Shown here piece after piece: positions 1 through 64,000 of a stretch of 64,000 bases of DNA. Numbering within the stretch: position 1 is the stretch's first letter; the number at the start of each line of letters is the position of its first letter. The notes below the pieces were generated by a model. It saw only the letters and a list, made by a program, of their open reading frames with translations. It made no database searches and had not been told where the DNA came from. Source of the stretch: an uncultured Clostridium sp. (lineage in GTDB: Bacteria; Bacillota_I; Bacilli_A; RF39; UBA660); assembly GCA_946414595.1 (NCBI GenBank), contig CAMKPE010000002.1:44992-108991 (forward strand), written 5' to 3'. A program made the position numbers and the translations under genes.

Positions 1-681
1 ATTGATGCTGTAAATAGATTCAATGAAAAGTTATATAACGAAATAGTTAAAGTAAATGAAAAAGTATTAACTATTGGAGGAGATCATAGTATCGCCATAG
101 GATCAGTCTTAGCAAGCAAGAAAAAACATGGCAATATTGGAATAATATGGATTGATGCTCATGCTGATTTCCATACAATGGATACAACTATATCAGGAAA
201 TATACATGGAATGCCTTTTGCAACAGTATGTGGGCAAAATGGAAATACTTTATCATCATTCTTTGATAGTGAATATATTAATCCTAAAAACGCTGTATTA
301 GTTGGTGGAAGAGATATTGAAGACCCTGAATACATCAATTTAGAAAAAGCTGGTGTTAAAGTATTTACAACAGAAGATATAAGAGTTAACGGTCCTGAAA
401 AAATAATGGAAGAAGCTTTTAAAATAGCATTAGATAACACAGATGGAACACATGTTAGCTATGATATAGATGTAATTGATCCAATTACTGCACCTGGAGT
501 ATCTATTAAAGCAAGAGATGGTATTAATGAAGAAGAAGCATACAAGATTGCAGATTACCTATTAAAAGAAAAGGATAATATTAAATCAATTGATTTAGTA
601 GAATATAACCCATTAGAAGATAAAGAAAACATTACTTATACAATAACAGAGAATATTCTAGATAAATTATTAAAACTATAA
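1..681 (+). CDS. arginase family protein (5' end cut by window)
   Basis: Manganese ureohydrolase that splits arginine to ornithine and urea (arginase) or a close relative. The open frame runs from base 1, so about the first 70 residues are missing; 226 codons are visible. Visible metal ligands are GGDHS (codons 26-30), DAHADFH (codons 52-58) and SYDIDVIDP near the C-terminus. SGNIHGMP, just after the second metal motif, is typical of arginase (RocF) rather than agmatinase. The usual arginase DAHxDxN is DAHADFH here, so agmatinase-like substrate use cannot be fully excluded. It is followed by a perfect terminator and faces the pseudopilin gene tail to tail. Confidence 0.85.
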   Translation: MDAVNRFNEKLYNEIVKVNEKVLTIGGDHSIAIGSVLASKKKHGNIGIIWIDAHADFHTMDTTISGNIHGMPFATVCGQNGNTLSSFFDSEYINPKNAVLVGGRDIEDPEYINLEKAGVKVFTTEDIRVNGPEKIMEEAFKIALDNTDGTHVSYDIDVIDPITAPGVSIKARDGINEEEAYKIADYLLKEKDNIKSIDLVEYNPLEDKENITYTITENILDKLLKL

Positions 682-707
682 ACTAAAGAGAAATCTTTAG
701 TTTTTTA
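682..707 (+). terminator. intrinsic terminator of the arginase gene
   Basis: Perfect 8-bp stem ACTAAAGA/TCTTTAGT with a GAAA tetraloop, followed by six T, starting right at the stop codon. Confidence 0.9.
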
Positions 708-710
708 TAA

Positions 711-735
711 TAAAAAAAGAAGCATTAAGCTTCTT
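711..735 (-). terminator. intrinsic terminator of the pseudopilin gene
   Basis: On the minus strand an AAGAAGC/GCTTCTT stem with a short AT loop runs into seven T. It begins at the pseudopilin stop codon. Confidence 0.85.
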
Positions 736-1144
736 ATTTACATATATCTTCGTCTGTTGTATATCCTTCACAATAAAGACATACTTTAAACTTATAATTT
801 AAGTTTCCTCTATTTTCAATTCGTACAAAACTTTTGTTAGCATCACAACTACCACCACTTGGAGTTGTCATTGGATCAATAAATCCTTCGTCAATTAGAG
901 ATTGTAATTTAATAACTTTTATCTCCCCTTTTGCTGGAGGATCACATTTCAATGAGTTATTTCCTAAACAATCAAGCACACCATTTGTCGCAGCATCTTC
1001 CATACTCTTTTCATAAGTTAAGAATGTAGTTAATTCTCCTTTACTTAAGAATGTTGAGACATTTGGCAATGCAATTGTAGCAATAACACCAATGATGATA
1101 ATTACACCAATCATTTCAATCATAGATAAACCTTTATTATTCAT
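734..1144 (-). CDS. type IV pilin-like (pseudopilin) protein
   Basis: 136-aa prepilin-like protein. The N-terminus has a short basic leader MNNKG followed by LSMIEM and a 20-residue hydrophobic helix: a prepilin peptidase (class III) site with cleavage after G5 and the conserved Glu at mature position 5. The globular part has five or more Cys, suggesting disulfides outside the cell. ATG at 1144 is chosen because GAGGTG precedes it; the longer frame to 1198 would begin inside the -35 box. It resembles ComGC-type pseudopilins of competence pili, but no comG genes adjoin it, so it is an isolated gene with its own promoter and terminator. Family call firm; role inferred. Confidence 0.8.
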   Translation of the reverse strand: MNNKGLSMIEMIGVIIIIGVIATIALPNVSTFLSKGELTTFLTYEKSMEDAATNGVLDCLGNNSLKCDPPAKGEIKVIKLQSLIDEGFIDPMTTPSGGSCDANKSFVRIENRGNLNYKFKVCLYCEGYTTDEDICK

Positions 1145-1169
1145 AAAAACACCTCTACTCTCTACTATC

Positions 1170-1198
1170 ATTTTACGTAAAGACAGTGTCAATGTCAA
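1170..1198 (-). promoter_or_regulatory. sigma-A-type promoter of the pseudopilin gene
   Basis: Minus strand TTGACA (1198-1193), 17-bp spacer, TAAAAT (1175-1170). A TTTACGTAAA palindrome overlaps the -10 and could be an operator. Confidence 0.75.
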
Positions 1199-1239
1199 TA
1201 TATAACCAGTAAAGTTTACACTTTATAAAGTAAAGAAGA

Positions 1240-2007
1240 TTATAGTACTCCTTGCATCTTATTGAGTGCTACAATCTTCTTTTTAATATTCATATATATT
1301 CCTGTCTGAGTCTCATAATATTCAAGAATAAAGTTATGTACGTCCTCTATTCCTTCTAATTTATCTAAAGTCTTAATTCTATCTATATCAACGTAATAAA
1401 GCATTCTGACAAGCTTTAAAGCGTTCTTATCTACAATATACTCATTTGTATAGCAATCGCTACAAACAAAGCCAAAACTTCTAGCATCAAATGTAACTAT
1501 ATTAGAATCACTTCCACAATTAGCACATGAATCTAAACTAGGGAGTACACCTAAATACTTCAAATACTTAAGCATAACTATATCAAGTATTACTGAAGCA
1601 TCTAGCCCTTCATCAATCTTTTTAATTGAAGCTATTAAGATATCATATATCTCTTTAACTTCATCTTTATCTATTTGCTTTTGACTAATTACTTGAACTG
1701 TTAAATCTAGAATAATAAAAGCATACATTTTCTTAGCTAAATCATGATAATCCATAACAATATTCTTAAATATTTGAATAATATCTGCTCCAATTAAAGT
1801 AGACAATCCATCTTCTTTATATGAAATATCAAAATTAGCATAAATTAAACTATTACTAGCTTCTTTTAAATTGCTTTTTAATTTTTTGCAACCTTTAGAA
1901 AGAACACTAATACAACCATAATCTTTAGTAAATATTTTTAATATTTTACTTGATTCGCTATAGTTTTGTTCTCCTATTACTATTCCCTCTGTTTTTATTA
2001 TCTTCAT
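1240..2007 (-). CDS. recO: DNA repair protein RecO
   Basis: 255-aa recombination mediator that works with RecF/RecR to load RecA on gapped DNA. The N-terminal OB-fold begins KTEGIVIGEQNYSESSKIL. A CxxC...CxxC zinc finger (CANC and CSDC) lies near residue 165, followed by a helical C-terminus. ATG at 2007 is preceded by GGAAG at good spacing; a TTG 15 bases upstream would be the longer alternative. It is the last gene of the era-yqzL-recO run, and its start lies inside the end of yqzL, so the two are likely translationally coupled. Confidence 0.92.
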   Translation of the reverse strand: MKIIKTEGIVIGEQNYSESSKILKIFTKDYGCISVLSKGCKKLKSNLKEASNSLIYANFDISYKEDGLSTLIGADIIQIFKNIVMDYHDLAKKMYAFIILDLTVQVISQKQIDKDEVKEIYDILIASIKKIDEGLDASVILDIVMLKYLKYLGVLPSLDSCANCGSDSNIVTFDARSFGFVCSDCYTNEYIVDKNALKLVRMLYYVDIDRIKTLDKLEGIEDVHNFILEYYETQTGIYMNIKKKIVALNKMQGVL

Positions 2008-2092
2008 TCTTAACACTTCCAAGCTTTTTAATCATTAAATAATATTTAATATCTCCAGTTTTTTTAAATAACTTCCAAAGAATTTCTTCCAT
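1958..2092 (-). CDS. yqzL: YqzL-family small protein
   Basis: 44-aa ORF beginning MEEILWKLFKKTGDIKYYLM. The pattern WK-x-F-x-x-TG-x-x-x-x-YL near the N-terminus and its place between era and recO match the small Bacillota protein YqzL, whose function is unknown. It overlaps the 5' end of recO by 50 bases in another frame. The overlapping tail (from about residue 30) is basic and unlike the family, so its length may be set by the overlap. It follows era after a perfect hairpin. Confidence 0.75.
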   Translation of the reverse strand: MEEILWKLFKKTGDIKYYLMIKKLGSVKNEDNKNRGNSNRRTKL

Positions 2093-2099
2093 AATAATT

Positions 2100-2126
2100 A
2101 TATCACCATTAATATAATGGTGATAT
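2100..2126. repeat. perfect 12-bp inverted repeat between era and yqzL
   Basis: ATATCACCATTA, loop ATA, TAATGGTGATAT. There is no T-tract on the era side, so it is not a clear terminator. It may be an RNA processing or stability hairpin, or a weak terminator. Confidence 0.6.
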
Positions 2127-2130
2127 TTTG

Positions 2131-3015
2131 TTATTTTAATTCATAAAAACCTAATTCTCTTAAATATTTTTCTTTTTCACGCCAATCTTCTATTACTTTA
2201 ACATAAGTCTTAAGATTAACTTGTTTACCTAAGAATTCTTCTATATCACTTCTTGCATAAGTTCCAACTTTCTTAAGCATTTGACCATTCTTACCAATGA
2301 TAATCTTCTTTAGGTTTTCTCTATCTACAATTATTAATACATTAATCTCATAATACTTTTCACAATCTTCAAAAGATTCTACTAAACAAGTTACTGTATG
2401 AGGTACTTCATCTTTTGTAAGTCTTAATAGTTTTTCTCTTACTACTTCTGCTATATAAAAATCTCGGCTTATATTAGTAACCATTTCTGGATCATACAAC
2501 AATCCTTCTCTTGGTAAATAATTCTTAATTGTATTTATTAAATCTTCAATATTATCATTCTTAATTGAAGATATAGGTATTATCTCTTTAAATTCATATA
2601 GTTCACTATATTTAGATATAAGTTCAAATAACTTAGTTTTCTCAATTAAATCAATTTTATTTAAAAGCAAGAATACTGGTTTATCTAAATCTTTTATCTT
2701 ATCTAGTACAAACTGATCTCCTTTACCAAATGGTTTAGTTACATCAACTAAGAATAAAATGATATCAACTTCATCAATCATTTGATATGCTTGATTGTTC
2801 ATAACTGTTCCAAGCTTATTAACTGGTTTATGTATTCCAGGTGTATCTATAAATACAATCTGAGAGTCATCATCGTTATATATTCCTTGTATTATATTAC
2901 GAGTAGTTCCACTTACATTTGATGTAATTGCAATTTTACGTTCTAGTATAGTGTTTAATAAAGTACTTTTACCTACATTAGGTCTTCCAACAATACTTAC
3001 AAAACCACTTTTCAT
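2131..3015 (-). CDS. era: GTPase Era
   Basis: 294-aa ribosome-assembly GTPase that binds the 3' end of 16S rRNA. The G domain shows GRPNVGKST (G1, about residue 10), TSNVSGTT (G2 region), DTPG (G3) and NKID (G4). The C-terminal KH domain carries IIVDRENLKKIIIGKNGQMLK-like residues with the GxxG loop. Length matches the family. The start overlaps the cdd stop (TAATG), so the two are translationally coupled, in the classic ybeY-cdd-era order. Confidence 0.97.
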   Translation of the reverse strand: MKSGFVSIVGRPNVGKSTLLNTILERKIAITSNVSGTTRNIIQGIYNDDDSQIVFIDTPGIHKPVNKLGTVMNNQAYQMIDEVDIILFLVDVTKPFGKGDQFVLDKIKDLDKPVFLLLNKIDLIEKTKLFELISKYSELYEFKEIIPISSIKNDNIEDLINTIKNYLPREGLLYDPEMVTNISRDFYIAEVVREKLLRLTKDEVPHTVTCLVESFEDCEKYYEINVLIIVDRENLKKIIIGKNGQMLKKVGTYARSDIEEFLGKQVNLKTYVKVIEDWREKEKYLRELGFYELK

Positions 3016-3401
3016 TATTTTAAATCCTCACTATCAAAAGGATATGGACATAAGTCTCTTACTGAAAGTGTTACTGATGCTCCTTCTGGATTCATACAAG
3101 TAACAAGCATATCTTTTTCAAATAGTTCTGCAAATACTTGTCTACATTGAAAACAAGGCATACCTATTTTTTTGTTATCACACATTACATATAAAGTTTG
3201 AAAATCACCTTTTTTGTACCCGTTACTTACTGCTGATAATATTGCACTACGCTCTGCACAAATTGAAGAACCATAGGCTGCATTTTCAACATTAACTCCT
3301 TTAAACTCAGTACCATCTTTACATACTAAAATAGCACTTACTCTAAAATGAGAATAAGGTGAATAACTATTATTTAACAATTCAACTAATTTCTCTCTCA
3401 T
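3015..3401 (-). CDS. cdd: cytidine deaminase
   Basis: 128-aa zinc enzyme that deaminates cytidine and deoxycytidine to uridine in pyrimidine salvage. SPYSHFRVSAIL near the N-terminus binds substrate. The zinc/proton-shuttle motif is CAERSA, and the second zinc motif is PCFQCRQ (PCxxCRQ). Size and motifs fit the homotetrameric form with three zinc Cys. It lies between ybeY and era with a one-base overlap to era. Confidence 0.96.
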   Translation of the reverse strand: MREKLVELLNNSYSPYSHFRVSAILVCKDGTEFKGVNVENAAYGSSICAERSAILSAVSNGYKKGDFQTLYVMCDNKKIGMPCFQCRQVFAELFEKDMLVTCMNPEGASVTLSVRDLCPYPFDSEDLK

Positions 3402-3413
3402 AATACCTCCAAA

Positions 3414-3857
3414 CTACCTTATTATATTATAAAAAGATAATATATCTTCTTGCTTTTTAAACATTACTTCTTCATCTTCTTTTTTCATATGATCATATCC
3501 AAGAAGATGTAATAGACCATGAACTGCTAAGAAATATAATTCTCTTTTAAAAGAATGACCATATTCAACACTTTGACTTTTAGCTTTATCAAGAGAAATA
3601 TAAATATCTCCTAGAATTCTAAAATCGCTTCTGTTAAAAGTTTTGTCATCTTCTAAAGCAAAACTAATAACATCAGTTTCTCTATCAATATTTCTATATT
3701 CTTTATTTATCTCATGGATCTTATCATTATCTACAATAATAACATTAAATACTACATTATCTAATTTCTCATGTTCACATACTTTATAAAGAAATTCTTT
3801 TAATCCATTTATTTCTTCACACTCAAATCCTGTTTCATTAAATACTTCAATATTCAT
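3414..3857 (-). CDS. ybeY: endoribonuclease YbeY
   Basis: 147-aa single-strand endoribonuclease for 16S rRNA 3' maturation and ribosome quality control. The metal site HGLLHLLGYDH (HGxLHLxGYDH) is intact, and the upstream block TDVISFALED matches the family. It sits directly upstream of cdd in the conserved operon and follows a VanZ-like gene by 8 bases. PhoH, which usually precedes ybeY in Bacillota, is absent at this spot. Confidence 0.96.
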   Translation of the reverse strand: MNIEVFNETGFECEEINGLKEFLYKVCEHEKLDNVVFNVIIVDNDKIHEINKEYRNIDRETDVISFALEDDKTFNRSDFRILGDIYISLDKAKSQSVEYGHSFKRELYFLAVHGLLHLLGYDHMKKEDEEVMFKKQEDILSFYNIIR

Positions 3858-3865
3858 AAAACCTC

Positions 3866-4480
3866 CTAAGCAAGTAATATTATAAGGCCAATAACAAAAA
3901 GTATAAACAATAAAATGAAAAATATATTCAAAAATGTTTTAGATTTCAATACTTTTGGTAAAGCATTATATATTTTATCGAAGAATAAATATAAAAGATA
4001 TCCTAAAATACCACCAATTAAGTTAAGTGTAATATCATCTACATCGAATACTCGTCCAATTGATAATTGAGTACATTCAATTGTAAAAGATGCTATAAAT
4101 ATTAAAGCTGTTGTTAACAAAAAATTCTTCTTAGAAACAAATCTACTTACAAAATATCCATATGGTAAGAATAGAATTATATTACCTATAACATTCTTAA
4201 AGAATAATCTAGAGAATAGTTTATATCTAAATATCTCTTTAAAGGGAATATAATTACTTCCCCCAAGTAAAGAATCATCAGAAGATGTTACTATTTGGAA
4301 TAAACAAAGTACATAAAATACAAAGAAAAACATTAATATTTCATTGTATAAAACAAAGTCTTTTTTATTTTTAAATAAGTAAGTTACCCTAAGTGATACT
4401 AGAACAACCATCGATACTAAAACCATTGGCCAAGTCATAACTAAAACATCTTTAAAATTACTGTATAATGAATCAAGCAT
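3866..4480 (-). CDS. VanZ-like membrane protein
   Basis: 204-aa integral membrane protein with about five hydrophobic helices. The VanZ-type pattern is seen in NYIPFKEI, NVIGNIILFLPYG, and the pair ECTQLSIGRVFDVDDITLN followed by GGILGYLL. VanZ-family proteins are linked to glycopeptide resistance and envelope roles, but their biochemistry is unclear. It lies between yqfD and ybeY, five and eight bases from its neighbours, where phoH is often found. It is clearly part of the operon; GGGGAG precedes the ATG. Confidence 0.85.
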   Translation of the reverse strand: MLDSLYSNFKDVLVMTWPMVLVSMVVLVSLRVTYLFKNKKDFVLYNEILMFFFVFYVLCLFQIVTSSDDSLLGGSNYIPFKEIFRYKLFSRLFFKNVIGNIILFLPYGYFVSRFVSKKNFLLTTALIFIASFTIECTQLSIGRVFDVDDITLNLIGGILGYLLYLFFDKIYNALPKVLKSKTFLNIFFILLFILFVIGLIILLA

Positions 4481-4484
4481 AGTA

Positions 4485-5609
4485 TCACTCCCCTTCTATA
4501 GAATAATAACTTATTGAAGATATATTCTCATATACTTTGAAAAATACCTCTATAATAATTGTACTATGGCTAAGAGTGGTTTTTAAGCTTTTTTGTGATA
4601 TTATATGACAACCATTTGTCAATCTAGAAAGAAGTTTTTGACGTGCTAAATTAACAGCATCACTTTCATTAATTATCGTATTAACACTATTATTAATATC
4701 AAGATTAATAACATTATCATAACTAATTGAAAACAAATCAAAGAAATCAGAAAATAATATATTACTCTTAACTCTTTTATTACTTGATTCTTCCTTACCT
4801 AAAAAGTTAAATGAAACGATATTTTCTTCACTTTTAACTTTTTCTTCATAATAATTAACTGGAAGAGTTACTTTAACTTTATACCAAACTTCAGCATACA
4901 CGTCCCCTTCTGCACTAACATTATCTTTAACATCTTCACCTTTATGTATAGCACCACTAATTATTATGTCTCCTTTTTTGACATAATCATTTACTTTTTT
5001 AACTATTTCGCCACGATTTGCTACTATTTTCTTTATTATTCCATCACGCTTTGCAACAACGTTTCTAACACCGTTTTCCTCCTCATATTCTTTAATAATA
5101 CGTTTATCAAGTCTTACTATATATTTAACTCCAATTCTTTCTATTTCTAACCATTCAAGTTTATCTCTATTATTATCCAAAATACTATTTTTAATAATTT
5201 CTTTTTTCTCGAATGATTTAGCTAAAGTAAATGGTTTAATGTCATAAGAATATAATTCATTCATTAAATATTCTTTTAATTCACGATCATCAGTAACAAC
5301 AACTACATCAAAGACTATATGACATAAAAGATATAAAAATAATAAAGAAAACAAAAAAGATATTAAGAATACAAAATTACTCTTAATACTATTTAATAAA
5401 AATAAAGGCCCGTAGACTCTAACAATATTTATCTGATAAGTAGTTTTAAAAGATTTAATCTTATTATAATTATCTTTATCTACTAAAACATAATACTTAT
5501 CTTCTAAAGAAATCATCTTATCAAATAAAATACCTCTTTTATAAAGATATCTTATAAATCTCTTAACATCTTTTCCTTCAATAGATAATTTATAAAATGA
5601 CCTAAACAT
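4485..5609 (-). CDS. yqfD: YqfD family (sporulation-linked) membrane protein
   Basis: 374-aa protein with the YqfD layout: a soluble N-terminal domain of about 85 residues, one TM at about 88-112, then a large outer domain ending in a hydrophobic beta-rich tail. The block AKRDGIIKKIVANRGE followed by VKKGDIIISG, a biotinyl-lipoyl-like hairpin, is the family hallmark. In Bacillus, yqfD is expressed in the mother cell. It overlaps yqfC by 8 bases, as in spore formers. Presence suggests spore-forming ancestry; no other spore genes are in the window. Confidence 0.88.
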   Translation of the reverse strand: MFRSFYKLSIEGKDVKRFIRYLYKRGILFDKMISLEDKYYVLVDKDNYNKIKSFKTTYQINIVRVYGPLFLLNSIKSNFVFLISFLFSLLFLYLLCHIVFDVVVVTDDRELKEYLMNELYSYDIKPFTLAKSFEKKEIIKNSILDNNRDKLEWLEIERIGVKYIVRLDKRIIKEYEEENGVRNVVAKRDGIIKKIVANRGEIVKKVNDYVKKGDIIISGAIHKGEDVKDNVSAEGDVYAEVWYKVKVTLPVNYYEEKVKSEENIVSFNFLGKEESSNKRVKSNILFSDFFDLFSISYDNVINLDINNSVNTIINESDAVNLARQKLLSRLTNGCHIISQKSLKTTLSHSTIIIEVFFKVYENISSISYYSIEGE

Positions 5610-5847
5610 TTAAATCACCAAGATTAATAGAATAAAAGTCTCCAGATAACAACAATTCATTATCCAATAATTTATTTATCGATATATTATCTCCAATAAT
5701 AGTAACTTTCTTATTATTTAAACTTATTACAGCTTTATTATTTTCTAATATTATTATTTCATTAAAGTTATTAATATTTATAAATTTATCCCATACATTA
5801 ATTGAATAATCATCATCTTTTAAATACTTTTTAAGACTTTTAAGCAT
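5602..5847 (-). CDS. yqfC: YqfC/YabP family protein
   Basis: 81-aa small soluble beta-rich protein. IIILENNKAVISLNNKKVTI and the following IGDNISI match the YabP/YqfC domain, whose members are sporulation proteins. It overlaps yqfD at its 3' end, the standard pairing. It heads the unit yqfC-yqfD-vanZ-ybeY-cdd-era-yqzL-recO, because a terminator separates it from yqeY upstream. Length is close to the family norm. Confidence 0.82.
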   Translation of the reverse strand: MLKSLKKYLKDDDYSINVWDKFININNFNEIIILENNKAVISLNNKKVTIIGDNISINKLLDNELLLSGDFYSINLGDLNV

Positions 5848-5883
5848 TATAGTTCACCTATTAAAAAGTATTATTAAGACAAT

Positions 5884-5908
5884 AAAAAAAGAACTAAATG
5901 TTCTTTTT
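5884..5908 (-). terminator. intrinsic terminator after yqeY
   Basis: Minus strand AAAAAGAAC, loop ATTTA, GTTCTTTTTTT. It begins at the yqeY stop and insulates yqfC. Confidence 0.85.
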
Positions 5909-6350
5909 ATAAATTACTTAATTTTTCTTTTATCAAAGTACTTACTTCTTTCATATCAGCTTTTCCTTTAACAAGCGGAGATACTTCTTTCATAATTAAT
6001 CCCATATCTTTCTCACTCTTTGGATTTACTTTAGCAAATACTTCATCAATTATTTTAGAAATTTCATCGCTTGATAATTGTTCAGGTAAATAAGATTGTA
6101 ATAATTCTATTTCTTCATTAGTCTTAGCAATTAAATCATCTCTTCCACCTTTTTCAAATTCACCAATTGATTCTTTTCTTGTTTTAATACCACGAGATAA
6201 TACATTGATCATTAACTCGTCATTAATTTCAACTTTCTTATTGATATGCTCTAAATCAGCATCTCCTTTAATACCTCTTAGTGTTTGTAACTTTAAAGTA
6301 TCTTTATCTTTCATTGCTGTTACTATATCAGCTTTTATTTTATCGTACAT
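5907..6350 (-). CDS. yqeY: GatB/YqeY domain protein
   Basis: 147-aa YqeY family protein related to the tRNA-binding tail of GatB. IKADIVTAMKDKD near the start and LQSYLPEQLS in the middle are characteristic, as is the C-terminal MGLIMKEVSPLVKGKADM. ATG at 6350 is chosen because ATAGGAG precedes it at good spacing; an in-frame ATG seven codons upstream lacks an SD. It is the usual partner of rpsU, which lies just upstream but is separated by a terminator. Confidence 0.93.
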   Translation of the reverse strand: MYDKIKADIVTAMKDKDTLKLQTLRGIKGDADLEHINKKVEINDELMINVLSRGIKTRKESIGEFEKGGRDDLIAKTNEEIELLQSYLPEQLSSDEISKIIDEVFAKVNPKSEKDMGLIMKEVSPLVKGKADMKEVSTLIKEKLSNL

Positions 6351-6385
6351 TATATCATCTCCTATAAACATTATATCAAAAGTAA

Positions 6386-6409
6386 AATAAAAAGACTAGC
6401 AACTAGTCT
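6386..6409 (-). terminator. intrinsic terminator of rpsU
   Basis: Minus strand GACTAG-TTG-CTAGTC then TTTTTATTTT. The rpsU TAG stop codon is part of the stem. Confidence 0.88.
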
Positions 6410-6603
6410 CTATTTTGTCTATTTCTTTTTTGAGCATTTTTGATTCCTGCTTTTTTAGCTTCTCTACGCTTGTCTCCAGGTTTCATATATGACTCTCTTT
6501 TTTTGCATTCAGAAGGGACAGATTCTCTTGCTAATTTTTGTTTAAGTCTTCTTAAAGCTAGGTCCAAATTACCATTTTTTACAGATACTTGTACTTGTGC
6601 CAT
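6403..6603 (-). CDS. rpsU: 30S ribosomal protein S21
   Basis: 66-aa basic small-subunit protein. Recognised by ALRRLKQKLARESVPSECKK and a Lys/Arg-rich tail GIKNAQKRNRQNR. ATG at 6603 is set by a very strong AAGGAGGGG Shine-Dalgarno; the longer open frame would begin upstream of the promoter. Own promoter and terminator, so a monocistronic transcript with possible read-through into yqeY. Confidence 0.97.
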   Translation of the reverse strand: MAQVQVSVKNGNLDLALRRLKQKLARESVPSECKKRESYMKPGDKRREAKKAGIKNAQKRNRQNRD

Positions 6604-6637
6604 CGATTTCCCCTCCTTCCGTCGCTTACTAATCAAA

Positions 6638-6666
6638 ATTATAGCATAGTCAAATTCATAATTCAA
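6638..6666 (-). promoter_or_regulatory. promoter of rpsU
   Basis: Minus strand TTGAAT (6666-6661), 17-bp spacer, TGC then TATAAT (6643-6638): an extended -10 promoter. Confidence 0.8.
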
Positions 6667-6698
6667 GAAATTTCTACATTTTTTTCTTTATAAAATAT

Positions 6699-6722
6699 AA
6701 AAAGAAGTCCTAACGACTTCAT
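6699..6722 (-). terminator. intrinsic terminator upstream of rpsU
   Basis: Minus strand GAAGTC/GACTTC stem followed by TTTTTAT. It ends the RNase J-like/hypothetical transcript. Confidence 0.8.
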
Positions 6723-6733
6723 TAATCAATTTT

Positions 6734-7027
6734 TTATATTTTTCTTTCTGGAGTTGATTTAGTTGATTTCGTCTTTTTTTCTTCTATCGCTTGAAAAAAA
6801 GCTGCAATTGGCTCATCAGATGTAAAAACCCATTTTTCTTCTCTATTTGCACTATTATAATGATCCATTGCTTTTGAAAATAAATCATTTAATTCTTCAT
6901 CTAAAATACCACTCTCCGAAATTTCTAATAAAGCGTTTTTTAATTCAGTAAGTGTTTCATTATTATTAGACCATCTGTGAGAATCTTCAAACATTTTTTG
7001 TTCATCATAAGCTCCTATTTCTACCAT
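6734..7027 (-). CDS. small hypothetical protein
   Basis: 97-aa acidic protein with no family I recognise. Residues 15-60 look helical (ETLTELKNALLEISESG), and the end is polar and Lys/Thr-rich (EEKKTKSTKSTPERK). No signal peptide or TM. It follows the RNase J-like gene by 24 bases and shares its terminator, so the two are co-transcribed and it may work with RNA metabolism. GAGGAG lies about 12 bases before the ATG. Confidence 0.65.
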   Translation of the reverse strand: MVEIGAYDEQKMFEDSHRWSNNNETLTELKNALLEISESGILDEELNDLFSKAMDHYNSANREEKWVFTSDEPIAAFFQAIEEKKTKSTKSTPERKI

Positions 7028-7051
7028 TCTTATATTTCACTCCTCTTCTAT

Positions 7052-8704
7052 TTATACTTCCTGAATAACAGTTATTATCATTGGTTTGCATTCAGTTTCT
7101 TTATAAAAGTATTTTCCTAATCTTTCTCTTACGTCATTTTTTATTTTTGTATAGTCTACTTTTTTATTATCTAAAAGCACATTTGTTTCAATTACATCAA
7201 GACAAATGTCTTCTGTTTCTTTAATAAGATCAGCACTTTCCTTAACATAGACAAATCCACGTGTTAATATTTCAGGCCCTGCTAAAATCTTTTTAGTTAT
7301 TTTATCAAGTGTACAACTTACTATTACTATTCCACTTTCACCAAGCATTTCTCTATCTTTTAATACTAAGTCTCCGATATCTCCTTGGCTTTTTCCATCT
7401 ATTAATATTTCATCAACTGGAATATGTTCAAAGTCTTCAACTAATTCACCATCAATAAATGTTGCTACATCACCATTTTGTTTTAGAATGATATTTTCTT
7501 TAGCATAACCTAAACGTTCAGCTATTTCAGCATTCTTAACTTGATGACGATACTCACCCTTAACTGGAAAGTAATACTTTGGATCCATTAATTGAATCAT
7601 AAGCATTAAGTCTTCTCTTGAAGAATGGTGAAGTAAATGTTTCTTGGCATCAAGACTAATAGCATTAACATCCTTCATTGCAATCTCATCCATAATAAGA
7701 GCAGTTCTCTTCTCTATTCCCTCATATGGAGGTTCTGTTAAGAATATTGTATCTGTATCTTTAAGTTTAATATATTTATCAAAACCTCTTAGAATACGCT
7801 CTAAGTTCATAAATGGTTTTTCCTTCTCATCTGATATCAAAATAACAGCATTCTTATCATTAATGTTTGTTAAATCTCCAATCTTAGATTTATCAAAATT
7901 AATATATCCTTCATCAATTGATCTATTAATCAAATTTTGAAGGTTTTTACCCATTACAACTACTTTTCTTTTAGTTTTAGTTGCTTCTTGTAATATCTCT
8001 TGAACACGATAAATGTGGGCAGTCATTATAGTACAAATAACTCTATCACTACTTTTTAAGAATACTTCTTTAATAAACTGTGTAACTCTATTATTTGGAC
8101 TAGTATGACCTGGTTTTTCAGCATATATTGATTCACTTAATAAGCATAATACTCCTTGTTTACCAACATAAGCTAGTTTACCAATATCTGTCTTATAACA
8201 GTTAGGTACTGTTGAATCAAATACAAAGTCACCAGTGTACACAATAGCACCATCTTCAGTGTATAAAACATAACATACTGAATCTGGAATTGAGTGTGTA
8301 ACACTTATTGGAAATACAACTAGATCACCAAAAGTTAATTTAGAGTGTGGTCTTACTTCCTTTAGATTTGTAGCAACAACATTGCTTTCTTCCAAATCAT
8401 CTTTAAGTATTTCCATTGTAAATTTAGTACCATATACAGGTAAGTCTGGCATTTCGTATAAAATATCTGCCATTGCCCCCATATTACTATCATGACCGTG
8501 TGTTAAAAAGATACCCTTAACATTCTCTTTATGTTCTTTTATATAACTATAATCGGGTAAGATATAATCAACCCCAAGCATTTTATCAGTAGCATACTTT
8601 AACCCAGCATCAAAAACAAATATATTAGAGTCAACGTCTACTACATACATATTTTTACCCGTTTCGTTTAGTCCACCTAAACCAAAAATTTTAATTTTAC
8701 TCAA
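7052..8704 (-). CDS. RNase J family protein with degenerate active site (RNase J2-like)
   Basis: 550-aa metallo-beta-lactamase/beta-CASP protein of RNase J size. The N-terminus KIFGLGGLNETGKNMYVV, the VTHSIPDS motif and TGDFVFD match RNase J, as does the C-terminal domain. The core metal motif HxHxDH, normally THGHEDH, reads THGHDSN, losing the conserved Asp and third His. SDS of the next motif is SES, and the late HxSGH-type block reads HHSSRED. Metal binding and nuclease activity are probably lost or weak, as in B. subtilis RNase J2, which supports J1. Starts with TTG after GAGAGGAG. Confidence 0.88.
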   Translation of the reverse strand: MSKIKIFGLGGLNETGKNMYVVDVDSNIFVFDAGLKYATDKMLGVDYILPDYSYIKEHKENVKGIFLTHGHDSNMGAMADILYEMPDLPVYGTKFTMEILKDDLEESNVVATNLKEVRPHSKLTFGDLVVFPISVTHSIPDSVCYVLYTEDGAIVYTGDFVFDSTVPNCYKTDIGKLAYVGKQGVLCLLSESIYAEKPGHTSPNNRVTQFIKEVFLKSSDRVICTIMTAHIYRVQEILQEATKTKRKVVVMGKNLQNLINRSIDEGYINFDKSKIGDLTNINDKNAVILISDEKEKPFMNLERILRGFDKYIKLKDTDTIFLTEPPYEGIEKRTALIMDEIAMKDVNAISLDAKKHLLHHSSREDLMLMIQLMDPKYYFPVKGEYRHQVKNAEIAERLGYAKENIILKQNGDVATFIDGELVEDFEHIPVDEILIDGKSQGDIGDLVLKDREMLGESGIVIVSCTLDKITKKILAGPEILTRGFVYVKESADLIKETEDICLDVIETNVLLDNKKVDYTKIKNDVRERLGKYFYKETECKPMIITVIQEV

Positions 8705-8746
8705 AATAATTCTCCTCTCTTTAATTATTAAGAAAATACGTTCCTA

Positions 8747-8775
8747 ATTATAGCAAAAGATAAGAAAAATAGCAA
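8747..8775 (-). promoter_or_regulatory. promoter of the RNase J-like gene
   Basis: Minus strand TTGCTA (8775-8770), 17-bp spacer, TGC-TATAAT (8752-8747). It abuts the rnc stop codon. Confidence 0.75.
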
Positions 8776-9444
8776 TTATTTTATTGCTAATTTATTTAAA
8801 GCATCATGAGCTGCTTCTTGCTCTGCTTCTTTCTTACTTGATGCAACACCAGTTCCATAGATAATACCATCAACTCTTACTTCTACAGTAAAAGATTTAT
8901 TATGTGCTGGCCCTTCTTCATTAACTACATCGTATACTAAACTTCTTTGTTCTGTTTGAACAAATTCTTGTAAAGCACTCTTATAATCACTAAAGAATGA
9001 CACTTTTGGATCTTCAATGTATGGAACAATGATATCAAGAATTACTCTTTTAACAGTATCAAATCCTAAATCTAAATATATTGCCCCCATTAAAGCTTCA
9101 AAAATATCAGCCATTATAACTTTCTTAAATCTTCCACCATCTATTTCTTCACCATGACCAACTTTAATATAATTACTTAAGTTAAGCCCTGTTGAATACT
9201 CATACAAAGCATTTTCACATACATAACTAGCACGTAATTTTGTTAAATCTCCTTCTTTAACATCAAGGTTATTAAACAAATAATCACTACTTACTAATTC
9301 AAGTACTGCATCTCCTAAAAACTCTAATCTTTCATAATCACTTTTTAAATGATTTTCATTAACATAAGAAGAATGTAAGAATGCAGTTGTATAGTATTTC
9401 ATATCAACTGGTTTAATATTTAATAATTCAAATAATTCGTCCAT
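8776..9444 (-). CDS. rnc: ribonuclease III
   Basis: 222-aa double-strand RNA endonuclease for rRNA and mRNA processing. The signature ERLEFLGDAVLELV carries catalytic Glu and Asp; the second acidic cluster is DIFEALMGAIYLD. A C-terminal dsRNA-binding domain ends with ASSKKEAEQEAAHDALNKL. Full family length. It has its own promoter, divergent from yidD, and is followed by the RNase J-like gene, making a small RNA-decay cluster. Confidence 0.97.
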   Translation of the reverse strand: MDELFELLNIKPVDMKYYTTAFLHSSYVNENHLKSDYERLEFLGDAVLELVSSDYLFNNLDVKEGDLTKLRASYVCENALYEYSTGLNLSNYIKVGHGEEIDGGRFKKVIMADIFEALMGAIYLDLGFDTVKRVILDIIVPYIEDPKVSFFSDYKSALQEFVQTEQRSLVYDVVNEEGPAHNKSFTVEVRVDGIIYGTGVASSKKEAEQEAAHDALNKLAIK

Positions 9445-9461
9445 AAATAATCACCAAGGAT

Positions 9462-9490
9462 ATTATACATTCTCTTTTAACTTTTATCAA
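9462..9490 (-). promoter_or_regulatory. promoter of rnc
   Basis: Minus strand TTGATA (9490-9485), 17-bp spacer, TATAAT (9467-9462). The GGTGAT SD follows. Confidence 0.82.
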
Positions 9491-9506
9491 ATATCTTTTA
9501 ATTTTA

Positions 9507-9535
9507 TTGATTAAATATTTTTTTAATAGTAAAAT
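9507..9535 (+). promoter_or_regulatory. promoter of yidD
   Basis: TTGATT (9507-9512), 17-bp spacer, TAAAAT (9530-9535), divergent from the rnc promoter. Confidence 0.7.
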
Positions 9536-9553
9536 ATAAATGGTTGTGATGAT

Positions 9554-9787
9554 ATGAATGTATTAATAAAAATGATTGAAGGTTATCAAAATTTACCATT
9601 AAGAAGTCACTCTTGTTGTAAGTTTTATCCTACATGTTCAGAGTATGCAATTGAAGCTATAAAAGAATATGGAAGCATTAAAGGAAGCTATCTTGCAACA
9701 AAAAGAATATTAAGATGTAATCCATTAAATAAAAAACATGGGTATGACCCAGTACCATTAAAGGAGAAAAAGAATGAAAAGAATTAA
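9554..9787 (+). CDS. yidD: membrane protein insertion efficiency factor YidD
   Basis: 77-aa YidD family protein, thought to help YidC-dependent insertion of membrane proteins. The conserved block [19 protein letters not shown], with GSxKG and ILRCNP downstream followed by GYDPVP, is intact. Small, basic and amphipathic. Overlaps the next gene by 14 bases and probably drives its translation. In this window it is not beside rpmH, rnpA or yidC, the usual context. Confidence 0.95.
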
Positions 9788-10646
9788 ACTATTATTAATA
9801 CCAATTTTAATGTTATTTATATTCACTGGTTGTGATATTTTTAAAGTAGATAATATGGAAGATATTGATATTATTACTACAAGTTACCCTCTTGAATATA
9901 TTGTTAAAAGATTATATGGAGATCATTCGTTAGTTAAATCTATATATCCAGATGGTGTTGATACTTATAATTATGAATTAAATGAAAAATCTCTTAAGAG
10001 TTTTAGTAACGAAGACTTATTCGTATATGTAAGTTTTGGAAGAGATAAGGATATTGCTGTTAACCTATTAAATAGAAACAACAGTCTACTAATAATCGAT
10101 GGATCATTAGGAATGAAACCAGATTACATTGATGAGTTATGGTTAAATCCATCTAAGATGTTAATGGTATCTCTAAATATCAAGAATGGTTTAAGTGAAT
10201 ATATTAATAATACATACTTAATTAAAGATATTGATAAAAATTATGAAGAATTAAAAATTGAACTTTCTATGTTAGATGCAGAAATTAAGTTAACTGCAGA
10301 AAATGCAACAAGTAAGACAATAGTAACAGGAACTAAATCATTAAACTACTTAAAGAAATATGGATTTAATGTTATATCACTAGATGATGATAACGCTGCC
10401 ATTGATAAAACTATGGAAGATGTTACAAATATGGCTAAAGTAAGTTCAATTAAATACATCTACACATTAGAAAACACAGAAGATAACGAATATGTTAAAC
10501 TACTACTTGAAAACAATAGTAACCTTACTGAAATAAAGTTAAAAAGATTAGATAGTATTTCTGATGATGAAAGAGCAAATGGTGATGATTATTTCTCACT
10601 AATGCGTTACAACATTGAACAATTAAAGAAAGAAACATATAAATAA
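9774..10646 (+). CDS. ZnuA/TroA-like lipoprotein lacking metal-ligand histidines
   Basis: 290-aa lipoprotein: signal peptide with lipobox FTGC (Cys about 20). The body follows the fold order of zinc/manganese ABC solute-binding proteins: [17 protein letters not shown] at the N-terminus, a [11 protein letters not shown] segment where the family has PxGxDPHxYE, and [11 protein letters not shown] where it has DPHxWLdP. Both signature histidines are therefore missing. No ABC permease or ATPase adjoins it. Probably not a classical zinc carrier. SD AAAGGAG lies inside yidD. Fold assignment is inferred from these patterns. Confidence 0.7.
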
Positions 10647-10668
10647 GTCGCAAGACTTATTTTTTTAT
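10640..10668 (+). terminator. bidirectional intrinsic terminator
   Basis: AAATAAGTC-GCAA-GACTTATTT then T-run. It serves the lipoprotein gene and may also end the convergent minus-strand gene. Confidence 0.85.
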
Positions 10669-11226
10669 TATATAAAATGAATTTCGATAATAGAAAGCAT
10701 AAAAGATATTATCAAAGTCTACACTACTTTTAGATAACATCTTATATATCCATTTAGTATTCTTTCTAATTGTTTTTAATCCATCATAGTTTATTACCCC
10801 ATTAAAGATTAATGCTATTGGAAACCCTTTGTAATAACTATTACTAAAGTAACAAAACAACTTACCATCTTTTAAAACACCACAATCTACCCTTCTTATT
10901 TTTAAATCATCTATATCTCTAATATCTTCAAATAAACTATTAATTGAATACTTACTTCTAATCATATTAGTAAAATTAATCTTACCATCTACAATTATTA
11001 AAGAATTATCACTATTACTCTTTTTATTTATCGAATAAATTATAATAATAATCATTAAAGACAATAATATATAGATTATTCGTCTATTATAAAGAATAAA
11101 TAGATAAGAAAATATTACAAATAATAAAAGTAAAGATAATAATAGAAAGTCTTTATAATCAATTCTATTTATAAATAAATGAATTATAAATAAGAGAAAA
11201 ACTACAAATAAAAACTTAATAAGCAT
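10657..11226 (-). CDS. DUF421/YetF-like membrane protein
   Basis: 189-aa protein with three N-terminal TM helices (about 1-75) and a soluble C-terminal part. It shows two YetF-type repeats: LIIVDGKINFTNMIRSKYSI with a following DIRDIDDLKIRRVDCGVL, and IALIFNGVINYDGLKTIRKN followed by W-x-x-x-x-LSK. YetF proteins are membrane proteins of uncertain role. ATG at 11226 is preferred because GGTGAT precedes it. A longer frame to 11322 lacks an SD and would overlap the divergent gene. Confidence 0.7.
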   Translation of the reverse strand: MLIKFLFVVFLLFIIHLFINRIDYKDFLLLSLLLLFVIFSYLFILYNRRIIYILLSLMIIIIIYSINKKSNSDNSLIIVDGKINFTNMIRSKYSINSLFEDIRDIDDLKIRRVDCGVLKDGKLFCYFSNSYYKGFPIALIFNGVINYDGLKTIRKNTKWIYKMLSKSSVDFDNIFYAFYYRNSFYIIKK

Positions 11227-11297
11227 AATATCACCATTAAAATAATGATTAAATGAATTAAAAAATATACATATCATATACTTTATTAGGTGAGTTA

Positions 11298-11651
11298 ATG
11301 AAATATTTAAAATATATAGCAATCTTTTATATTCCTGTTATTGTAATTAATCTACTTCTTATTACTCTTTCTTATTTCAATAAATATAATTATGACTTAG
11401 TTATTACAAATAGTGTTATCTACCTAGTATCTAGTTTTATAACCGGATACATTATAGGAAAAGAATCAAAAGAAAAAGCCTTTCTTGAAGGTGCTAAAGT
11501 AGGTCTTATAAATGCATTAATATCTTTACTAATAAGAATACTATTAAATAAGAAAATAACTCTATTTAAGATTATTACTTATATTCTTATAATAATTATA
11601 ACTATATTAGGAAGTATTATAGGTATTAATAAAAAAACTGAAACAAAATAG
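11298..11651 (+). CDS. TIGR04086-like small membrane protein
   Basis: 117-aa protein with four predicted TM helices and a basic C-terminus. Size, topology, the motif SSFITGYIIGKESKEKAFLEG and the position near tgt fit the TIGR04086 family of Bacillota membrane proteins of unknown function. TTAGGTGAG precedes the ATG. Ends in a strong terminator shared with the convergent gene. Family call is by pattern only. Confidence 0.6.
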   Translation: MKYLKYIAIFYIPVIVINLLLITLSYFNKYNYDLVITNSVIYLVSSFITGYIIGKESKEKAFLEGAKVGLINALISLLIRILLNKKITLFKIITYILIIIITILGSIIGINKKTETK

Positions 11652-11663
11652 TTTCAGTTTTAA
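11632..11663 (+). terminator. bidirectional intrinsic terminator
   Basis: AAAACTGAAAC/GTTTCAGTTTT, an 11-bp stem with an AAAATA loop, A-rich on one side and T-rich on the other, between convergent genes. Confidence 0.88.
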
Positions 11664-12434
11664 TTATTTAAAATAATCTATATATTCTTTTAATGTATAT
11701 TCTTCAAGTTTAACTGGTTCAGTAAACTTCTTATTACCTAAATACTCTATTTCCATAGTGTACTCTACAATATTATAAGTATTAAATCCTTCTTCTTTAT
11801 ATGAATTATTACTTATATCTAATACTTCATCATTTGTAAGAATAATGTTATTATTTTCATCTTTTAAAACACTATAAGAAATAGTAAGAGTTGTTTTATC
11901 AAAAGTAACTGCTTCCTTAATATCCTTACTCATTACAGGTTCTTTTATATATAAATTATATTTACCATTATTTTCATAAGAATATATTTTAAAAGGTGTT
12001 CCTTCAGTATCTGCAAAAACAATTGTATTTCCTTCAGTATCACTTACTACATTAATAACTATAGCATCTTTTAAAACACCATAATATACTTTGTCTTTAG
12101 CTGAATAATAAGTAATAGTATGATCATTAATTAATAATACATTTCCTGCATCAGTATTTTCATAATTAATAACTACTTTACCATCTACATCTTCTACATA
12201 TGTTTTAACATTTTTAAACTCTTTTAAGTTTAAAACAGTTATTTCACTTTGATTGTTATCAGTCTCATTATTATCATCTGTGTTTGTATTGGTATTAGTA
12301 CTTGTATTGGTATTTGTATTGTTTCCTTTTAATGCTTTATCAGAATAATAATTATATACAAAGAATATAACTACAGACATCACAATAATACATATAATGG
12401 ATCCTACAAACTTAATAATTAATTCTTTATTCAT
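11664..12434 (-). CDS. membrane-anchored exported protein of unknown function
   Basis: 256-aa protein: one N-terminal TM (about 8-30), then a Thr/Asn-rich linker of NT repeats, then an outer domain of about 200 residues with beta-rich spacing (VVINYENTDAGNVLLIND, KIYSYENNGKYNLYIKEP). I do not recognise the outer domain. Coded immediately downstream of the TSCPD gene, same strand. The NT repeat is a short hexanucleotide-type tandem tract that may vary in length. Confidence 0.7.
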   Translation of the reverse strand: MNKELIIKFVGSIICIIVMSVVIFFVYNYYSDKALKGNNTNTNTSTNTNTNTDDNNETDNNQSEITVLNLKEFKNVKTYVEDVDGKVVINYENTDAGNVLLINDHTITYYSAKDKVYYGVLKDAIVINVVSDTEGNTIVFADTEGTPFKIYSYENNGKYNLYIKEPVMSKDIKEAVTFDKTTLTISYSVLKDENNNIILTNDEVLDISNNSYKEEGFNTYNIVEYTMEIEYLGNKKFTEPVKLEEYTLKEYIDYFK

Positions 12435-12443
12435 AATAAACCT

Positions 12444-13818
<1,375 letters not shown>

Positions 13819-13829
13819 TCACCGAAAAC

Positions 13830-13859
13830 ATTATAACACAAAGAAAACGTTATTGTAAA
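13830..13859 (-). promoter_or_regulatory. promoter of tgt
   Basis: Minus strand TTTACA (13859-13854), 18-bp spacer, TGT-TATAAT (13835-13830). The short leader leaves no room for a preQ1 riboswitch. Confidence 0.78.
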
Positions 13860-13908
13860 TTTTAATTAATTATGATAAATTATAGTAGTATATAATAAGG
13901 AGTCTAGT

Positions 13909-15051
13909 ATGATAAAAAATATAATGCGAGTATTATCTGGTTTCCTAATATTAACCATGATTTCAATACTTTTAACAACTTTATTTAATGTAGGAAATGA
14001 TTTCGGTATATTTACTGAAAAACTGCTAATAGTAATAGTATTAAATATTTTACCACTTATAGCAATTTCATTTTCATGTCTTTGCTTAGAACGTGGAGAC
14101 GAGAATCCTTTCCTTAAATTTTTAAATCTATATATGACTTTTGCTATATTAGTATCAATTATATTAGTATTTGTATGTTTAGATAATTCTGGGCTATCAA
14201 GCCTTTTCTCAAATATGTTAACATCAGCTCTTGGATTTACATCTACACTTAAATTAAGTGGTTTTTCTCAAGTAATATATGAAATATATAATTTCATGAG
14301 TTCTACATTCTTATGTGTAACTCTTATATCAATATTAATGGTTGTTCAAACAAACAACACTATATCATCACTTATTAAAAAGATTGCTTATGGAGCAATT
14401 ATAATAAACGTAGCTATATCTTTATGGATAACAATAAAAGCATCAATGCAAGAAACACTACCAAATGTTTATGATCACGAAGGATATTATAGTTCAACAT
14501 CAACTGGATTTAATTTCTCTTCAAATGAACAAACAAGCGTATTTGCAGCAAAGGTTTATAGTATATCAACTATTGTTGAATCATTCGCAGTAGTACTTCT
14601 ATTTATTTCTAACTATGCTTTTAGTACAGATGCTGAAATTGACGCTACTGAAGTAGATTATGAAGTATTAAAGAAAGAAGCAAATAAATATTCAAATCAA
14701 CAAATAAATACACTTTATAAAGAACCAATTCAACCAAAACAATATACTACTGAAGCTCCTAAAGAAATAGTTAAAGATGCATCACAAACTGGTATTATGA
14801 ATATTAATAATCAATTAGGAAGCAATAGTAACGTAGGACAAGTAAAAGAAGCTGCTAAAACAACAAACGTAAATGTTGTAGATAAATCAATGGATATGGT
14901 TATGCCATTCTCTAGTGGACCTGTAATAAACGAATCAGTTGCACCAAAACAAGAACCACCTAAAGAAGAAGCACCAGTACAACAAGAACAACCTGTTGAA
15001 CATAAAGATATTCAAGAAGTTATGAAAGAAAATCAACAACAACAGCAATAA
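13909..15051 (+). CDS. polytopic membrane protein with Gln/Pro-rich tail
   Basis: 380-aa protein, not recognised. About six hydrophobic helices in residues 1-245, ending VVLLFISNYAFS, followed by a cytosolic tail of about 135 residues. The tail is rich in Gln, Pro, Glu and Lys (QEPPKEEAPVQQEQPVEHK) and ends in five Gln. The disordered tail suggests a docking or scaffold role, but that is inference. SD AAGGAG is seven bases before the ATG. A likely -35 (TTGTAA near 13853) overlaps the divergent tgt promoter. Confidence 0.7.
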   Translation: MIKNIMRVLSGFLILTMISILLTTLFNVGNDFGIFTEKLLIVIVLNILPLIAISFSCLCLERGDENPFLKFLNLYMTFAILVSIILVFVCLDNSGLSSLFSNMLTSALGFTSTLKLSGFSQVIYEIYNFMSSTFLCVTLISILMVVQTNNTISSLIKKIAYGAIIINVAISLWITIKASMQETLPNVYDHEGYYSSTSTGFNFSSNEQTSVFAAKVYSISTIVESFAVVLLFISNYAFSTDAEIDATEVDYEVLKKEANKYSNQQINTLYKEPIQPKQYTTEAPKEIVKDASQTGIMNINNQLGSNSNVGQVKEAAKTTNVNVVDKSMDMVMPFSSGPVINESVAPKQEPPKEEAPVQQEQPVEHKDIQEVMKENQQQQQ

Positions 15052-15054
15052 TAA

Positions 15055-15083
15055 AAAGAAGAAATAAATTATTTCTTCTTTTT
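15055..15083 (+). terminator. intrinsic terminator
   Basis: AAGAAGAAAT/ATTTCTTCTT stem with an AAATT loop, then T-run. It overlaps the Lys-rich 3' end of the convergent plsC-like gene. Confidence 0.8.
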
Positions 15084-15686
15084 TTTCTCTTCGTTTAAAC
15101 CTTTCTTCATTAAAGAACCAATTTCTTTAGCAAGCTTTTCATTAGCTTCTTCTAAAGTCATATCTCCTACTTTAAAAGGTTTACCTATATAAAATCTTAA
15201 GTTCTTACTTCTAAACTTATAATCTCCTGTAATACCAACTGGCACTAAATAAGAATCAGTCTTCTTAGCCATTGATACAGCACCAAATTTAAATGGTAAT
15301 AAGAATGCATCTGTTTTATTTCTAGTTCCTTCTGGGAATAAACCAATTGCTCCCCCGTCTTCTAGCACTTCAAGAGCTTGTGATTTAGCATTCTCATCAT
15401 GTATAGAACGATCTACACTAATACAACCAGACATTTTAAAGAACCATGCATGTTTTCCATCAAAGTATTCTTTTTTAGCCATATAGTGAATTACTCTTTT
15501 TGTTGAAATAATAATTGCACATTGGTCATATACATGCTTATGATTAGCAGTAATTAGTATAGAACCTTCTTTAGGAATATTTTCTTTTCCATATACTTTA
15601 GGTCTATACCAAAACTTAAATAGTTTACCTAAAGTAGCTCTAAAGAACTTATATCCTCTTTCTGGTAATTTCTTTTTCTTAGCCAT
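15069..15686 (-). CDS. 1-acyl-glycerol-3-phosphate acyltransferase (PlsC family)
   Basis: 205-aa membrane-associated acyltransferase of phospholipid synthesis, making phosphatidic acid from lysophosphatidic acid. The HX4D motif is NHKHVYD, the glycerolphosphate-binding motif is FPEGTRNK, and a late VPVGITG-type block is present. Ends in a poly-Lys tail. The start overlaps the stop of the acyl-CoA ligase (TAATG). One of two PlsC paralogues flanking that ligase; the pair may differ in acyl or substrate choice. Confidence 0.9.
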   Translation of the reverse strand: MAKKKKLPERGYKFFRATLGKLFKFWYRPKVYGKENIPKEGSILITANHKHVYDQCAIIISTKRVIHYMAKKEYFDGKHAWFFKMSGCISVDRSIHDENAKSQALEVLEDGGAIGLFPEGTRNKTDAFLLPFKFGAVSMAKKTDSYLVPVGITGDYKFRSKNLRFYIGKPFKVGDMTLEEANEKLAKEIGSLMKKGLNEEKKKKK

Positions 15687-17437
15687 TATTTCTTATTTCC
15701 CTTCTCCTTAGCAGTTTCTTCCTCTTCTTCTGCAAGTTTCTTAAAGTCTACTTTACCAATTAATGTCTTAGGTAAAGACTCTCTAAATTCATATTCATAT
15801 GGTAATGAGAAACGAGCTAAGTTCTTTTCACATAATTCTTTAATACTCTTTTTAATTGCAGATGTATCAGTATACCCACTCTTTAATACAATAATTGCTT
15901 TTGCAACTTGTACTTTATATTTATGTGGTATACCAATAACTGTACATTTCATTACTGCTTCATGAGATTCAATAACAGTTTCAATTTGTTGTGGATATAC
16001 ATTATAACCACTAGAGATAATCATTCTCTTTAATCTACTTTGATAGAAGATTATTCCATCTTCTTCTCTAATGTATCCCATATCTCCTGTATGAAGCCAT
16101 AACATTTTATCTTTATGAATTTGTAATGCGTCATTTGTTTCTACTTCATTATTGTAGTATCCCATCATTACAGTAGGACCACTTATACATATCTCACCTA
16201 TTTCTCCATTTGGAAGTTCATCTTGAGTATGAGGTCTTACTATTTTAACGCTATTTCCTGGGAAAGGTATTCCAATACTTCCTAATACGTTATAATCACC
16301 ATATGCAAGTATTGCAGCACCAGATGCTTCAGATAATCCATAACCTTGCATTATTGTCGCATCAGACTTGTGATCTAATAAGAATTCATTAACTTTATTT
16401 CCTAAAGATTCAGTTAAAGAATCTCCCCCACAAATAACATATTTAAGTTTAGATAAATCTAATTTTTTATTATTTGTATTTAGTAATGCTTCAAATAATG
16501 TTGGAACTCCAACGATTATACTTGGATCATGTTTCATTAATAACTTATCAAAATGTTTTGCATCAAACTGTGGTATTAAGTCAACGCTTGCTCCAATATG
16601 AAGTACTGCGTGCATTGATACTCCAAGACCAAAAGCATGAAATACTGGCATGATAGCAAGTACTCTATCGTTTGGCTCTAGCTTAGTAAATAACATCTTT
16701 ATTTGTTCAGCTTCAGCATTGAAGTTACCATTAGATAATACAATACCTTTAGGAGTACCTGTAGTACCACCACTATGTAATATTACTGCTGGAGTATCAC
16801 TATCAGTTTCAAATTCAACTTTACCTTTATAGTTATTTCCTTTAGCTATAAAGTCTCTCCAATACATATATTCACCTTTAAAATAAGGCTTTTTAATCTT
16901 ATAACTCTTAGTAAAGATATATCCTAGTTTCATAGGAATAGACATTGAACTACCTGCTGAAACTAAAATAGTCTTATATACATCAGTTTCTTTAATGATC
17001 CCTGCTACTTTTTCATAACATAAATCAATCATTACCATCATTACACTGTTAGTATTTATTAAGTAATTCTTAATTTCTTGTTCACTAGATAATGGGTGAA
17101 TCATACTAGCAATAGCACCAATTTTATTTAAAGCATAGAAACTTATTAATGCTTCAGGAGTATTAGGCATACAAATTGTAACAACGTCACCTTTTCTAAT
17201 ACCTTGACTTCTAAATGCTCTTGCAGCTGCATCAATTTGTTTCATAAAGTCTTTATATGTAACAGAATGTCCAAAATAAGAATATGCTATAAATCCATCA
17301 CGTTCTGGCACTTGATTTTTAATTAAGTTATATATAGATCCCTCTGGGACTTTAAACTTAACATTACCACCTTTATAGTATTCATTCCAAATTGCCTTAT
17401 TCTTCTTTTTAAAATTAAGTAATTCTAGTATTTTCAT
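15686..17437 (-). CDS. AMP-forming acyl-CoA (fatty acid) ligase
   Basis: 583-aa ANL-superfamily enzyme that activates a carboxylic acid as acyl-AMP, then as acyl-CoA. P-loop HSGGTTGTPKG, GYGLSEASGA, the LHTGDMGYI motif with RLKRMIISSGYNVYP, and the catalytic Lys in LPKTLIGKVD are all present. Best match is the long-chain (FadD) type. ATG at 17437 follows GAGGT; a GTG four codons upstream is less likely. Sandwiched between two plsC-type genes with overlaps on both sides, so it probably activates fatty acids for them. Confidence 0.9.
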   Translation of the reverse strand: MKILELLNFKKKNKAIWNEYYKGGNVKFKVPEGSIYNLIKNQVPERDGFIAYSYFGHSVTYKDFMKQIDAAARAFRSQGIRKGDVVTICMPNTPEALISFYALNKIGAIASMIHPLSSEQEIKNYLINTNSVMMVMIDLCYEKVAGIIKETDVYKTILVSAGSSMSIPMKLGYIFTKSYKIKKPYFKGEYMYWRDFIAKGNNYKGKVEFETDSDTPAVILHSGGTTGTPKGIVLSNGNFNAEAEQIKMLFTKLEPNDRVLAIMPVFHAFGLGVSMHAVLHIGASVDLIPQFDAKHFDKLLMKHDPSIIVGVPTLFEALLNTNNKKLDLSKLKYVICGGDSLTESLGNKVNEFLLDHKSDATIMQGYGLSEASGAAILAYGDYNVLGSIGIPFPGNSVKIVRPHTQDELPNGEIGEICISGPTVMMGYYNNEVETNDALQIHKDKMLWLHTGDMGYIREEDGIIFYQSRLKRMIISSGYNVYPQQIETVIESHEAVMKCTVIGIPHKYKVQVAKAIIVLKSGYTDTSAIKKSIKELCEKNLARFSLPYEYEFRESLPKTLIGKVDFKKLAEEEEETAKEKGNKK

Positions 17438-17438
17438 T

Positions 17439-18035
17439 TTATACCTCACTATCAGTTAATTTATCACTGATAAACTTCATAAATTTTTCGTTTTCTTTAT
17501 CTAAGTTATCATCTGTTACTTCAAAAGGTTCAAAGAATTCTATTCTTGGACCATTTTTCAATCTAAATATTTTATAATTTCCTTTAATAACAAATGGAAC
17601 TATCTTTCTTTTTGAATCATGAGCCATCTTAACAGCCCCTATTTTAAATGGAAGTATTACTCCTTCTCCTCTATTAAATGTTCCTTCAGGGAATATTCCT
17701 ATTACTTTATCATTCTCTAAATATTTAATAGATCTAGGTAATGCTTTTCCATCTTTTGTTTTTCTTTTAACTGGAATTAATCCAATTCCTTTAAAAAGCC
17801 ATCCGAATATACCTTTAAATAATTCTTCTTTTGCTAGGAAATGAATGCATCTTCTTGTTGAAGCCATCAAAATAGCACAATCTAAATTATTCTTATGATT
17901 ACCTGCAAGAACTATTCCTTCGCCTTTAGGAATATATTTCTTTCCTTTAATCTTAGGTCTATATATTATTATAAATAACCATTTTACTATAGGTCTTATA
18001 ATCTTATACAGTAACGGATCTTTTACTTTATCCAT
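17439..18035 (-). CDS. lysophosphatidic acid acyltransferase (PlsC family), second copy
   Basis: 198-aa acyltransferase. HX4D motif NHKNNLD and FPEGTFNRGEG are intact, and a hydrophobic N-terminal segment anchors it in the membrane. It is only moderately like the copy at 15069-15686, so this is an old duplication. ATG at 18035 has GAGGTG upstream; a GTG 9 bases earlier is the alternative. Its stop and the ligase start lie within two bases. Confidence 0.9.
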   Translation of the reverse strand: MDKVKDPLLYKIIRPIVKWLFIIIYRPKIKGKKYIPKGEGIVLAGNHKNNLDCAILMASTRRCIHFLAKEELFKGIFGWLFKGIGLIPVKRKTKDGKALPRSIKYLENDKVIGIFPEGTFNRGEGVILPFKIGAVKMAHDSKRKIVPFVIKGNYKIFRLKNGPRIEFFEPFEVTDDNLDKENEKFMKFISDKLTDSEV

Positions 18036-18112
18036 GTTATACACCTCAAATTAAGTACTATTTTATTATACCACAAAACAACTATTTTTTATATATACAT
18101 AATAATCATATT

Positions 18113-18982
18113 CTATTTTAAATATTTTTTTAAATCTTTTAATCTATCAAAAGCTTCTTTGTATCCTAAGTCATAAGCTGCTTGTAAATCACTACGTTCT
18201 TTTTTAACAGGATTTATGTTAATTGATCTTTTAGGTCTAAATACAAATATTTCTTTATCATTTTCCATCTTTTCAATAAACTTTAAAGTTTCATTATACT
18301 CTTTAGGTCTATTAATAGATGTTTCAATAAATTTAGGATATTTCTTGTATCTCTTATTTACTTTCTTTAATTGTTTCTCGCTAAGTTCTTCTTTAACAAA
18401 TCCTTTAGGTTGAGTAAGAACAACAACAATCTTCTTATATCCCATCTCTAATGCCTTTTTAATAGGAATAGAATCAGCAACTGCACCATCTAAATATTTT
18501 TTACCATCTATATTTACTATACGCGATAATAAAGGCATTGCAGAAGTTGCACGTAATTTCTCCATCTCATCCAACGGTCTATTTATCTTAAAGTACTCAG
18601 CTTTACCAGTTTCCACATTAGTAGCAACGGCATAAAAAGGTTTATTTGTTTTAACAAAAGCATCTTGATCAAATGGAAATAACTTCTTTGATACTTTATA
18701 ATAAGCAAATCTTTTATTTACAACATTTCCAGTTAATATTAAAGATCTAACACTTATATATCTTTTATCATTACAATACTTTAAATTGTAGTTAAGTCCT
18801 CTTCCTGGTTGATTTGAAAAGTAATTAACTCCAAATAAAGCACCAGCAGATACTCCGAATATACAATCAATATTTATATTATTTGCATATAAAGCATCCA
18901 AAATACCAGCAGTATAAAGCCCTCTTAAAGCTCCACCTTCCAATATAAAACATACTTTATCTTTATTACTGTCTTTTTTCAT
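18113..18982 (-). CDS. patatin-like phospholipase
   Basis: 289-aa serine lipid acyl hydrolase with a Ser-Asp dyad. Oxyanion loop GGALRG, nucleophile elbow GVSAGA (Ser), catalytic Asp in YLDGAVADSIPI. Related to YjjU/RssA-type patatins. ATG at 18982 follows GAGGTG, and a good promoter lies just upstream. It precedes the plsC-ligase-plsC group on the same strand, so deacylation and reacylation of lipids may be coupled. Confidence 0.92.
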   Translation of the reverse strand: MKKDSNKDKVCFILEGGALRGLYTAGILDALYANNINIDCIFGVSAGALFGVNYFSNQPGRGLNYNLKYCNDKRYISVRSLILTGNVVNKRFAYYKVSKKLFPFDQDAFVKTNKPFYAVATNVETGKAEYFKINRPLDEMEKLRATSAMPLLSRIVNIDGKKYLDGAVADSIPIKKALEMGYKKIVVVLTQPKGFVKEELSEKQLKKVNKRYKKYPKFIETSINRPKEYNETLKFIEKMENDKEIFVFRPKRSININPVKKERSDLQAAYDLGYKEAFDRLKDLKKYLK

Positions 18983-19001
18983 AAAAAACACCTCAAACAA
19001 C

Positions 19002-19029
19002 ATTATAACAAAAATATAAAAATAAACAA
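19002..19029 (-). promoter_or_regulatory. promoter of the patatin gene
   Basis: Minus strand TTGTTT (19029-19024), 16-bp spacer, TGT-TATAAT (19007-19002). Confidence 0.65.
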
Positions 19030-19054
19030 ATAAAAAGAGCCTTAAAGGCTCTTG
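19029..19054 (-). terminator. intrinsic terminator of the candidate ncRNA
   Basis: Minus strand AAGAGCC-TTTAA-GGCTCTT followed by TTTATTTG: a 7-bp stem richer in GC than its surroundings. Confidence 0.88.
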
Positions 19055-19591
19055 TAAGAAGAATATTTTTCAAATGTAAGATATTTAACTACAACATAGA
19101 TAGTATCTAATCATAGTCATATACCAAGTTTAAAAAGAAGAACATATTTTAAACTACCTACAAATAGAAAAATGATTCTTTTTATTACACCAAGATTTAA
19201 ATAATAATTCATAAGTTATTCTAGATAATTTACTAAAAGATAATTCTAAGAAATAAGTTTCTTTCACTAATTAAAGATAATCGATAAATAATAACTCCCT
19301 ACTTATAAAAAACTATTATCACGTGTTAATTTATACAGGATATTACTATCGTTTATAGTTCCCTAATAATACTTGCTAGCTTTTAAGTATACCAAACAAC
19401 TATACTCGATCATAGTTAGTTAACAATTGAAAACTATTTTTTAAAACTATAATCTAGAAACTAAATAAAACAAAATATAAATTAAAATTTATCTCCCAAT
19501 ATAATAAGAAACTAGAATAAATCTAGTAGATAATAAAATTCATTTATTCCCCCTGAATTTTATTAGAAAGTCGAATTACTTCAACTTACAT
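19030..19591 (-). ncRNA. candidate large structured non-coding RNA (about 560 nt)
   Basis: No ORF over 60 codons exists here, yet the stretch is bracketed by its own promoter (19598-19626) and terminator. It shows several strong hairpins: 8 bp AAGTTGAA/TTCGACTT closed by a GTAA (GNRA) tetraloop (19568-19587); 11 bp AATAAAATTCA/TGAATTTTATT with a G-rich loop (19532-19564); ACTAGA/TCTAGT (19511-19527); and more downstream. The 5' ATGTAAG can pair with CTTACAT near the 3' end (19074-19080), though it competes with the first hairpin. Size and setting suggest a ROOL/GOLLD/OLE-like large RNA; identity is not established. Confidence 0.6.
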
Positions 19592-19597
19592 CTTAAT

Positions 19598-19626
19598 ATA
19601 CTAAAAAAAATTGAAAATAAAGTCAA
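19598..19626 (-). promoter_or_regulatory. promoter of the candidate ncRNA
   Basis: Minus strand TTGACT (19626-19621), 17-bp spacer, TAGTAT (19603-19598). Predicted start of transcription near 19591. Confidence 0.65.
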
Positions 19627-19652
19627 TAAAAAAAGTCAATTTCTTGACTTTT
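19627..19652 (-). terminator. intrinsic terminator of the sortase gene
   Basis: Minus strand AAGTCAA-GAAA-TTGACTT then seven T. It begins at the sortase stop and precedes the ncRNA promoter. Confidence 0.88.
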
Positions 19653-20443
19653 TATTCATAACGTACTCTCTTAGCAATTACTAATAAGTATCTATCTTTG
19701 TATTTTTGATATTCTTCTTTATGAGAACATGTTTGTAATATTAATAATTCATCACTTGCATCAACATTAACGTTAGTATTATATAAAGATTTGTTTTTTA
19801 AACTTGCTACATGCTCAGACCATGCTTCGTCAGTAAAGTTCATATACATGTAATCTTTACTTCCTGTTTCTACATAAACAGAGAATATTTGGTATGTTCC
19901 AATTCCATCTTCATCTTCTAATGTAATATATTGATGACTATCATAGAAAGATTTATCATAATATTTCTCTAATTCACTAAATGGAACATTAAGTTTTTCA
20001 TTGTCTCCATTGTGTCCATAGATAATATTTTTCTTTCCTCTATTGATATCTACTCTATAGTCAAGGTATACTGATCCTTCAACTTTTTCTGTATTATCAG
20101 CATTATGAGTTAAATAGTACTCATTATCATCATGTTGAACAACTACAACATCAATAGATGTACCAGGAACTGATACAACACCTACTACTTCTTCATTATC
20201 ATAAGCTTCTTTTAACATTGCAATTTTTGCTTCATGTGAATTATCATCTTTGGCATCTGTTGGGATATGATTTGTCTTATCATCTTTTCCTTTACCATCT
20301 TTTCCATCTACTTCACTTGTATTGTTACCATTCTTACCGCTTTCTGATTCAGAATTTTGAGTGAAATAGAATATTGATCCCCCAACTGGCACTGATATAA
20401 CTAACGCCCCCACTAGTATTCTCTTAAATATCGTGTTCATCAT
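19652..20443 (-). CDS. srtB: class B sortase
   Basis: 263-aa membrane-anchored cysteine transpeptidase that joins proteins to the cell wall. N-terminal TM (about 8-27), then a charged Gly/Asp/Lys linker (about 30-68), then the sortase domain. Catalytic His in YGHNG, Cys in LQTCS, Arg in DRYLLVIAKR. EGSVYLDYR, the order of blocks and the helix before the Cys fit class B. Own promoter and terminator. No NPQTN- or LPXTG-type substrate was seen nearby. Confidence 0.9.
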   Translation of the reverse strand: MMNTIFKRILVGALVISVPVGGSIFYFTQNSESESGKNGNNTSEVDGKDGKGKDDKTNHIPTDAKDDNSHEAKIAMLKEAYDNEEVVGVVSVPGTSIDVVVVQHDDNEYYLTHNADNTEKVEGSVYLDYRVDINRGKKNIIYGHNGDNEKLNVPFSELEKYYDKSFYDSHQYITLEDEDGIGTYQIFSVYVETGSKDYMYMNFTDEAWSEHVASLKNKSLYNTNVNVDASDELLILQTCSHKEEYQKYKDRYLLVIAKRVRYE

Positions 20444-20454
20444 ATCACCTCAAT

Positions 20455-20483
20455 AATATATTATAAAGGACAGCAATAGTCAA
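20455..20483 (-). promoter_or_regulatory. promoter of srtB
   Basis: Minus strand TTGACT (20483-20478), 17-bp spacer, TATATT (20460-20455). GAGGTGAT follows. Confidence 0.75.
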
Positions 20484-20519
20484 AGTAAACAAAATCGGAA
20501 AATTTGACACAAATAGACA

Positions 20520-21809
20520 CTATTTATGTATTTTTGCCTTGATTCGCTTTGCACCTTGATATGTCTTAAAGAATAGTTTGTACATTCTATACATTGGTTT
20601 ATTTAATACTAAATCAAACTCCCCAATAAGTTCAACGACATATCCTCCATATCCTCTTTTAAATGTATAAAGACCTGCTAATTCATTCTTAGGATTAAAA
20701 TCTCCAACTATACCATAGAAGTTATATCTATCATAGTTGTTTTCGATAGCATACTTAAGCCCTGCAAAATGAACTGTATAAGCACTCTTAAATTCCATAT
20801 ACTTATCAAATGATCCTCCAACAAGTGATAATACCTCATTACCACTAAGAAGGAATAGAATACCTCCAAGAACCAAAACATCACCATCTTTATTTAACTC
20901 TTTATAATGAGCTAAATCAGTTTCTAGTTTAGTAATATCTTTTTCTACACTAGCTTGTTTAGTTTGATACTTATTCTCATTCATTTGAATAATCTTATTA
21001 TCATGTTTATATTTTCTATCTTCATAATCTTTCTTTAAAGTATCTATTTCATTTTCTATATTCTTAATTAATTCCTTAGTATTTAATTCTGCTATTAATA
21101 TTTTAATTTTCTCTTTCATAGCAGTAAACATTTCTTGATAATAAGAAAGTGGTCTATCAATAAACTCTCTTCTCTCTCCAGTATGTTCCATAATTTCTTT
21201 AAATATAGGAATCTCATCATAAGTAATTTCCCTAGTAGTTATTCCTAGTCTTTCATTACGATGTAGTATTTGTCTTGTTTTAGGATCCATTCCCTTCATT
21301 ACTTCTTCGACAGTAGTATTCTTTGTATCAGTAACAAACATCCATCTAGGCTGTAATGTATCTTGCATGATATTGAATCCAAAATGTTTATATTTAAGTT
21401 TAATTAAATTATCAAATGCTTTCTTGTTGTTTTCTCCACCTTCAACAATATTTCCGTCTATATCTCTTTGTTGATAAGAAATATAAGGATCTATCTTAAT
21501 AAATATACCTTTCTTCTTTTTAGCATATTCTTTAATTAAAGTAGTAAACTCTTTCAATAATTCAAAGTTATTGTAATCTATTAAGAATCCACGGGGTGCA
21601 TAAAACATATCTTTCTTAACTGGAGTCTTTTTAGATAATAAAAGTGTTGCAGCAACAATCTTCTTGCCATCTTTTAATCCAAGATAATGTGGCTTCCAAC
21701 CATTCTTCTCTTTTAAGTCTCCCCAGTTTGATATTTGATAAAAAGAACCTTGTTCATGTTTCCATGCAAACTTATCAAATTCTTTTGTTGTTAATTCTAC
21801 TAATTCCAT
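20520..21809 (-). CDS. FemABX/MurM-family peptidyltransferase
   Basis: 429-aa tRNA-dependent aminoacyl transferase that adds amino acids to lipid II or peptidoglycan cross-bridges. Two GNAT-like halves: FYQISNWGDLKEKNGW at the N-terminus, PRGFLIDYNN and MDPKTRQILHRNERLG in the middle. A helical coiled-coil arm of about 70 residues (about 245-315) follows, then NYDRYNFYGIVGDFNPKNELAGLYTFKRGYG. This is the classic Fem layout with the seryl-tRNA synthetase-like hairpin. ATG at 21809 follows AGGTGAT. An extended -10 (TGC-TATAAT) lies upstream. Confidence 0.93.
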   Translation of the reverse strand: MELVELTTKEFDKFAWKHEQGSFYQISNWGDLKEKNGWKPHYLGLKDGKKIVAATLLLSKKTPVKKDMFYAPRGFLIDYNNFELLKEFTTLIKEYAKKKKGIFIKIDPYISYQQRDIDGNIVEGGENNKKAFDNLIKLKYKHFGFNIMQDTLQPRWMFVTDTKNTTVEEVMKGMDPKTRQILHRNERLGITTREITYDEIPIFKEIMEHTGERREFIDRPLSYYQEMFTAMKEKIKILIAELNTKELIKNIENEIDTLKKDYEDRKYKHDNKIIQMNENKYQTKQASVEKDITKLETDLAHYKELNKDGDVLVLGGILFLLSGNEVLSLVGGSFDKYMEFKSAYTVHFAGLKYAIENNYDRYNFYGIVGDFNPKNELAGLYTFKRGYGGYVVELIGEFDLVLNKPMYRMYKLFFKTYQGAKRIKAKIHK

Positions 21810-21836
21810 TATTATCACCTACAAAAATTATAGCAT

Positions 21837-21866
21837 AAAAAGAGATAAAACATAAAGTCTTATCTA
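21837..21866 (-). terminator. intrinsic terminator of trxA
   Basis: Minus strand AGATAA...TTATCT hairpin with one mismatch, then CTTTTTAT. It overlaps the promoter region of the FemX-type gene. Confidence 0.7.
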
Positions 21867-22163
21867 CTATTTAATCATACTTAAGATTGACTCTTTATCA
21901 GTAAAGCCAACTGATCTTTTAGTCTCTTTACCATCATTGAATGCTATTACACATGGAATACTCATTATTCCAAACTCTCTTGCTATGTCCTCTTCTTCAT
22001 CAACGTTTACTTTATATACTGTATTATCTTCACTTATCTCGTCCATTATAGGAGCAAGCATTCTACAAGGTCCACACCAATCGGCATAAAAATCAACTAG
22101 TATTTTACCTTTTCCACCTATAACTAACTTTTTAAAGTCTTCTCCATTAATTTGTTTACTCAT
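21867..22163 (-). CDS. trxA: thioredoxin
   Basis: 98-aa thiol-disulfide oxidoreductase. Redox motif WCGPC at residues 29-33 and the cis-Pro loop MSIPCVIAF are present. The Cys next to the cis-Pro is unusual (normally SIPTL). Slightly short but complete. Last gene of the group running from the ABC exporter through NhaD and IspH; GGAGG precedes the ATG. Confidence 0.94.
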   Translation of the reverse strand: MSKQINGEDFKKLVIGGKGKILVDFYADWCGPCRMLAPIMDEISEDNTVYKVNVDEEEDIAREFGIMSIPCVIAFNDGKETKRSVGFTDKESILSMIK

Positions 22164-22190
22164 ACATCCTCCTAAATAGATTATATCATA

Positions 22191-23036
22191 TTATTTAATT
22201 TTACTTACAATACTTTCAATCAAGTATTTTGGAGCACTAGCACCTGCTACTACCCCTACTATATCGCTATCTTTAAAAAGAATTGAAGATAAGCTATTCT
22301 CATCAGTTACAAAATATACTTCACTAGCATTTTCTTTAGCAATATTATAAAGTTCCATTGTATTAGAACTATTCTTACTTCCAATAACTAAAACAATATT
22401 ACACTTCTTACTAATTTCTAAAGTTTCTTCTTGTCTTTTAGATGTTGCATCACATATAGTCTTATCTACTACAATTAAAGAGTCTTTAAATACTTCTTTA
22501 ATCTTTTCTACATAAGTATCAAATAAATCACTTGAAAAAGTTGTTTGAGATACAATATATATTTTCTTAAGATTAGATTTTAAATATTCAAGATAGCTTT
22601 TTTCTATATCTTCTTCTTTTTCTATAACATAACTATTTGATGCAGCAAAACCTAAAGTACCAATTATTTCTGGATGAGTCTTTTTACCAATTATAAGTAT
22701 AAAAGATTCATCTTTTTCTTTAGATACTTTATTATGAATAATCTTAACTCGTCCACAAGTTAAATCAATTACCTCAAGATTTTTTTCTTTTGCTTTTTTA
22801 TATACTTCTTCACTTTCACCATGCGCTCTAAATATAACTCTAGAATTATCAGGTATTAAATCAATATTATCTATTGTAATCATTCCCATATCTTCAAGTT
22901 CATTAATAACTTGTGTATTATGAATAATTTCACCTAAACAATAAGTTTTTCCCTTTTTAATTTCTTCTTTAGCAGTTACATAAGTGTGATTAACACCAGC
23001 ACAAAAGCCAGAATATTTACCTACTATCACTTCCAT
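22191..23036 (-). CDS. ispH: 4-hydroxy-3-methylbut-2-enyl diphosphate reductase
   Basis: 281-aa iron-sulfur enzyme, last step of the MEP isoprenoid pathway, giving IPP and DMAPP. The three cluster Cys are visible: SGFCAGV (Cys12), DLTCG and TICDATS. AHGESEEV and SQTTFS also match LytB/IspH. The late block VVAGASAP supports this. Shows the organism uses MEP isoprenoid synthesis. Eleven bases downstream of the NhaD-like gene. Confidence 0.96.
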   Translation of the reverse strand: MEVIVGKYSGFCAGVNHTYVTAKEEIKKGKTYCLGEIIHNTQVINELEDMGMITIDNIDLIPDNSRVIFRAHGESEEVYKKAKEKNLEVIDLTCGRVKIIHNKVSKEKDESFILIIGKKTHPEIIGTLGFAASNSYVIEKEEDIEKSYLEYLKSNLKKIYIVSQTTFSSDLFDTYVEKIKEVFKDSLIVVDKTICDATSKRQEETLEISKKCNIVLVIGSKNSSNTMELYNIAKENASEVYFVTDENSLSSILFKDSDIVGVVAGASAPKYLIESIVSKIK

Positions 23037-23046
23037 ATAAACCTCA

Positions 23047-24315
23047 TTAGATAAATAGGATTAAGCATAATACATATCCAGTTAATATGGCTGCTAACGA
23101 AATAGGAATACTCATCTTAAAGTATTCTTTATTAGATACGTCATAACCATTCTTATTAAGTATTCCAATAGCTGCTATATTAGCGCTAGCTCCAATTGGA
23201 GTAATATTACCACCAAGAGTTGATCCAACTATTAAACCATAATATAGAAGTGTTGAATTAATATCTGATTTAGCTGCAATCATAGCAACAACTGGAAGCA
23301 TTGTTGCAACATATGGAATGTTGTCAATAAATGCTGATACAATAACTGATACAAATACAATTAACGTATACATGATAAATGGATTATCACTACCAATACT
23401 TGTAAATAATTCTCCAATCTTTTCAATTGCACCAACTTCTTTAATTCCACCAATTATTACAAATAAACTAGCAAGAAGTAGAATTGTTGAAAAATCTAAT
23501 TCTTTTAAATTAGGAATAATAGATTTAATTTTCTTTGTTCTAATTACTTTAATTAATGCTCCAATAACAAAATAGAATACACAAATAAGTCCATTTGTTA
23601 AATCAGGTTTATTTGGTATAAAAGATGCTGCTATTAAAGTTAAGATAGTAAGAGATAATAATACTGTAGGAACATAGTCTTTAATTTTCTCTACACTATT
23701 ATCTTTTATCTTAGTATTTTCTTTTCTCATAATGAAATACAGAACAAGTAATGCTGCAATTAAACCAAGTTGAACAATAAAGAATAGACCTATTCTATTT
23801 TCATAGAAGAAGAAATCCATAAAATTCATCTTCATAGCACCAGCTAAAAGAATTGATGTTGTATCACCAACAAGAGTGGCAGCACCTTCCAAATTAGAGA
23901 AGATAGATACTGCAAGTATTATTGGTATTGGTGATACTTTTAGCTTCTTAGCAACAGCAAGTGTTACTGGTGCAATCATAAGAACTGTTGCAACATTATC
24001 TACAAATGCTGATACTACACCAGAAAACAAAGCAAGCGCTAAAGTCATTACTTTGACATTCTTAGCTTTCAAAATAATAATATCAGACAACATATTAGGC
24101 ATCTTTGATTCAATAAAGAACGAAACAGTTCCCATTGTACCTAAAATCATAAGTAAAACATTAAAATCTATTGAATCAATTATCTTTTCTGCTGGTAAGA
24201 AACCAAGTACTACAAATAGTACTGCAGATATTAATGCAATAAAATGTTTTTGCTTATTAAATATAAGCATTAATGCATATGTTAAGAAAAATAATATTAT
24301 AGCAGTTTCAATCAT
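23047..24315 (-). CDS. ArsB/NhaD-type ion transporter
   Basis: 422-aa integral membrane protein with about 11 TM helices. Internal repeats show DNVATVLMIAPVTLAVA with DTTSILLAGA in the first half, and DNIPYVATMLPVVAMIA with GSTLGGNITPIGASANIA in the second. This is the inverted-repeat signature of the ion-transporter superfamily (ArsB, NhaD, CitM/DASS). Substrate could be sodium/proton exchange or an anion such as arsenite; no ars genes adjoin. Good SD (AGGAG). Confidence 0.9.
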   Translation of the reverse strand: MIETAIILFFLTYALMLIFNKQKHFIALISAVLFVVLGFLPAEKIIDSIDFNVLLMILGTMGTVSFFIESKMPNMLSDIIILKAKNVKVMTLALALFSGVVSAFVDNVATVLMIAPVTLAVAKKLKVSPIPIILAVSIFSNLEGAATLVGDTTSILLAGAMKMNFMDFFFYENRIGLFFIVQLGLIAALLVLYFIMRKENTKIKDNSVEKIKDYVPTVLLSLTILTLIAASFIPNKPDLTNGLICVFYFVIGALIKVIRTKKIKSIIPNLKELDFSTILLLASLFVIIGGIKEVGAIEKIGELFTSIGSDNPFIMYTLIVFVSVIVSAFIDNIPYVATMLPVVAMIAAKSDINSTLLYYGLIVGSTLGGNITPIGASANIAAIGILNKNGYDVSNKEYFKMSIPISLAAILTGYVLCLILFI

Positions 24316-24326
24316 ATGATCCTCTC

Positions 24327-25472
24327 CTATCCTATAACAGATTTTTTACGTGATACGTAATTTGTTAATATTATAAATACTATTGTAAATCCAATAACTA
24401 CTAAATTATCAATTATTATTGGACTTAAACTATCTAAGCTAAATGATTCAATCTTTTGTACTAAATCATTTGCTTCTATGTAATAAAATGATGGGAATAT
24501 ATGTCCAATTGTAAGTACTGAATTAGGCAAATATTGTTGCATTACAAACGAACCACATAAGAAACTTGACCCAATAGCTATTACATTGATAAGTCCACCA
24601 ATTGCATTCTTATTAGTAACTAAATTACCAATTAACATAGCAAGTGATGTTGAACACACAATAAATATAGCCATATTTATTACACATACTAATCCATGAT
24701 ACGTAAATACTGTATCACCAAGAACAACAAATGCTCCTAATATATAAACAATAAATAATACAAAGGAAAGTGATAAGTTTGATAATAATAAATATTTATT
24801 ATGTGTCTTATAATCCATACTACTTATTGTTATTCTTCTATGTATTTTTAAATCATTAAATGAATTTAATATCATAGCAATTATAAATACTAAAGATGCT
24901 AATATCGCATAATTTGCAAAATCAAAATAAGCAGACAATTTCAATAATCCCATAGTATCAAGTTTAGTAGTCATCTCTATTTCTACTGTATTTTCCAAGT
25001 TAGATCTTACTAATTTAACTAAATCTTCTTGGTTATTTACTTGATTCTTATAAAAATCTACAAGTCTTATATAACGACTAACAAATCTTTCTGCAAAAGT
25101 AGCATTATAGTCATTTACTTTTTTAACTTCAATTGAAGGCTCTTTTCCATTTACTAAATCATCAAAATAGTTTTCTGGAATATTAATATAATAACAAATA
25201 TCTCTATAGAATATTGCATCATCAAGAGCTTCTCCATAATTATCAATTTCAATTATTTCAGAGTTCTCAGTTATATAAGATACAAAATCTTTACTAAGTG
25301 TAGAATTATCATTATCTCTTATATGTACTTTAGGTTTAACCTGTTCGAAACTTCTAGTTGACTCTATAGTACTAAAATTGAAATAAGATATTCCTACAAG
25401 TAACAATGTATAAAAGATAATTGTCCCTTTATTCTTTTTTAATATTTTAAGAAAAGCTTTAAATACTGTCAT
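24327..25472 (-). CDS. ABC-2 type exporter permease (second subunit)
   Basis: 381-aa membrane subunit: one N-terminal TM (about 13-30), an outer domain of about 150 residues, then five or six TM helices (about 185-375). YhgE/YadH-type ABC-2 layout. Overlaps the upstream permease by 14 bases; AGGAGG precedes the ATG. The last gene of an ATPase-permease-permease exporter. Substrate unknown; drug or peptide export is the usual guess. Confidence 0.88.
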   Translation of the reverse strand: MTVFKAFLKILKKNKGTIIFYTLLLVGISYFNFSTIESTRSFEQVKPKVHIRDNDNSTLSKDFVSYITENSEIIEIDNYGEALDDAIFYRDICYYINIPENYFDDLVNGKEPSIEVKKVNDYNATFAERFVSRYIRLVDFYKNQVNNQEDLVKLVRSNLENTVEIEMTTKLDTMGLLKLSAYFDFANYAILASLVFIIAMILNSFNDLKIHRRITISSMDYKTHNKYLLLSNLSLSFVLFIVYILGAFVVLGDTVFTYHGLVCVINMAIFIVCSTSLAMLIGNLVTNKNAIGGLINVIAIGSSFLCGSFVMQQYLPNSVLTIGHIFPSFYYIEANDLVQKIESFSLDSLSPIIIDNLVVIGFTIVFIILTNYVSRKKSVIG

Positions 25473-26589
25473 ACTTCTGCCTCCTTAAGAATACAAACGA
25501 TATAGCAATTAATACAAATGAGAATATTAATAAACTAATTATATTAAACATATATCTATCTAATGTATCGTAATAATACAAAGAATAAAGTCCATCAGTA
25601 ATCATACTAACTGGATTAATTTGATTTATTATAGGAATATTCTTATCAATTATATACTTCATTGTTATTCCCATCATACCTGCAAAGAACGAAAAAGTCA
25701 TTGTAAGTCCAATAATAAATCCTAGTTTTGTATTTTCATTTTTCTTAATTATTGTTGATACAAATACTCCTAAAGATAGGCCTGCAAAAGAACCAACAAG
25801 AGCAAGTAACAACACTAATAATATATTGCTTCCATAATCTACATTTAATGCAAATATTGTAAATGCAAATAGAATTAAAACTCCAACAACTTGAGTTACA
25901 AAACTTGCTGCAAGAGATGATATTATCATCTTAAATTTAGATACTGGAGATACTCCTACTCTTTTTCCTTTATTAGACATATTTGGAAGTATTTGATTTA
26001 GCGAATACATACTTAATGTAGCTCCATATAAGCAAGTCATAGCAATTAATGAATAGAATTCAATCATTGTATAACTCATATTCTTTTTAGTTGTATCATT
26101 AAGTTTTATTTCACCATTCATAAGTGAAGTTGCATACTTACTTATTTCTTCAATACTAGTAAACTCTATAGTACTAATACCATTTGATACAGTATTAATC
26201 TCTTCTACAACATACTTAAATACCGAAGCATCTATTCCATTATTCTTAATAATTACATGAGCTTTTTCATCTAGATATAAGTATCCAGATATTTCTTCAT
26301 CTTCAAGTTTTTTTGCTAGTTCTTCTTTTGTACCATAAGTAATATTAAATATCCTATCAGGATCCTTACTATCACTCATATAACTAAATGCCATATTATA
26401 TGCTTGATTATTTTTATAATTATCATCATTAACAATTCCAATATCAATAGTACTAAAAACTTCACTGCTTTCAATATTAGCAAAAGCCATATTGAATAAT
26501 AATCCTAGTACCAATGGAAATATAAAAGTCCAAAAAATTAACATTTTATTTTTTAATAATACTTTTAAAGAATTAATAAAGATATGCAT
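25459..26589 (-). CDS. ABC-2 type exporter permease (first subunit)
   Basis: 376-aa membrane subunit of ABC-2 topology. TM at about 15-35, a large outer loop (about 40-165), then about five TM with the conserved LNQILPNMSNKGKRVGVSPVS coupling region. Start overlaps the ATPase stop (TAATG), so translation is coupled. Partner of the permease at 24327-25472, from which it differs clearly in sequence, so a heteromeric exporter is likely. Confidence 0.88.
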   Translation of the reverse strand: MHIFINSLKVLLKNKMLIFWTFIFPLVLGLLFNMAFANIESSEVFSTIDIGIVNDDNYKNNQAYNMAFSYMSDSKDPDRIFNITYGTKEELAKKLEDEEISGYLYLDEKAHVIIKNNGIDASVFKYVVEEINTVSNGISTIEFTSIEEISKYATSLMNGEIKLNDTTKKNMSYTMIEFYSLIAMTCLYGATLSMYSLNQILPNMSNKGKRVGVSPVSKFKMIISSLAASFVTQVVGVLILFAFTIFALNVDYGSNILLVLLLALVGSFAGLSLGVFVSTIIKKNENTKLGFIIGLTMTFSFFAGMMGITMKYIIDKNIPIINQINPVSMITDGLYSLYYYDTLDRYMFNIISLLIFSFVLIAISFVFLRRQKYDSI

Positions 26590-27527
26590 TAATCTCTTAA
26601 TTCCTTTCCAGTTAACTCTAAGAATACATCATTAAGAGTTGGTCTTTCTGAATAAATTTTATTGTAGTTAATTTTCTTTTCTTTTAAGTATTCTATTATA
26701 TCAATTAAATTAGACTTTCCTTTTCCAAAAGAAATAGTTAATAATCCATCAGTATATTTCACTTCAATAACATTCTTTAATTTTGAAACATTATGTAAGA
26801 AATCTTCAGTTAAATCATATGCTTCAATTGTTACTTTTTCTTCTATATTAGCAAGACGTTTTAATTCATCAATTGTTCCTTCAGCAATTATCTTTCCTTT
26901 ATCAAGAATGATTACTCTATCACATAATATTTCAACTTCTTCCATATAGTGAGTTGTATATATAATAGTAGCTCCTTCATCTCTTAGTTTCTTAATTCCA
27001 TCAAGTATATTGTTTCTACTTTGTGGATCTACTGCTACAGTTGGTTCATCTAAGAAGATTAATGTTGGCTTATGTGCAATGCCACATGCTATATTAAGTC
27101 TTCTTAAAAGCCCTCCTGATAATTGTTTAGGATAAAACTTTTTATAATCAGCAAGCCCAACAAGTTCAATAGCATCCATTACATACTTTTCTCTTGTTGT
27201 CTTATCAGGTATATAAAGCCCACAAAAATAATCAATATTATCGTATACAGTTAATTCATCAAATACTGCAACATCTTGAAATATAACACCTATTTTAGAC
27301 TTTATATCATAAGAATCTGGTTTCATTGTTTTACCAAATATCTTTATTGTACCTTTGCTATAATTTAATAAAGATAAAATACAGTTGATAGTAGTAGACT
27401 TACCACTACCATTAGGTCCCAATAAACCAAGAATCTCACCTTCATAAGCATCAAATGATAAATCATCTACTGCTCTAATATGTTTATATTCTTTAACTAA
27501 ATTATTAACTTCAATTATCTTTTTCAT
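26589..27527 (-). CDS. ABC transporter ATP-binding protein
   Basis: 312-aa ABC-2-type ATPase. Walker A GPNGSGKS, Q-loop IFQDVAVF, signature LSGGLLRRL, Walker B LIFLDEPT, H-loop TTHYMEE. The C-terminal part (230-312) is the extra domain common in drug-export ATPases (DrrA-like). The start overlaps the stop of the acyltransferase gene as ATGA. It energises the two permeases downstream. Confidence 0.95.
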   Translation of the reverse strand: MKKIIEVNNLVKEYKHIRAVDDLSFDAYEGEILGLLGPNGSGKSTTINCILSLLNYSKGTIKIFGKTMKPDSYDIKSKIGVIFQDVAVFDELTVYDNIDYFCGLYIPDKTTREKYVMDAIELVGLADYKKFYPKQLSGGLLRRLNIACGIAHKPTLIFLDEPTVAVDPQSRNNILDGIKKLRDEGATIIYTTHYMEEVEILCDRVIILDKGKIIAEGTIDELKRLANIEEKVTIEAYDLTEDFLHNVSKLKNVIEVKYTDGLLTISFGKGKSNLIDIIEYLKEKKINYNKIYSERPTLNDVFLELTGKELRD

Positions 27528-28525
27528 ACTGTCTCTCCTTTAAACTTTCCTATTAATATTGGTATTTTTTTATAAACGAATTTTGACGGATAAAACATTA
27601 TTAAATACGTTATTAATGCTACTAAAAACGTTAATATATCATTTGTTAAAATATCTGGAGCAAAACTCTTAAGCGGTGCCATTATAAAACCATGATATCC
27701 AAGATAGAATAACGACATTATTCCAATCTTATTAAAGAACTTATCTTTCTTAATAAATATATTTACAAATATTACAATCGACATTATCGTTATTATACTT
27801 GACGATAAGAAATAATAAATATTCTTATAATTATTAACATTCATTGATACTCTTCCATTAAGTGACTGAATATAATATCCAAGTGGGAATGTTATCAATA
27901 TAATTATTACTGCTTTATAATCACAAATAAACTTCTCTATCTTATGATAATACTTCATAAATATGTATCCTAAATAATAGAATAATAATCCAAATAAAGA
28001 TGTATCTATATGCCAATATTGTAAGTAATCATTTCCTGTTTGTTTATAGAAATATCCTAAAACAAATATAGCAATAACTGATATAGTAACTAATATATCA
28101 CTCTTAAATAACTTAGTAAGTATAAAGAACATTAAATCAATTACAAATAATGCTAATATAAACCAACTTTGAATACATGGTATTGCATTACTAAATCCTT
28201 TTATTGTGAATTCTAACGCACTAGAAAAAGTAAGTGAAGAATACATTCCTAAACTTAACTTGAATATCATTTTAAAAATAAATACAAATATATTCAAAAA
28301 TAAATAAGGAAGTAATAAGTTCTTACATTTCTTTCTAAAATATTCAAAAAAAGAAATATCTTTTCTTTTAACAGTTAAACCACTAATAAAAAAGAAAAGA
28401 GGCATATGAAAAGAATAAATATAATTTCTAATTGTATTATTCCTAATATAGAATGCATGTCCAAATATTACAAAGAACATAGCAATTCCTCTTAAGGAAT
28501 CAATCCATTCAATCCTTTTCTTCAT
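27524..28525 (-). CDS. acyltransferase 3 family membrane protein
   Basis: 333-aa protein with about ten TM helices. N-terminal RIEWIDSLRGIAMFFVIFGH carries the catalytic-type His, and FHMPLFFFISGL matches the family. These enzymes O-acylate sugars or other envelope molecules. No soluble domain is attached. Overlaps the ABC ATPase start by four bases (ATGA with TGA stop), so the exporter and this enzyme are co-expressed and may act on the same compound. A TATACT -10 lies in the leader. Confidence 0.88.
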   Translation of the reverse strand: MKKRIEWIDSLRGIAMFFVIFGHAFYIRNNTIRNYIYSFHMPLFFFISGLTVKRKDISFFEYFRKKCKNLLLPYLFLNIFVFIFKMIFKLSLGMYSSLTFSSALEFTIKGFSNAIPCIQSWFILALFVIDLMFFILTKLFKSDILVTISVIAIFVLGYFYKQTGNDYLQYWHIDTSLFGLLFYYLGYIFMKYYHKIEKFICDYKAVIIILITFPLGYYIQSLNGRVSMNVNNYKNIYYFLSSSIITIMSIVIFVNIFIKKDKFFNKIGIMSLFYLGYHGFIMAPLKSFAPDILTNDILTFLVALITYLIMFYPSKFVYKKIPILIGKFKGETV

Positions 28526-28554
28526 AATTACACCTCAACTATATAAGTATAACA

Positions 28555-28583
28555 TAAAAAAGAAGTGATTTTTATCACTTCTT
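28555..28583 (-). terminator. intrinsic terminator of the NatB-like gene
   Basis: Minus strand perfect 10-bp stem AAGAAGTGAT/ATCACTTCTT with an AAAA loop, followed by TTTTTTAT. Confidence 0.92.
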
Positions 28584-28584
28584 G

Positions 28585-29751
28585 TTAATTTGAAAATAAA
28601 ACTTTCTCGCTTCTATACATCTTAGTAATTAATTTAATTATTAGTAATGAATAAATTACTGTTGAAACAATTGATATTAATAAGTATATGAAGTTAAAAT
28701 CACTCATACTTGATGTTAGCATCTCATCAATTAACATTGTTTGGCTTACTACTGGTATAAATGATATGTAGTAGTTTAATTTAATCTCTAATATATTTAA
28801 AAACATTGGAACCATAGTTATAAAACTTATTGGTGTTAAAGCGCTTTGTGCTTCTTTATATGATTTAGAGAAACTTGCAACAGCAATACATAAACCACTT
28901 ATAAAGAAGGCATAACTAAACATGATTAATAATGAAATAGTAACACTTAAGAAGTTTAGATTAATATATGCTTCTTTATATATTTCAAACATGTTAGATG
29001 CAACTGAAATAGATACAACAAGTAACAACATTGAAATCATTGCAGTTACTAATGATGAAATTGTAATAGCTAAATATTTACCCATTATAAGTTCACTACT
29101 TTTAATTGGGAATGTTAGGAATGTTTCTAAAGTTCCACGTTCTTTTTCTCCAGCAGTTGTATCAGTAACTCCATATATTGCACTAAGTGATATAGACATA
29201 ACTGCAAACACCATACCCATTGATAAAATCATATCTATTAAAGAATTATGTCCTTTAAGTTCACTTACTTCATAATTTACATTAGAAAATATTTCATTAA
29301 AATCAATACCTATTTGTTCTAGTTTATTCTTACCTAAATAAATATTATAGTTTTCTAGATATTGTTGTGCTAAAGTATTTGATTCCATACTATTAGTTTC
29401 ATTAACATTAGCATAAATTACATAATTGTTATCTGTTTTAAATATGTATGCAGCAAATTCATGATCATTATACCCTTCTTCTAATTCTTCTAAAGTTCCA
29501 TAATACTTTGTATCCATATTTAATTCTTTAGCAATTTCTTTTTCTATATCATTAAACTCATAGTTTACTCCAATGATTGTAGATTCTTGATTATCTACTA
29601 CTTTATTCATTTCTGTATCATATAAGTATGAAAATACAAATATAAATAAAGGAACCATTAATGGAGTAACTAGCATCATAAGAAGTGATTTCTTATCTCT
29701 TAAAATACCTCTTAATTCTTTTTTAATTGTTATTAATATATTCCTATTCAT
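28585..29751 (-). CDS. ABC-2 permease of NatB/CcmB-like type
   Basis: 388-aa permease: TM near residues 22-42, outer domain (45-180), then five TM. KELRGILRDKKSLLMMLVTP at the start and DTTAGEKERGTLETFLTFP in the coupling helix are hallmarks of the NatB group (sodium or drug extrusion). ATG at 29751 follows GGAGG; a TTG 15 bases upstream is the alternative. Overlaps the ATPase gene by eight bases. Confidence 0.9.
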   Translation of the reverse strand: MNRNILITIKKELRGILRDKKSLLMMLVTPLMVPLFIFVFSYLYDTEMNKVVDNQESTIIGVNYEFNDIEKEIAKELNMDTKYYGTLEELEEGYNDHEFAAYIFKTDNNYVIYANVNETNSMESNTLAQQYLENYNIYLGKNKLEQIGIDFNEIFSNVNYEVSELKGHNSLIDMILSMGMVFAVMSISLSAIYGVTDTTAGEKERGTLETFLTFPIKSSELIMGKYLAITISSLVTAMISMLLLVVSISVASNMFEIYKEAYINLNFLSVTISLLIMFSYAFFISGLCIAVASFSKSYKEAQSALTPISFITMVPMFLNILEIKLNYYISFIPVVSQTMLIDEMLTSSMSDFNFIYLLISIVSTVIYSLLIIKLITKMYRSEKVLFSN

Positions 29752-30499
29752 AGTTATTACCTCCAATTAATTTAAAGAAAGCATCTCTTAAATTTGAAGT
29801 ATTTGTTTCTTTAACAATATTACTAGGAGTATCTATCTTAATTATTTTACCTTTATGAATAAGTACTACTCTATCACAAATGTTTTCTGCTTCTTCCATA
29901 TAGTGTGTTGAATATAAAACGCATTTACCACGTTTCTTTTCTTCTTTTATAAAATCAAGAATTACTTGACTAGAGATAATATCAAGCCCACTTGTAGCTT
30001 CATCAAATATATAATACTTTGGATCATGTACTATACATCTTGCTATGCCCACTCTTTGAGTTTGACCTGTAGATAAGTCAGATATTCTTTGATTTAAAAA
30101 TTTACCTAGACTGAATCTTTTAGTTAATTCTTCAATTCTTTCTTCAATTGTTTTCTTATCAAGCCCATAATACTCACCACACATACTTAATAATTCATAT
30201 GGCGATATATCTTTATATAGTTTTGTATTACCACTTAAAAAAGAAATTTGTTTTTTAATTTCAATATCATGATCTTTATAACTTAATCCATTGATAACAA
30301 CTTCACCACTAGTTGGTTCCATAATACCTGCAATTATTCTTAATAGTGTTGTTTTACCAGCACCATTAGGTCCTAGAAGTCCTACTACTTCTCCAGTATT
30401 ACAAGAAAATGATACGTCATCATCAGCTTTAAAAGTTACTTTTTCTTTTTTATTTGTGAGTTTAGTAAATTCTTTACTTACGTTTTTAACTTCTATCAT
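29744..30499 (-). CDS. ABC ATPase of NatA type
   Basis: 251-aa ATPase. Walker A GPNGAGKTT, signature LSTGQTQRVG, Walker B YYIFDEAT, H-loop STHYMEEAE. LSTGQ instead of LSGGQ is a feature shared with NatA. With the downstream permease it forms a two-gene exporter. An extended -10 TGT-TATAAT lies just behind the terminator of the upstream gene. Confidence 0.93.
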   Translation of the reverse strand: MIEVKNVSKEFTKLTNKKEKVTFKADDDVSFSCNTGEVVGLLGPNGAGKTTLLRIIAGIMEPTSGEVVINGLSYKDHDIEIKKQISFLSGNTKLYKDISPYELLSMCGEYYGLDKKTIEERIEELTKRFSLGKFLNQRISDLSTGQTQRVGIARCIVHDPKYYIFDEATSGLDIISSQVILDFIKEEKKRGKCVLYSTHYMEEAENICDRVVLIHKGKIIKIDTPSNIVKETNTSNLRDAFFKLIGGNNYE

Positions 30500-30527
30500 A
30501 TCTTTTCTCCTCTTATAAAATTATAAC

Positions 30528-30553
30528 AAAAAAGAGCGTTAAATAACACTCTA
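30528..30553 (-). terminator. intrinsic terminator of the Ig/NAGPA gene
   Basis: Minus strand AGAGTGTTA/TAACGCTCT stem (one G-U pair), then TTTTTTG, at the stop codon. Confidence 0.85.
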
Positions 30554-33145
30554 TTTTTCTACAAAGTATAATATATCAGCAATTTTTCTTGATGATGTTG
30601 TAACATATGACAAGCCACTACTATTCTTCTTGTAATATAAGTTGATACTTCCTCCACCATCTAAGTTAAATCCTGTACGACAGTTCAAGCTTACCATGTA
30701 ATTTGATAAGTCTTTGAAGTTCCATCCAGCTGATCTACTTGTGATATTTGTTATTATTACAAAGTTGTTTCTATCTATCTGGCATATTGCTTGTCTTAAG
30801 TTATGATCAGTTGCTGAACTAACTGCTTTATAGTTAGATACAAGAACTGGTGGGAATGATGCAGTATTTCTAATTCCATCACTCTTCATCTGTGCAAGTA
30901 CTTTCTTATTGTTTGCAACAGAACCGCTTCCTCCACCAAAACTATAAGAAGCTAAATATCCATTCTTCTTTAGTCCATATACTGGATACATTGAATTTGG
31001 TAATGTGTATGAAGTAAAGTCTCTTACTACAGCACCACGAACGAATATTACTGGAGCACGGCTTGATAAACGCCAAGCTTTAACATAGTTTTCGTAATTA
31101 TCTCCAGCATTCATAATAAATCCACTGGCATTAATAGCAACCATACCTTTACCTGAATATCCATACTTACTAATTACATTGTTAACCATAGTCTTAGTTG
31201 TCTCCAAAGTTCCCATACTATTGTTAACTGCAACGTTCATTTGGTTATAAGCATCTTTTACCCATATATGAGTAACAGTATAATTTGTATTTGGTTTTTC
31301 AATCCAATACTTTAACGTATTACTTGAATATGATGCAATTACTTGTTTATTACCAGAACTAATTGCTGGATATTCACAAACAATATCTATATAGTTTCCA
31401 GATTTATCAGTAACTCTTACTGTATCATCTTCTACATCGTTACTTACTGTAAATGTACCAGATGAATAAGTCTTACCATTATGTTGATAATTCTTTATTC
31501 CACCTGCATCAGTTGCTTTAACAACATATTTTGTAACTCCACCATTTACAGATGCAGTACATGTACCTGTTGGTTTAGTTGTATCTTTATCTACAATACT
31601 TGTTACTTTAACATCAATTAAACATACAACTCCATTCTTATCATATAAGTAGAATGTATATGTTCCATTTTCAGTAACTGTATAGCTTAATGGGTTTGTA
31701 TAATACTTAACAAAATGTGGTCCCATAAAGTGACTGAAGTTAGCTACATTACTTGTTATTTTAATAGTAACAGTATTATTACTATTCTTAACTTGAGTTA
31801 CTGTGTAATTAGTTCCTTTAACAGTTACATATCTTGTTAAAGTCTTCTTATATCCATTGTAATCAAGTGTATATGTAAGTGTATATGTCCCTACTTTCTT
31901 GTAGTTAACAAATCCATCTACTGTTACATAGAATCTTAAATCACCTTTATCATTCTTAGCAGTAAATCCTGGGTCTGAGAAAGGTGTATCAACTGCAATA
32001 GTCATATCTGATGATCCATTCAAAGTAAATACTATACTAGAATTATCATCTTTCTTCTCTTCAGGTTTCTTATCTTTAACTATAACTGTTCTTTCAATAG
32101 TTAAATGAGTATCTTCATAATTTAAATGGAATTTAATTTTATATGTTCCTGGAGTTGTTACATCCAAGTAATTTTCAATTGAAACGTATGCTGAATAATC
32201 ATTTCCAAATTGGTCTTGTGCAATGAATCCTGGATCTCTATAGTCTTCATTTACTTCAAGTTCTATATTATCCATTCCATCAAGTCTAAACTCAATTACT
32301 TTCTTTTGTTCAATTACTTCAACATTTCTTTTTAAAGAAGCAATAAAGTTTTCTGTTTTAAATGTATATAATACTTCATAAGTACCTAAAGTATTTATAT
32401 CTATGCTCTTTTCAACTTTAACGCTACTGCTATAATCATCACCATTAACTGTAGCTACAAATCCTGGATCAGTGAATTCTTTACCTTTCTCAAGTTTGTA
32501 ATTAACGTCTCCTAATAGTTCAAATTTAGCATTAGTACTTATTACATGAACTTTTCTAACTACTTCTTCATTTATATTATCTTTTTTAAGTGTATATTTT
32601 ATTTCATATGTTCCAACAACATCAGTTTTAACTGTTCCTGTTTTTACAACATAACTTGAATAATCTTTACCTTTACTATCTTTTGCAGTATACATTGAAT
32701 CAATATAAAGAGTATTAACAAGAACATTTACTTCTTCGTCTCCTAATAGTTTAAGAACCTTTTCAGTTTCCTTCTCTTCAGGTTTTTCTTCTTCTTTTTC
32801 TTTTGCTACTACAATTACTTCACGAGTTGCTACTACATCCCCATTAATCTTATAAGTAACTGTATATTTACCAGGTTTATTATAATTAATATTATTTTCT
32901 ACTTTTGTAACTCCGTTTACAACGAAACCAGAACTATCTAATACTTCATAACCAGGATCAACAAATTGTTCTCCTTGTTCAATAGTAATTCTTTCACTAC
33001 CTTTTAAAATTATGCTATAAGTAATAGATTTTTTATCATCACTCATTTTGCTACTTGAATTATTAGATATTAAAACTAAGAATATTATTCCTAGAAATAA
33101 TATAATTCCACCTACCAAATATAAAATCATGTTATCTTTTTTCAT
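30551..33145 (-). CDS. surface protein with Ig-like repeats and NAGPA-type glycosidase domain
   Basis: 864-aa exported protein. N-terminal signal anchor (about 8-28). Five tandem DUF5011/Ig-like domains follow (about 40-445), each with a xDPGFxA block and a GTYxVxYT strand (DPGYEV, DPGFVA, DPGFIA, DPGFTA). A sixth beta region follows. The C-terminal domain (about 690-864) holds NASGFIMN and FNLDGGGSINLYY, typical of phosphodiester glycosidase/exopolysaccharide NAGPA proteins. No LPXTG tail, so it is held by the anchor. ATG at 33145 follows GAGGTG. Likely acts on wall or capsule sugar phosphodiesters. Confidence 0.9.
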   Translation of the reverse strand: MKKDNMILYLVGGIILFLGIIFLVLISNNSSSKMSDDKKSITYSIILKGSERITIEQGEQFVDPGYEVLDSSGFVVNGVTKVENNINYNKPGKYTVTYKINGDVVATREVIVVAKEKEEEKPEEKETEKVLKLLGDEEVNVLVNTLYIDSMYTAKDSKGKDYSSYVVKTGTVKTDVVGTYEIKYTLKKDNINEEVVRKVHVISTNAKFELLGDVNYKLEKGKEFTDPGFVATVNGDDYSSSVKVEKSIDINTLGTYEVLYTFKTENFIASLKRNVEVIEQKKVIEFRLDGMDNIELEVNEDYRDPGFIAQDQFGNDYSAYVSIENYLDVTTPGTYKIKFHLNYEDTHLTIERTVIVKDKKPEEKKDDNSSIVFTLNGSSDMTIAVDTPFSDPGFTAKNDKGDLRFYVTVDGFVNYKKVGTYTLTYTLDYNGYKKTLTRYVTVKGTNYTVTQVKNSNNTVTIKITSNVANFSHFMGPHFVKYYTNPLSYTVTENGTYTFYLYDKNGVVCLIDVKVTSIVDKDTTKPTGTCTASVNGGVTKYVVKATDAGGIKNYQHNGKTYSSGTFTVSNDVEDDTVRVTDKSGNYIDIVCEYPAISSGNKQVIASYSSNTLKYWIEKPNTNYTVTHIWVKDAYNQMNVAVNNSMGTLETTKTMVNNVISKYGYSGKGMVAINASGFIMNAGDNYENYVKAWRLSSRAPVIFVRGAVVRDFTSYTLPNSMYPVYGLKKNGYLASYSFGGGSGSVANNKKVLAQMKSDGIRNTASFPPVLVSNYKAVSSATDHNLRQAICQIDRNNFVIITNITSRSAGWNFKDLSNYMVSLNCRTGFNLDGGGSINLYYKKNSSGLSYVTTSSRKIADILYFVEK

Positions 33146-33200
33146 AGTAACACCTCGTACCCTACTATATAAGTATAGCATCTTTTTTTAACAATTTAAA

Positions 33201-34664
33201 CTACTGATATTTATCTTTAAAATAATTTACTAGTGGCACAACCTCTAATTCTTTACCACATACTCTTTTAGCAACTTCACAAATATTGTAACTTCCACCA
33301 TATTTATGAATATTTTCATTTAAGAATTTAGTAATTTCTTTAATTCTTCCTTCACTTAGTAATGTATCTACATCACCTAAAGTGCTGTTAACTTTTTCAA
33401 GTAACATTCCATCTAGAATAGATCCCAATAAGTATGAAGGAAAGTATCCAAATGATCCATCAGACCAATGCATATCTTGAAGTATTCCTTCACTATAAGT
33501 ATTAATATTTACTCCTAAGTATTCTTTATATTTATTATTCCATATCTCTGGTAATTTATCTAAATCAATTGAACCATTAAATATTTCACGTTCTATCTCA
33601 TATCTAATAATTATATGAAGACAGTAAGTTAATTCATCTGCTTCCGTTCTTATCTTAGAAGTATGCGCATCATTATAATACTCAACAAACTCATCAAGTG
33701 GCATATCTATCTTAAGTACTTTTTTAATCTCATCATATATAGGTACAAAGAAACTTTTTCTTCTTCCTAATATATTTTCAAAAAATCTTGATTGAGACTC
33801 ATGAAGTGCATAACAATTAACATCATAAGTTTCATAACTAGTTAAATTACTTCCAATGTTTTGATCAAATATACCATGTCCACCTTCATGAACTATTGTA
33901 CTTATTGAATCAATTGGATTTTTGTTAGTAAATGTTATTCTAACATCATTATTATTCAACTTAGTTGTATATCCATGTGTGTATAATCCAAGTGCACCAC
34001 GAGTGTTATCAAATCCAATATAATTCAAAATGAATTTTGCAAATGTTATAAATTCACTATCAGACAATCTATAAGTAAACTCTTTAAGATTCTTTTGTTT
34101 TAGATTTCTAACTATAGGTATTATTTCTTCTTTTAGTTTTTCAAATAAAGGATCTATAGTACTACTTGTAACACCTAACTCAAAATCATTTAACATATCA
34201 TCATAAAGATTAGTACTTTCTGGATACATATATTGATAATACTTTTTAGTATAATCAATAATCTTCATCAAATATGGTTTATAGCTAGCATAATCATTAT
34301 TTTTCTTAGCATTTACCCAAGAAGCTACTGAATTACTTTTTAAAGTACAAAACTCTTCATAAAAGTCTTTAGGTACTCTTTTGAATTTATAATAATCATC
34401 TCTAAGTCTTTTAAGATATAATTGTTCTTCAACTGTAATATTATTAAACTCTGTACTATTAATGGAATCTTCAATTAATTTAATGTATTCTTCACTTGTT
34501 TGTAGATCAAAAGATTCCATCTCATATTTAGTACTTACGTTAATTAAATAATCATAACTTTTTTCTGGAGCAACAGTATCCATTTCCCATCTTAATACTG
34601 TTATTAAATAATTAAGCTGCCCTATTTTCTTTAAGTATTCTTTTAATAAATCTATATTATTCAT
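33201..34664 (-). CDS. M32 family metallocarboxypeptidase
   Basis: 487-aa carboxypeptidase Taq-type enzyme that trims C-terminal residues. Zinc site HEGGH (HExxH) in VHEGGHGIF, third ligand region LHESQSRFFEN, and the M32 signatures VRITFT and HWSDGSFGYFPSY. Soluble and complete. ATG at 34664 follows GGAGG; the open frame extends 58 codons upstream into the promoter of the divergent gene and is not likely used. Role in peptide turnover. Confidence 0.93.
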   Translation of the reverse strand: MNNIDLLKEYLKKIGQLNYLITVLRWEMDTVAPEKSYDYLINVSTKYEMESFDLQTSEEYIKLIEDSINSTEFNNITVEEQLYLKRLRDDYYKFKRVPKDFYEEFCTLKSNSVASWVNAKKNNDYASYKPYLMKIIDYTKKYYQYMYPESTNLYDDMLNDFELGVTSSTIDPLFEKLKEEIIPIVRNLKQKNLKEFTYRLSDSEFITFAKFILNYIGFDNTRGALGLYTHGYTTKLNNNDVRITFTNKNPIDSISTIVHEGGHGIFDQNIGSNLTSYETYDVNCYALHESQSRFFENILGRRKSFFVPIYDEIKKVLKIDMPLDEFVEYYNDAHTSKIRTEADELTYCLHIIIRYEIEREIFNGSIDLDKLPEIWNNKYKEYLGVNINTYSEGILQDMHWSDGSFGYFPSYLLGSILDGMLLEKVNSTLGDVDTLLSEGRIKEITKFLNENIHKYGGSYNICEVAKRVCGKELEVVPLVNYFKDKYQ

Positions 34665-34701
34665 ATTAACCTCCATACAATAAAAGTATACCAAAAAATC
34701 A

Positions 34702-34730
34702 TTGACAAAAAAATAATATTTTTTAATAAT
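34702..34730 (+). promoter_or_regulatory. promoter of the DMT transporter
   Basis: TTGACA (34702-34707), 17-bp spacer, AATAAT (34725-34730). Confidence 0.7.
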
Positions 34731-34747
34731 AAGAACTGGTGATTCTA

Positions 34748-35632
34748 ATGTTATATTGTTTACTAAGTTTCCTATGTTGGGGATGTGCCGACTTGTTTTA
34801 TAAAATTGGTAACAATGATGAAAAAGACAAACATTCACATCTTAAGACAGGGGTTATTGTTGGTCTTGTAATGGGATACCATGCAACATTTTATGCAATG
34901 AGTAATAACTTGCATGGTAGTATTATGGATTTAATTAAATATCTTCCTGTATCACTATGTTATATAGCAAGTATGGTCATTGGATATAAAGGGCTTAAAT
35001 ATATAGAACTTTCTATATCAAGTCCAGTTCAAAACACATCAGGAGTAATAACAGCATTATTATTAATATTATTCTTTAAAGAAAAATATGATTTACCTGT
35101 CTACATTGGAATACTTTTAGTATTCATAGGTATAATAATTATTTCTATTAAAGAATATAAAGAAAATAGAAATTTTGATCTTAAAATATATAAAAAGAAA
35201 TTTACTCTTTTAGCAATTATACTTCCATTAATGTATTGTCTTTTAGATGGATTAGGAACTTTCTTAGATGGTGTATATTTAGATAAAATGGAATTAATAG
35301 ATGAAGATATAGCATTATTATCATATGAATATACGTTCTTCATATATGGTATTATTTGTTATTTATTCTTAGCATTTAAAGATGAAAAATTATTATCTAA
35401 AAGTGATCCACCAAAGTTTATTGCTGCAATACTTGAAACAATTGGACAATTCTTCTATGTCTTTGCAATGGCAAATGACTCAGTAATTGGAGCAACAATA
35501 ATAGGTTCTTACTTCGTATTATCCCTATTGTTATCAAAGATATTTTTAAAAGAAAAATTAAATATGATAAAATATTCAGGTATATTTGTAACAGCTGTTG
35601 GAATATTCATATTATTAATACAAGGAGTATAG
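34748..35632 (+). CDS. EamA/DMT superfamily transporter
   Basis: 294-aa membrane protein with ten TM helices in two five-helix repeats. The first repeat starts LLSFLCWGCADLFYKIG and ends GILLVFIGIIIIS; the second ends LNMIKYSGIFVTAVGIFILL. Drug/metabolite exporter fold; substrate unknown. ATG at 34748 is preferred over a GTG nine bases upstream, because GGTGAT then sits at proper SD distance. Single gene with own promoter and terminator. Confidence 0.9.
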   Translation: MLYCLLSFLCWGCADLFYKIGNNDEKDKHSHLKTGVIVGLVMGYHATFYAMSNNLHGSIMDLIKYLPVSLCYIASMVIGYKGLKYIELSISSPVQNTSGVITALLLILFFKEKYDLPVYIGILLVFIGIIIISIKEYKENRNFDLKIYKKKFTLLAIILPLMYCLLDGLGTFLDGVYLDKMELIDEDIALLSYEYTFFIYGIICYLFLAFKDEKLLSKSDPPKFIAAILETIGQFFYVFAMANDSVIGATIIGSYFVLSLLLSKIFLKEKLNMIKYSGIFVTAVGIFILLIQGV

Positions 35633-35652
35633 TAAAGTATACTCTTTTTTTT
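35625..35652 (+). terminator. intrinsic terminator of the DMT gene
   Basis: GAGTATA-GTAAAG-TATACTC, then eight T. The stop codon is inside the hairpin. Confidence 0.88.
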
Positions 35653-35662
35653 GTTAAAAATA

Positions 35663-35691
35663 TTTACTTTTTATATGATTTTGACGATAAT
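35663..35691 (+). promoter_or_regulatory. probable promoter of mgtE
   Basis: TTTACT (35663-35668), 17-bp spacer, GATAAT (35686-35691). The leader is too short for a magnesium riboswitch. Confidence 0.5.
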
Positions 35692-35716
35692 AAAGGTGTA
35701 AAAAGGAGGAACCAAT

Positions 35717-37063
35717 ATGGAAGATATAACAATTGAAAAATTTGAAGAATTATTAGATGAGAAAAAATTGAGTGATGCTAAGAATGTTTTAAAAGAAATG
35801 AATGAAGTTGATATAGCAGAACTAATTCAGGAATTACCAGAAAACAAACTGGTTAAAGCCTTTAGATTACTTCCAAAAGTGGTTGCATCAGACGTTTTTG
35901 TTAATATGGATGAAGATGTTCAAAAGAACTTAATTACATCATTAACTAAAAGCGAAGCAACAAATATCATCGAGGACATGTTTACAGATGATGCTGCTGA
36001 CTTATTTGATGAAATGCCTGCAGTGATGGTTACTAAACTATTAAGTGGCGTATCAAAAGAAACAAGAACACAAATCAATAGACTATTAAAATATCCAGAC
36101 AATTCAGCCGGATCATTAATGGCTATGGAATATATTCACTTAAAGAAAGGATTAACTATTAAAGCATCTTTAGATAGAATAAGAAGTCAAAAAGATGATT
36201 TCGTATCATATGACTCTTGTTTCGTTACAGATAATTCAAGAACTCTTCTTGGATATGTAACAATTAAGGATATGTTAATAAATGATCCTGAGACAATGAT
36301 TGATGATATCATGCAAGAATGTGAACACAAAGTTAATACTTTAACAGACCAAGAAGAAGTTGCTACATTATTCAAAGATTATAACTATTCTACTCTACCA
36401 GTTGTCGATATGGAAGACCGTTTAGTAGGAGTTATCACTATCGACGATATCGTAGATATCATGGAACAAGAAACAACTGAGGATATCGAAAAGATGGCTG
36501 CCATCACACCAAGTGACAAACCATATATGAAAACAGGAGTATTCGAAACATGGAAGAAAAGAATACCATGGTTACTTCTTTTGATGATAAGTGCAACGTT
36601 TACTGGTCAAATAATAACACACTTCGAAAGTGCTTTATCTACATATGTTGTTTTAACAGCATTTATACCAATGCTTATGGATTCAGGTGGAAACGCAGGA
36701 AGCCAAGCATCAGTATCCGTAATAAGAAGTTTATCTCTTAACGAGATTGAATATAAAGATTCATTTAAAGTATTATGGAAAGAGTTAAGAGTTGCAATAC
36801 TATGTGGTGCAACACTTGCTCTTGCAAACTTCGCAAAGTTATTATTTATCGATAATGTTGGTTTAACTATTGCACTAGTTGTATGTCTTACTCTTATAGT
36901 AACAATAACAATAGCAAAACTAATAGGAAGTATTCTACCAATACTTGCAAATAAACTTGGATTTGACCCAGCAGTTATGGCTAGTCCATTTATTACAACA
37001 CTTGTTGATGCTGCTTCATTAATAATCTACTTTAGATTTGCAACAATTATGTTAGGAATATAA
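35717..37063 (+). CDS. mgtE: magnesium transporter MgtE
   Basis: 448-aa Mg2+ channel. Helical N domain (1-130), two CBS domains (about 135-255, with VLVGVITIDDIVDIM), a plug helix, then five TM helices (about 285-448). The pore motif PMLMDSGGNAGSQAS is intact, and DPAVMASPFITTLVDA contains the conserved metal-site Asp. Full length. Strong GGAGGA SD. N and CBS domains would close the channel at high Mg2+. Confidence 0.97.
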   Translation: MEDITIEKFEELLDEKKLSDAKNVLKEMNEVDIAELIQELPENKLVKAFRLLPKVVASDVFVNMDEDVQKNLITSLTKSEATNIIEDMFTDDAADLFDEMPAVMVTKLLSGVSKETRTQINRLLKYPDNSAGSLMAMEYIHLKKGLTIKASLDRIRSQKDDFVSYDSCFVTDNSRTLLGYVTIKDMLINDPETMIDDIMQECEHKVNTLTDQEEVATLFKDYNYSTLPVVDMEDRLVGVITIDDIVDIMEQETTEDIEKMAAITPSDKPYMKTGVFETWKKRIPWLLLLMISATFTGQIITHFESALSTYVVLTAFIPMLMDSGGNAGSQASVSVIRSLSLNEIEYKDSFKVLWKELRVAILCGATLALANFAKLLFIDNVGLTIALVVCLTLIVTITIAKLIGSILPILANKLGFDPAVMASPFITTLVDAASLIIYFRFATIMLGI

Positions 37064-37087
37064 AAAAGAGTCTTATGACTCTTTTTC
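37062..37087 (+). terminator. bidirectional intrinsic terminator
   Basis: AAAAGAGTC-TTAT-GACTCTTTTT between mgtE and the convergent small gene, overlapping that gene's 3' end. Confidence 0.88.
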
Positions 37088-37336
37088 TTTTGACTTAAAT
37101 GGATGTCTTAATTTGTTTTTAATTTGTTTTCCAAGTATTGAAACACAAGTGTTATATAAACTATCTGCTTCTTCTCTAGTTATACCTAGTCTTGTTTCAA
37201 AATCATTTATAATCTTTTCTTGTCCTTTTTTACCAATTATAATATGGTTTTCTAAAACATCATTTATAATAATACATTTTTCTTCATCATATGGAGTTTT
37301 TTCTACTAACGTTTTGATAAATAATTCTTTGTTCAT
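37073..37336 (-). CDS. small hypothetical protein
   Basis: 87-aa protein, not assigned with confidence. NKELFIKTLVEKTPYDEEK and the following NDVLENHIIIGKKGQEKIIND form helices reminiscent of the first part of HU-like folds (helix pair, then a gap), but the beta arm is missing. The tail is basic (KNKLRHPFKSK), which would suit nucleic-acid binding; that is inference. ATG at 37336 follows GGTGAT. Confidence 0.6.
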   Translation of the reverse strand: MNKELFIKTLVEKTPYDEEKCIIINDVLENHIIIGKKGQEKIINDFETRLGITREEADSLYNTCVSILGKQIKNKLRHPFKSKEKES

Positions 37337-37386
37337 AAAAATCACCAAAAAGATTATAACATAGTTTAATTAATAAAAACAATAAA

Positions 37387-37620
37387 TTATTTACCCTCTT
37401 TAACTAGTTCAAATCTATACTTTTGTTTTACATCTGGATACTTCTTATGATCTACTTCACTTAAGAATTCTTTCTTACCTCTTACCCAATTTTCATCAGT
37501 ATCTAAATGTTTGTATACTACTAAATCATCTAAACTTTCTGAATCTTTTGCAAGCGCTAAAACTTTAACTTTAGCTCCTTTAAAATGTAAATAAACATCT
37601 CCTACTTTAATAGTTCTCAT
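37387..37620 (-). CDS. DUF1653 family protein
   Basis: 77-aa protein. KVGDVYLHFKGAKVKVLALA and LVVYKHLDTDENWVR with a late YRFEL match DUF1653, a small beta-barrel-like domain of unknown function, often stand-alone or fused to enzymes. No TM. GGAGG precedes the ATG. It ends 38 bases from the convergent-side hypothetical gene, and the upstream gene ends 8 bases before it, so it is co-transcribed with the next gene. Confidence 0.85.
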   Translation of the reverse strand: MRTIKVGDVYLHFKGAKVKVLALAKDSESLDDLVVYKHLDTDENWVRGKKEFLSEVDHKKYPDVKQKYRFELVKEGK

Positions 37621-37628
37621 AAATCCTC

Positions 37629-38126
37629 CTATAACCTTAATATTCTTCTTAATATATCTTTATTATATACTTCTTCATCTTTATTATTTAAATCAACATC
37701 TGTAGTACTATCAAGATCATAATTAAAAAAATGAAAGAAGTTATGAGCAAACCATTCTAATCTTAATGATTCAATAGTTCTATCCCAATTACTTGGAAAT
37801 TCTTCTTCATACTTCATTAGTATTTCTAATATTTCATTTCTTTCTTCTCTACTAGTTATTTTACAAGAATTAAATATTTTGAAGTTAGGATCTTCTGCAT
37901 CCCTCTCATCTAGTACTAAGATATCACAATCTGATAAACCAGTTAGCCCTTCTAAAAACTCAGCACTACCTATATATACGTTTCCTTTACTATATTTTCC
38001 GTATGCTTTACTATCTTTGTTAAACAACTCGATATTAGGAGCGTATACATGTTCACAAGAAACACTGGCTACTGCTAAAGAAGCTGCAACTGCTAAGACA
38101 ACAATTTTCTTTTGATTCTTATTCAT
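37629..38126 (-). CDS. exported hypothetical protein
   Basis: 165-aa protein with an N-terminal signal (basic MNKNQKK, hydrophobic AVAASLAVASVS, then Cys at about 24, possibly a lipobox-like ASVSC). The body has LSDCDILVLDERDAEDPNF and LEWFAHNFFHFF followed by TTDVDL. WxAHN together with TxxVDL is a pattern I have seen in uncharacterised Bacillota proteins, but I cannot name the family. Just upstream of DUF1653. Confidence 0.65.
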   Translation of the reverse strand: MNKNQKKIVVLAVAASLAVASVSCEHVYAPNIELFNKDSKAYGKYSKGNVYIGSAEFLEGLTGLSDCDILVLDERDAEDPNFKIFNSCKITSREERNEILEILMKYEEEFPSNWDRTIESLRLEWFAHNFFHFFNYDLDSTTDVDLNNKDEEVYNKDILRRILRL

Positions 38127-38152
38127 CTAAACACCCCTTAGACAATAAGATA

Positions 38153-38182
38153 ACAAAAAAGTAGAATAAAATCTACTTTTTT
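38153..38182 (-). terminator. intrinsic terminator of the NUDIX gene
   Basis: Minus strand AAAAAGTAGA-TTTTAT-TCTACTTTTTT at the stop codon. Confidence 0.85.
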
Positions 38183-38751
38183 TCCAATATTTCTTTTAAA
38201 TGATAATAAGCAAGTTTATTACCACTATTCTTTATATAATGATTCTTTACTAAATACTCTATTTCATCAAAATCAAACAATTCATAATTAATGTATTCAT
38301 CATCATCTAAATCTTGATCAAATGCTTTTCTTGCATTCTTAACATATACAATATACATCTTAGCATTTTCTGATCCTATATTAGGAATAAACTCATCAAG
38401 TATTTCTGCTTCATCTGATACATAACCTGTTTCTTCTCTTACTTCTCTTAAAGCACCTTTAATAACATCTTCATTTTCTTCGATATAACCACTAGGAAAC
38501 TCACAACTTACTATGTTATCAATTCTATTTTGGAAAACCATAATAAATTTATTATCTATTGTTCTAGTAATTATAATAGCAGCACTCTTATTATTATTTT
38601 TAGAGATACATTCTCTAGTTATGATTCTTCCATCAGGAAGCTTATATTCTTCTTTAAATACCTTAACGAAACCTCCATCAAAGATTAAATCTCTACTTAG
38701 TCTTTCGCCTTTTGTTTTATTTACAATTGCATCAATCTTATCTTTTAACAT
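38173..38751 (-). CDS. NUDIX hydrolase (ADP-ribose pyrophosphatase-like)
   Basis: 192-aa NUDIX enzyme that cleaves nucleoside diphosphate-linked compounds. The Nudix box GYIEENEDVIKGALREVREE then TG (Gx5Ex7REUxEExGU) is complete. Extra N-terminal strand block DGGFVKVFKEEYKLPDGR resembles ADP-ribose pyrophosphatases. Begins one base after the stop of the HD-domain gene, so the two form an operon. Confidence 0.9.
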   Translation of the reverse strand: MLKDKIDAIVNKTKGERLSRDLIFDGGFVKVFKEEYKLPDGRIITRECISKNNNKSAAIIITRTIDNKFIMVFQNRIDNIVSCEFPSGYIEENEDVIKGALREVREETGYVSDEAEILDEFIPNIGSENAKMYIVYVKNARKAFDQDLDDDEYINYELFDFDEIEYLVKNHYIKNSGNKLAYYHLKEILEKK

Positions 38752-38752
38752 A

Positions 38753-39409
38753 CTATCTTTTCCTATCCCTTTTTCTTTCAGCTTCGTACACTATTCTTCC
38801 TTCTTTATATTTACTTCTTGTTAATGAGAAATTAATTAAAGATCCCCTTTCAGTTGATTCAACAATATCATCAATAATATATTTTGGAAGATTTTTAGTT
38901 TCATCATAATTATTTAATTCATTTGCATTTAATTTAAAGTTTTTAACTTTAGTAACTGGTATTGGAAACATGTGATGTATAATTCCATCAATTATCATTT
39001 TAGTTTCTAAATTATTGGGGAATAATTCTGGATACCAGTTATAAGCATTTATAACTGCTTCAATTGGATGTCTAAACCCATGTTTATTTCTAAACTTTGA
39101 TGTTTCAACTTTCTTACTTGTTTTTCTTCTTACTGGATACAAGTCATGAAACATTGCAATTTTAACGGCAACCGAAACATTAACTTTTCTTTTATTTTTG
39201 CATAACAAATACGTTATACAAGCATCAGTTATTATTCTCTCACCTAAAGGCTTTTTGGTTTTAGAGACTATTATTCTATTCATACGCTTGATAAATTCAG
39301 GATGCACAACTATCTTTTTAATAATGTAAAATAAATCATCCTTTTCTTCATCTGATAATCCGTTCTTATCAAATATTTCATAAATTCTCTTTTTATAATC
39401 TTCGTTCAT
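38753..39409 (-). CDS. HD-domain hydrolase
   Basis: 218-aa metal-dependent phosphohydrolase. MFHDLYPVRR gives the HD pair, HGFRHPIEAV an upstream His, and IIHHMFPI downstream His residues. This is the order of HD-family proteins. N-terminal helices FIKRMNRI precede. Strong SD (GGGGGG) and a good promoter. Co-transcribed with the NUDIX gene, consistent with nucleotide clean-up; substrate unknown. Confidence 0.82.
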   Translation of the reverse strand: MNEDYKKRIYEIFDKNGLSDEEKDDLFYIIKKIVVHPEFIKRMNRIIVSKTKKPLGERIITDACITYLLCKNKRKVNVSVAVKIAMFHDLYPVRRKTSKKVETSKFRNKHGFRHPIEAVINAYNWYPELFPNNLETKMIIDGIIHHMFPIPVTKVKNFKLNANELNNYDETKNLPKYIIDDIVESTERGSLINFSLTRSKYKEGRIVYEAERKRDRKR

Positions 39410-39466
39410 ATAATCCCCCCAGACATATGCTCCAAAGTATAAATTGCCAAAGTATCCTACACTTAT

Positions 39467-39495
39467 AGTTTAATACGTAATCCCTTATAATTCAA
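39467..39495 (-). promoter_or_regulatory. promoter of the HD-NUDIX operon
   Basis: Minus strand TTGAAT (39495-39490), 17-bp spacer, TAAACT (39472-39467). Confidence 0.65.
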
Positions 39496-39501
39496 GAAAA
39501 T

Positions 39502-39528
39502 TAAAAAAATAGACTTTCGTCTATTTTC
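39502..39528 (-). terminator. intrinsic terminator of the trk operon
   Basis: Minus strand AATAGAC-GAAA-GTCTATT followed by TTTTTAA at the stop codon of the TrkH gene. Confidence 0.88.
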
Positions 39529-40936
39529 TTCTATTTATTAATAAAACAATTATCGGATATATTTCAAGTCTTCCAAGAAGCATACCAGCACACATTACAA
39601 GTTTAGATAAATCACTAAATAATGCGAAGTCTTTTACTTCAAAATAAAGTCCAACATTACCAAAAGTTGTAAATACTGCGTTTATTGATTCTTCAAATGA
39701 GAATCCATCTAGCCCTACTATTATAAGAATTAATAAGACTAAGATTATATACAAAAACATAAAACTTTTGGTACTATCAAGTACTTCTTCATCGACTTTC
39801 TTTCCATCAAAAGTTATTACTTTAACACTATTCGGATGCACCATCTTTTGAATATCTCTTTTAATTATTTTAAATATTAATACAAGCCTTGATACTTTGA
39901 ATCCTCCACATGTACTTCCAGCACAGGCGGATACTACCATCATAAACAAGATCCATATTCGACATACTGTTGGGTATACATTAACGGAGCCAATATTATA
40001 ACCAGTACTAGACATAAATGAACTTGCATTGAAAAATCCATTTAATATAGAGTTATATAACCCTCCAAATAGATTTATTGAGTTTATTACAAGTAAGAAT
40101 ACTGTGAATAAATATAATCCTATATATGCTCTTAATTCTTCGCTTTTAAATACTGATTTCATATCTCTTATTAGAATAAAGAAATAAATATTAAAGTTAA
40201 CACCAAATAAGAACATAAATGTTGATACAACCCACTTAGCACTATCAGAGTAAGTTGCAACACTAGTACTTAAAGGACTAAATCCTCCAGTTCCTGCTGT
40301 ACCCATTGATAAAAGTAAAGCATCAAACACTGGAACACCAGAGAACAATAAAAGTATAAATTCGATTAGTGTTAATCCAAAATATATACCATACAAATAA
40401 TATAATGTTCTTTTTAAGCTAGGAACAAGTTTTGATACTGTTGGTCCTGGCATCTCTGCTTTCAACAAATGCATTGATTTATCATTTTTAGCAAGTGGAA
40501 TAATTGCCATTACAAATGCTAAAACACCCATACCACCAATAAAATGCATAAAGTCACGCCAGAACAAAATGCTTTTTGGTAAATACGTAACATCTTTAAA
40601 CATAGTAGCACCAGTAGTAGTAAATCCTGATACTGCTTCAAATAAAGAATCAACATAAGATATATGCGTATCAAGCATTATTGGAAAAGCCCCAATAACA
40701 CTTATAATGATCCAAGAAAGAGTAACTATTTTAAAACCATCTCTTGCATACAATCTTTTGTTATCTACTCTTAATCTACTTAATAAAATACCTAATAAGA
40801 ATGTAACTAAAGCAAATTGTAAGAATGATAATCCGCTTTCATTATAATAACGTCCTACAAAGAAAGGAAATAAAAGTAAAAATGAATATCCTATAAGTAC
40901 TTTACCAATATATTTATATATTAATTTATTTCTCAT
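39521..40936 (-). CDS. TrkH/KtrB-type potassium uptake channel subunit
   Basis: 471-aa membrane protein with the fourfold M1-P-M2 layout. Selectivity-filter loops are visible as GFTTTGAT, GTAGTGGFSPL, MSSTGYNIG and TFGNVGLYF, each with the conserved Gly. The length (over 450) fits TrkH better than KtrB. Works with the cytosolic TrkA subunit encoded directly upstream (four bases apart). Confidence 0.95.
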   Translation of the reverse strand: MRNKLIYKYIGKVLIGYSFLLLFPFFVGRYYNESGLSFLQFALVTFLLGILLSRLRVDNKRLYARDGFKIVTLSWIIISVIGAFPIMLDTHISYVDSLFEAVSGFTTTGATMFKDVTYLPKSILFWRDFMHFIGGMGVLAFVMAIIPLAKNDKSMHLLKAEMPGPTVSKLVPSLKRTLYYLYGIYFGLTLIEFILLLFSGVPVFDALLLSMGTAGTGGFSPLSTSVATYSDSAKWVVSTFMFLFGVNFNIYFFILIRDMKSVFKSEELRAYIGLYLFTVFLLVINSINLFGGLYNSILNGFFNASSFMSSTGYNIGSVNVYPTVCRIWILFMMVVSACAGSTCGGFKVSRLVLIFKIIKRDIQKMVHPNSVKVITFDGKKVDEEVLDSTKSFMFLYIILVLLILIIVGLDGFSFEESINAVFTTFGNVGLYFEVKDFALFSDLSKLVMCAGMLLGRLEIYPIIVLLINRRK

Positions 40937-40939
40937 AAA

Positions 40940-42298
40940 CTACTCCAAAATATCATTAATATCTTTTATATTCTTATCATCAAGTGCTGAAATAACAATT
41001 GTATCTCTTTCTTTTATTTCATCATCCCCTGATGGGAATATTATATTTCTTCCACGAAGAATTGCAGCGATAAGTACATTATCTGTTGTCTTTAGCTTTT
41101 TAAGTTTTGTATCAAGTCCTTTAAATCCGTGTTTAACATAGAACTCTAACATCTCAAACTTACCATCATCAAACTTATATATAGATTCAATACTACTGTT
41201 ATTACTATTTTGCATTGCTCTTACATAACCAACAATTTGATTACATGCAATTTTATGTGGTGTAACAACTGTATCAATATCTGCTTTCTCAACTACTCCA
41301 TCAAGATTTATATGATTTACTTTAGTAATTACATTAGGAACATTAATACTTTTAGCAAACATTGAGTGAATTATATTTTCTTCATCCAAAGAAGTAAGTG
41401 CAATAAAACTATCACAGTTTTCTATATCTTCTTCATAAAGTAAATCTTGGTTAGAAGCATCTCCATTTATTATTAATGCTCCAGGAAGAAGTTCACTTAA
41501 TGCTCTACATCTTTCTTCACTAATTTCTATTATCTTAACATCCATTCCTGTTTCAATAAGCATCTTGGCAAGATAAACGCATGTTGTCGATCCACCACTT
41601 ATAATTACTTTCTTGTTTTTTTCACCAACAAGATTGGCAAATCTTAAGAAAGATAGAATACTATCTCTTGTACCAGTAACATGTATCTTATCCCCTATTT
41701 CTAACTTATTGTTTCCTTTAGGAATAATGATTTCTCCATTTCTTTCAATAGCACATATAATAACTCTCTTTTTAAGTTTTTTAGCAAGACTTACTAATGA
41801 AAGCCCTGCAATAGTACTATTCTCTTTAATCTTTAAAGATACCATTATAGTTCTACCCTTAAAGAATGAAATTGTATCCATAGCATTAGGAATACTTAAG
41901 ATTCTTGCTATATGTGTTGCAGTCATAAACTCAGGATTTATTGTCATAGAAAGACCTAAATCTTCTTTTAATAAGTTCATAGAAGAAGCATATTCTGGTG
42001 TTCTAACTCTTGCGATAGTTCTTTTAACACCTAACTTCTTACCTAAGAAAGAACACATAATATTTTTCTCATCTTTATCCATAACACTTATAAGTAAGTC
42101 TGCAGTACTTGCTCCTGCTGATATTAAAACATTTGAATCAAGACAGTTACCATTTATATAGAATACTTCTTCATTGTTAACAATATCTCTATTATTAATA
42201 GGTTTCTCATCAATTATGATAACATCATTACCATCATCTGATAATTCCTTAGCAAGATACTCACCAAGTTTTCCTACTCCTGCAATTATAATTTTCAT
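40940..42298 (-). CDS. trkA: potassium uptake regulator TrkA
   Basis: 452-aa regulator with two RCK (TrkA-N plus TrkA-C) units, about residues 1-215 and 228-452. Both Rossmann starts are seen: IIIAGVGKLGEYLAKEL and the looser VIISGGSTTCVYLAKML. NAD(H) or ATP/ADP binding gates the channel. The second unit has GGSTT in place of GxGxxG, so the first probably carries ligand binding. First gene of the two-gene trk operon, with its own promoter. Confidence 0.95.
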   Translation of the reverse strand: MKIIIAGVGKLGEYLAKELSDDGNDVIIIDEKPINNRDIVNNEEVFYINGNCLDSNVLISAGASTADLLISVMDKDEKNIMCSFLGKKLGVKRTIARVRTPEYASSMNLLKEDLGLSMTINPEFMTATHIARILSIPNAMDTISFFKGRTIMVSLKIKENSTIAGLSLVSLAKKLKKRVIICAIERNGEIIIPKGNNKLEIGDKIHVTGTRDSILSFLRFANLVGEKNKKVIISGGSTTCVYLAKMLIETGMDVKIIEISEERCRALSELLPGALIINGDASNQDLLYEEDIENCDSFIALTSLDEENIIHSMFAKSINVPNVITKVNHINLDGVVEKADIDTVVTPHKIACNQIVGYVRAMQNSNNSSIESIYKFDDGKFEMLEFYVKHGFKGLDTKLKKLKTTDNVLIAAILRGRNIIFPSGDDEIKERDTIVISALDDKNIKDINDILE

Positions 42299-42315
42299 AC
42301 TATCACCAATTGAAT

Positions 42316-42344
42316 ATTATATTAGAAAACAAAGAAAAAGTAAA
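42316..42344 (-). promoter_or_regulatory. promoter of the trk operon
   Basis: Minus strand TTTACT (42344-42339), 17-bp spacer, TATAAT (42321-42316). GGTGAT SD follows. Confidence 0.78.
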
Positions 42345-42350
42345 TGACAT

Positions 42351-42380
42351 AAAAAAAGATAGACGTTTGTCTATCTTTTT
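42351..42380 (-). terminator. intrinsic terminator of the L,D-transpeptidase gene
   Basis: Minus strand AAAGATAGAC-AAAC-GTCTATCTTT then T-run; it overlaps the last codons. It lies just upstream of the trk promoter. Confidence 0.88.
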
Positions 42381-43774
42381 ACTAATACTTTTGTACCCAT
42401 AGCAATATATTTTTTCAAGAATTGTGCAGCCCAGTCAGGTAATCTTACACAACCTGCACTACCATGATTTTTTCTATAGCTTTCGCTACCAAAATACTTC
42501 TCTGGTTCCCAAGGAGCATCATGGATACCATTACCATGATCGAAGTTTGCCCACATCTCTTGTGCTTGAGCATCTTCGCTAAAGTAACGTGTAGGTGTTC
42601 TTTCATATACACTGAAAGCTCCAACATTTGTTGGTGTACTATTTTTACCAGTTGTACAATAACTTTCAAACACTTGATCAGTATCACAATATAAGTAAAT
42701 TTTTTGTTCACTTAAATCGACAATAACGAAAACACCACTATATGTATGTACAGCATCTTTTGATACTAAACCAACTGTACTATTAACTTCAGCTAAATAA
42801 GAGTCTCCTCTATCATCAAGTACTTTAACTGCTTGATATGCTTCAGCATAACCTGCAGTTGATCCATCAAAATTGTATAAATAAGAATCATATCTTAAGT
42901 ATCCAACTTTTTCAACTTGAAGTTCAGTTATATTAGGATCCATTCCTTTAATAATATCTCTTAATGATACAGTGTATTTAGCACATATAAATCCTATTTG
43001 ACCTTTATACTTAGCTAAATACCATACGTCACTTGGATCATTAAAGTTAACTGATTTACCAATAACTTCTAATTCTTCATTCTTACTTAATAGACAAATG
43101 TCACTTTCACTCTTAGAAGGTCCTAATCTAAAATATACACTAGAAGTAGTTCTTACTACGTCACTACATTCTTCAACTGTATAATACTCGTTATTATAGT
43201 CAACTGAATCAGCAGTATAATCACTACTTACATATGCTATTTGGCCACCATATCTAATTAAGTCCCAATTACCTACTGAAGCAATTCTATCAATTGTGCT
43301 GTTTCTTGGTACTTCACCAATTTTAAAGCCATTCAAATTAGGATTTAATCTCATATTAACGCTACTTATTGTAACAACTGAATCTCCTCTATTGAAGTTA
43401 TTTATAACAGGAACTTCAGTTGGTACTGGTGTTGGTACTTCAGTTGGTACTGGTGTAATAACTTCAGTGGCAACCGGAATATTCTCTTCTACAGCAGGAA
43501 GTATATATTCATCATTATTTACTGTTGGTGTAGCTGTAGGTATTATCTGATCAGCTCTTATTGTTGGATATACTGTATTTGTAGCAGCATTACTTTTATT
43601 AACTAAATTACTAATTAAAGCAGTAACACCACCAAATAAAGTCAATGCTCCAAAACCAGCTAATGCTTTCTTCCCAACATTTCGTTTCTTTTGAATTATT
43701 AAATTTTTTTGATCACAATTTCTTTGATCATAATATCTTACATTATTAGGTCTATAACCTCTATAATCATTCAC
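42371..43774 (-). CDS. L,D-transpeptidase with SH3-like domains
   Basis: 467-aa wall enzyme forming 3-3 cross-links or anchoring proteins. Signal anchor at about 33-55 (ALAGFGALTLFGGVTALIS), a Pro/Thr/Val linker with PTEVPTPV repeats, two or three bacterial SH3 domains (about 125-280), then a C-terminal YkuD domain. The catalytic motif HGSAGCVRL gives the Cys; the upstream His is in DHGNGIHDAPW. GTG at 43774 is chosen because the -10 box at 43805-43810 makes the longer frame (to 43816) untranscribed, and GGGGG precedes it. Confidence 0.9.
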   Translation of the reverse strand: MNDYRGYRPNNVRYYDQRNCDQKNLIIQKKRNVGKKALAGFGALTLFGGVTALISNLVNKSNAATNTVYPTIRADQIIPTATPTVNNDEYILPAVEENIPVATEVITPVPTEVPTPVPTEVPVINNFNRGDSVVTISSVNMRLNPNLNGFKIGEVPRNSTIDRIASVGNWDLIRYGGQIAYVSSDYTADSVDYNNEYYTVEECSDVVRTTSSVYFRLGPSKSESDICLLSKNEELEVIGKSVNFNDPSDVWYLAKYKGQIGFICAKYTVSLRDIIKGMDPNITELQVEKVGYLRYDSYLYNFDGSTAGYAEAYQAVKVLDDRGDSYLAEVNSTVGLVSKDAVHTYSGVFVIVDLSEQKIYLYCDTDQVFESYCTTGKNSTPTNVGAFSVYERTPTRYFSEDAQAQEMWANFDHGNGIHDAPWEPEKYFGSESYRKNHGSAGCVRLPDWAAQFLKKYIAMGTKVLVKR

Positions 43775-43804
43775 ACTAACAACCCCCATTGCTAATTGCA
43801 TGCT

Positions 43805-43833
43805 ATTATACCACAAAACCCTTAAAAAGTCAA
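43805..43833 (-). promoter_or_regulatory. promoter of the L,D-transpeptidase gene
   Basis: Minus strand TTGACT (43833-43828), 17-bp spacer, TATAAT (43810-43805). Its -35 overlaps the T-tract of the preceding terminator. Confidence 0.85.
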
Positions 43834-43862
43834 AAAAAGAGTAAGGATTTAACTCCTTACTA
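43832..43862 (-). terminator. intrinsic terminator of the HTH regulator gene
   Basis: Minus strand AGTAAGGA-GTTAAA-TCCTTACT followed by seven T. Confidence 0.9.
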
Positions 43863-44468
43863 CTCTTCTACTACCTTTTTATGCCAACATTTTGTATGAC
43901 ATTTTGGGCATCTCATTTTTCTTGATCTACCAATATGTTGTGCCATGAATACACTTTTGTATGTTGGGACATATTTATAGTCGCAATTTGAACATTTATA
44001 AAATCCAGCTGTTTGCTCAATTTTAATTGAAAAACAACAAGCTATCATAATAATTATAACTGCAACAACTATTAATATCATTCTTAAATATGTTTCCATT
44101 TCAACATATGAAGCAATAAATATTAATGGTAAAAATATCATTAGTCCAAGAATAGATATAACCCATTCTAATGTTAGTAATTGTTTTGCATAATTTTGAT
44201 TCTTTGTTTGTAACTCTAATAATTTATCTTCTGCTTTATTCATATAATCCTCCTTCTTGATTATTTCCCCACTCAATAGTTCATTAACAGAAATACCTAG
44301 GATATTAGTTAAATCTAACATTAAAGAAGCATCTGGCATATTAAGTCCTCTTTCCCATTTACTAACTGCTCTATCAGTTACTCCTAACTTCTCTGCTAGT
44401 TCTTCTTGAGTTAGATTTTTACTCTTTCTTTTTTCCTGTATAAATTTTCCTATCTTCTTTTGGTTCAT
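43860..44468 (-). CDS. XRE-family regulator with TM helices and C-terminal zinc ribbon
   Basis: 202-aa protein. N-terminal Cro/CI helix-turn-helix (residues 5-60: LTQEELAEKLGVTDRAVSKW), a short helical linker, two TM helices (about 100-150), and a C-terminal zinc ribbon CSNC...CPKC with extra Cys and His (CHTKCWHKK). DNA binding at the membrane, perhaps sensing envelope state or metal, is inferred. A short ATACT/AGTAT inverted repeat lies in its leader. It is downstream of a large FtsX-type exporter, a common regulator-transporter pairing. Confidence 0.85.
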   Translation of the reverse strand: MNQKKIGKFIQEKRKSKNLTQEELAEKLGVTDRAVSKWERGLNMPDASLMLDLTNILGISVNELLSGEIIKKEDYMNKAEDKLLELQTKNQNYAKQLLTLEWVISILGLMIFLPLIFIASYVEMETYLRMILIVVAVIIIMIACCFSIKIEQTAGFYKCSNCDYKYVPTYKSVFMAQHIGRSRKMRCPKCHTKCWHKKVVEE

Positions 44469-44493
44469 AATCTTCCTCCTTACGTGTATAAAT

Positions 44494-44508
44494 ATACTAT
44501 ATAAGTAT
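44494..44508 (-). promoter_or_regulatory. possible operator upstream of the HTH regulator
   Basis: Inverted repeat ATACT-5 nt-AGTAT within AT-rich promoter-like sequence, 26 bases before the regulator ATG. Autoregulation is inferred only. Confidence 0.35.
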
Positions 44509-44563
44509 TAAAAACTACACATACCTATGGTTGAGTTTATATTCTAATAAGATTATATCATAT

Positions 44564-47500
44564 TTATTCAACACTTTTTAAAGATTCGATCATATTTATT
44601 TTCTTTAATGCAAAGTGAATTATAACACTAACAATGGCTGTAAACAATAACATAAACAATCCTGTCTTAATATAGCTAATTAAATCTATTGTATGAATAA
44701 ATCTAACTAAGTCTACTTCTATTGAATTAACTATATAATCTACAAATGGTTTTCCAAGGAAGATACCTATTATAATTCCTACAATAGTTATAATTATATT
44801 TTCTTTAATTATATAATTATCTACTTCACCATTATAGAATCCTAATACTTTTAATGAAGCAATCTCACGTTTTCTTTCGCTTATATTTATATAAGACAAG
44901 TTATATAAAACAACAAATGATAATAATCCAGAAAAGATAATCAACAGGTATACAATACTATCAAGAGACTTTAACATACTACTTACTGTAGACTTAGTAT
45001 TCTCAGTATTAAGTATTAATCTAACATGTCCACTTTCCATTGCTTTATTAATTACTTCTTCTTCATTTTCCATATCATCATAATTTAAATAAGCAACATT
45101 ATTTACATATTTACCAATATACTTCTCATAAGTAGCCTTATTAACATACATATGATTTCCTATATAGTTAACACTTATATCACTTATCACAAGTTCATAA
45201 GTATTATTTTCACTATCTACAAAAGAAATTGTATCACCAATCTTTTTATTAGAAAGCTCTGCAAGTTTCTCTGTTATTACAATCTTATCATCTTGAAGCT
45301 CTATCTTTTCTCCAGTAATATTTGATTTTAACTTAATTACATTAGCAATCATACTCTCATCTTCAAATGCATTTAAATTAGCACTATTAACACCAATCTC
45401 AACTTGTAACAAATCTAAATACAATCTACTCTTTATATGTTCACTATCAAATACTTCATCTAAATCAAATTCTTCACCATCAAGATATACCATATCATCA
45501 AATGTCATTATTTCACTATATTGTTTCTTTGGAATATTTATAATTGAATCTCTTATTCCATAACCAGTTATTAGTAATACAGTACATCCGATTATTCCAA
45601 TAATAGTCATAATAACACGTTTCTTATATCTAAATACATTCCTAATTGTAACTTTATTAGAAAACTTAATTCTATTCCAGAATGGTAAACGTTCTAAAAA
45701 CATCTTCTTACCTAAAACCGGTGCCTTTGGTCTTAATAATTCAGCAGTTTTCTCATTAACCATTCCTCTAACAGTTAATAATGATGCTCCTGTAATACAT
45801 ACGAAAGATACAAGTATTCCAACAATAAATGGAACTATATCAAAGTAATATTTGAATTCTAACATTGTAAATAATATTCTATACATCTTCCATATGAAAT
45901 ATGTTAAGAAGAAGAAACCAAATAATGATCCTAAAATACCACCAATTAAAGTAGCAAGAGCTGCATAAATAAAGTATTTAGTCATAATATGATATTTACT
46001 AAATCCTAAAGCCTTTAATGACCCTATCTCACTTCTATCTTCTAAAGCCATACGTGACATACACATTACGCTCATAAATACTGCTACTATAAAGAATATT
46101 GTAGGAAAAGCTCTAGATAATTTTGTAATGCTATCTCCAACATTAATAAAATTAAAGTAATCACTATTATCCATTCTAGTATCTATATACCATGTTGGAA
46201 CTTCTAATGAACTAATATCATTTTTAGCATCATTAAGTTTCTTTTGTATTTCTAATCTATTATCATTAAATGAATTAAGATTAGAATTATATAAAGACAA
46301 ATTCTTATAATATGTATTGTATCCATTATTTAATTGTCTTTCACTATCCTCAATTTGTTTTTTATATTCTAAATATTTCTTATAACCTGCTTCATAATCA
46401 CTCTTTGCTTTTTTAAGTTCTTTTTCTTTACTTGCTATTTCCTTTTCTCCAGCACTAATCTTATTAACTCCATCAAATAAAGATTTAATATTATTTACAG
46501 AATTAGCATATTTATCTATATAGTTAATTATCTTATCATAGTTTTTAACCCATTTAGGGATATGATTCTTTAAAGTAGCAACATTATCTGTATTAAGTAT
46601 CTCTTTAAAAATAATACTTCTTACTTTACTTACATTAATACCATTAATGAATTCAACAATTTTATCATAGTTCTCATAATCTTTTGGAATAGCATTTATT
46701 ATTTCATTTTTAAATTTCTCTAAACCTGTTTCAAAATATTTATTAATTGTATTTATAAAATCATGATCATATAAATAATCTATTGCTTTATATATATCTT
46801 CTTTATATGGACTATTTTTATCTACTAAAGATTTAAATCTTTCTCTTGTTACTTCTTTTCCATTAAATAAATCCATCATAGTTAAGATATCATCATATGT
46901 AAGATTATAACTATTTAGTTTATCATTTAATTCTTTCTTTGCTTTTTCAAGCTCTTTTTTAGCACTATTTAATTTAACTTCTCCGTCATTAATTTGTCTT
47001 TTAGCACTATTTAAAGTAGCTAGTGATTTATTTAATTCTTTTTTAGCGTTTTCAATCTTACTTTTATTAGCATTAAGTGTATTTAATCCATTATCAAGTT
47101 CTTTTTTAGCTGCTTCTAGTTTACTACTAATAGATGATAATTCACTATTAGCTTTATCTTCATTCTTTTTAATCTCATCCATTACTTGATTATATATTTG
47201 ATCATATCTTGCTTGTTCTCTATCTTCTTTAATAGATTTAACTTCTTCAAGTGCTTTATTAATTAAATCAATATAGTCTTTTTCTGAAGTATATAATTCT
47301 TCTGCGCCATTAACTTTTAAATAAATTTCGCTGTAGTAATCCATATCAAATACGGTATCTAATGCATACGAATAAAAATTAATAAGACCTGTACCAATAT
47401 TAGTTGTACCTCTTGTTAATGCAGGAGAACCTACTAACATATAAATAGGGCTAACTGCAACACCAACTATTTTAAATTCTTTGGTTTTAACATTATTATC

Positions 47501-47959
47501 AGGATCATCAATTAATATAGTATCCCCTATTTCAAGTTCATTAGTTACAAGCAAATACTCTTCAACGAGTATTTCATTATCATTAGATGGAAGTCTACCA
47601 TCTTTTAAAACAATCTTATTAATATCGTCGTTAATAGCATTTATCCTAATAACATATTCAGTTTCATTATTAGTAAAATATACATCTTTAGAATGTACTC
47701 CATATGCTTCACTAATCGAATCTAGTTTCACCAGTTCATCTACATCTTCATCAGTTAAACCTAAAGTAGATATTATTTTTAAATCGTATACTCTATTATC
47801 ATCATAATATTTATCAAGCGATACTAACATTATCTTGGCACATGACTTAATACCAACGAATACAGCAACACCTAAAAAACTCATTATAAATAATGATAAA
47901 AATCTTTTAAAACTCTTTTTAATTTCACGAAAGCTGATAGTAATTATTTTGTTATTCAT
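44564..47959 (-). CDS. large FtsX-like ABC transporter permease
   Basis: 1131-aa membrane protein. First TM at about 18-38, an outer MacB-like domain (about 45-245), a long Lys/Glu-rich coiled coil (about 255-600) with repeats of the kind KKELDNGLNTLNANKSKIEN, an FtsX TM block (about 630-760), another TM near 785, a second outer domain (800-970), and a C-terminal FtsX block (985-1120). The outer coiled coil is an unusual insertion, seen in some Gram-positive exporters. Its ATPase is encoded one base upstream. Confidence 0.92.
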   Translation of the reverse strand: MNNKIITISFREIKKSFKRFLSLFIMSFLGVAVFVGIKSCAKIMLVSLDKYYDDNRVYDLKIISTLGLTDEDVDELVKLDSISEAYGVHSKDVYFTNNETEYVIRINAINDDINKIVLKDGRLPSNDNEILVEEYLLVTNELEIGDTILIDDPDNNVKTKEFKIVGVAVSPIYMLVGSPALTRGTTNIGTGLINFYSYALDTVFDMDYYSEIYLKVNGAEELYTSEKDYIDLINKALEEVKSIKEDREQARYDQIYNQVMDEIKKNEDKANSELSSISSKLEAAKKELDNGLNTLNANKSKIENAKKELNKSLATLNSAKRQINDGEVKLNSAKKELEKAKKELNDKLNSYNLTYDDILTMMDLFNGKEVTRERFKSLVDKNSPYKEDIYKAIDYLYDHDFINTINKYFETGLEKFKNEIINAIPKDYENYDKIVEFINGINVSKVRSIIFKEILNTDNVATLKNHIPKWVKNYDKIINYIDKYANSVNNIKSLFDGVNKISAGEKEIASKEKELKKAKSDYEAGYKKYLEYKKQIEDSERQLNNGYNTYYKNLSLYNSNLNSFNDNRLEIQKKLNDAKNDISSLEVPTWYIDTRMDNSDYFNFINVGDSITKLSRAFPTIFFIVAVFMSVMCMSRMALEDRSEIGSLKALGFSKYHIMTKYFIYAALATLIGGILGSLFGFFFLTYFIWKMYRILFTMLEFKYYFDIVPFIVGILVSFVCITGASLLTVRGMVNEKTAELLRPKAPVLGKKMFLERLPFWNRIKFSNKVTIRNVFRYKKRVIMTIIGIIGCTVLLITGYGIRDSIINIPKKQYSEIMTFDDMVYLDGEEFDLDEVFDSEHIKSRLYLDLLQVEIGVNSANLNAFEDESMIANVIKLKSNITGEKIELQDDKIVITEKLAELSNKKIGDTISFVDSENNTYELVISDISVNYIGNHMYVNKATYEKYIGKYVNNVAYLNYDDMENEEEVINKAMESGHVRLILNTENTKSTVSSMLKSLDSIVYLLIIFSGLLSFVVLYNLSYINISERKREIASLKVLGFYNGEVDNYIIKENIIITIVGIIIGIFLGKPFVDYIVNSIEVDLVRFIHTIDLISYIKTGLFMLLFTAIVSVIIHFALKKINMIESLKSVE

Positions 47960-47960
47960 A

Positions 47961-48662
47961 TTACCATTCTATCTTATCAATACTAATTGGTTTTTTATTG
48001 ATAATGACCTCTTCTGTTTTACCGTTTTTAAATTTAATAATTTTATCAGCCATCGGAGCTATTGCAGAGTTATGAGTTATTATAACAACTGTCATATGTT
48101 CTTCTCTTGCAGTTTTCTCAAGAAGTTTTAATATACTCTTTCCAGTCTTGTAATCCAAAGCTCCAGTTGGTTCATCACATAACAATAACTTTGGATTTTT
48201 AGCAATTGCACGTGCTATAGCAACTCTTTGTTGTTCTCCTCCTGATAGTTGACTAGGAAAGTTAAACATTCTATTTCTAAGACCAACATCTTCTAAAGTC
48301 TTAATTGGGCTTAAATGTTTAGTACATAATTGAACAGATAATTGAACATTTTCAAGAGCAGTTAGATTTTGAATTAAATTATAAAATTGAAATACAAATC
48401 CAATATCATTTCTTCTATAAGTAATTAATTCTTTCTTAGAATATTTAGTAATATCCTTTCCTCCAACAATTACCTTCCCATTAGTGGCATTATCCATTCC
48501 ACCCAAAATATTAAGACATGTTGTCTTACCAGCACCACTAGGTCCAAGAATAACAACTAATTCTCCTTGTTCAATGGAAAAAGAAGCTTTATTTAAAGCT
48601 TTAATTTCAACTTCACCCATATTATAAATTTTATCAACGTTTTTAAATTCAATATAACTCAT
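47961..48662 (-). CDS. ABC ATPase of LolD/MacB type
   Basis: 233-aa ATPase. Walker [11 protein letters not shown]-loop FVFQFYNLI, signature [10 protein letters not shown], Walker [14 protein letters not shown]-loop IITHN. The family works with FtsX-type permeases as mechanotransducers or lipid/peptide exporters. ATG at 48662 with AGGTGGG upstream is preferred over a GTG nine bases earlier. Own promoter. Confidence 0.95.
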
Positions 48663-48698
48663 AATACCCACCTAACTGTGCTTTTAAAGTCGATTTTT

Positions 48699-48726
48699 AT
48701 TATAACATATTCTATATAAATAACAA
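48699..48726 (-). promoter_or_regulatory. promoter of the LolD-FtsX operon
   Basis: Minus strand TTGTTA (48726-48721), 16-bp spacer, TGT-TATAAT (48704-48699). Confidence 0.7.
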
Positions 48727-48752
48727 TAAAAAAAGAGTATTTCTACTCTTTT
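48727..48752 (-). terminator. intrinsic terminator
   Basis: Minus strand AAGAGTA-GAAA-TACTCTT then T-run; overlaps the end of the membrane-protein gene. Confidence 0.85.
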
Positions 48753-49570
48753 ACTACATCATTTTGATTTAAGAACTTATTTTTAATTACTATTGTTCCA
48801 ATAATAAGTGCAATTCCCAAAACAACTTCAAAAATACCACAAGTTAAATAACTACCAAAACTAATATGATAATCTTTCTTTAACATTTCATTTAAGAAGT
48901 TCTCTGCTAATATATTACCACTTATATAAATAAATGTAATAATGATTCCAGATATAATTAAATCTACTCCTAGAACTATTAATCCTTTAATCATTGGTTT
49001 ATTAATTAATATAAGTATAGCTACAAAAATAAGTATCAACATTATGAATAATACTTTAACTGAATTAGATGTTGCTATATCATAAGCCCATAATACTCTA
49101 TCTACGTCTTTAACATTTAAATCTTCATCTAATGTTTTAAATGAATCATTAGCAAACTCATTAATTTTTTCATAACTAAAGTATTCTTTAAATTCTTCTT
49201 CAGTCATCTTACTTATGTTTTCACCATATAACTTAATGTTTTCTTTTCTATATTTATTTAAAAAGTTATATAGTTTATCTGCATCTTCTTGTGAAACTTT
49301 ATAGTTAGCACTATCTTCATGATACTTACTGTAGTTATCAATTATCATATAGATAATATCTTTTGCTTCACCATCTTCGAACATGTCATCAACAAGCTTT
49401 TTCTGCCCTTCAACATCTTCAATATTTTCTTTAACTGTTGCTTTAACTGTTTCAGTTAATAAGTTACCTACCAAAAAATTCTTTGTTGATGAAAGTATTG
49501 AATAACTAAATATTAATGAGAATATTATTATCCCTAATAATATACTTCCTATAATTCTTACTGCTTTCAT
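48743..49570 (-). CDS. membrane protein of unknown function
   Basis: 275-aa protein. One TM at about 5-27, an outer acidic helical domain of about 140 residues (30-170), then three TM helices (about 172-262). I do not recognise a family. Follows the OatA-like gene by 22 bases on the same strand, so probably in one transcript and possibly linked to envelope modification. Two-part topology (anchor, outer domain, TM bundle) could suit a sensor or chaperone; inference. Confidence 0.65.
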   Translation of the reverse strand: MKAVRIIGSILLGIIIFSLIFSYSILSSTKNFLVGNLLTETVKATVKENIEDVEGQKKLVDDMFEDGEAKDIIYMIIDNYSKYHEDSANYKVSQEDADKLYNFLNKYRKENIKLYGENISKMTEEEFKEYFSYEKINEFANDSFKTLDEDLNVKDVDRVLWAYDIATSNSVKVLFIMLILIFVAILILINKPMIKGLIVLGVDLIISGIIITFIYISGNILAENFLNEMLKKDYHISFGSYLTCGIFEVVLGIALIIGTIVIKNKFLNQNDVVKE

Positions 49571-49592
49571 AAAATTCCTCTTTCATAAATAA

Positions 49593-51809
49593 TTATTTCT
49601 TATTTAATGCTTCATCTATTTTCTTAATAAGAGCATTATATCCATCTTGAGTTAAATGAATATTATCAAAAGATAAATAATTACTATTATTAAACTCTTT
49701 AGAAAAATCAATTATATGAACATTTTCATTTTCAATTTTTAAAGAATTAACACTTACTATATAAATATTATGATCTTTACATAATTCAATTAATTTTAAA
49801 TATTCATCTTTAGATATATCAAGTGTCTTATCAATTAAGATAACAACATTATATGAAAGTGTTTTATTATCTATTTCTTTCTTTAATCTATCATATAATT
49901 TTTTATAAGTTAATTCTTCATCAGATATAAAGTTTGCTGTTTGATATTTCTTACTTAATTCTTCGTACGCTCCAATTAATAAGTCATTACCAACAAACGT
50001 AATCTTTTGTTTTAATTTCTCTTCATGTTCTTTTATCTTTTCTTCTTTTTGCTTTTGAAACTCTTTTAAATAATCTTGATAAATAGCATTATAAATTGTT
50101 TCTGCATATACTTTGCATCCTTTAACGGTTGGATGTACTTTATCATAAATTAAGTATTCTGGGTGGTCTTTTACAACACTTATCCAGTCAATTATATGAA
50201 TATTTGGATGTTTCTTAGCAAATGCGATCAAGTTTGGATTAAAACTTGCATAGTCAGGATTAGTAGCATTTAACCAGTATACCTGTCTATCTCCAATTAC
50301 TTCCATATACTTTTCTTTGCAATCAGCAGAACACTCACCATTAGTACCAAGATTTATAACAATTATATCTGGAAGCATTCCTTTATCATCTAAATCTTTT
50401 AATATTTTATATAAAGAATGTTCAGTTCTATTAACTACTGCATCAAAATAACCATTAGGGAAAGTCTTATATAAATCTTTAACAGCAAGTTCCATAACAG
50501 AATCACCAATACCTACTATTCTAAGATTTCTAACTACTTCCTTAAGTTTTTCTTCATCAGCATCCATATCTTCTAATAGTTTTTCCCATTCATCTTCTTC
50601 ATTCTTCATGCTTTCTAAATATTCTTGTTGTTTTTGCTCAATTAATTCACTATTAGCCTTCAAATCATTTTCAAGCTTCTTCATATCATTTGTATAATCA
50701 GGTGTAATAATAAATTTATATAATCCATATGAAGAAAATCCAAGTACTAAAATAGTTAAGATAACTCTAAGAACTTTAAACTTCATCTTCTTAGTAAGAC
50801 TATGTGATAAATGAACAATTATTGAAATAACTATTGTTAAGACTACAGTTAAAACAATCTTAAGAATATTATTCATCTCAAATTCTTGCATAATAAATAT
50901 TACAGGATATTGTACTAAATATATTTCATAACTAATCTTAGATATTGGAGACAATAATTTATTAAATACTTTATTGTTATATTCTTTAATAGAAAAATTA
51001 ATGATTAATATACTTACAATTGTAGTAATCATCATACTTGCGATGAATAATGATGACTTAACATCAACAAATACGAACATTACTATTAATCCAATAGATA
51101 ATAAATAATATATCAACTTATTTATTAAATTATTTTTAAATGTAAATGGATGATAGAAACTATGAATGAACCCTAAAAGAAGTCCAAATACAAGTGAAAA
51201 AGAACGAGCTAATGAATCATAATATCCAACCATTAAGTTTCCTTGATCAACCTTCATATAAAAGTATCCAAAACTTAATACTCCTAAGATAAATAATAAA
51301 ATACAAGGAATAAACTTCTTAGTCTTCTCACCAAGTTTTCTAAAGAATATAAATATAAATGGAAATATAAGTTCAAATTGTAATAGAATTGCTATATACC
51401 ATAAATGCATAAATGGCGAAGCAACATGTCTTACAAAATAATCTAAATTAGCATTCAACTGCCAATAATTGTTGTATCCTAAAAATACTGATATTGATTC
51501 AGGCTTCAAATTAATCCAGTTAATACTAGATATAAATGATATTGCACCAATAGTAATAAGTGCGACTATCAAAAGAGGTAAATAAATCTTCTTTAAACGA
51601 CTTAAATAATAATCTTTAAAAGAAAACTTTTTATTTTTAAATCCTGAAATAACGGCTAAATATCCGCTCAACGCAAAAAAAGAACATACAGCAAGATATC
51701 CTCCATCTAATATATTTAGATGATATAAAAATACTGATATCAAGAGCATTATTCTAAATAAATAAAGATATTCATAATGTTTCTTTTTCACACTACCACT
51801 ACCATTCAT
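49593..51809 (-). CDS. OatA-like O-acetyltransferase with two SGNH domains
   Basis: 738-aa protein. Residues about 12-370 are an acyltransferase-3 domain of ten or more TM helices (family His in FLYHLN). A charged helical linker follows. SGNH domain 1 (about 430-575) has IGDSV, LGTNGE and YDKVHP. A second SGNH-like domain (about 600-735) keeps FDNIHLT but has GND instead of GDS, so it is probably inactive. Likely O-acetylates peptidoglycan or another wall polymer. An extended -10 TGT-TATAAT ends at 51814, so ATG at 51809 would be nearly leaderless; GTG at 51791 is the alternative start. Confidence 0.88.
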   Translation of the reverse strand: MNGSGSVKKKHYEYLYLFRIMLLISVFLYHLNILDGGYLAVCSFFALSGYLAVISGFKNKKFSFKDYYLSRLKKIYLPLLIVALITIGAISFISSINWINLKPESISVFLGYNNYWQLNANLDYFVRHVASPFMHLWYIAILLQFELIFPFIFIFFRKLGEKTKKFIPCILLFILGVLSFGYFYMKVDQGNLMVGYYDSLARSFSLVFGLLLGFIHSFYHPFTFKNNLINKLIYYLLSIGLIVMFVFVDVKSSLFIASMMITTIVSILIINFSIKEYNNKVFNKLLSPISKISYEIYLVQYPVIFIMQEFEMNNILKIVLTVVLTIVISIIVHLSHSLTKKMKFKVLRVILTILVLGFSSYGLYKFIITPDYTNDMKKLENDLKANSELIEQKQQEYLESMKNEEDEWEKLLEDMDADEEKLKEVVRNLRIVGIGDSVMELAVKDLYKTFPNGYFDAVVNRTEHSLYKILKDLDDKGMLPDIIVINLGTNGECSADCKEKYMEVIGDRQVYWLNATNPDYASFNPNLIAFAKKHPNIHIIDWISVVKDHPEYLIYDKVHPTVKGCKVYAETIYNAIYQDYLKEFQKQKEEKIKEHEEKLKQKITFVGNDLLIGAYEELSKKYQTANFISDEELTYKKLYDRLKKEIDNKTLSYNVVILIDKTLDISKDEYLKLIELCKDHNIYIVSVNSLKIENENVHIIDFSKEFNNSNYLSFDNIHLTQDGYNALIKKIDEALNKK

Positions 51810-51854
51810 TATAATTATAACACAAACAAAAAAAATATCTTATAAAGATTTACT

Positions 51855-52100
51855 TTATAAGATTTTTTTATGTGCAGTAATAATAGTATAGCTATAAGAA
51901 TTAACTGTAATAACAATATTATCTATACTACAATACCAATTCTTACCTTCTTTATAAATATTACAATTATTATCTAATATTTTATTTTTACAGTATAATA
52001 CAACGTCTTCATTAATTTTAAGATTTTTTTTAATTCTTGTAATACCCATTTCTGTTGTGTGTAATTTATCTAAATTATCTAATAATATTTGTTTATTCAT
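51855..52100 (-). CDS. DUF3781 family protein
   Basis: 81-aa protein. NLDKLHTTEMGITRIKKNL, then DVVLYCKNKI, KGKNWYC-like and VNSYSYTIITAHK match DUF3781, a small family of unknown function common in Clostridia and Bacilli. Begins directly after the GNAT stop codon upstream, so the two are coupled. No signal or TM. Confidence 0.82.
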   Translation of the reverse strand: MNKQILLDNLDKLHTTEMGITRIKKNLKINEDVVLYCKNKILDNNCNIYKEGKNWYCSIDNIVITVNSYSYTIITAHKKIL

Positions 52101-52604
52101 TTATGTTATGTCCTTTGCATAATAATCTACTTTTATTTTAGTTCCATCAGGATACTCTTCTAATTCACTTTTTATATACTCATTAAATCCATATTTAGAA
52201 TATATTGCTCTATTTCTTTCTTCTTCAGGTTCAACACCTAAAGTTGCCCTTTTATATCCCCTACTTTTTAAGTCTTCCATCATAAATTTAAATAGTTTTG
52301 AAAAATATCCTTTATTATGATATCCTTCATTAGTTCTAAAGGCATAGAGATAAACTGTTTTATCATCGATTAAACCATCACTATTTTGAACAATTGAAGG
52401 ATCAAGTGCAGCAGTTGTTTCACATATTATTTCATTATCTAAAACACCACAATAAGTTACAGATAAACCATTCTTAGTTCTATCAATTGCTTTTTCTTTC
52501 CAGATAATCCAGTTATCTTTATCATCTATTGCATTTTCTATTTCATAATCATATTTCTTAATTACATCATCAAGAGTTGCAATCTTACAAATATAATCAC
52601 CCAT
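52101..52604 (-). CDS. GNAT acetyltransferase
   Basis: 167-aa GNAT N-acetyltransferase. Acetyl-CoA-binding motif A is seen as YLYAFRTNEGYHNKGYFSKL (the Q/RxxGxG/A position is NKGY) and motif B as LGVEPEEERNRAIYSKYGF. Substrate unknown; small-molecule amines or protein N-termini are usual. SD AAGGAAG. Starts the run of accessory genes on this strand. Confidence 0.87.
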   Translation of the reverse strand: MGDYICKIATLDDVIKKYDYEIENAIDDKDNWIIWKEKAIDRTKNGLSVTYCGVLDNEIICETTAALDPSIVQNSDGLIDDKTVYLYAFRTNEGYHNKGYFSKLFKFMMEDLKSRGYKRATLGVEPEEERNRAIYSKYGFNEYIKSELEEYPDGTKIKVDYYAKDIT

Positions 52605-52645
52605 AATATCACTTCCTTTTTTTCAAATAATAATTATTACTTATA

Positions 52646-53872
52646 TTAACTATTAAATATTAAAAGAAGATCAAAATATTTTCCAATAAGAATAAGTACA
52701 ATTAAAGATAAATTAATCATAATAAGTAATAATATATGTTTAGTTTTTTCTTGAACTATATTTGCAGCAAATTCTCTAATCAAAGCATTAGTATAGTAGT
52801 ACCATTTTGTTTTACTTCCCATACCTTCACAATTAATACCTTGTTTATTTGCTATAGCACCACTTCTAAATACATGATAATTAGTTGTCGAAAAACTAAT
52901 CTTTGCATTTTTATTAATTTTATCTATCTTTTCTTTTGAATATTTCATATTCTCAATAGTACTTGTAGATTTATCTTCTATTATTATTTGTTTTTCTTTA
53001 ATTCCCTTTTCTAGTAAGTATTTCTTAATTGCTTCTGCTTCTGCAATAACTTCATCATTACCTTTACCACCAGATGGGACATATACTATTTTCTTCTTAG
53101 TTAGTTCGTATTGCTTATTACCAAAATCAATCGCTTTATCTACTCTTCCTTTCAATAAAGGAGTTAAAGTTCCATCATTTTTTATTCTGGCACCTAGAAT
53201 AATTATGAAGTCTTTATTGTACTTTGGTATATGTCTTGCAGCCCTTATATTGCAATAAAGAGTAGCAATAATTAATGTATAGAAATATGATAAAGATGCA
53301 TTAATACATATATCTAACGTGAATTTCAAAGCCTTCATATCATTTCCTAATAAAAATCTTGAAACAATATAATATAATGTTTGACTTCCAAATAATCCAA
53401 AAATAGACAAGAATCCAAGACCTACACCTAACATTCTTCTTGGATCAAATCCTTCTTTCTTTATAAGAATAAAGTTTGTAATAATACTATATAAAGAAAG
53501 AATTAAAATACACGGAAGAGTTAACATTGCAAAATAAGAAAATGATCTTAAAGTATTATTATAAATATCTATAATATTTAACTCATTCCAATTAACAATT
53601 AATAGATTTATTTGTCTTATAATATTTACGTTAATAAAAATCAATAATCCTAAATTCATTATTATTCCATAGGAATACATTTTCTTTTCATATTGTCCTT
53701 TAATATAGAAAGAACAACCTACGGATATTCTAATTAAAAATAATATCAGGATTATTTGAATAGACTTACTTAATTCAACATTATTAGATAAGTCAGTTCT
53801 AGATAAAATACTAAGAGAAACTATAATAAATAATATAGTTATTATCAAATAAATAATACCTCTTTTTTTCAT
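52646..53872 (-). CDS. YdcF/ElyC-like (DUF218) membrane protein
   Basis: 408-aa protein. Six or so TM helices in residues 1-215, then a DUF218 domain starting KDFIIILGARIKNDG, with YVPSGGKGNDE, EDKSTSTIENM and FSTTNYHVFR as the usual blocks, and a last TM near 385-403. DUF218 proteins such as ElyC and SanA act in envelope carbohydrate metabolism. The multi-TM N-terminus is the Gram-positive form. No operon partner is clear. Confidence 0.88.
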   Translation of the reverse strand: MKKRGIIYLIITILFIIVSLSILSRTDLSNNVELSKSIQIILILFLIRISVGCSFYIKGQYEKKMYSYGIIMNLGLLIFINVNIIRQINLLIVNWNELNIIDIYNNTLRSFSYFAMLTLPCILILSLYSIITNFILIKKEGFDPRRMLGVGLGFLSIFGLFGSQTLYYIVSRFLLGNDMKALKFTLDICINASLSYFYTLIIATLYCNIRAARHIPKYNKDFIIILGARIKNDGTLTPLLKGRVDKAIDFGNKQYELTKKKIVYVPSGGKGNDEVIAEAEAIKKYLLEKGIKEKQIIIEDKSTSTIENMKYSKEKIDKINKNAKISFSTTNYHVFRSGAIANKQGINCEGMGSKTKWYYYTNALIREFAANIVQEKTKHILLLIMINLSLIVLILIGKYFDLLLIFNS

Positions 53873-53902
53873 AAAGAATTCATCTCCTATCTAAATAATA
53901 TC

Positions 53903-53933
53903 AAAAAAAGATAAACTATAAAAGTTTATCTTA
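53903..53933 (-). terminator. intrinsic terminator of the VanY-type gene
   Basis: Minus strand AAGATAAACT/AGTTTATCTT with an AT loop and T-run. Confidence 0.85.
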
Positions 53934-54578
53934 TTTATTTTCTAAATATTCTTCTAAAGTAAGATTCTTATCCATTATTTCTTTAGCAATTTCAGGATTA
54001 TCAATATATCTTAAGTGCCATGGTTCATAAGAATATCCAGTAATATCATCTTTGTTTTCAAGATATCTTAGTATGAATCCGTGTTTTGCAAGTTTTGCAT
54101 GTATCTTTGCAAATATCTCACGCTCTGCAATCATTTCATCATTATCATAAATTACTTTATCTCCAACAACTAATTTGATATCAAGGGCAAGTCCTGTATG
54201 ATGTTCAGAATAACCTGGAACAGCTACATATTTTCTTACGTATTCTTCACCATATTCCACCATCCAAGTATCCCATAGTTCTTGTTGTGATGCTACGCTT
54301 CTATATGTACTATCAAGTTCAATAACAACTCCATCATTAGCTAAATCTTCTTTAAGTTTTTGATAAGCTTCAGCAGCTTTCTTTTCTACTTTATATGTTT
54401 CATCTAAACCAGTTTTAACATCAACTAATTCAACTTTTTCTTCCCAATCATCAGGTAATTTATTTTGTTTATTTACTAATACTAAATAATCTATTTTACT
54501 CTCCTCTTTCTTTCCACATCCTACTACAGCAATACATAAAATAATTGCTAGGATACTAAATATATATTTTTTTTTCAT
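53931..54578 (-). CDS. D-alanyl-D-alanine carboxypeptidase (VanY/DacB type) lipoprotein
   Basis: 215-aa M15B zinc peptidase that removes the last D-Ala from the stem peptide. Signal with lipobox AVVGC. Active-site blocks: SEHHTGLALDI (two zinc ligands and Asp) and EPWHLRYI (Glu and His); STYRSVASQQEL is the substrate loop. ATG at 54578 follows GGAGGAG; a longer frame is not supported. Makes tetrapeptides that L,D-transpeptidases use, linking it to the enzyme at 42371-43774. Confidence 0.94.
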   Translation of the reverse strand: MKKKYIFSILAIILCIAVVGCGKKEESKIDYLVLVNKQNKLPDDWEEKVELVDVKTGLDETYKVEKKAAEAYQKLKEDLANDGVVIELDSTYRSVASQQELWDTWMVEYGEEYVRKYVAVPGYSEHHTGLALDIKLVVGDKVIYDNDEMIAEREIFAKIHAKLAKHGFILRYLENKDDITGYSYEPWHLRYIDNPEIAKEIMDKNLTLEEYLENK

Positions 54579-54610
54579 ATTTCTCCTCCATAAAAAGTAT
54601 AACACATACA

Positions 54611-55150
54611 TTAAATGTATTTAAGTATTTCTTCAAATTTTGTGTAGCCAGTCTCAGCATTTATATGCCCACCATTTGGTATAATATGTTGCTTATCTGT
54701 AATAGTATCTGCAAATTCTTTTTCAACTTCAAATTTAACATATGGATCATTATCAGAATAAAAACATGTTATATCATCACAGTAGTTTTTAATATCTCCT
54801 AAGTTATCAAGAAACATAGGTTCATTAACTGCATCATATTCCTTATCTATTCCTAAATAGTTATTAAAACCACATACGAATATTAATTTCTTTACTTTAA
54901 TCTTTCTATTAATAAGATATTTGCAAACGAATACTGGTGCGATGCTATGAGCAATGATTGTTGTATTCTCATTAACTAAAAGTTGATCTAATTCTTTAGA
55001 CCAATTATCAAAGTTTTGATTGCCAACACCCACAGGCATTTGAGGTACATCTACTTTATAGTTCTTGTTCTCTAATTCTTTCTTTAACCATGGAAACCAG
55101 TTACCATCACTTGATCCAAAACTTCCATGTAATATTATGTAATTATTCAT
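54611..55150 (-). CDS. RBBP9/YdeN-type alpha/beta hydrolase
   Basis: 179-aa serine hydrolase. ILHGSFGSSDGNWFPWL at the N-terminus (oxyanion region), nucleophile in IIAHSIAP (the usual GHSLG replaced by AHSIA), Asp in SDNDPYV and His in NGGHIN. Small fold typical of RBBP9 proteins. Substrate unknown. Lies between VanY and an orphan gene with no overlap. Confidence 0.88.
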   Translation of the reverse strand: MNNYIILHGSFGSSDGNWFPWLKKELENKNYKVDVPQMPVGVGNQNFDNWSKELDQLLVNENTTIIAHSIAPVFVCKYLINRKIKVKKLIFVCGFNNYLGIDKEYDAVNEPMFLDNLGDIKNYCDDITCFYSDNDPYVKFEVEKEFADTITDKQHIIPNGGHINAETGYTKFEEILKYI

Positions 55151-55188
55151 ACTATCGCCTCTTAACTATTTAAAATATACCATACAAT

Positions 55189-55213
55189 TAAAAAAAGTAG
55201 AATATCTACTTTA
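55189..55213 (-). terminator. intrinsic terminator
   Basis: Minus strand AAAGTAGA-TAT-TCTACTTT followed by TTTT at the stop codon of the orphan gene. Confidence 0.82.
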
Positions 55214-55837
55214 ATTTAATTCTTTATTTGGAGATTCACCTTTATATATTGTTTTATCTCTAATAACAACTTCATCAGCTGCAACACATACTACTGTCTT
55301 AAATGGAAATATAAAATTACTAAGAGATAATTGTCTTTTTACTTCATCTAATAAACCATATGGTTCGTAATCAACAGATAAGAATATATGCTTTTCTCCA
55401 CGACCACCAAATCCTTGTAATTCTTTTTCTTTATGTTGAAGTTCTTTAATTACTCTACATAAAAGATAAGTTCTAAATGGTAATTGTTTTTCAGCAGGTA
55501 ATCCTCCTTTAGCTGTTAACATTTCAGTTATATCTCTATTTACTCTTTCATTAGGATAATCATTATATTCTCTTAATTCTCCGTCACCAAATGTCATTTC
55601 ATCTGCTAACCATTCTGTTGCTGCATGTGCTGGAGCAACATATGGGTTATCAAGTGCTAAAAGAGCATTATACAAATCTTGCCAAGAAGCATCTTTAGGA
55701 ACTTTGCCTTCAAGAAACTTAACAACTTCCATTCTTGCTTTTTCCATTCTTATTTCTTCTTCAGTTGCAGTATCAGGAAGTCCTAATTCTTTTAAATCAT
55801 CTTCTCTACATTTTTTTAAAAATTCATTTAAGTCCAT
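55211..55837 (-). CDS. hypothetical protein, family not recognised
   Basis: 208-aa soluble acidic protein. Helical N-terminus (LKKCREDDLKELGLPDTATE) with DnaJ-like spacing TATEEEIRMEKARMEVVKFL, then a central WQDLYNALLALDNPYVAPAHA, then a C-terminal part with IFLSVDYEPYGLLDEVKRQL. No catalytic motif I can name. No signal or TM. GAGGTG precedes the ATG. Flanked by single-gene units, so context gives no clue. Confidence 0.65.
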   Translation of the reverse strand: MDLNEFLKKCREDDLKELGLPDTATEEEIRMEKARMEVVKFLEGKVPKDASWQDLYNALLALDNPYVAPAHAATEWLADEMTFGDGELREYNDYPNERVNRDITEMLTAKGGLPAEKQLPFRTYLLCRVIKELQHKEKELQGFGGRGEKHIFLSVDYEPYGLLDEVKRQLSLSNFIFPFKTVVCVAADEVVIRDKTIYKGESPNKELN

Positions 55838-55896
55838 CGTAACACCTCTATTTTAATTATAATATTTAATTAATTACTATATCAAGAAAAAACTTT

Positions 55897-56997
55897 CTAT
55901 TTTACATTTAGCTTATCAATTTTCTCTAAGAATTCATTAGAGTATTTATACCATTTATAAAGGGCTTTTTTTCTTTCACTATATTTCTCTAATTCTTCTT
56001 CAGTATAATTAGTAATCTTTTTATATCTTTCTATTGTTCTGTGATAACAATTATCTATACAAGTTCTTATTACAATTAAAGTACCCTTTAATAAACTTAT
56101 ATCTTTAATACAATGAAACTGAGCACAATCAATTACTATAGTCTTATCGTATTTCTTAGTAAATTCTAAAATCTCTTTATATATTAAATCAAAGTCATCA
56201 CCACAATTAGGCATTTCTTTATATTTACTTCTAAAGTACTCTCCTAACTCTTTACTAATACCAGTTGCTTCACTAAATCTCGAATCAGAGAATATATCAT
56301 CAGTATCAATAACTAAACAATCACAACCATTAAAATGTTCTTTAGCATACGTAGTCTTACCAGAACCAGATTGACCAGTTAAATTAATGATTTTATCATC
56401 ACTTAATTTCTTAATATATGGTTCTTTATCAATAAACAAATTAATAACTACACCACTTTTAATTTCTTCTAATACTTCTTTAACTTTGTTATAACAGTCA
56501 TAATCTACTTTATGCCATGGTTTAATAGAAGTATTAAACTCTTCTAATGCTTTATCTATATTGTTTAAATCTACTTTATCTTTAATAATTTTTAAAGCAA
56601 GATCATAATAACCTCTTGAAGATAATAACCCAATACATTCAAAGTAAGTTGTTAAAGGTAATTTTGACTTATTGTAGAAATCAACTAACATTTCTTCTGA
56701 AATAGGAACTGGATTATTTAAAATAATTTTATTAGCTACTATTATTCCTCCAGGAGTCTTATCATTTCTAACTTCAAGTACTTCTCCATCATCAGGTATT
56801 TCTACTTCATATAATGTATCTCCTCTAGACATCCACCTTAAAGCACATTCTTCATTAGTAAAATTAAATCCTCCTCTTTTATCCCAGTCAGGATTAGTAG
56901 GATCCCATTTATCACATGTAACAACTTTTCCTATTTCATATTCGCTTGTATCATTGTTATTTATCTTTTTCCCAAAGACCCATTTTAAATACTTCAT
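55897..56997 (-). CDS. P-loop kinase-like protein with unknown N-terminal domain
   Basis: 366-aa protein. Residues about 1-95 form a beta-rich domain with KWDPTNPDWDKRGGFNFTNE and GDTLYEVEIPDDGEVLEV; about 95-205 is helical; about 210-366 is a P-loop kinase domain with Walker A GQSGSGKTT, DTDDIFSD, IVIDCAQFH (Walker B-like) and an Arg-rich lid RTCIDNCYHRTIERYKK. Similar to small NTP kinases that phosphorylate nucleosides or RNA ends. It lies three bases behind a nucleotidyltransferase-like gene. Confidence 0.78.
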   Translation of the reverse strand: MKYLKWVFGKKINNNDTSEYEIGKVVTCDKWDPTNPDWDKRGGFNFTNEECALRWMSRGDTLYEVEIPDDGEVLEVRNDKTPGGIIVANKIILNNPVPISEEMLVDFYNKSKLPLTTYFECIGLLSSRGYYDLALKIIKDKVDLNNIDKALEEFNTSIKPWHKVDYDCYNKVKEVLEEIKSGVVINLFIDKEPYIKKLSDDKIINLTGQSGSGKTTYAKEHFNGCDCLVIDTDDIFSDSRFSEATGISKELGEYFRSKYKEMPNCGDDFDLIYKEILEFTKKYDKTIVIDCAQFHCIKDISLLKGTLIVIRTCIDNCYHRTIERYKKITNYTEEELEKYSERKKALYKWYKYSNEFLEKIDKLNVK

Positions 56998-57000
56998 AGT

Positions 57001-57399
57001 CTATATTCCTTCATTATCTTTATTTTTTTCAAGAAACTCTTTTACTATTTTAATCTTTTCTTGATCTTTTGGTCTATTATTCTCTATCATCCATTTAAGT
57101 TGTAACTCAAGGGACTCAACTGGATAATTATCTACATATCTTATATCTTCTTCTTTATAATCAAGTACTGCTACTTCAGTAGATTCATCCAATTCATACA
57201 AATATGGATATTTAGGAGATTTCTTAAACTTAAATCTTTCTTTAAGTTCTTCAAAGTAATTAGGTCTAACTTTTATATCTATATCTTCGGTACTTTCTTT
57301 TAGACCATATAAAAGCATAACACCACCAGATATAATACAATATCTATTTTTATCTAGTTTTAATGACTCAAGTTTTTCTATGTATTCTTTTTTATTCAT
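57001..57399 (-). CDS. nucleotidyltransferase-like protein (MNT/AbiEii fold)
   Basis: 132-aa protein with GGVMLLYGLKESTEDIDIKV: the GG...DxD pattern of minimal nucleotidyltransferases of the MNT/DUF6036/AbiEii type, followed by a helical tail with a Lys/Glu-rich end. Such proteins transfer NMP to proteins, tRNA or antibiotics, and many are toxin-antitoxin parts. Immediately upstream of the P-loop kinase-like gene and just downstream of a flavodoxin-like gene. Confidence 0.75.
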   Translation of the reverse strand: MNKKEYIEKLESLKLDKNRYCIISGGVMLLYGLKESTEDIDIKVRPNYFEELKERFKFKKSPKYPYLYELDESTEVAVLDYKEEDIRYVDNYPVESLELQLKWMIENNRPKDQEKIKIVKEFLEKNKDNEGI

Positions 57400-57400
57400 A

Positions 57401-57961
57401 TTAATTTCCTTTCAAAATATGGTCTACTGCTCTATCTATTTGATTATCTAAACCTTTATCATCACTTACTGAAACATTATTTGTATTTAATGAATATATA
57501 TAGTTTTTATCTAAATCAAATTCCGCATTTAATTTTCTAAAAATTCTCATGCATATTTTAACTGCATCATCAGGTGATCCATCACCACCACCAACAAGTA
57601 TCAATATTCCCTTTTTCTTTTTCATTGTAGTTGTAATATTCATAAAATGTTTATTGCTATACATGAAATTAAATCTAGTAAATATTGAGAATAATGGTGG
57701 CGTTACATATGACATATATATTGGAGATGCAATAATTACAACATCATAGTCATCATTATGTATTAACTCCATTTTATCTTTAATAGAACATCCAACATGT
57801 TCCCAACAGTATCTACAATCCATACAAGGTTTTATATCATCTTGATATGCATTTATTGTAGAAAATATTGTATCACTTGGATATTTATCTTTAACTTTAT
57901 CAATGATATATGTTGTATCTCCCTTAACACGTGGAGAACCATTCAATATTAATACTTTCAT
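57401..57961 (-). CDS. NADPH-dependent FMN reductase / flavodoxin-like protein
   Basis: 186-aa flavoprotein. VLILNGSPRVKGDTTYI at the start binds FMN phosphate; CMDCRYCWEHVGCSIKDKM gives a CxxCxxC...C cluster as in iron-sulfur flavoproteins; VVIIASPIYMSYVTP contacts the flavin ring. Role in redox defence or quinone reduction is possible. ATG at 57961 follows AAGGTG; a longer frame adds three codons. Confidence 0.9.
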   Translation of the reverse strand: MKVLILNGSPRVKGDTTYIIDKVKDKYPSDTIFSTINAYQDDIKPCMDCRYCWEHVGCSIKDKMELIHNDDYDVVIIASPIYMSYVTPPLFSIFTRFNFMYSNKHFMNITTTMKKKKGILILVGGGDGSPDDAVKICMRIFRKLNAEFDLDKNYIYSLNTNNVSVSDDKGLDNQIDRAVDHILKGN

Positions 57962-58135
57962 TATATACACCTTTCCAATTAATTATTATACATATAAATC
58001 TTACCATAAATATATTTAAATTGCCATTTCCATATCTAAAAAAATAAAAAGTAAGGCTGTTGTAAAAAGTCTTGCTTTCACTTGATAACTATAAAATTTT
58101 ATAATAAACAAAAAGTATAAATAAGGAGTGATATT

Positions 58136-58846
58136 ATGGGTGACGGATTTACAGGAATAAATCCAATAGAAGTGGAACATCAATTAAGTGAAATATACGA
58201 AAAAGCAAAAGAGATAGTACAAGAAGTAGAAGAAGCATCAAATACTTTTAGAAGAGAATTAAGAAATAACTGGGCATCTCCAAGAGCTGTTGATTTTGGA
58301 TTTGCAACATGTGGTGACTTTGATAATATTATATGTTATTCGTTAGATCAATTTATGAGTTTTTTAGAAAAAGCTGGAACTGCAGCAATTTCAATGTTAG
58401 AAGCAAACGGGGCACCAACAGGGAATATTTCCTACTATTCACAAGCACTATATAGAGTCCCTGGAGCATGTACTAGAAGCTGGCACGATTCATTAGGTTC
58501 TAAATATGATCTGAGTTTTTGTGCATATGATGTTGATGGAAATGTAGGAATGAACACTAAAGTAGTACAACAATTATTAGACGATTTCATTTCTTCAATG
58601 AATATGTATATATCTAAAATGGAAACATTTGATTTTAATATTTCAATCTTTGATCCAGACGATAGCATTAAAAATTTTTACAAAGATGTTTTAGAACATT
58701 GTGTTATTGATGAAATTACAAGAAGCATTGAATCAATTAAAACTAAAATTAATCAATACATAGGAGAAGAAGTTGACGTAGTTATTGCTGGAGTTAAAGA
58801 TGCTAAAGATTCATTATATGAACTATTATATACGGCAGATTTTTAA
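58136..58846 (+). CDS. WXG100-like (ESAT-6-type) protein
   Basis: 236-aa helical protein. The N-terminal helix IEVEHQLSEIYEKAKEIVQE, then NNWASPRAVDF (a W-x-S/G turn) and a second helix recall WXG100/LXG substrates of type VII secretion, though it is longer than the usual 100 residues. The only plus-strand gene in the right third. No T7SS genes are in the window. A TATAAT at 58100-58105 and SD AAGGAG (58123-58128) precede it. Family call moderate. Confidence 0.6.
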   Translation: MGDGFTGINPIEVEHQLSEIYEKAKEIVQEVEEASNTFRRELRNNWASPRAVDFGFATCGDFDNIICYSLDQFMSFLEKAGTAAISMLEANGAPTGNISYYSQALYRVPGACTRSWHDSLGSKYDLSFCAYDVDGNVGMNTKVVQQLLDDFISSMNMYISKMETFDFNISIFDPDDSIKNFYKDVLEHCVIDEITRSIESIKTKINQYIGEEVDVVIAGVKDAKDSLYELLYTADF

Positions 58847-58874
58847 AAAAGAGAATTAAGTTCTCTTTTTTTTT
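58847..58874 (+). terminator. intrinsic terminator of the WXG-like gene
   Basis: AAGAGAA-TTAAG-TTCTCTT then T-run. Confidence 0.88.
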
Positions 58875-58898
58875 GGAAAATGTACTTATACACTTCTA

Positions 58899-59654
58899 TT
58901 ATTTTTTTATATGATATATTGTCGTTAAATTATTTTCTTTTTCATGATCTTCTTCAACAAATAAATCTCTTATGTATTTAATTTTATTATGTTCTAAACA
59001 TAATTCTAAGAAACATAAAAATATTCCAATATCAATTTGATTATAATATATAACTCTATCCTTAGGCATAATTCCCCTTTTGCCTTCTTTACGATATCTA
59101 TATACTTTTATTTCTTTTTCACTTGCTTCTACTTTCCATGGTTGAGTATTACAAGCACTTGGAGCAAATCTAACTATATTTGCAATATCTAAGTAATTAT
59201 CTCCAGTCCATATTTCAGATAATTCTTTTCTTTTACTCTTAAACATATCTTTTCTAAATTTATCTTCTGAATCTACTTTGGCTATAGCAATCATAATAAC
59301 AAAATCTAAGCCATCTAATTGCTGTTCATCTGGTTTACCTATTCCAAACCAAAGAGTTCCTATATTTTTGGAAACTAAATATAAATCTAATTGTTCACCT
59401 AAATAACCTATATTCTGTAAATAATTATCCTTTTTTTCAGAATAGAATAAAATGCAATATTCTTGGCCTCTTAGAATAGATTTCTTTTTTACAATTTTAA
59501 TTTTTACTTTAATATCATCTACTAAAGATTTTAATTTTGAGAATTCTTTTTCAATATCACTTAGTTCTTCTTTAGTAATATGTTCATGACCAATATTTCT
59601 AAATAAATGAAAAGATTTTCTTTTAAATATCATTTCATATAATTCTTTATTCAT
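58899..59654 (-). CDS. nitroreductase-family-like protein
   Basis: 251-aa protein. FAPSACNTQPWKVE is the classic nitroreductase FMN-binding block, here located in the second half; the N-terminal FKRKSFHLFRN matches the start motif RRSxRxF, and GYLGEQLDLYLVSKNIGTLW the dimer/FMN helix. It may be a tandem or permuted nitroreductase (TdsD/TM-like). Substrate unknown. Follows an unrelated APH-like gene by about 50 bases. Confidence 0.8.
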   Translation of the reverse strand: MNKELYEMIFKRKSFHLFRNIGHEHITKEELSDIEKEFSKLKSLVDDIKVKIKIVKKKSILRGQEYCILFYSEKKDNYLQNIGYLGEQLDLYLVSKNIGTLWFGIGKPDEQQLDGLDFVIMIAIAKVDSEDKFRKDMFKSKRKELSEIWTGDNYLDIANIVRFAPSACNTQPWKVEASEKEIKVYRYRKEGKRGIMPKDRVIYYNQIDIGIFLCFLELCLEHNKIKYIRDLFVEEDHEKENNLTTIYHIKK

Positions 59655-59706
59655 ATTAATTGTCTCCTATTACTTATCTCTTGTACATATTTCATATAAT
59701 AATGTT

Positions 59707-60567
59707 TTATTTTTCATAATCTTCTTTATCAATTTTATTTAATATATAATATAATTCTTTTTTCCAACGTTTAATATTCTTATCAATTATATTATTATCT
59801 ATTATTCCATGAAGCTTAGCAAAATTGTTTATTTCTTTTAAACATAATATTACACCATCAATATATACTTCTTTATTATTTACTTTTAACTCATCAAGGA
59901 TGTCTAATGAATGATTTGCTTTACTAAACATTAGGAAGTACATCAAATCATAATATTCTGGCATATATGATATGTATTCCCAATCAATAAATTTAATTTT
60001 TCCTTTATCTAGCATTATATTGGTTGGTATTAAATCTCCATGTGATGTAACATTTGTTTTTGATTCCATAGTTAAGATAGAATAAAGTGATTTAATCTTT
60101 AAATATATGTTTTTAGAAATATAATCTTTTGATCTTTCTAGATATTTACCTAGTTTATCTTTTCTGCTGTAATTATTTTCTAATTCATAATTTATTTTAA
60201 TATTTTTAATATTGAGAACACTATTAGCAATTTCAAGCCTATTACTATGAGATAAATGCATATTATAATTATTTCTTTGACTACTTAGTATCTTACCATT
60301 AATCTTTTCTAATACTATTAAACAGTAATCACTGGATATATAAGAATCTACTAATTTTGGTATTAATTTATTATCCCTATTATTCTCATATAATCTACTT
60401 TCTTTTACTAAATTATTAAAAAATAACTTATCAGTATTTTTACCTACCTTAGCAAAATATTTATCGTTAATTATATTATCTCTTTGATTTTTTTTTAAAG
60501 AATTTTCTATCTTGCAAATATCTTTATCATCAAAATATTTTTTTAACACATAAATAACTTCATTCAT
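59707..60567 (-). CDS. aminoglycoside phosphotransferase / choline kinase-like enzyme
   Basis: 286-aa kinase-fold protein. Catalytic loop VTSHGDLIPTNIML (HGDxxxxN) and metal loop IKFIDWEYISYMPEYYDL (Asp) are intact, while the N-terminal Gly-rich region is poorly conserved. Could phosphorylate choline, an amino sugar or an antibiotic. It is just downstream of the first repeat-linked gene on this strand. No closely coupled partner. Confidence 0.82.
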   Translation of the reverse strand: MNEVIYVLKKYFDDKDICKIENSLKKNQRDNIINDKYFAKVGKNTDKLFFNNLVKESRLYENNRDNKLIPKLVDSYISSDYCLIVLEKINGKILSSQRNNYNMHLSHSNRLEIANSVLNIKNIKINYELENNYSRKDKLGKYLERSKDYISKNIYLKIKSLYSILTMESKTNVTSHGDLIPTNIMLDKGKIKFIDWEYISYMPEYYDLMYFLMFSKANHSLDILDELKVNNKEVYIDGVILCLKEINNFAKLHGIIDNNIIDKNIKRWKKELYYILNKIDKEDYEK

Positions 60568-60601
60568 ATATAATCACCTAAGTAACTTCATTACTACTCT
60601 T

Positions 60602-61090
60602 TCATTTATTTATAACTAACTCATAATCAATATATTTGCCTGAAAAAGGTGTATCTTTATTATCTCTTTTTCCTATTTTTTTAAATCCAACACTTTCATA
60701 ATTTTTTTGTGCAGGAACAAATATTTCATTAGTAGTAACTATTATTTTTTTTAAGTTGTCATATTCTTTAATTCTTCTAATAGCTTCTTCAAGCTGTATA
60801 TGTCCATAACCATTTCCTTTATAATTAGTTAATATACAATTATGCCCAATTTCAACATAATCTGGTCTATGCCTTGGATCCCATGATATATGTCCAATTG
60901 GTTCACCATCTAATACAGTTACAAAGGAGTATTGATTTGCTATTTCTTCATTATCATATAAAAAATCATCATATTCTTTCCAAGAAGTATCCCATGTTTT
61001 ATTACATTTATCATTAAATGAATATGCATCCACTAGTTGATTATATAATGTACCTTTTGAAAAGTTACTTGGCTTTTTAAATTCTATCAT
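60602..61090 (-). CDS. GNAT acetyltransferase (last gene of the cassette-like array)
   Basis: 162-aa GNAT enzyme. Motif A ILTNYKGNGYGHIQLEEAIR (GNGYGH for QxxGxG/A), then KNYESVGFKKIG (motif B). ATG at 61090 follows AAAGGAG; the frame extends to a GTG at 61117, which lies inside repeat A and is not likely used. No palindromic element follows this gene, so it marks the left end of the array. Confidence 0.87.
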   Translation of the reverse strand: MIEFKKPSNFSKGTLYNQLVDAYSFNDKCNKTWDTSWKEYDDFLYDNEEIANQYSFVTVLDGEPIGHISWDPRHRPDYVEIGHNCILTNYKGNGYGHIQLEEAIRRIKEYDNLKKIIVTTNEIFVPAQKNYESVGFKKIGKRDNKDTPFSGKYIDYELVINK

Positions 61091-61103
61091 TTTATCTCCT
61101 TTA

Positions 61104-61228
61104 TAATAAACAGACACTCTCGCAATTGGTTGTATCAGTGTCAGTACTAAGTGCTCTATCCTTGTTTCAGTATCAGGAATATTTCCTAGTTATGAAACTC
61201 CCCTAGTTGTTTGCGTATTAGTGCTAAT
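61104..61228 (-). repeat. palindromic intergenic element A
   Basis: Fills the gap between two genes. Plus-strand order: box 1 (ATAAACAGACACTCTCGCA, 61105-61123), a spacer, hairpin GTTTCA...TGAAAC with inner AGGAA/TTCCT (61164-61198), then TTTGCGTATTAG (61210-61221). CGCA of box 1 pairs with TGCG of the end. Nine mismatches and no gaps against element D over 117 bases. Ends 14 nt before the next start codon. Confidence 0.85.
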
Positions 61229-61233
61229 TTATA

Positions 61234-61656
61234 TTATTTAATTAGTTCTAAATTACCATCAATAATAATTGGACTAAATCCTTCTATTTCATCATATAGC
61301 ATACCATTAGGAATATCATTATATAAATATATTTTTTTACCTAATCTAAATGCATCATACATTTCCAAGAATGTAGCTCCTCCGATATAGTTTTTTAATA
61401 TTTTTCCTTCTTTTTCTTTATCTAGATTTAATACTAAAACTGCATCCATATTTGAAATTGTATCTTCACTTTGTTTGTACATTGCTGCTTTAAATTTTTG
61501 ATGTTCTTCTGCTCCTAAATCCCATGCTTTTTGTTCAGCAGTTGGATCATCATAACAATTTGGTAAGAATACTTCAATATTTTTCTTTTCTAAGTTATTT
61601 TTAACTTCTTCTATTTTTGAATAAAACTTTTTACTACATATTATTAATATTTTCAT
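61234..61656 (-). CDS. nucleoside 2-deoxyribosyltransferase-like protein (array cargo)
   Basis: 140-aa Rossmann-like protein. ILIICSKKFYSKIEEVKNNL at the start and YIGGATFLEMYDAFRLGKKI match the PF05014-type fold (nucleoside 2-deoxyribosyltransferase and related sugar-nucleotide enzymes), with the usual Asp in NMDAVLVL. Catalytic residues are not all certain. Flanked by element B upstream and A downstream. SD AAAGGAG directly follows element B. Confidence 0.75.
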   Translation of the reverse strand: MKILIICSKKFYSKIEEVKNNLEKKNIEVFLPNCYDDPTAEQKAWDLGAEEHQKFKAAMYKQSEDTISNMDAVLVLNLDKEKEGKILKNYIGGATFLEMYDAFRLGKKIYLYNDIPNGMLYDEIEGFSPIIIDGNLELIK

Positions 61657-61671
61657 TTTTATCTCCTTTCA

Positions 61672-61724
61672 ATGATTGGGATTGATTCGCAGTGAGTTAT
61701 ATCAGTGTTAATGCTTAGTCAAAT
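61672..61724 (-). repeat. palindromic intergenic element B (short, collapsed form)
   Basis: Only about 53 bp. It keeps ATTCGCAGTGAG, then TTATATCAGTGTTAATGCTTA, as in the first third of A and D, but lacks the central hairpin and the second end. A deletion between the direct repeats TCAGTGCTAA and TTAGTGCTAA of an A/D-like element would give this form. Box 1 is degenerate. Confidence 0.7.
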
Positions 61725-61726
61725 AT

Positions 61727-62275
61727 TCATTTTTTTAATTTTGAATAATTTGCTATTTGGCAATTGCCTAATACTAGTCCTGCATCTACTAACGATCCCT
61801 CTGGGATATTATTATTAAAATAGCAAGCCACAGGAATACTAACTCCCCCATGAGCAACTATTAACACATTTTTATCTTTATATTTATTATTAATTTCATC
61901 TAAAAAAGCATATATTCTTTTAAAGAATTCTTGAATATTCTCAGCTCGTTTATATGTGTCGTTTTTGTAATAATTCCAATATCCATAAAAATCAAAGTCT
62001 TTAGTTTCTTTTCCTTCAAATTCTCCAAAATCTCTTTCTATAATTCTATCATCATATATAATTGGAATATCCCTATCTCTATTTATTATCTCGGCAGTTT
62101 GTCTTGCTCTTTGTAATGGTGAACATATAATAAAATCTAAATCTGTTTCTTTTAAATTTCTTCTTGTTTCTTCAGCTTGCTCTTTTCCATTTTCATTTAG
62201 TGGTTCATCACATCTTCCCATTACTTTTTTTTTAACATTCCAATCTGTTTGACCATGTCTAACAATATAAATCAT
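61727..62275 (-). CDS. histidine phosphatase (phosphoglycerate mutase-like) (array cargo)
   Basis: 182-aa enzyme with the phosphohistidine motif IVRHGQTDWN, Arg/Glu in ERDFGEFEG, and the second His in VLIVAHGGVS. Broad phosphatase or cofactor-dependent mutase type; acts on small phosphorylated metabolites. Stops with TGA. Lies between elements C and B. AAGGAAG follows element C. Confidence 0.9.
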   Translation of the reverse strand: MIYIVRHGQTDWNVKKKVMGRCDEPLNENGKEQAEETRRNLKETDLDFIICSPLQRARQTAEIINRDRDIPIIYDDRIIERDFGEFEGKETKDFDFYGYWNYYKNDTYKRAENIQEFFKRIYAFLDEINNKYKDKNVLIVAHGGVSIPVACYFNNNIPEGSLVDAGLVLGNCQIANYSKLKK

Positions 62276-62289
62276 ATTTTACTTCCTTT

Positions 62290-62420
62290 CTAATACGCAG
62301 ACACTCTCGCAGTGGCTAGACCGTGGGTTTTTGCGTAGTCATTTTTTACATGTTCGTGGGTCTTTGCATGGATATTACCAACAATCTGCCAACCTTGTCT
62401 ATGTGTTATTTGCATAGTTT
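62290..62420 (-). repeat. palindromic intergenic element C
   Basis: Shares box 1 (CTAATACGCAGACACT then CTCGCA, 62290-62311) with D and E, but its centre differs: a direct repeat CGTGGGTTTTTGCGTAG / CGTGGGTCTTTGCATGG and an ending ATTTGCATAG (62408-62417). TAGACC and GGTTGG blocks can pair across the centre. Same placement rule: 15 nt from the next start codon. Confidence 0.8.
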
Positions 62421-62423
62421 GTT

Positions 62424-62918
62424 TTATTGTTTTATATACTCTAATACTTTTTGATAAGGTTTTATATTGCCTTCTCTAAACTCCCCATTTTCAATAAATG
62501 TTGCTATTTCATCTTGTGTATACCATTTAACATTTTCTACTTCTTCTGTTTGCAATGTTAACTTATTAGGATCTATTTCCATTTTTGTATAGAATGTTTC
62601 TAAGAAACAATTTTTAAATAAGACAGTATCTACATATGTAATATCATTTGCTGATACATCTATTCCGAGTTCCTCTTTACATTCTTTTATAACAGTTCCT
62701 AATGCTGAATCGCCATATGTTACATGTCCTCCTGTAGTCGCAATACAAGAATGCCTTGATTTAGACGTTTTTTGTAATAGTAATTCACCTTTTGAATTCT
62801 CAATAAAAATTAAAACAATCATAAATCTTCTATCTTCTGGTAAATCATATTTTTTATCACGACTGACTTTTTCTTCTAATCTATTTTTCTTTTCATCAAA
62901 TACTTGTAAATATTCCAT
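62424..62918 (-). CDS. NUDIX hydrolase (array cargo)
   Basis: 164-aa NUDIX enzyme. Nudix box GHVTYGDSALGTVIKECKEE followed by LG: Gx5Ex7REUxEExGU with Asp at the first Glu position and KEC for REV, so the box is slightly off consensus. N-terminal LPEDRRFMIVLIF and a TSKSRHSCIATTGGH block fit the IDI/MutT-type. Lies between elements D and C. GGAGATAAG follows element D. Confidence 0.88.
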   Translation of the reverse strand: MEYLQVFDEKKNRLEEKVSRDKKYDLPEDRRFMIVLIFIENSKGELLLQKTSKSRHSCIATTGGHVTYGDSALGTVIKECKEELGIDVSANDITYVDTVLFKNCFLETFYTKMEIDPNKLTLQTEEVENVKWYTQDEIATFIENGEFREGNIKPYQKVLEYIKQ

Positions 62919-62933
62919 ATTCTTATCTCCTCT

Positions 62934-63058
62934 CTAATACACAGACACTCTCGCAGTGGGTTGTATCAGTGTCAGTGCTAAGTGCTCTAGCCTTGTTTCA
63001 GTATCAGGAATATTTCCTAATTATGAAACTATCAAAGTTGTTTGCGTATTAGTGCTAA
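62934..63058 (-). repeat. palindromic intergenic element D
   Basis: Box 1 (CTAATACACAGACACT then CTCGCA, 62934-62955), hairpin GTTTCA...TGAAAC (62995-63029) with inner AGGAA/TTCCT, end TTTGCGTATTAG (63041-63052). The outer boxes CTAATAC/CGCA and TGCG/GTATTAG are mutually complementary with an 11-nt bulge. It begins 6 bases after the lipoprotein stop. Confidence 0.85.
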
Positions 63059-63064
63059 ATCAAA

Positions 63065-63847
63065 TTATACTTCAATTATTTCATAAGTATTATCCAAGTA
63101 AAAAACAATAATTTGATTTAATCCATTCGGACTATTACCGATAAGACCGACTCCATTACTAATTAAATTATAATTATCACTCATATATTTTATTTCTTTT
63201 GTTGCTGTTTTTGTTTTACAAGAAATGTCTGCATATTTTTCACATTCTGATTTATTTGTGATTTCTTCAACTAATATATAGTATTTATTATTAGTTTTAA
63301 TTAGATTTCCATTTATTGATGATATAAACTTAAAGTCATCTGATTTAGTTATTTCTTCACCATTATATAAATATAATGTTTCTTCTTTATAATATACATC
63401 TCCTAAATCTGTAAATATGCTATTAGGTTCATCAGATTTATAATAAGACATTGGACTAATATAAGTTGAATTACCTCTAGAATACTCAAAAAGAGTATAG
63501 TCACTATCCATGATAAAATTCATATTACCATTTTTCCATTTACCTGCTGACCAAATAATAGTATTTACAGAATGAGACTCATTTGTATTACTATATAGTA
63601 TACTAGGTAATTCTGCCTCTATACAATTTGTATTATTTGAATATATCGAATCCAAATTGTATTCATATAGTTTTCCATTTGAAACGAAAGTGTGTGATCC
63701 AATATTTGATGATTCATGGATTAATGAACAATCAAATGATTTCCTTTTGTTTTCATTTACTTCTTCGGTTTTCTGATCAACTGTATTACTACCACATCCT
63801 GTTAATAATAAAAATACTATCAAAATAAAAATTATTCTTTTTTTCAT
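63065..63847 (-). CDS. lipoprotein of unknown function (array cargo)
   Basis: 260-aa exported protein. Signal with lipobox LLLTGC (Cys about 18), then a Lys/Glu linker, then a beta-rich domain of about 220 residues with many Tyr, Asn and Ser. I do not recognise the family; repeated strand-turn patterns (LFEYSRGN, YLYNGEEI) could suit a propeller-like fold. Lies between elements E and D. SD GAGGAG follows element E. Confidence 0.75.
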   Translation of the reverse strand: MKKRIIFILIVFLLLTGCGSNTVDQKTEEVNENKRKSFDCSLIHESSNIGSHTFVSNGKLYEYNLDSIYSNNTNCIEAELPSILYSNTNESHSVNTIIWSAGKWKNGNMNFIMDSDYTLFEYSRGNSTYISPMSYYKSDEPNSIFTDLGDVYYKEETLYLYNGEEITKSDDFKFISSINGNLIKTNNKYYILVEEITNKSECEKYADISCKTKTATKEIKYMSDNYNLISNGVGLIGNSPNGLNQIIVFYLDNTYEIIEV

Positions 63848-63861
63848 AAATTATCTCCTCT

Positions 63862-63995
63862 CTAATACACAGACACTCTCGCAATGAGTGGACACCTATT
63901 CAGGAATAGGTCATCTAACCATGTTTCATATTAAAAAACATGTTCCTATACATAAAACTGCCATGGTTGATTGCGTATTGGGAACAGGTCATTTT
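63862..63995 (-). repeat. palindromic intergenic element E
   Basis: Box 1 as in D (63862-63883). Inverted pairs: CGCAAT with ATTGCG at the ends, CCTATTC with GAATAGG, and AACCATG with CATGGTT (63918-63967). ATCTAAC (63914-63920) matches the RYYYAAC form of an integron R'' site, but the partner GTTGATT does not fit GTTRRRY. Direct repeat GGAATAGGTCAT / GGAACAGGTCAT. The next unit continues beyond the window. Confidence 0.75.
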
Positions 63996-64000
63996 TACTT

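Follow-up and report, generated by a model that had tools for sequence, protein, structure and literature searches.

Integrons are the classic platform for the collection of single genes and, to our knowledge, have rarely been reported from Bacillota. Other mobile elements, such as the dif modules of Acinetobacter and the CTX phage, use the Xer recombinases, while SCC elements insert in rlmH, a gene whose product acts on rRNA and whose end is re-supplied by the insertion. ECC elements are given as 21-78 kb in size and as carrying ccrAB in PMC6222049. As for the streptococcal ICEs, they are described in PMC4701971 as having a single serine integrase that targets rumA (= rlmD) and exchanges its 3' part. 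According to the same source, their direct repeats are short (2-21 bp), the integrase is on board with attR inside its gene, and the insertion alters the rumA reading frame (PMC4701971).

Here, a window of 64,000 nucleotides (the whole stretch of DNA under analysis) from an uncultured low-GC bacterium was examined, together with related genomes, for an array of small genes at its right end. We consider it likely that these tandem small-gene cassettes were inserted singly into the 3' end of rlmD by a site-specific recombinase acting in trans, probably of the large-serine-integrase type. A literature search, conducted largely at index level, found no paper on rlmD cassette arrays.

Organisation of the array

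The original prediction described five related palindromic elements (A 61104, B 61672, C 62290, D 62934 and E 63862) alternating strictly with single genes on one strand. These elements are real and present at those positions; each is flanked by minus-strand genes, the far gene of E lying past the contig end, and the spacing to the next ATG is 14-16 nt in all five. B is only a short form of about 32 nt. The complementary end boxes held only in part: CTAATAC pairs with GTATTAG along its full length in D, but B and C lack this pairing. Furthermore, the outer box (TGCG/GTATTAG), which had been counted as part of the element, is not in the tail of the preceding gene: it forms the 5' end of the cassette that follows, is derived from rlmD and is variable.

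With D as query against its own 1.44-Mb genome, BLAST recovered four of the five elements, namely D itself, A (90% identity, E=2e-51), E (73%, 3e-14) and C (9e-9 over 43 nt); B was missed, and the next match had E=0.105. A model (R1), trained on a set that includes these five elements, found all of them in the window with E<=7e-15 and nothing else below 0.17.

Concerning the cargo, the GNAT, histidine phosphatase and NUDIX families were recovered with Pfam, while the deoxyribosyltransferase-like and lipoprotein genes had no Pfam match; against lipoprotein models, the cassette 1 protein scored far under the cut-offs, and no solved-structure relative was found for the cassette 4 protein. The array is not bounded at position 64000, which is the contig end. 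The features are listed in Table 1.

Table 1. Features of the cassette array in window coordinates
Feature	Position	Strand	Evidence or remark
Tail, class II (u1-hairpin-u2), of a cassette with its gene beyond the contig end; element E	63887..64000	-	Alignment A4; contig end; first bases match the tail behind the isochorismatase gene of G002 C10
Cassette 1 5' end: junction CAT, RlmD-like ending HCESVCVLERR*, ribosome-binding site	63848..63886	-	Letters equal the rlmD 3' end in relatives
Cassette 1 gene: predicted lipoprotein, 260 aa	63065..63847	-	No Pfam match
Cassette 1 tail, class I; element D	62959..63064	-	
Cassette 2 5' end: junction CAC, HCESVCVLERR*, ribosome-binding site	62919..62958	-	
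Cassette 2 gene: NUDIX hydrolase, 164 aa	62424..62918	-	PF00293, E=5e-13
Cassette 2 tail, class III; element C	62315..62423	-	
Cassette 3 5' end: junction CAC, HCESVCVLERK*, ribosome-binding site	62276..62314	-	
Cassette 3 gene: histidine phosphatase, 182 aa	61727..62275	-	PF00300, E=8e-46
Cassette 3 tail, short: last unit only, no hairpin; element B	61695..61726	-	
Cassette 4 5' end: junction CAC, HCESIPIIERR*, ribosome-binding site	61657..61694	-	Direct reading of the sequence
Cassette 4 gene: deoxyribosyltransferase-like (name from the original prediction; no family match), 140 aa	61234..61656	-	88-94% identical protein copies in the G060 and G002 arrays, beside different left neighbours
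Cassette 4 tail, class I; element A	61128..61233	-	Nearly identical tail behind the same gene in G060
Cassette 5 5' end: junction AAT (changed), NCESVCLL*, ribosome-binding site	61088..61127	-	
Cassette 5 gene: GNAT acetyltransferase, 161 aa; without a tail behind	60602..61087	-	PF00583, E=6e-11
Kinase-like gene and TM1586-type nitroreductase, element-less, probably older array members	58899..60567	-	Counterparts of the kinase-like gene in G152 (73% identity) and of the nitroreductase in five other genomes (78-89%); both occur in rlmD-array zones of other genera

The 3' end of rlmD as probable landing site

The 23S rRNA methylase gene rlmD was identified with TIGR00479 (294 bits, cut-off 183.55). 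Directly before each cassette start codon stands an in-frame rlmD 3' end, typically a spare RlmD ending HCES[VI]xxLER[RK]*, the last codons of which, GAAAGGAGATAA, serve also as the ribosome-binding site of the cassette gene. Such a triple use, as site, protein end and ribosome-binding site, would account for how a conserved gene can host a cassette system. The in-frame RlmD-like ending was kept at 37 of 41 internal junctions, with 0 and 4 in the other frames, a count taken after removal of one duplicate record (L288) and exclusive of the cassette 4 junction.

To the right of the 41 tails, the first bases were CAT in 35 cases, CAC in 3 and others in 3. The original prediction had remarked on the lack of a clear GTTRRRY core, and the junction indeed reads CAYTGYGA or CAYGTNGA in most tails. 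Two end types were found at this place, HCE (Cys codon) and HVE (CATGTTGA; Val codon), having in common CAY and the GA of the Glu codon. An 8-bp core, CATTGCGA, is common to most cassettes and the HCE-type rlmD ends, and the core translates as the RlmD C-terminus in L042-L045; its reading as an 8-bp overlap of the tyrosine type was given up once the HVE-type ends had been found.

Among the 19 genomes carrying such tails, 11 have the array behind rlmD on the same contig (G076, G306, G119, G191, G152, G264 (= L044), G059, G060, G028, G148 and G230). It also stands behind rlmD in G002, after one longer unit, while rlmD and the array are each at a contig end in G000, G155 and G193. In the genome of the window itself, the two lie at two contig ends. 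The RlmD ending behind the first cassette of G306 is of a different kind (HVETVSVLCRKTIEK*) and has a terminator; the same ending, with its terminator, stands directly on rlmD in G002.

On this basis, a cassette consists of CAY, a spare in-frame RlmD ending, usually one gene, and a tail up to the next CAY. A circular cassette may join rlmD through a crossover inside CAY, its own right half restoring RlmD together with the landing site, so that the next cassette could enter there too. The first cassette would be read together with rlmD.

Cassettes common to different genera

In support of a mobile cassette array, gene and tail shift as units, with breakpoints at one fixed spot. A 351-bp cassette is present in three genera (G076, G119 and G155) with 98-99% identity (4-6 differing positions), while the RlmD proteins of these genomes are 39-44% identical (median for 16 proteins and 120 pairs, 41%). 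Its left flanks are 47-53% and its right flanks 58-64% identical, the value for unrelated 100-mers being 49% with a maximum of 56%; the left flanks are unrelated, and both breakpoints fall at the same CAY codon. Between genomes, array-zone proteins reach up to 100% identity among the matches listed (at least 62%), and the tails are alike across genera over about 110 nt. The cargo families observed are small enzymes and similar. Plasmid and phage collections contained no match to the one tail used as query, nor did any of six exact tail or core patterns occur in viral contigs; a phage, plasmid or viral origin of the tails was dropped, as no source matched.

Anatomy of the tails

A full-form tail of about 110 nt is made of a unit u1, an imperfect hairpin and a unit u2, and ends at the next CAY. 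Tail sequences are conserved inside classes, class V resting on one tail and class VI on one genome. In 55 of the 69 RlmD-like gene ends, an exact GAYATGTT box lies 21 nt before CAY, and ten more carry AATATGTT at that place; in rlmD, this box is also constrained by its codons (Asp-Met-Phe). In the cassette tails, the box is found 26 nt before CAY: the six class consensuses, one shifted class IV row being left out, had a mean of 6.33 matches out of 8 (next offset 3.83; 0 of 5000 shuffles), and 39 junctions picked without class patterns again peaked at 26 nt (4.87, next 4.00). Class I, which includes two of the five tails of the window, has a poor fit to the box (3/8). No mirrored box was seen on the right side of the site.

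In large serine integrases, as reported in PMC3783163, the zinc-domain motif of attP is displaced outwards by 5 bp relative to that of attB; in the attP of the Listeria integrase, it lies at bp 16-24. By analogy, the box may represent a zinc-domain motif; against this, with the crossover at CA, it would sit a few bp farther out than the Listeria motif. Because the box stands at 26 nt in cassettes versus 21 nt in rlmD, and because the partners share little past CAY and the Glu codon, the anatomy of the site suggests that the recombinase is a serine integrase.

Concerning folding, none of the 12 pairs of the hairpin predicted for classes I and II (13 tails) was altered on both sides, and 5 of the 20 pairs predicted for class III (seven tails) were. 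The hairpin is modest: in 24 tails, the folding z of the gene strand ran from -4.7 to +0.9 with a mean of about -1.6, and the opposite strand had a mean of -1.5.

Search for the recombinase

The genome of the window (94.8% complete) codes for seven PF00589 proteins. Of these, L006 and L007 are beside genes of relaxase-like appearance, and L005, on the same contig as L006, is a piece of 252 aa. The other four are Xer-like; together with two from G155, they made up the NCBIfam comparison, in which the IntI model TIGR02249 gave 127-168 bits for a cut-off of 265. NF040815, a XerA-type model with the description 'site-specific tyrosine recombinase/integron integrase', is passed by all six with 229-259 bits for a cut-off of 220; the XerC/XerD models outscore it in all six, and L002 is below both the XerC and the XerD cut-offs. 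Tyrosine recombinases, mostly Xer-like, are the sole recombinase type found in all 17 examined genomes, a comparison from which four protein-less loci and, by length, L304 were left out. A canonical dif was found once each in 8 of 12 genomes, in seven of these within about 5.4 kb of an xerD-like gene on the same contig, while the dif-likeness of the rlmD junction ranked from 9 to 641 of about 1200 positions (14 rlmD genes). With a dif found and the junction not specially dif-like, Xer acting on a dif-like site was rejected.

Among 87 loci with rlmD ends or arrays of classes I-VI, the only trace of a recombinase gene found was a PF07508 serine-recombinase fragment in G321, 0.4 kb before an orphan RlmD-like end. 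Serine recombinases occur downstream of rlmD in G220 (about 2.9 kb) and in G181 (4.4 kb, beside a tRNA gene), with no cassette-type site adjoining either. PF00239 proteins were absent from 6 of the 17 examined genomes, all drafts (G059, G061, G152, G155, G174 and G193). Serine recombinases of about 540-642 aa, mostly behind a gene of about 95 aa, are present in G000, G001, G076, G119, G191 and G306, with cut-off copies in G060 and G181; they are not claimed, since no cassette-type site was found in 47 serine-recombinase loci or at L362/L370 and since six of the 17 genomes have no serine recombinase.

Alternative explanations and preferred reading

A tyrosine recombinase could be what moves these same rlmD-anchored cassettes, be it the host XerC/XerD at a dif-like site or an IntI-like enzyme that has been lost. 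This we judge unlikely: although no other recombinase type is found in all 17 genomes, all six Xer-like proteins pass NF040815, L002 fails the XerC and XerD cut-offs, and the 8-bp core recurs in most cassettes and HCE-type rlmD ends, the TIGR02249 scores stay below the cut-off, the XerC/XerD models outscore NF040815 throughout, the rlmD junction is not outstanding in dif-likeness, and what HVE and HCE ends share falls short of a 6-8 bp overlap. Decayed remnants of repeated ICE, phage or IME insertions into rlmD, with no dedicated cassette system, would fit the G321 fragment, the serine recombinases downstream of rlmD in G220 and G181, and the fact that rumA is a known ICE target, as PMC4701971 reports. 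Such debris seems improbable given the unit-sized 351-bp cassette, nearly identical in three genera, the conservation of the tails across genera, the nature of the cargo and the empty searches of plasmid, phage and viral sequences.

A true chromosomal integron or an integrase-less attC cluster (CALIN) recombining as a folded single strand would fit the one-gene units on a single strand, the inverted repeat of the tail, the shuffled genes and the class III pairs altered on both sides, but we hold it to be very improbable. Of the 'chromosomal integron variant or new cassette system' put forward originally, the latter is favoured; the chromosomal integron is not supported because none of the six tyrosine recombinases compared passes TIGR02249, the junction is not GTTRRRY, classes I and II show no covarying pair and the landing site is the rlmD 3' end. 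Also against it are the folding z values of the tails on the two strands, the conservation of sequence inside classes, and the partner box of the outer stem, which is part of the next cassette. An interspersed repeat (MITE- or BOX-like) or a cis-regulatory leader might account for a partly palindromic repeat ahead of each start codon; its probability is close to nil, as the matches in the window's genome (four by pattern, six by model) are confined to the array and rlmD, an Rfam search of 60500-64000 gave no match, and CAY breakpoints flank the unit on both sides.

The cassette array is confirmed, and serine-integrase accretion at rlmD is its best explanation, if an incomplete one. Should insertion proceed one cassette at a time, the array would capture genes in the manner of an integron, but with other components. 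A broader reading, about as likely as not, is a second, independent cassette system: a serine-integrase integron with the end of a conserved rRNA-methylase gene as its platform, in which the cassette front combines half-site, replacement C-terminus for the damaged host gene and ribosome-binding site. A family of small-genome Bacillota appears to trade single genes in a manner analogous to integrons, on different hardware. If true, this would be a case of convergent gene capture and explain how reduced genomes gain enzymes; insertion would be harmless, repeatable and expressed at once, and one Bacillota family would have a cassette pool common to many genera.

Comparison with known systems

Like integron arrays, the rlmD arrays are made of one-gene units in tandem, all oriented alike and carrying a 3' recombination site, which are shuffled between hosts. 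They differ from them in that none of the proteins compared passes the IntI model, that neither attI nor GTTRRRY is present and the crossover would fall in CAY, that the end of a housekeeping gene serves as landing site and would be mended by the cassette 5' end, and that the tails are conserved as sequence classes. Xer modules resemble the cassettes in lacking their own recombinase, but the rlmD site is not specially dif-like. With SCC/ECC at rlmH, moved by the CcrAB large serine recombinases, the arrays share insertion in the 3' region of an rRNA-methylase gene and complex elements with more than one att site; here, however, the target is rlmD, the units can be as small as 0.35 kb and hold one gene or a few, and no ccr genes were found on the arrays (87 loci, one serine-recombinase fragment aside). 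Finally, the rumA ICEs, as described in PMC4701971, have the same target gene, 3' exchange and short direct repeats, and the crossover at the rumA/rlmD 3' end with exchange of the C-terminus is seen in these arrays as well; in contrast to those ICEs, the cassettes, on which no integrase was found, keep the frame at 37 of 41 internal junctions.

Elements of the window and their link to rlmD

The five related elements noted between minus-strand genes (A to D, the 3' tails of cassettes 4, 3, 2 and 1, and E, the tail of a cassette whose gene lies past the contig end) are present as claimed. A sequence model, trained on a set including these five, matched all of them in the window at E <= 7e-15, with no further match there below E = 0.17, and an Rfam search gave no match to the elements. 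Over the whole genome (G000, a 1.44-Mb draft in which the window's end coincides with that of contig C2), the core pattern had four matches, every one within the array, and the model had six, namely the window's five and the 3' end of rlmD (also known as rumA), the 23S rRNA methylase gene. The genome-wide scatter named as contrary evidence in the original prediction was not seen, and the scattered-repeat reading was rejected since the matches are confined to the array and the rlmD end.

The exact core is present in four public genomes (L042 to L045), where TGCGAGAGTGTCTGTGTATTAG is coding: an RlmD-type methylase ends there in DMFPxTYH-CESVCVLER. Three rlmD genes, those of G000, G076 and L044, were checked against TIGR00479, and all were confirmed as RlmD. 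Small genes with tails directly follow the rlmD end in L042 to L044; L045 ends at the contig edge. In G000, rlmD is found on contig C4, 43 nt from the contig end, and runs into the start of a GyrI-like gene. With rlmD and the array (C2) at the ends of separate contigs, the C4-C2 join at the rlmD/array point is an inference.

Elsewhere in the window, many small accessory genes form a long row that lacks elements. For two of them, homologues were found in the array zones of other genera: a 366-aa protein matches its counterpart in G139 at 78%, and an 81-aa protein that of G275 at 70%. The row is probably a stretch of the array that is old and has eroded.

Coordinates of the features discussed in the text
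Feature	Location	Genome
Elements A to E, between minus-strand genes	window 61.1-64.0 kb	G000
Run of small accessory genes (minus strand)	window 49593-57970	G000
Orphan RlmD-like 3' end	L353:3555-4225	G321
Orphan RlmD-like 3' end	L357:1654	G186
Cassette-like unit and serine recombinase	L370:2300-5420	G220
ORF6N-type protein	L043:4227-5111	
ORF6N look-alike	L298:6766-7650	
ORF6N look-alike	L275:425-1306	
692-aa repeat protein	L290:8760-10838	G191
Operon between junctions	L167:1901-5993	G002

Anatomy of cassettes and tails

A full tail runs from u1 through an imperfect inverted repeat to u2 (26-27 nt), which ends at CAY, while short tails, such as element B, consist of u2 alone; u2 was sorted by eye into six sequence classes (I to VI). 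The cassette 5' end is an RlmD ending: an in-frame H-C/V-E...LER-stop or alike was found at 37 of the 41 distinct internal junctions, three of the four failing ones being one-residue variants, and decoding in the two other frames gave 0 and 4 of 41. A Shine-Dalgarno stretch (loosely defined) and a start codon follow the junction in 34 of 41. In the common 5' form, GAAAGGAGATAA serves at once as Glu-Arg-Arg-stop and as ribosome-binding site; a second form carries another RlmD ending (HVET..., HVEC...), with a terminator and a promoter of its own, as predicted by eye.

A cassette system of integron-like build is supported by units shared across genera and by the switch at CAY. A chromosomal integron, as also proposed, is not: none of the six proteins checked passed TIGR02249, the integron-integrase model (all six passed NF040815, an XerA-type model whose description mentions integron integrase), GTTRRRY is absent from the junctions, and no pairs are changed on both sides in class I/II tails (5 of 20 pairs in class III). 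The folding z over 24 tails averaged about -1.6. The predicted outer stem corresponds to a tail paired with the RlmD ending of the next cassette; such pairing holds in some tail/cassette pairs only, and the stem does not belong to a single element.

Distribution in the family

Model matches (E <= 0.001) were found in 53 of the 291 family genomes, many of them being a plain rlmD end. The match region was read in 45 of the 53 (all save G033, G142, G208, G259, G260, G289, G291 and G324), and at least one class I-VI tail was seen in 17 of these: G000, G002, G028, G076, G106, G119, G148, G152, G155, G174, G191, G193, G230, G253, G264, G269 and G306. A scan of public contigs added G059 and G060, giving 19 tail-bearing genomes. 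In 11 of them rlmD and the array share a contig, with the array beginning at the gene; one longer unit intervenes in G002, rlmD and array each lie at a contig end in G155 and G193, as in G000, and rlmD falls outside the stretch in view in G106, G174, G253 and G269. The tail of G253 is on a long contig with no rlmD visible near it, which shows that tails are not always at rlmD.

Shared cassettes

A 351-bp unit, whose 68-aa gene belongs to no Pfam family, occurs after a class II tail in G076, directly after rlmD in G119 and after a class IV tail in G155. The three copies differ at 4-6 positions and are homologous from CATTG to CATTGC. Their left flanks are 47-53% identical, against 49% (maximum 56%) for unrelated 100-mers, and their right flanks 58-64%, a value raised by the common RlmD-like ending; RlmD identity among the three hosts is 39-44%. 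The 68-aa gene was also found alone, without cassette ends, in G059 and G275. Similarly, window cassette 4 immediately follows rlmD in G060, and in G002 a class III tail precedes it; identity is 86-89% (tail included) and left flanks are 48-59% identical, the RlmD of G000 being 39% identical to that of G060 and 61% to that of G002. Such sharing of units shows that cassettes moved horizontally. Array-zone proteins common to different genomes share 62-100% identity, 62% being the chosen cut-off.

As for the cargo, ORF6N-type proteins recur in rlmD-array zones; one, when tested, matched PF10543 and the PADLOC candidate defence family PDC-S05 (E = 1.5e-86), and anti-phage genes may be among the array cargo. 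The G191 array encodes a 692-aa protein with many near-identical repeats (its DNA partly N). A 4-kb operon in G002, with hydrogenase/NADH-dehydrogenase-like subunits by appearance, suggests that multi-gene cassettes may exist too.

Candidate recombinases

Tyrosine recombinases are present in every one of the 17 genomes examined for recombinases (including G001, G030 and G062, in which no tail was in view). Serine recombinases are present in 11, with none found in G059, G061, G152, G155, G174 and G193. The tyrosine enzymes of about 300 aa form mainly XerD-like and XerC-like groups (34 rows; deep forks weakly supported). A complete 521-aa serine recombinase in G220, 2.9 kb downstream of rlmD and past one cassette-like unit with TATGAAGTAGTCAGTTAYAC at its end, is perhaps the best lead to the enzyme. 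Other leads are a PF07508 serine-recombinase fragment (broken gene) 0.4 kb before the orphan RlmD-like 3' end of G321, and a G181 serine recombinase 4.4 kb downstream of rlmD, adjoining a tRNA gene and cut by the stretch end. TATGAAGTAGTCAGTTAYAC precedes RlmD-like ends in G186, G321 and G220 and is perhaps a seventh tail class. In SCC elements without ccr, the recombinase acts in trans; by analogy, the enzyme is likely supplied in trans from a mobile element.

G000 itself carries three XerC-like genes (L002, L003 and L004), two of which are divergent; admixture of a relative's DNA may explain this (contamination 4%). On each of its small contigs C30 and C32 (L006, L007), a tyrosine integrase is accompanied by a gene that looks relaxase-like, and the two are likely related integrative mobilisable elements. 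A canonical dif was found within about 5.4 kb of an xerD-like gene in seven of the eight genomes with dif (L346 to L352).

Proposed mechanism and comparison with serine integrases

Many different pairings are seen of a left half (rlmD or one of the tail classes) with a right half (an HCE, HVE or other ending), with the switch at CAY, a hallmark of site-specific recombination. Since an RlmD ending makes up the right half, every insertion would rebuild both the rlmD gene and the landing site at its 3' end. Insertion of units, for the most part at rlmD, very likely gave rise to the array.

In 55 of the 69 distinct gene ends that are RlmD-like, the box GAYATGTT (Asp-Met-Phe codons) precedes CAY by 21 nt, and AATATGTT takes its place in 10 further ends, including the array heads of G119, G155, G193 and G306. 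In tails, the box fits best 26 nt upstream of CAY: the consensuses of the six classes average 6.33 of 8 matches there, against 3.83 at the next-best offset, and none of 5000 shuffles reached this peak. The 39 junctions picked by core alone again peaked at 26 nt (4.87; 4.88 minus class I), with 4.41 at 26 against 4.24 at offset 58 once exact boxes were left out; shuffles of this set are too lenient, owing to its related rows.

Given the array, we lean towards an enzyme of the serine-integrase type. Against it stand the poor match of class I tails to the box, the lack of a visible box on the right half of the site, and the lack of an enzyme gene at the recombination site itself; the box is also a few bp more distant from the centre than the motif of the Listeria integrase. 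According to PMC3783163, the zinc-domain motif of that integrase is 5 bp nearer the centre in attB than in attP, and the box shift from 26 nt in tails to 21 nt in rlmD parallels this displacement.
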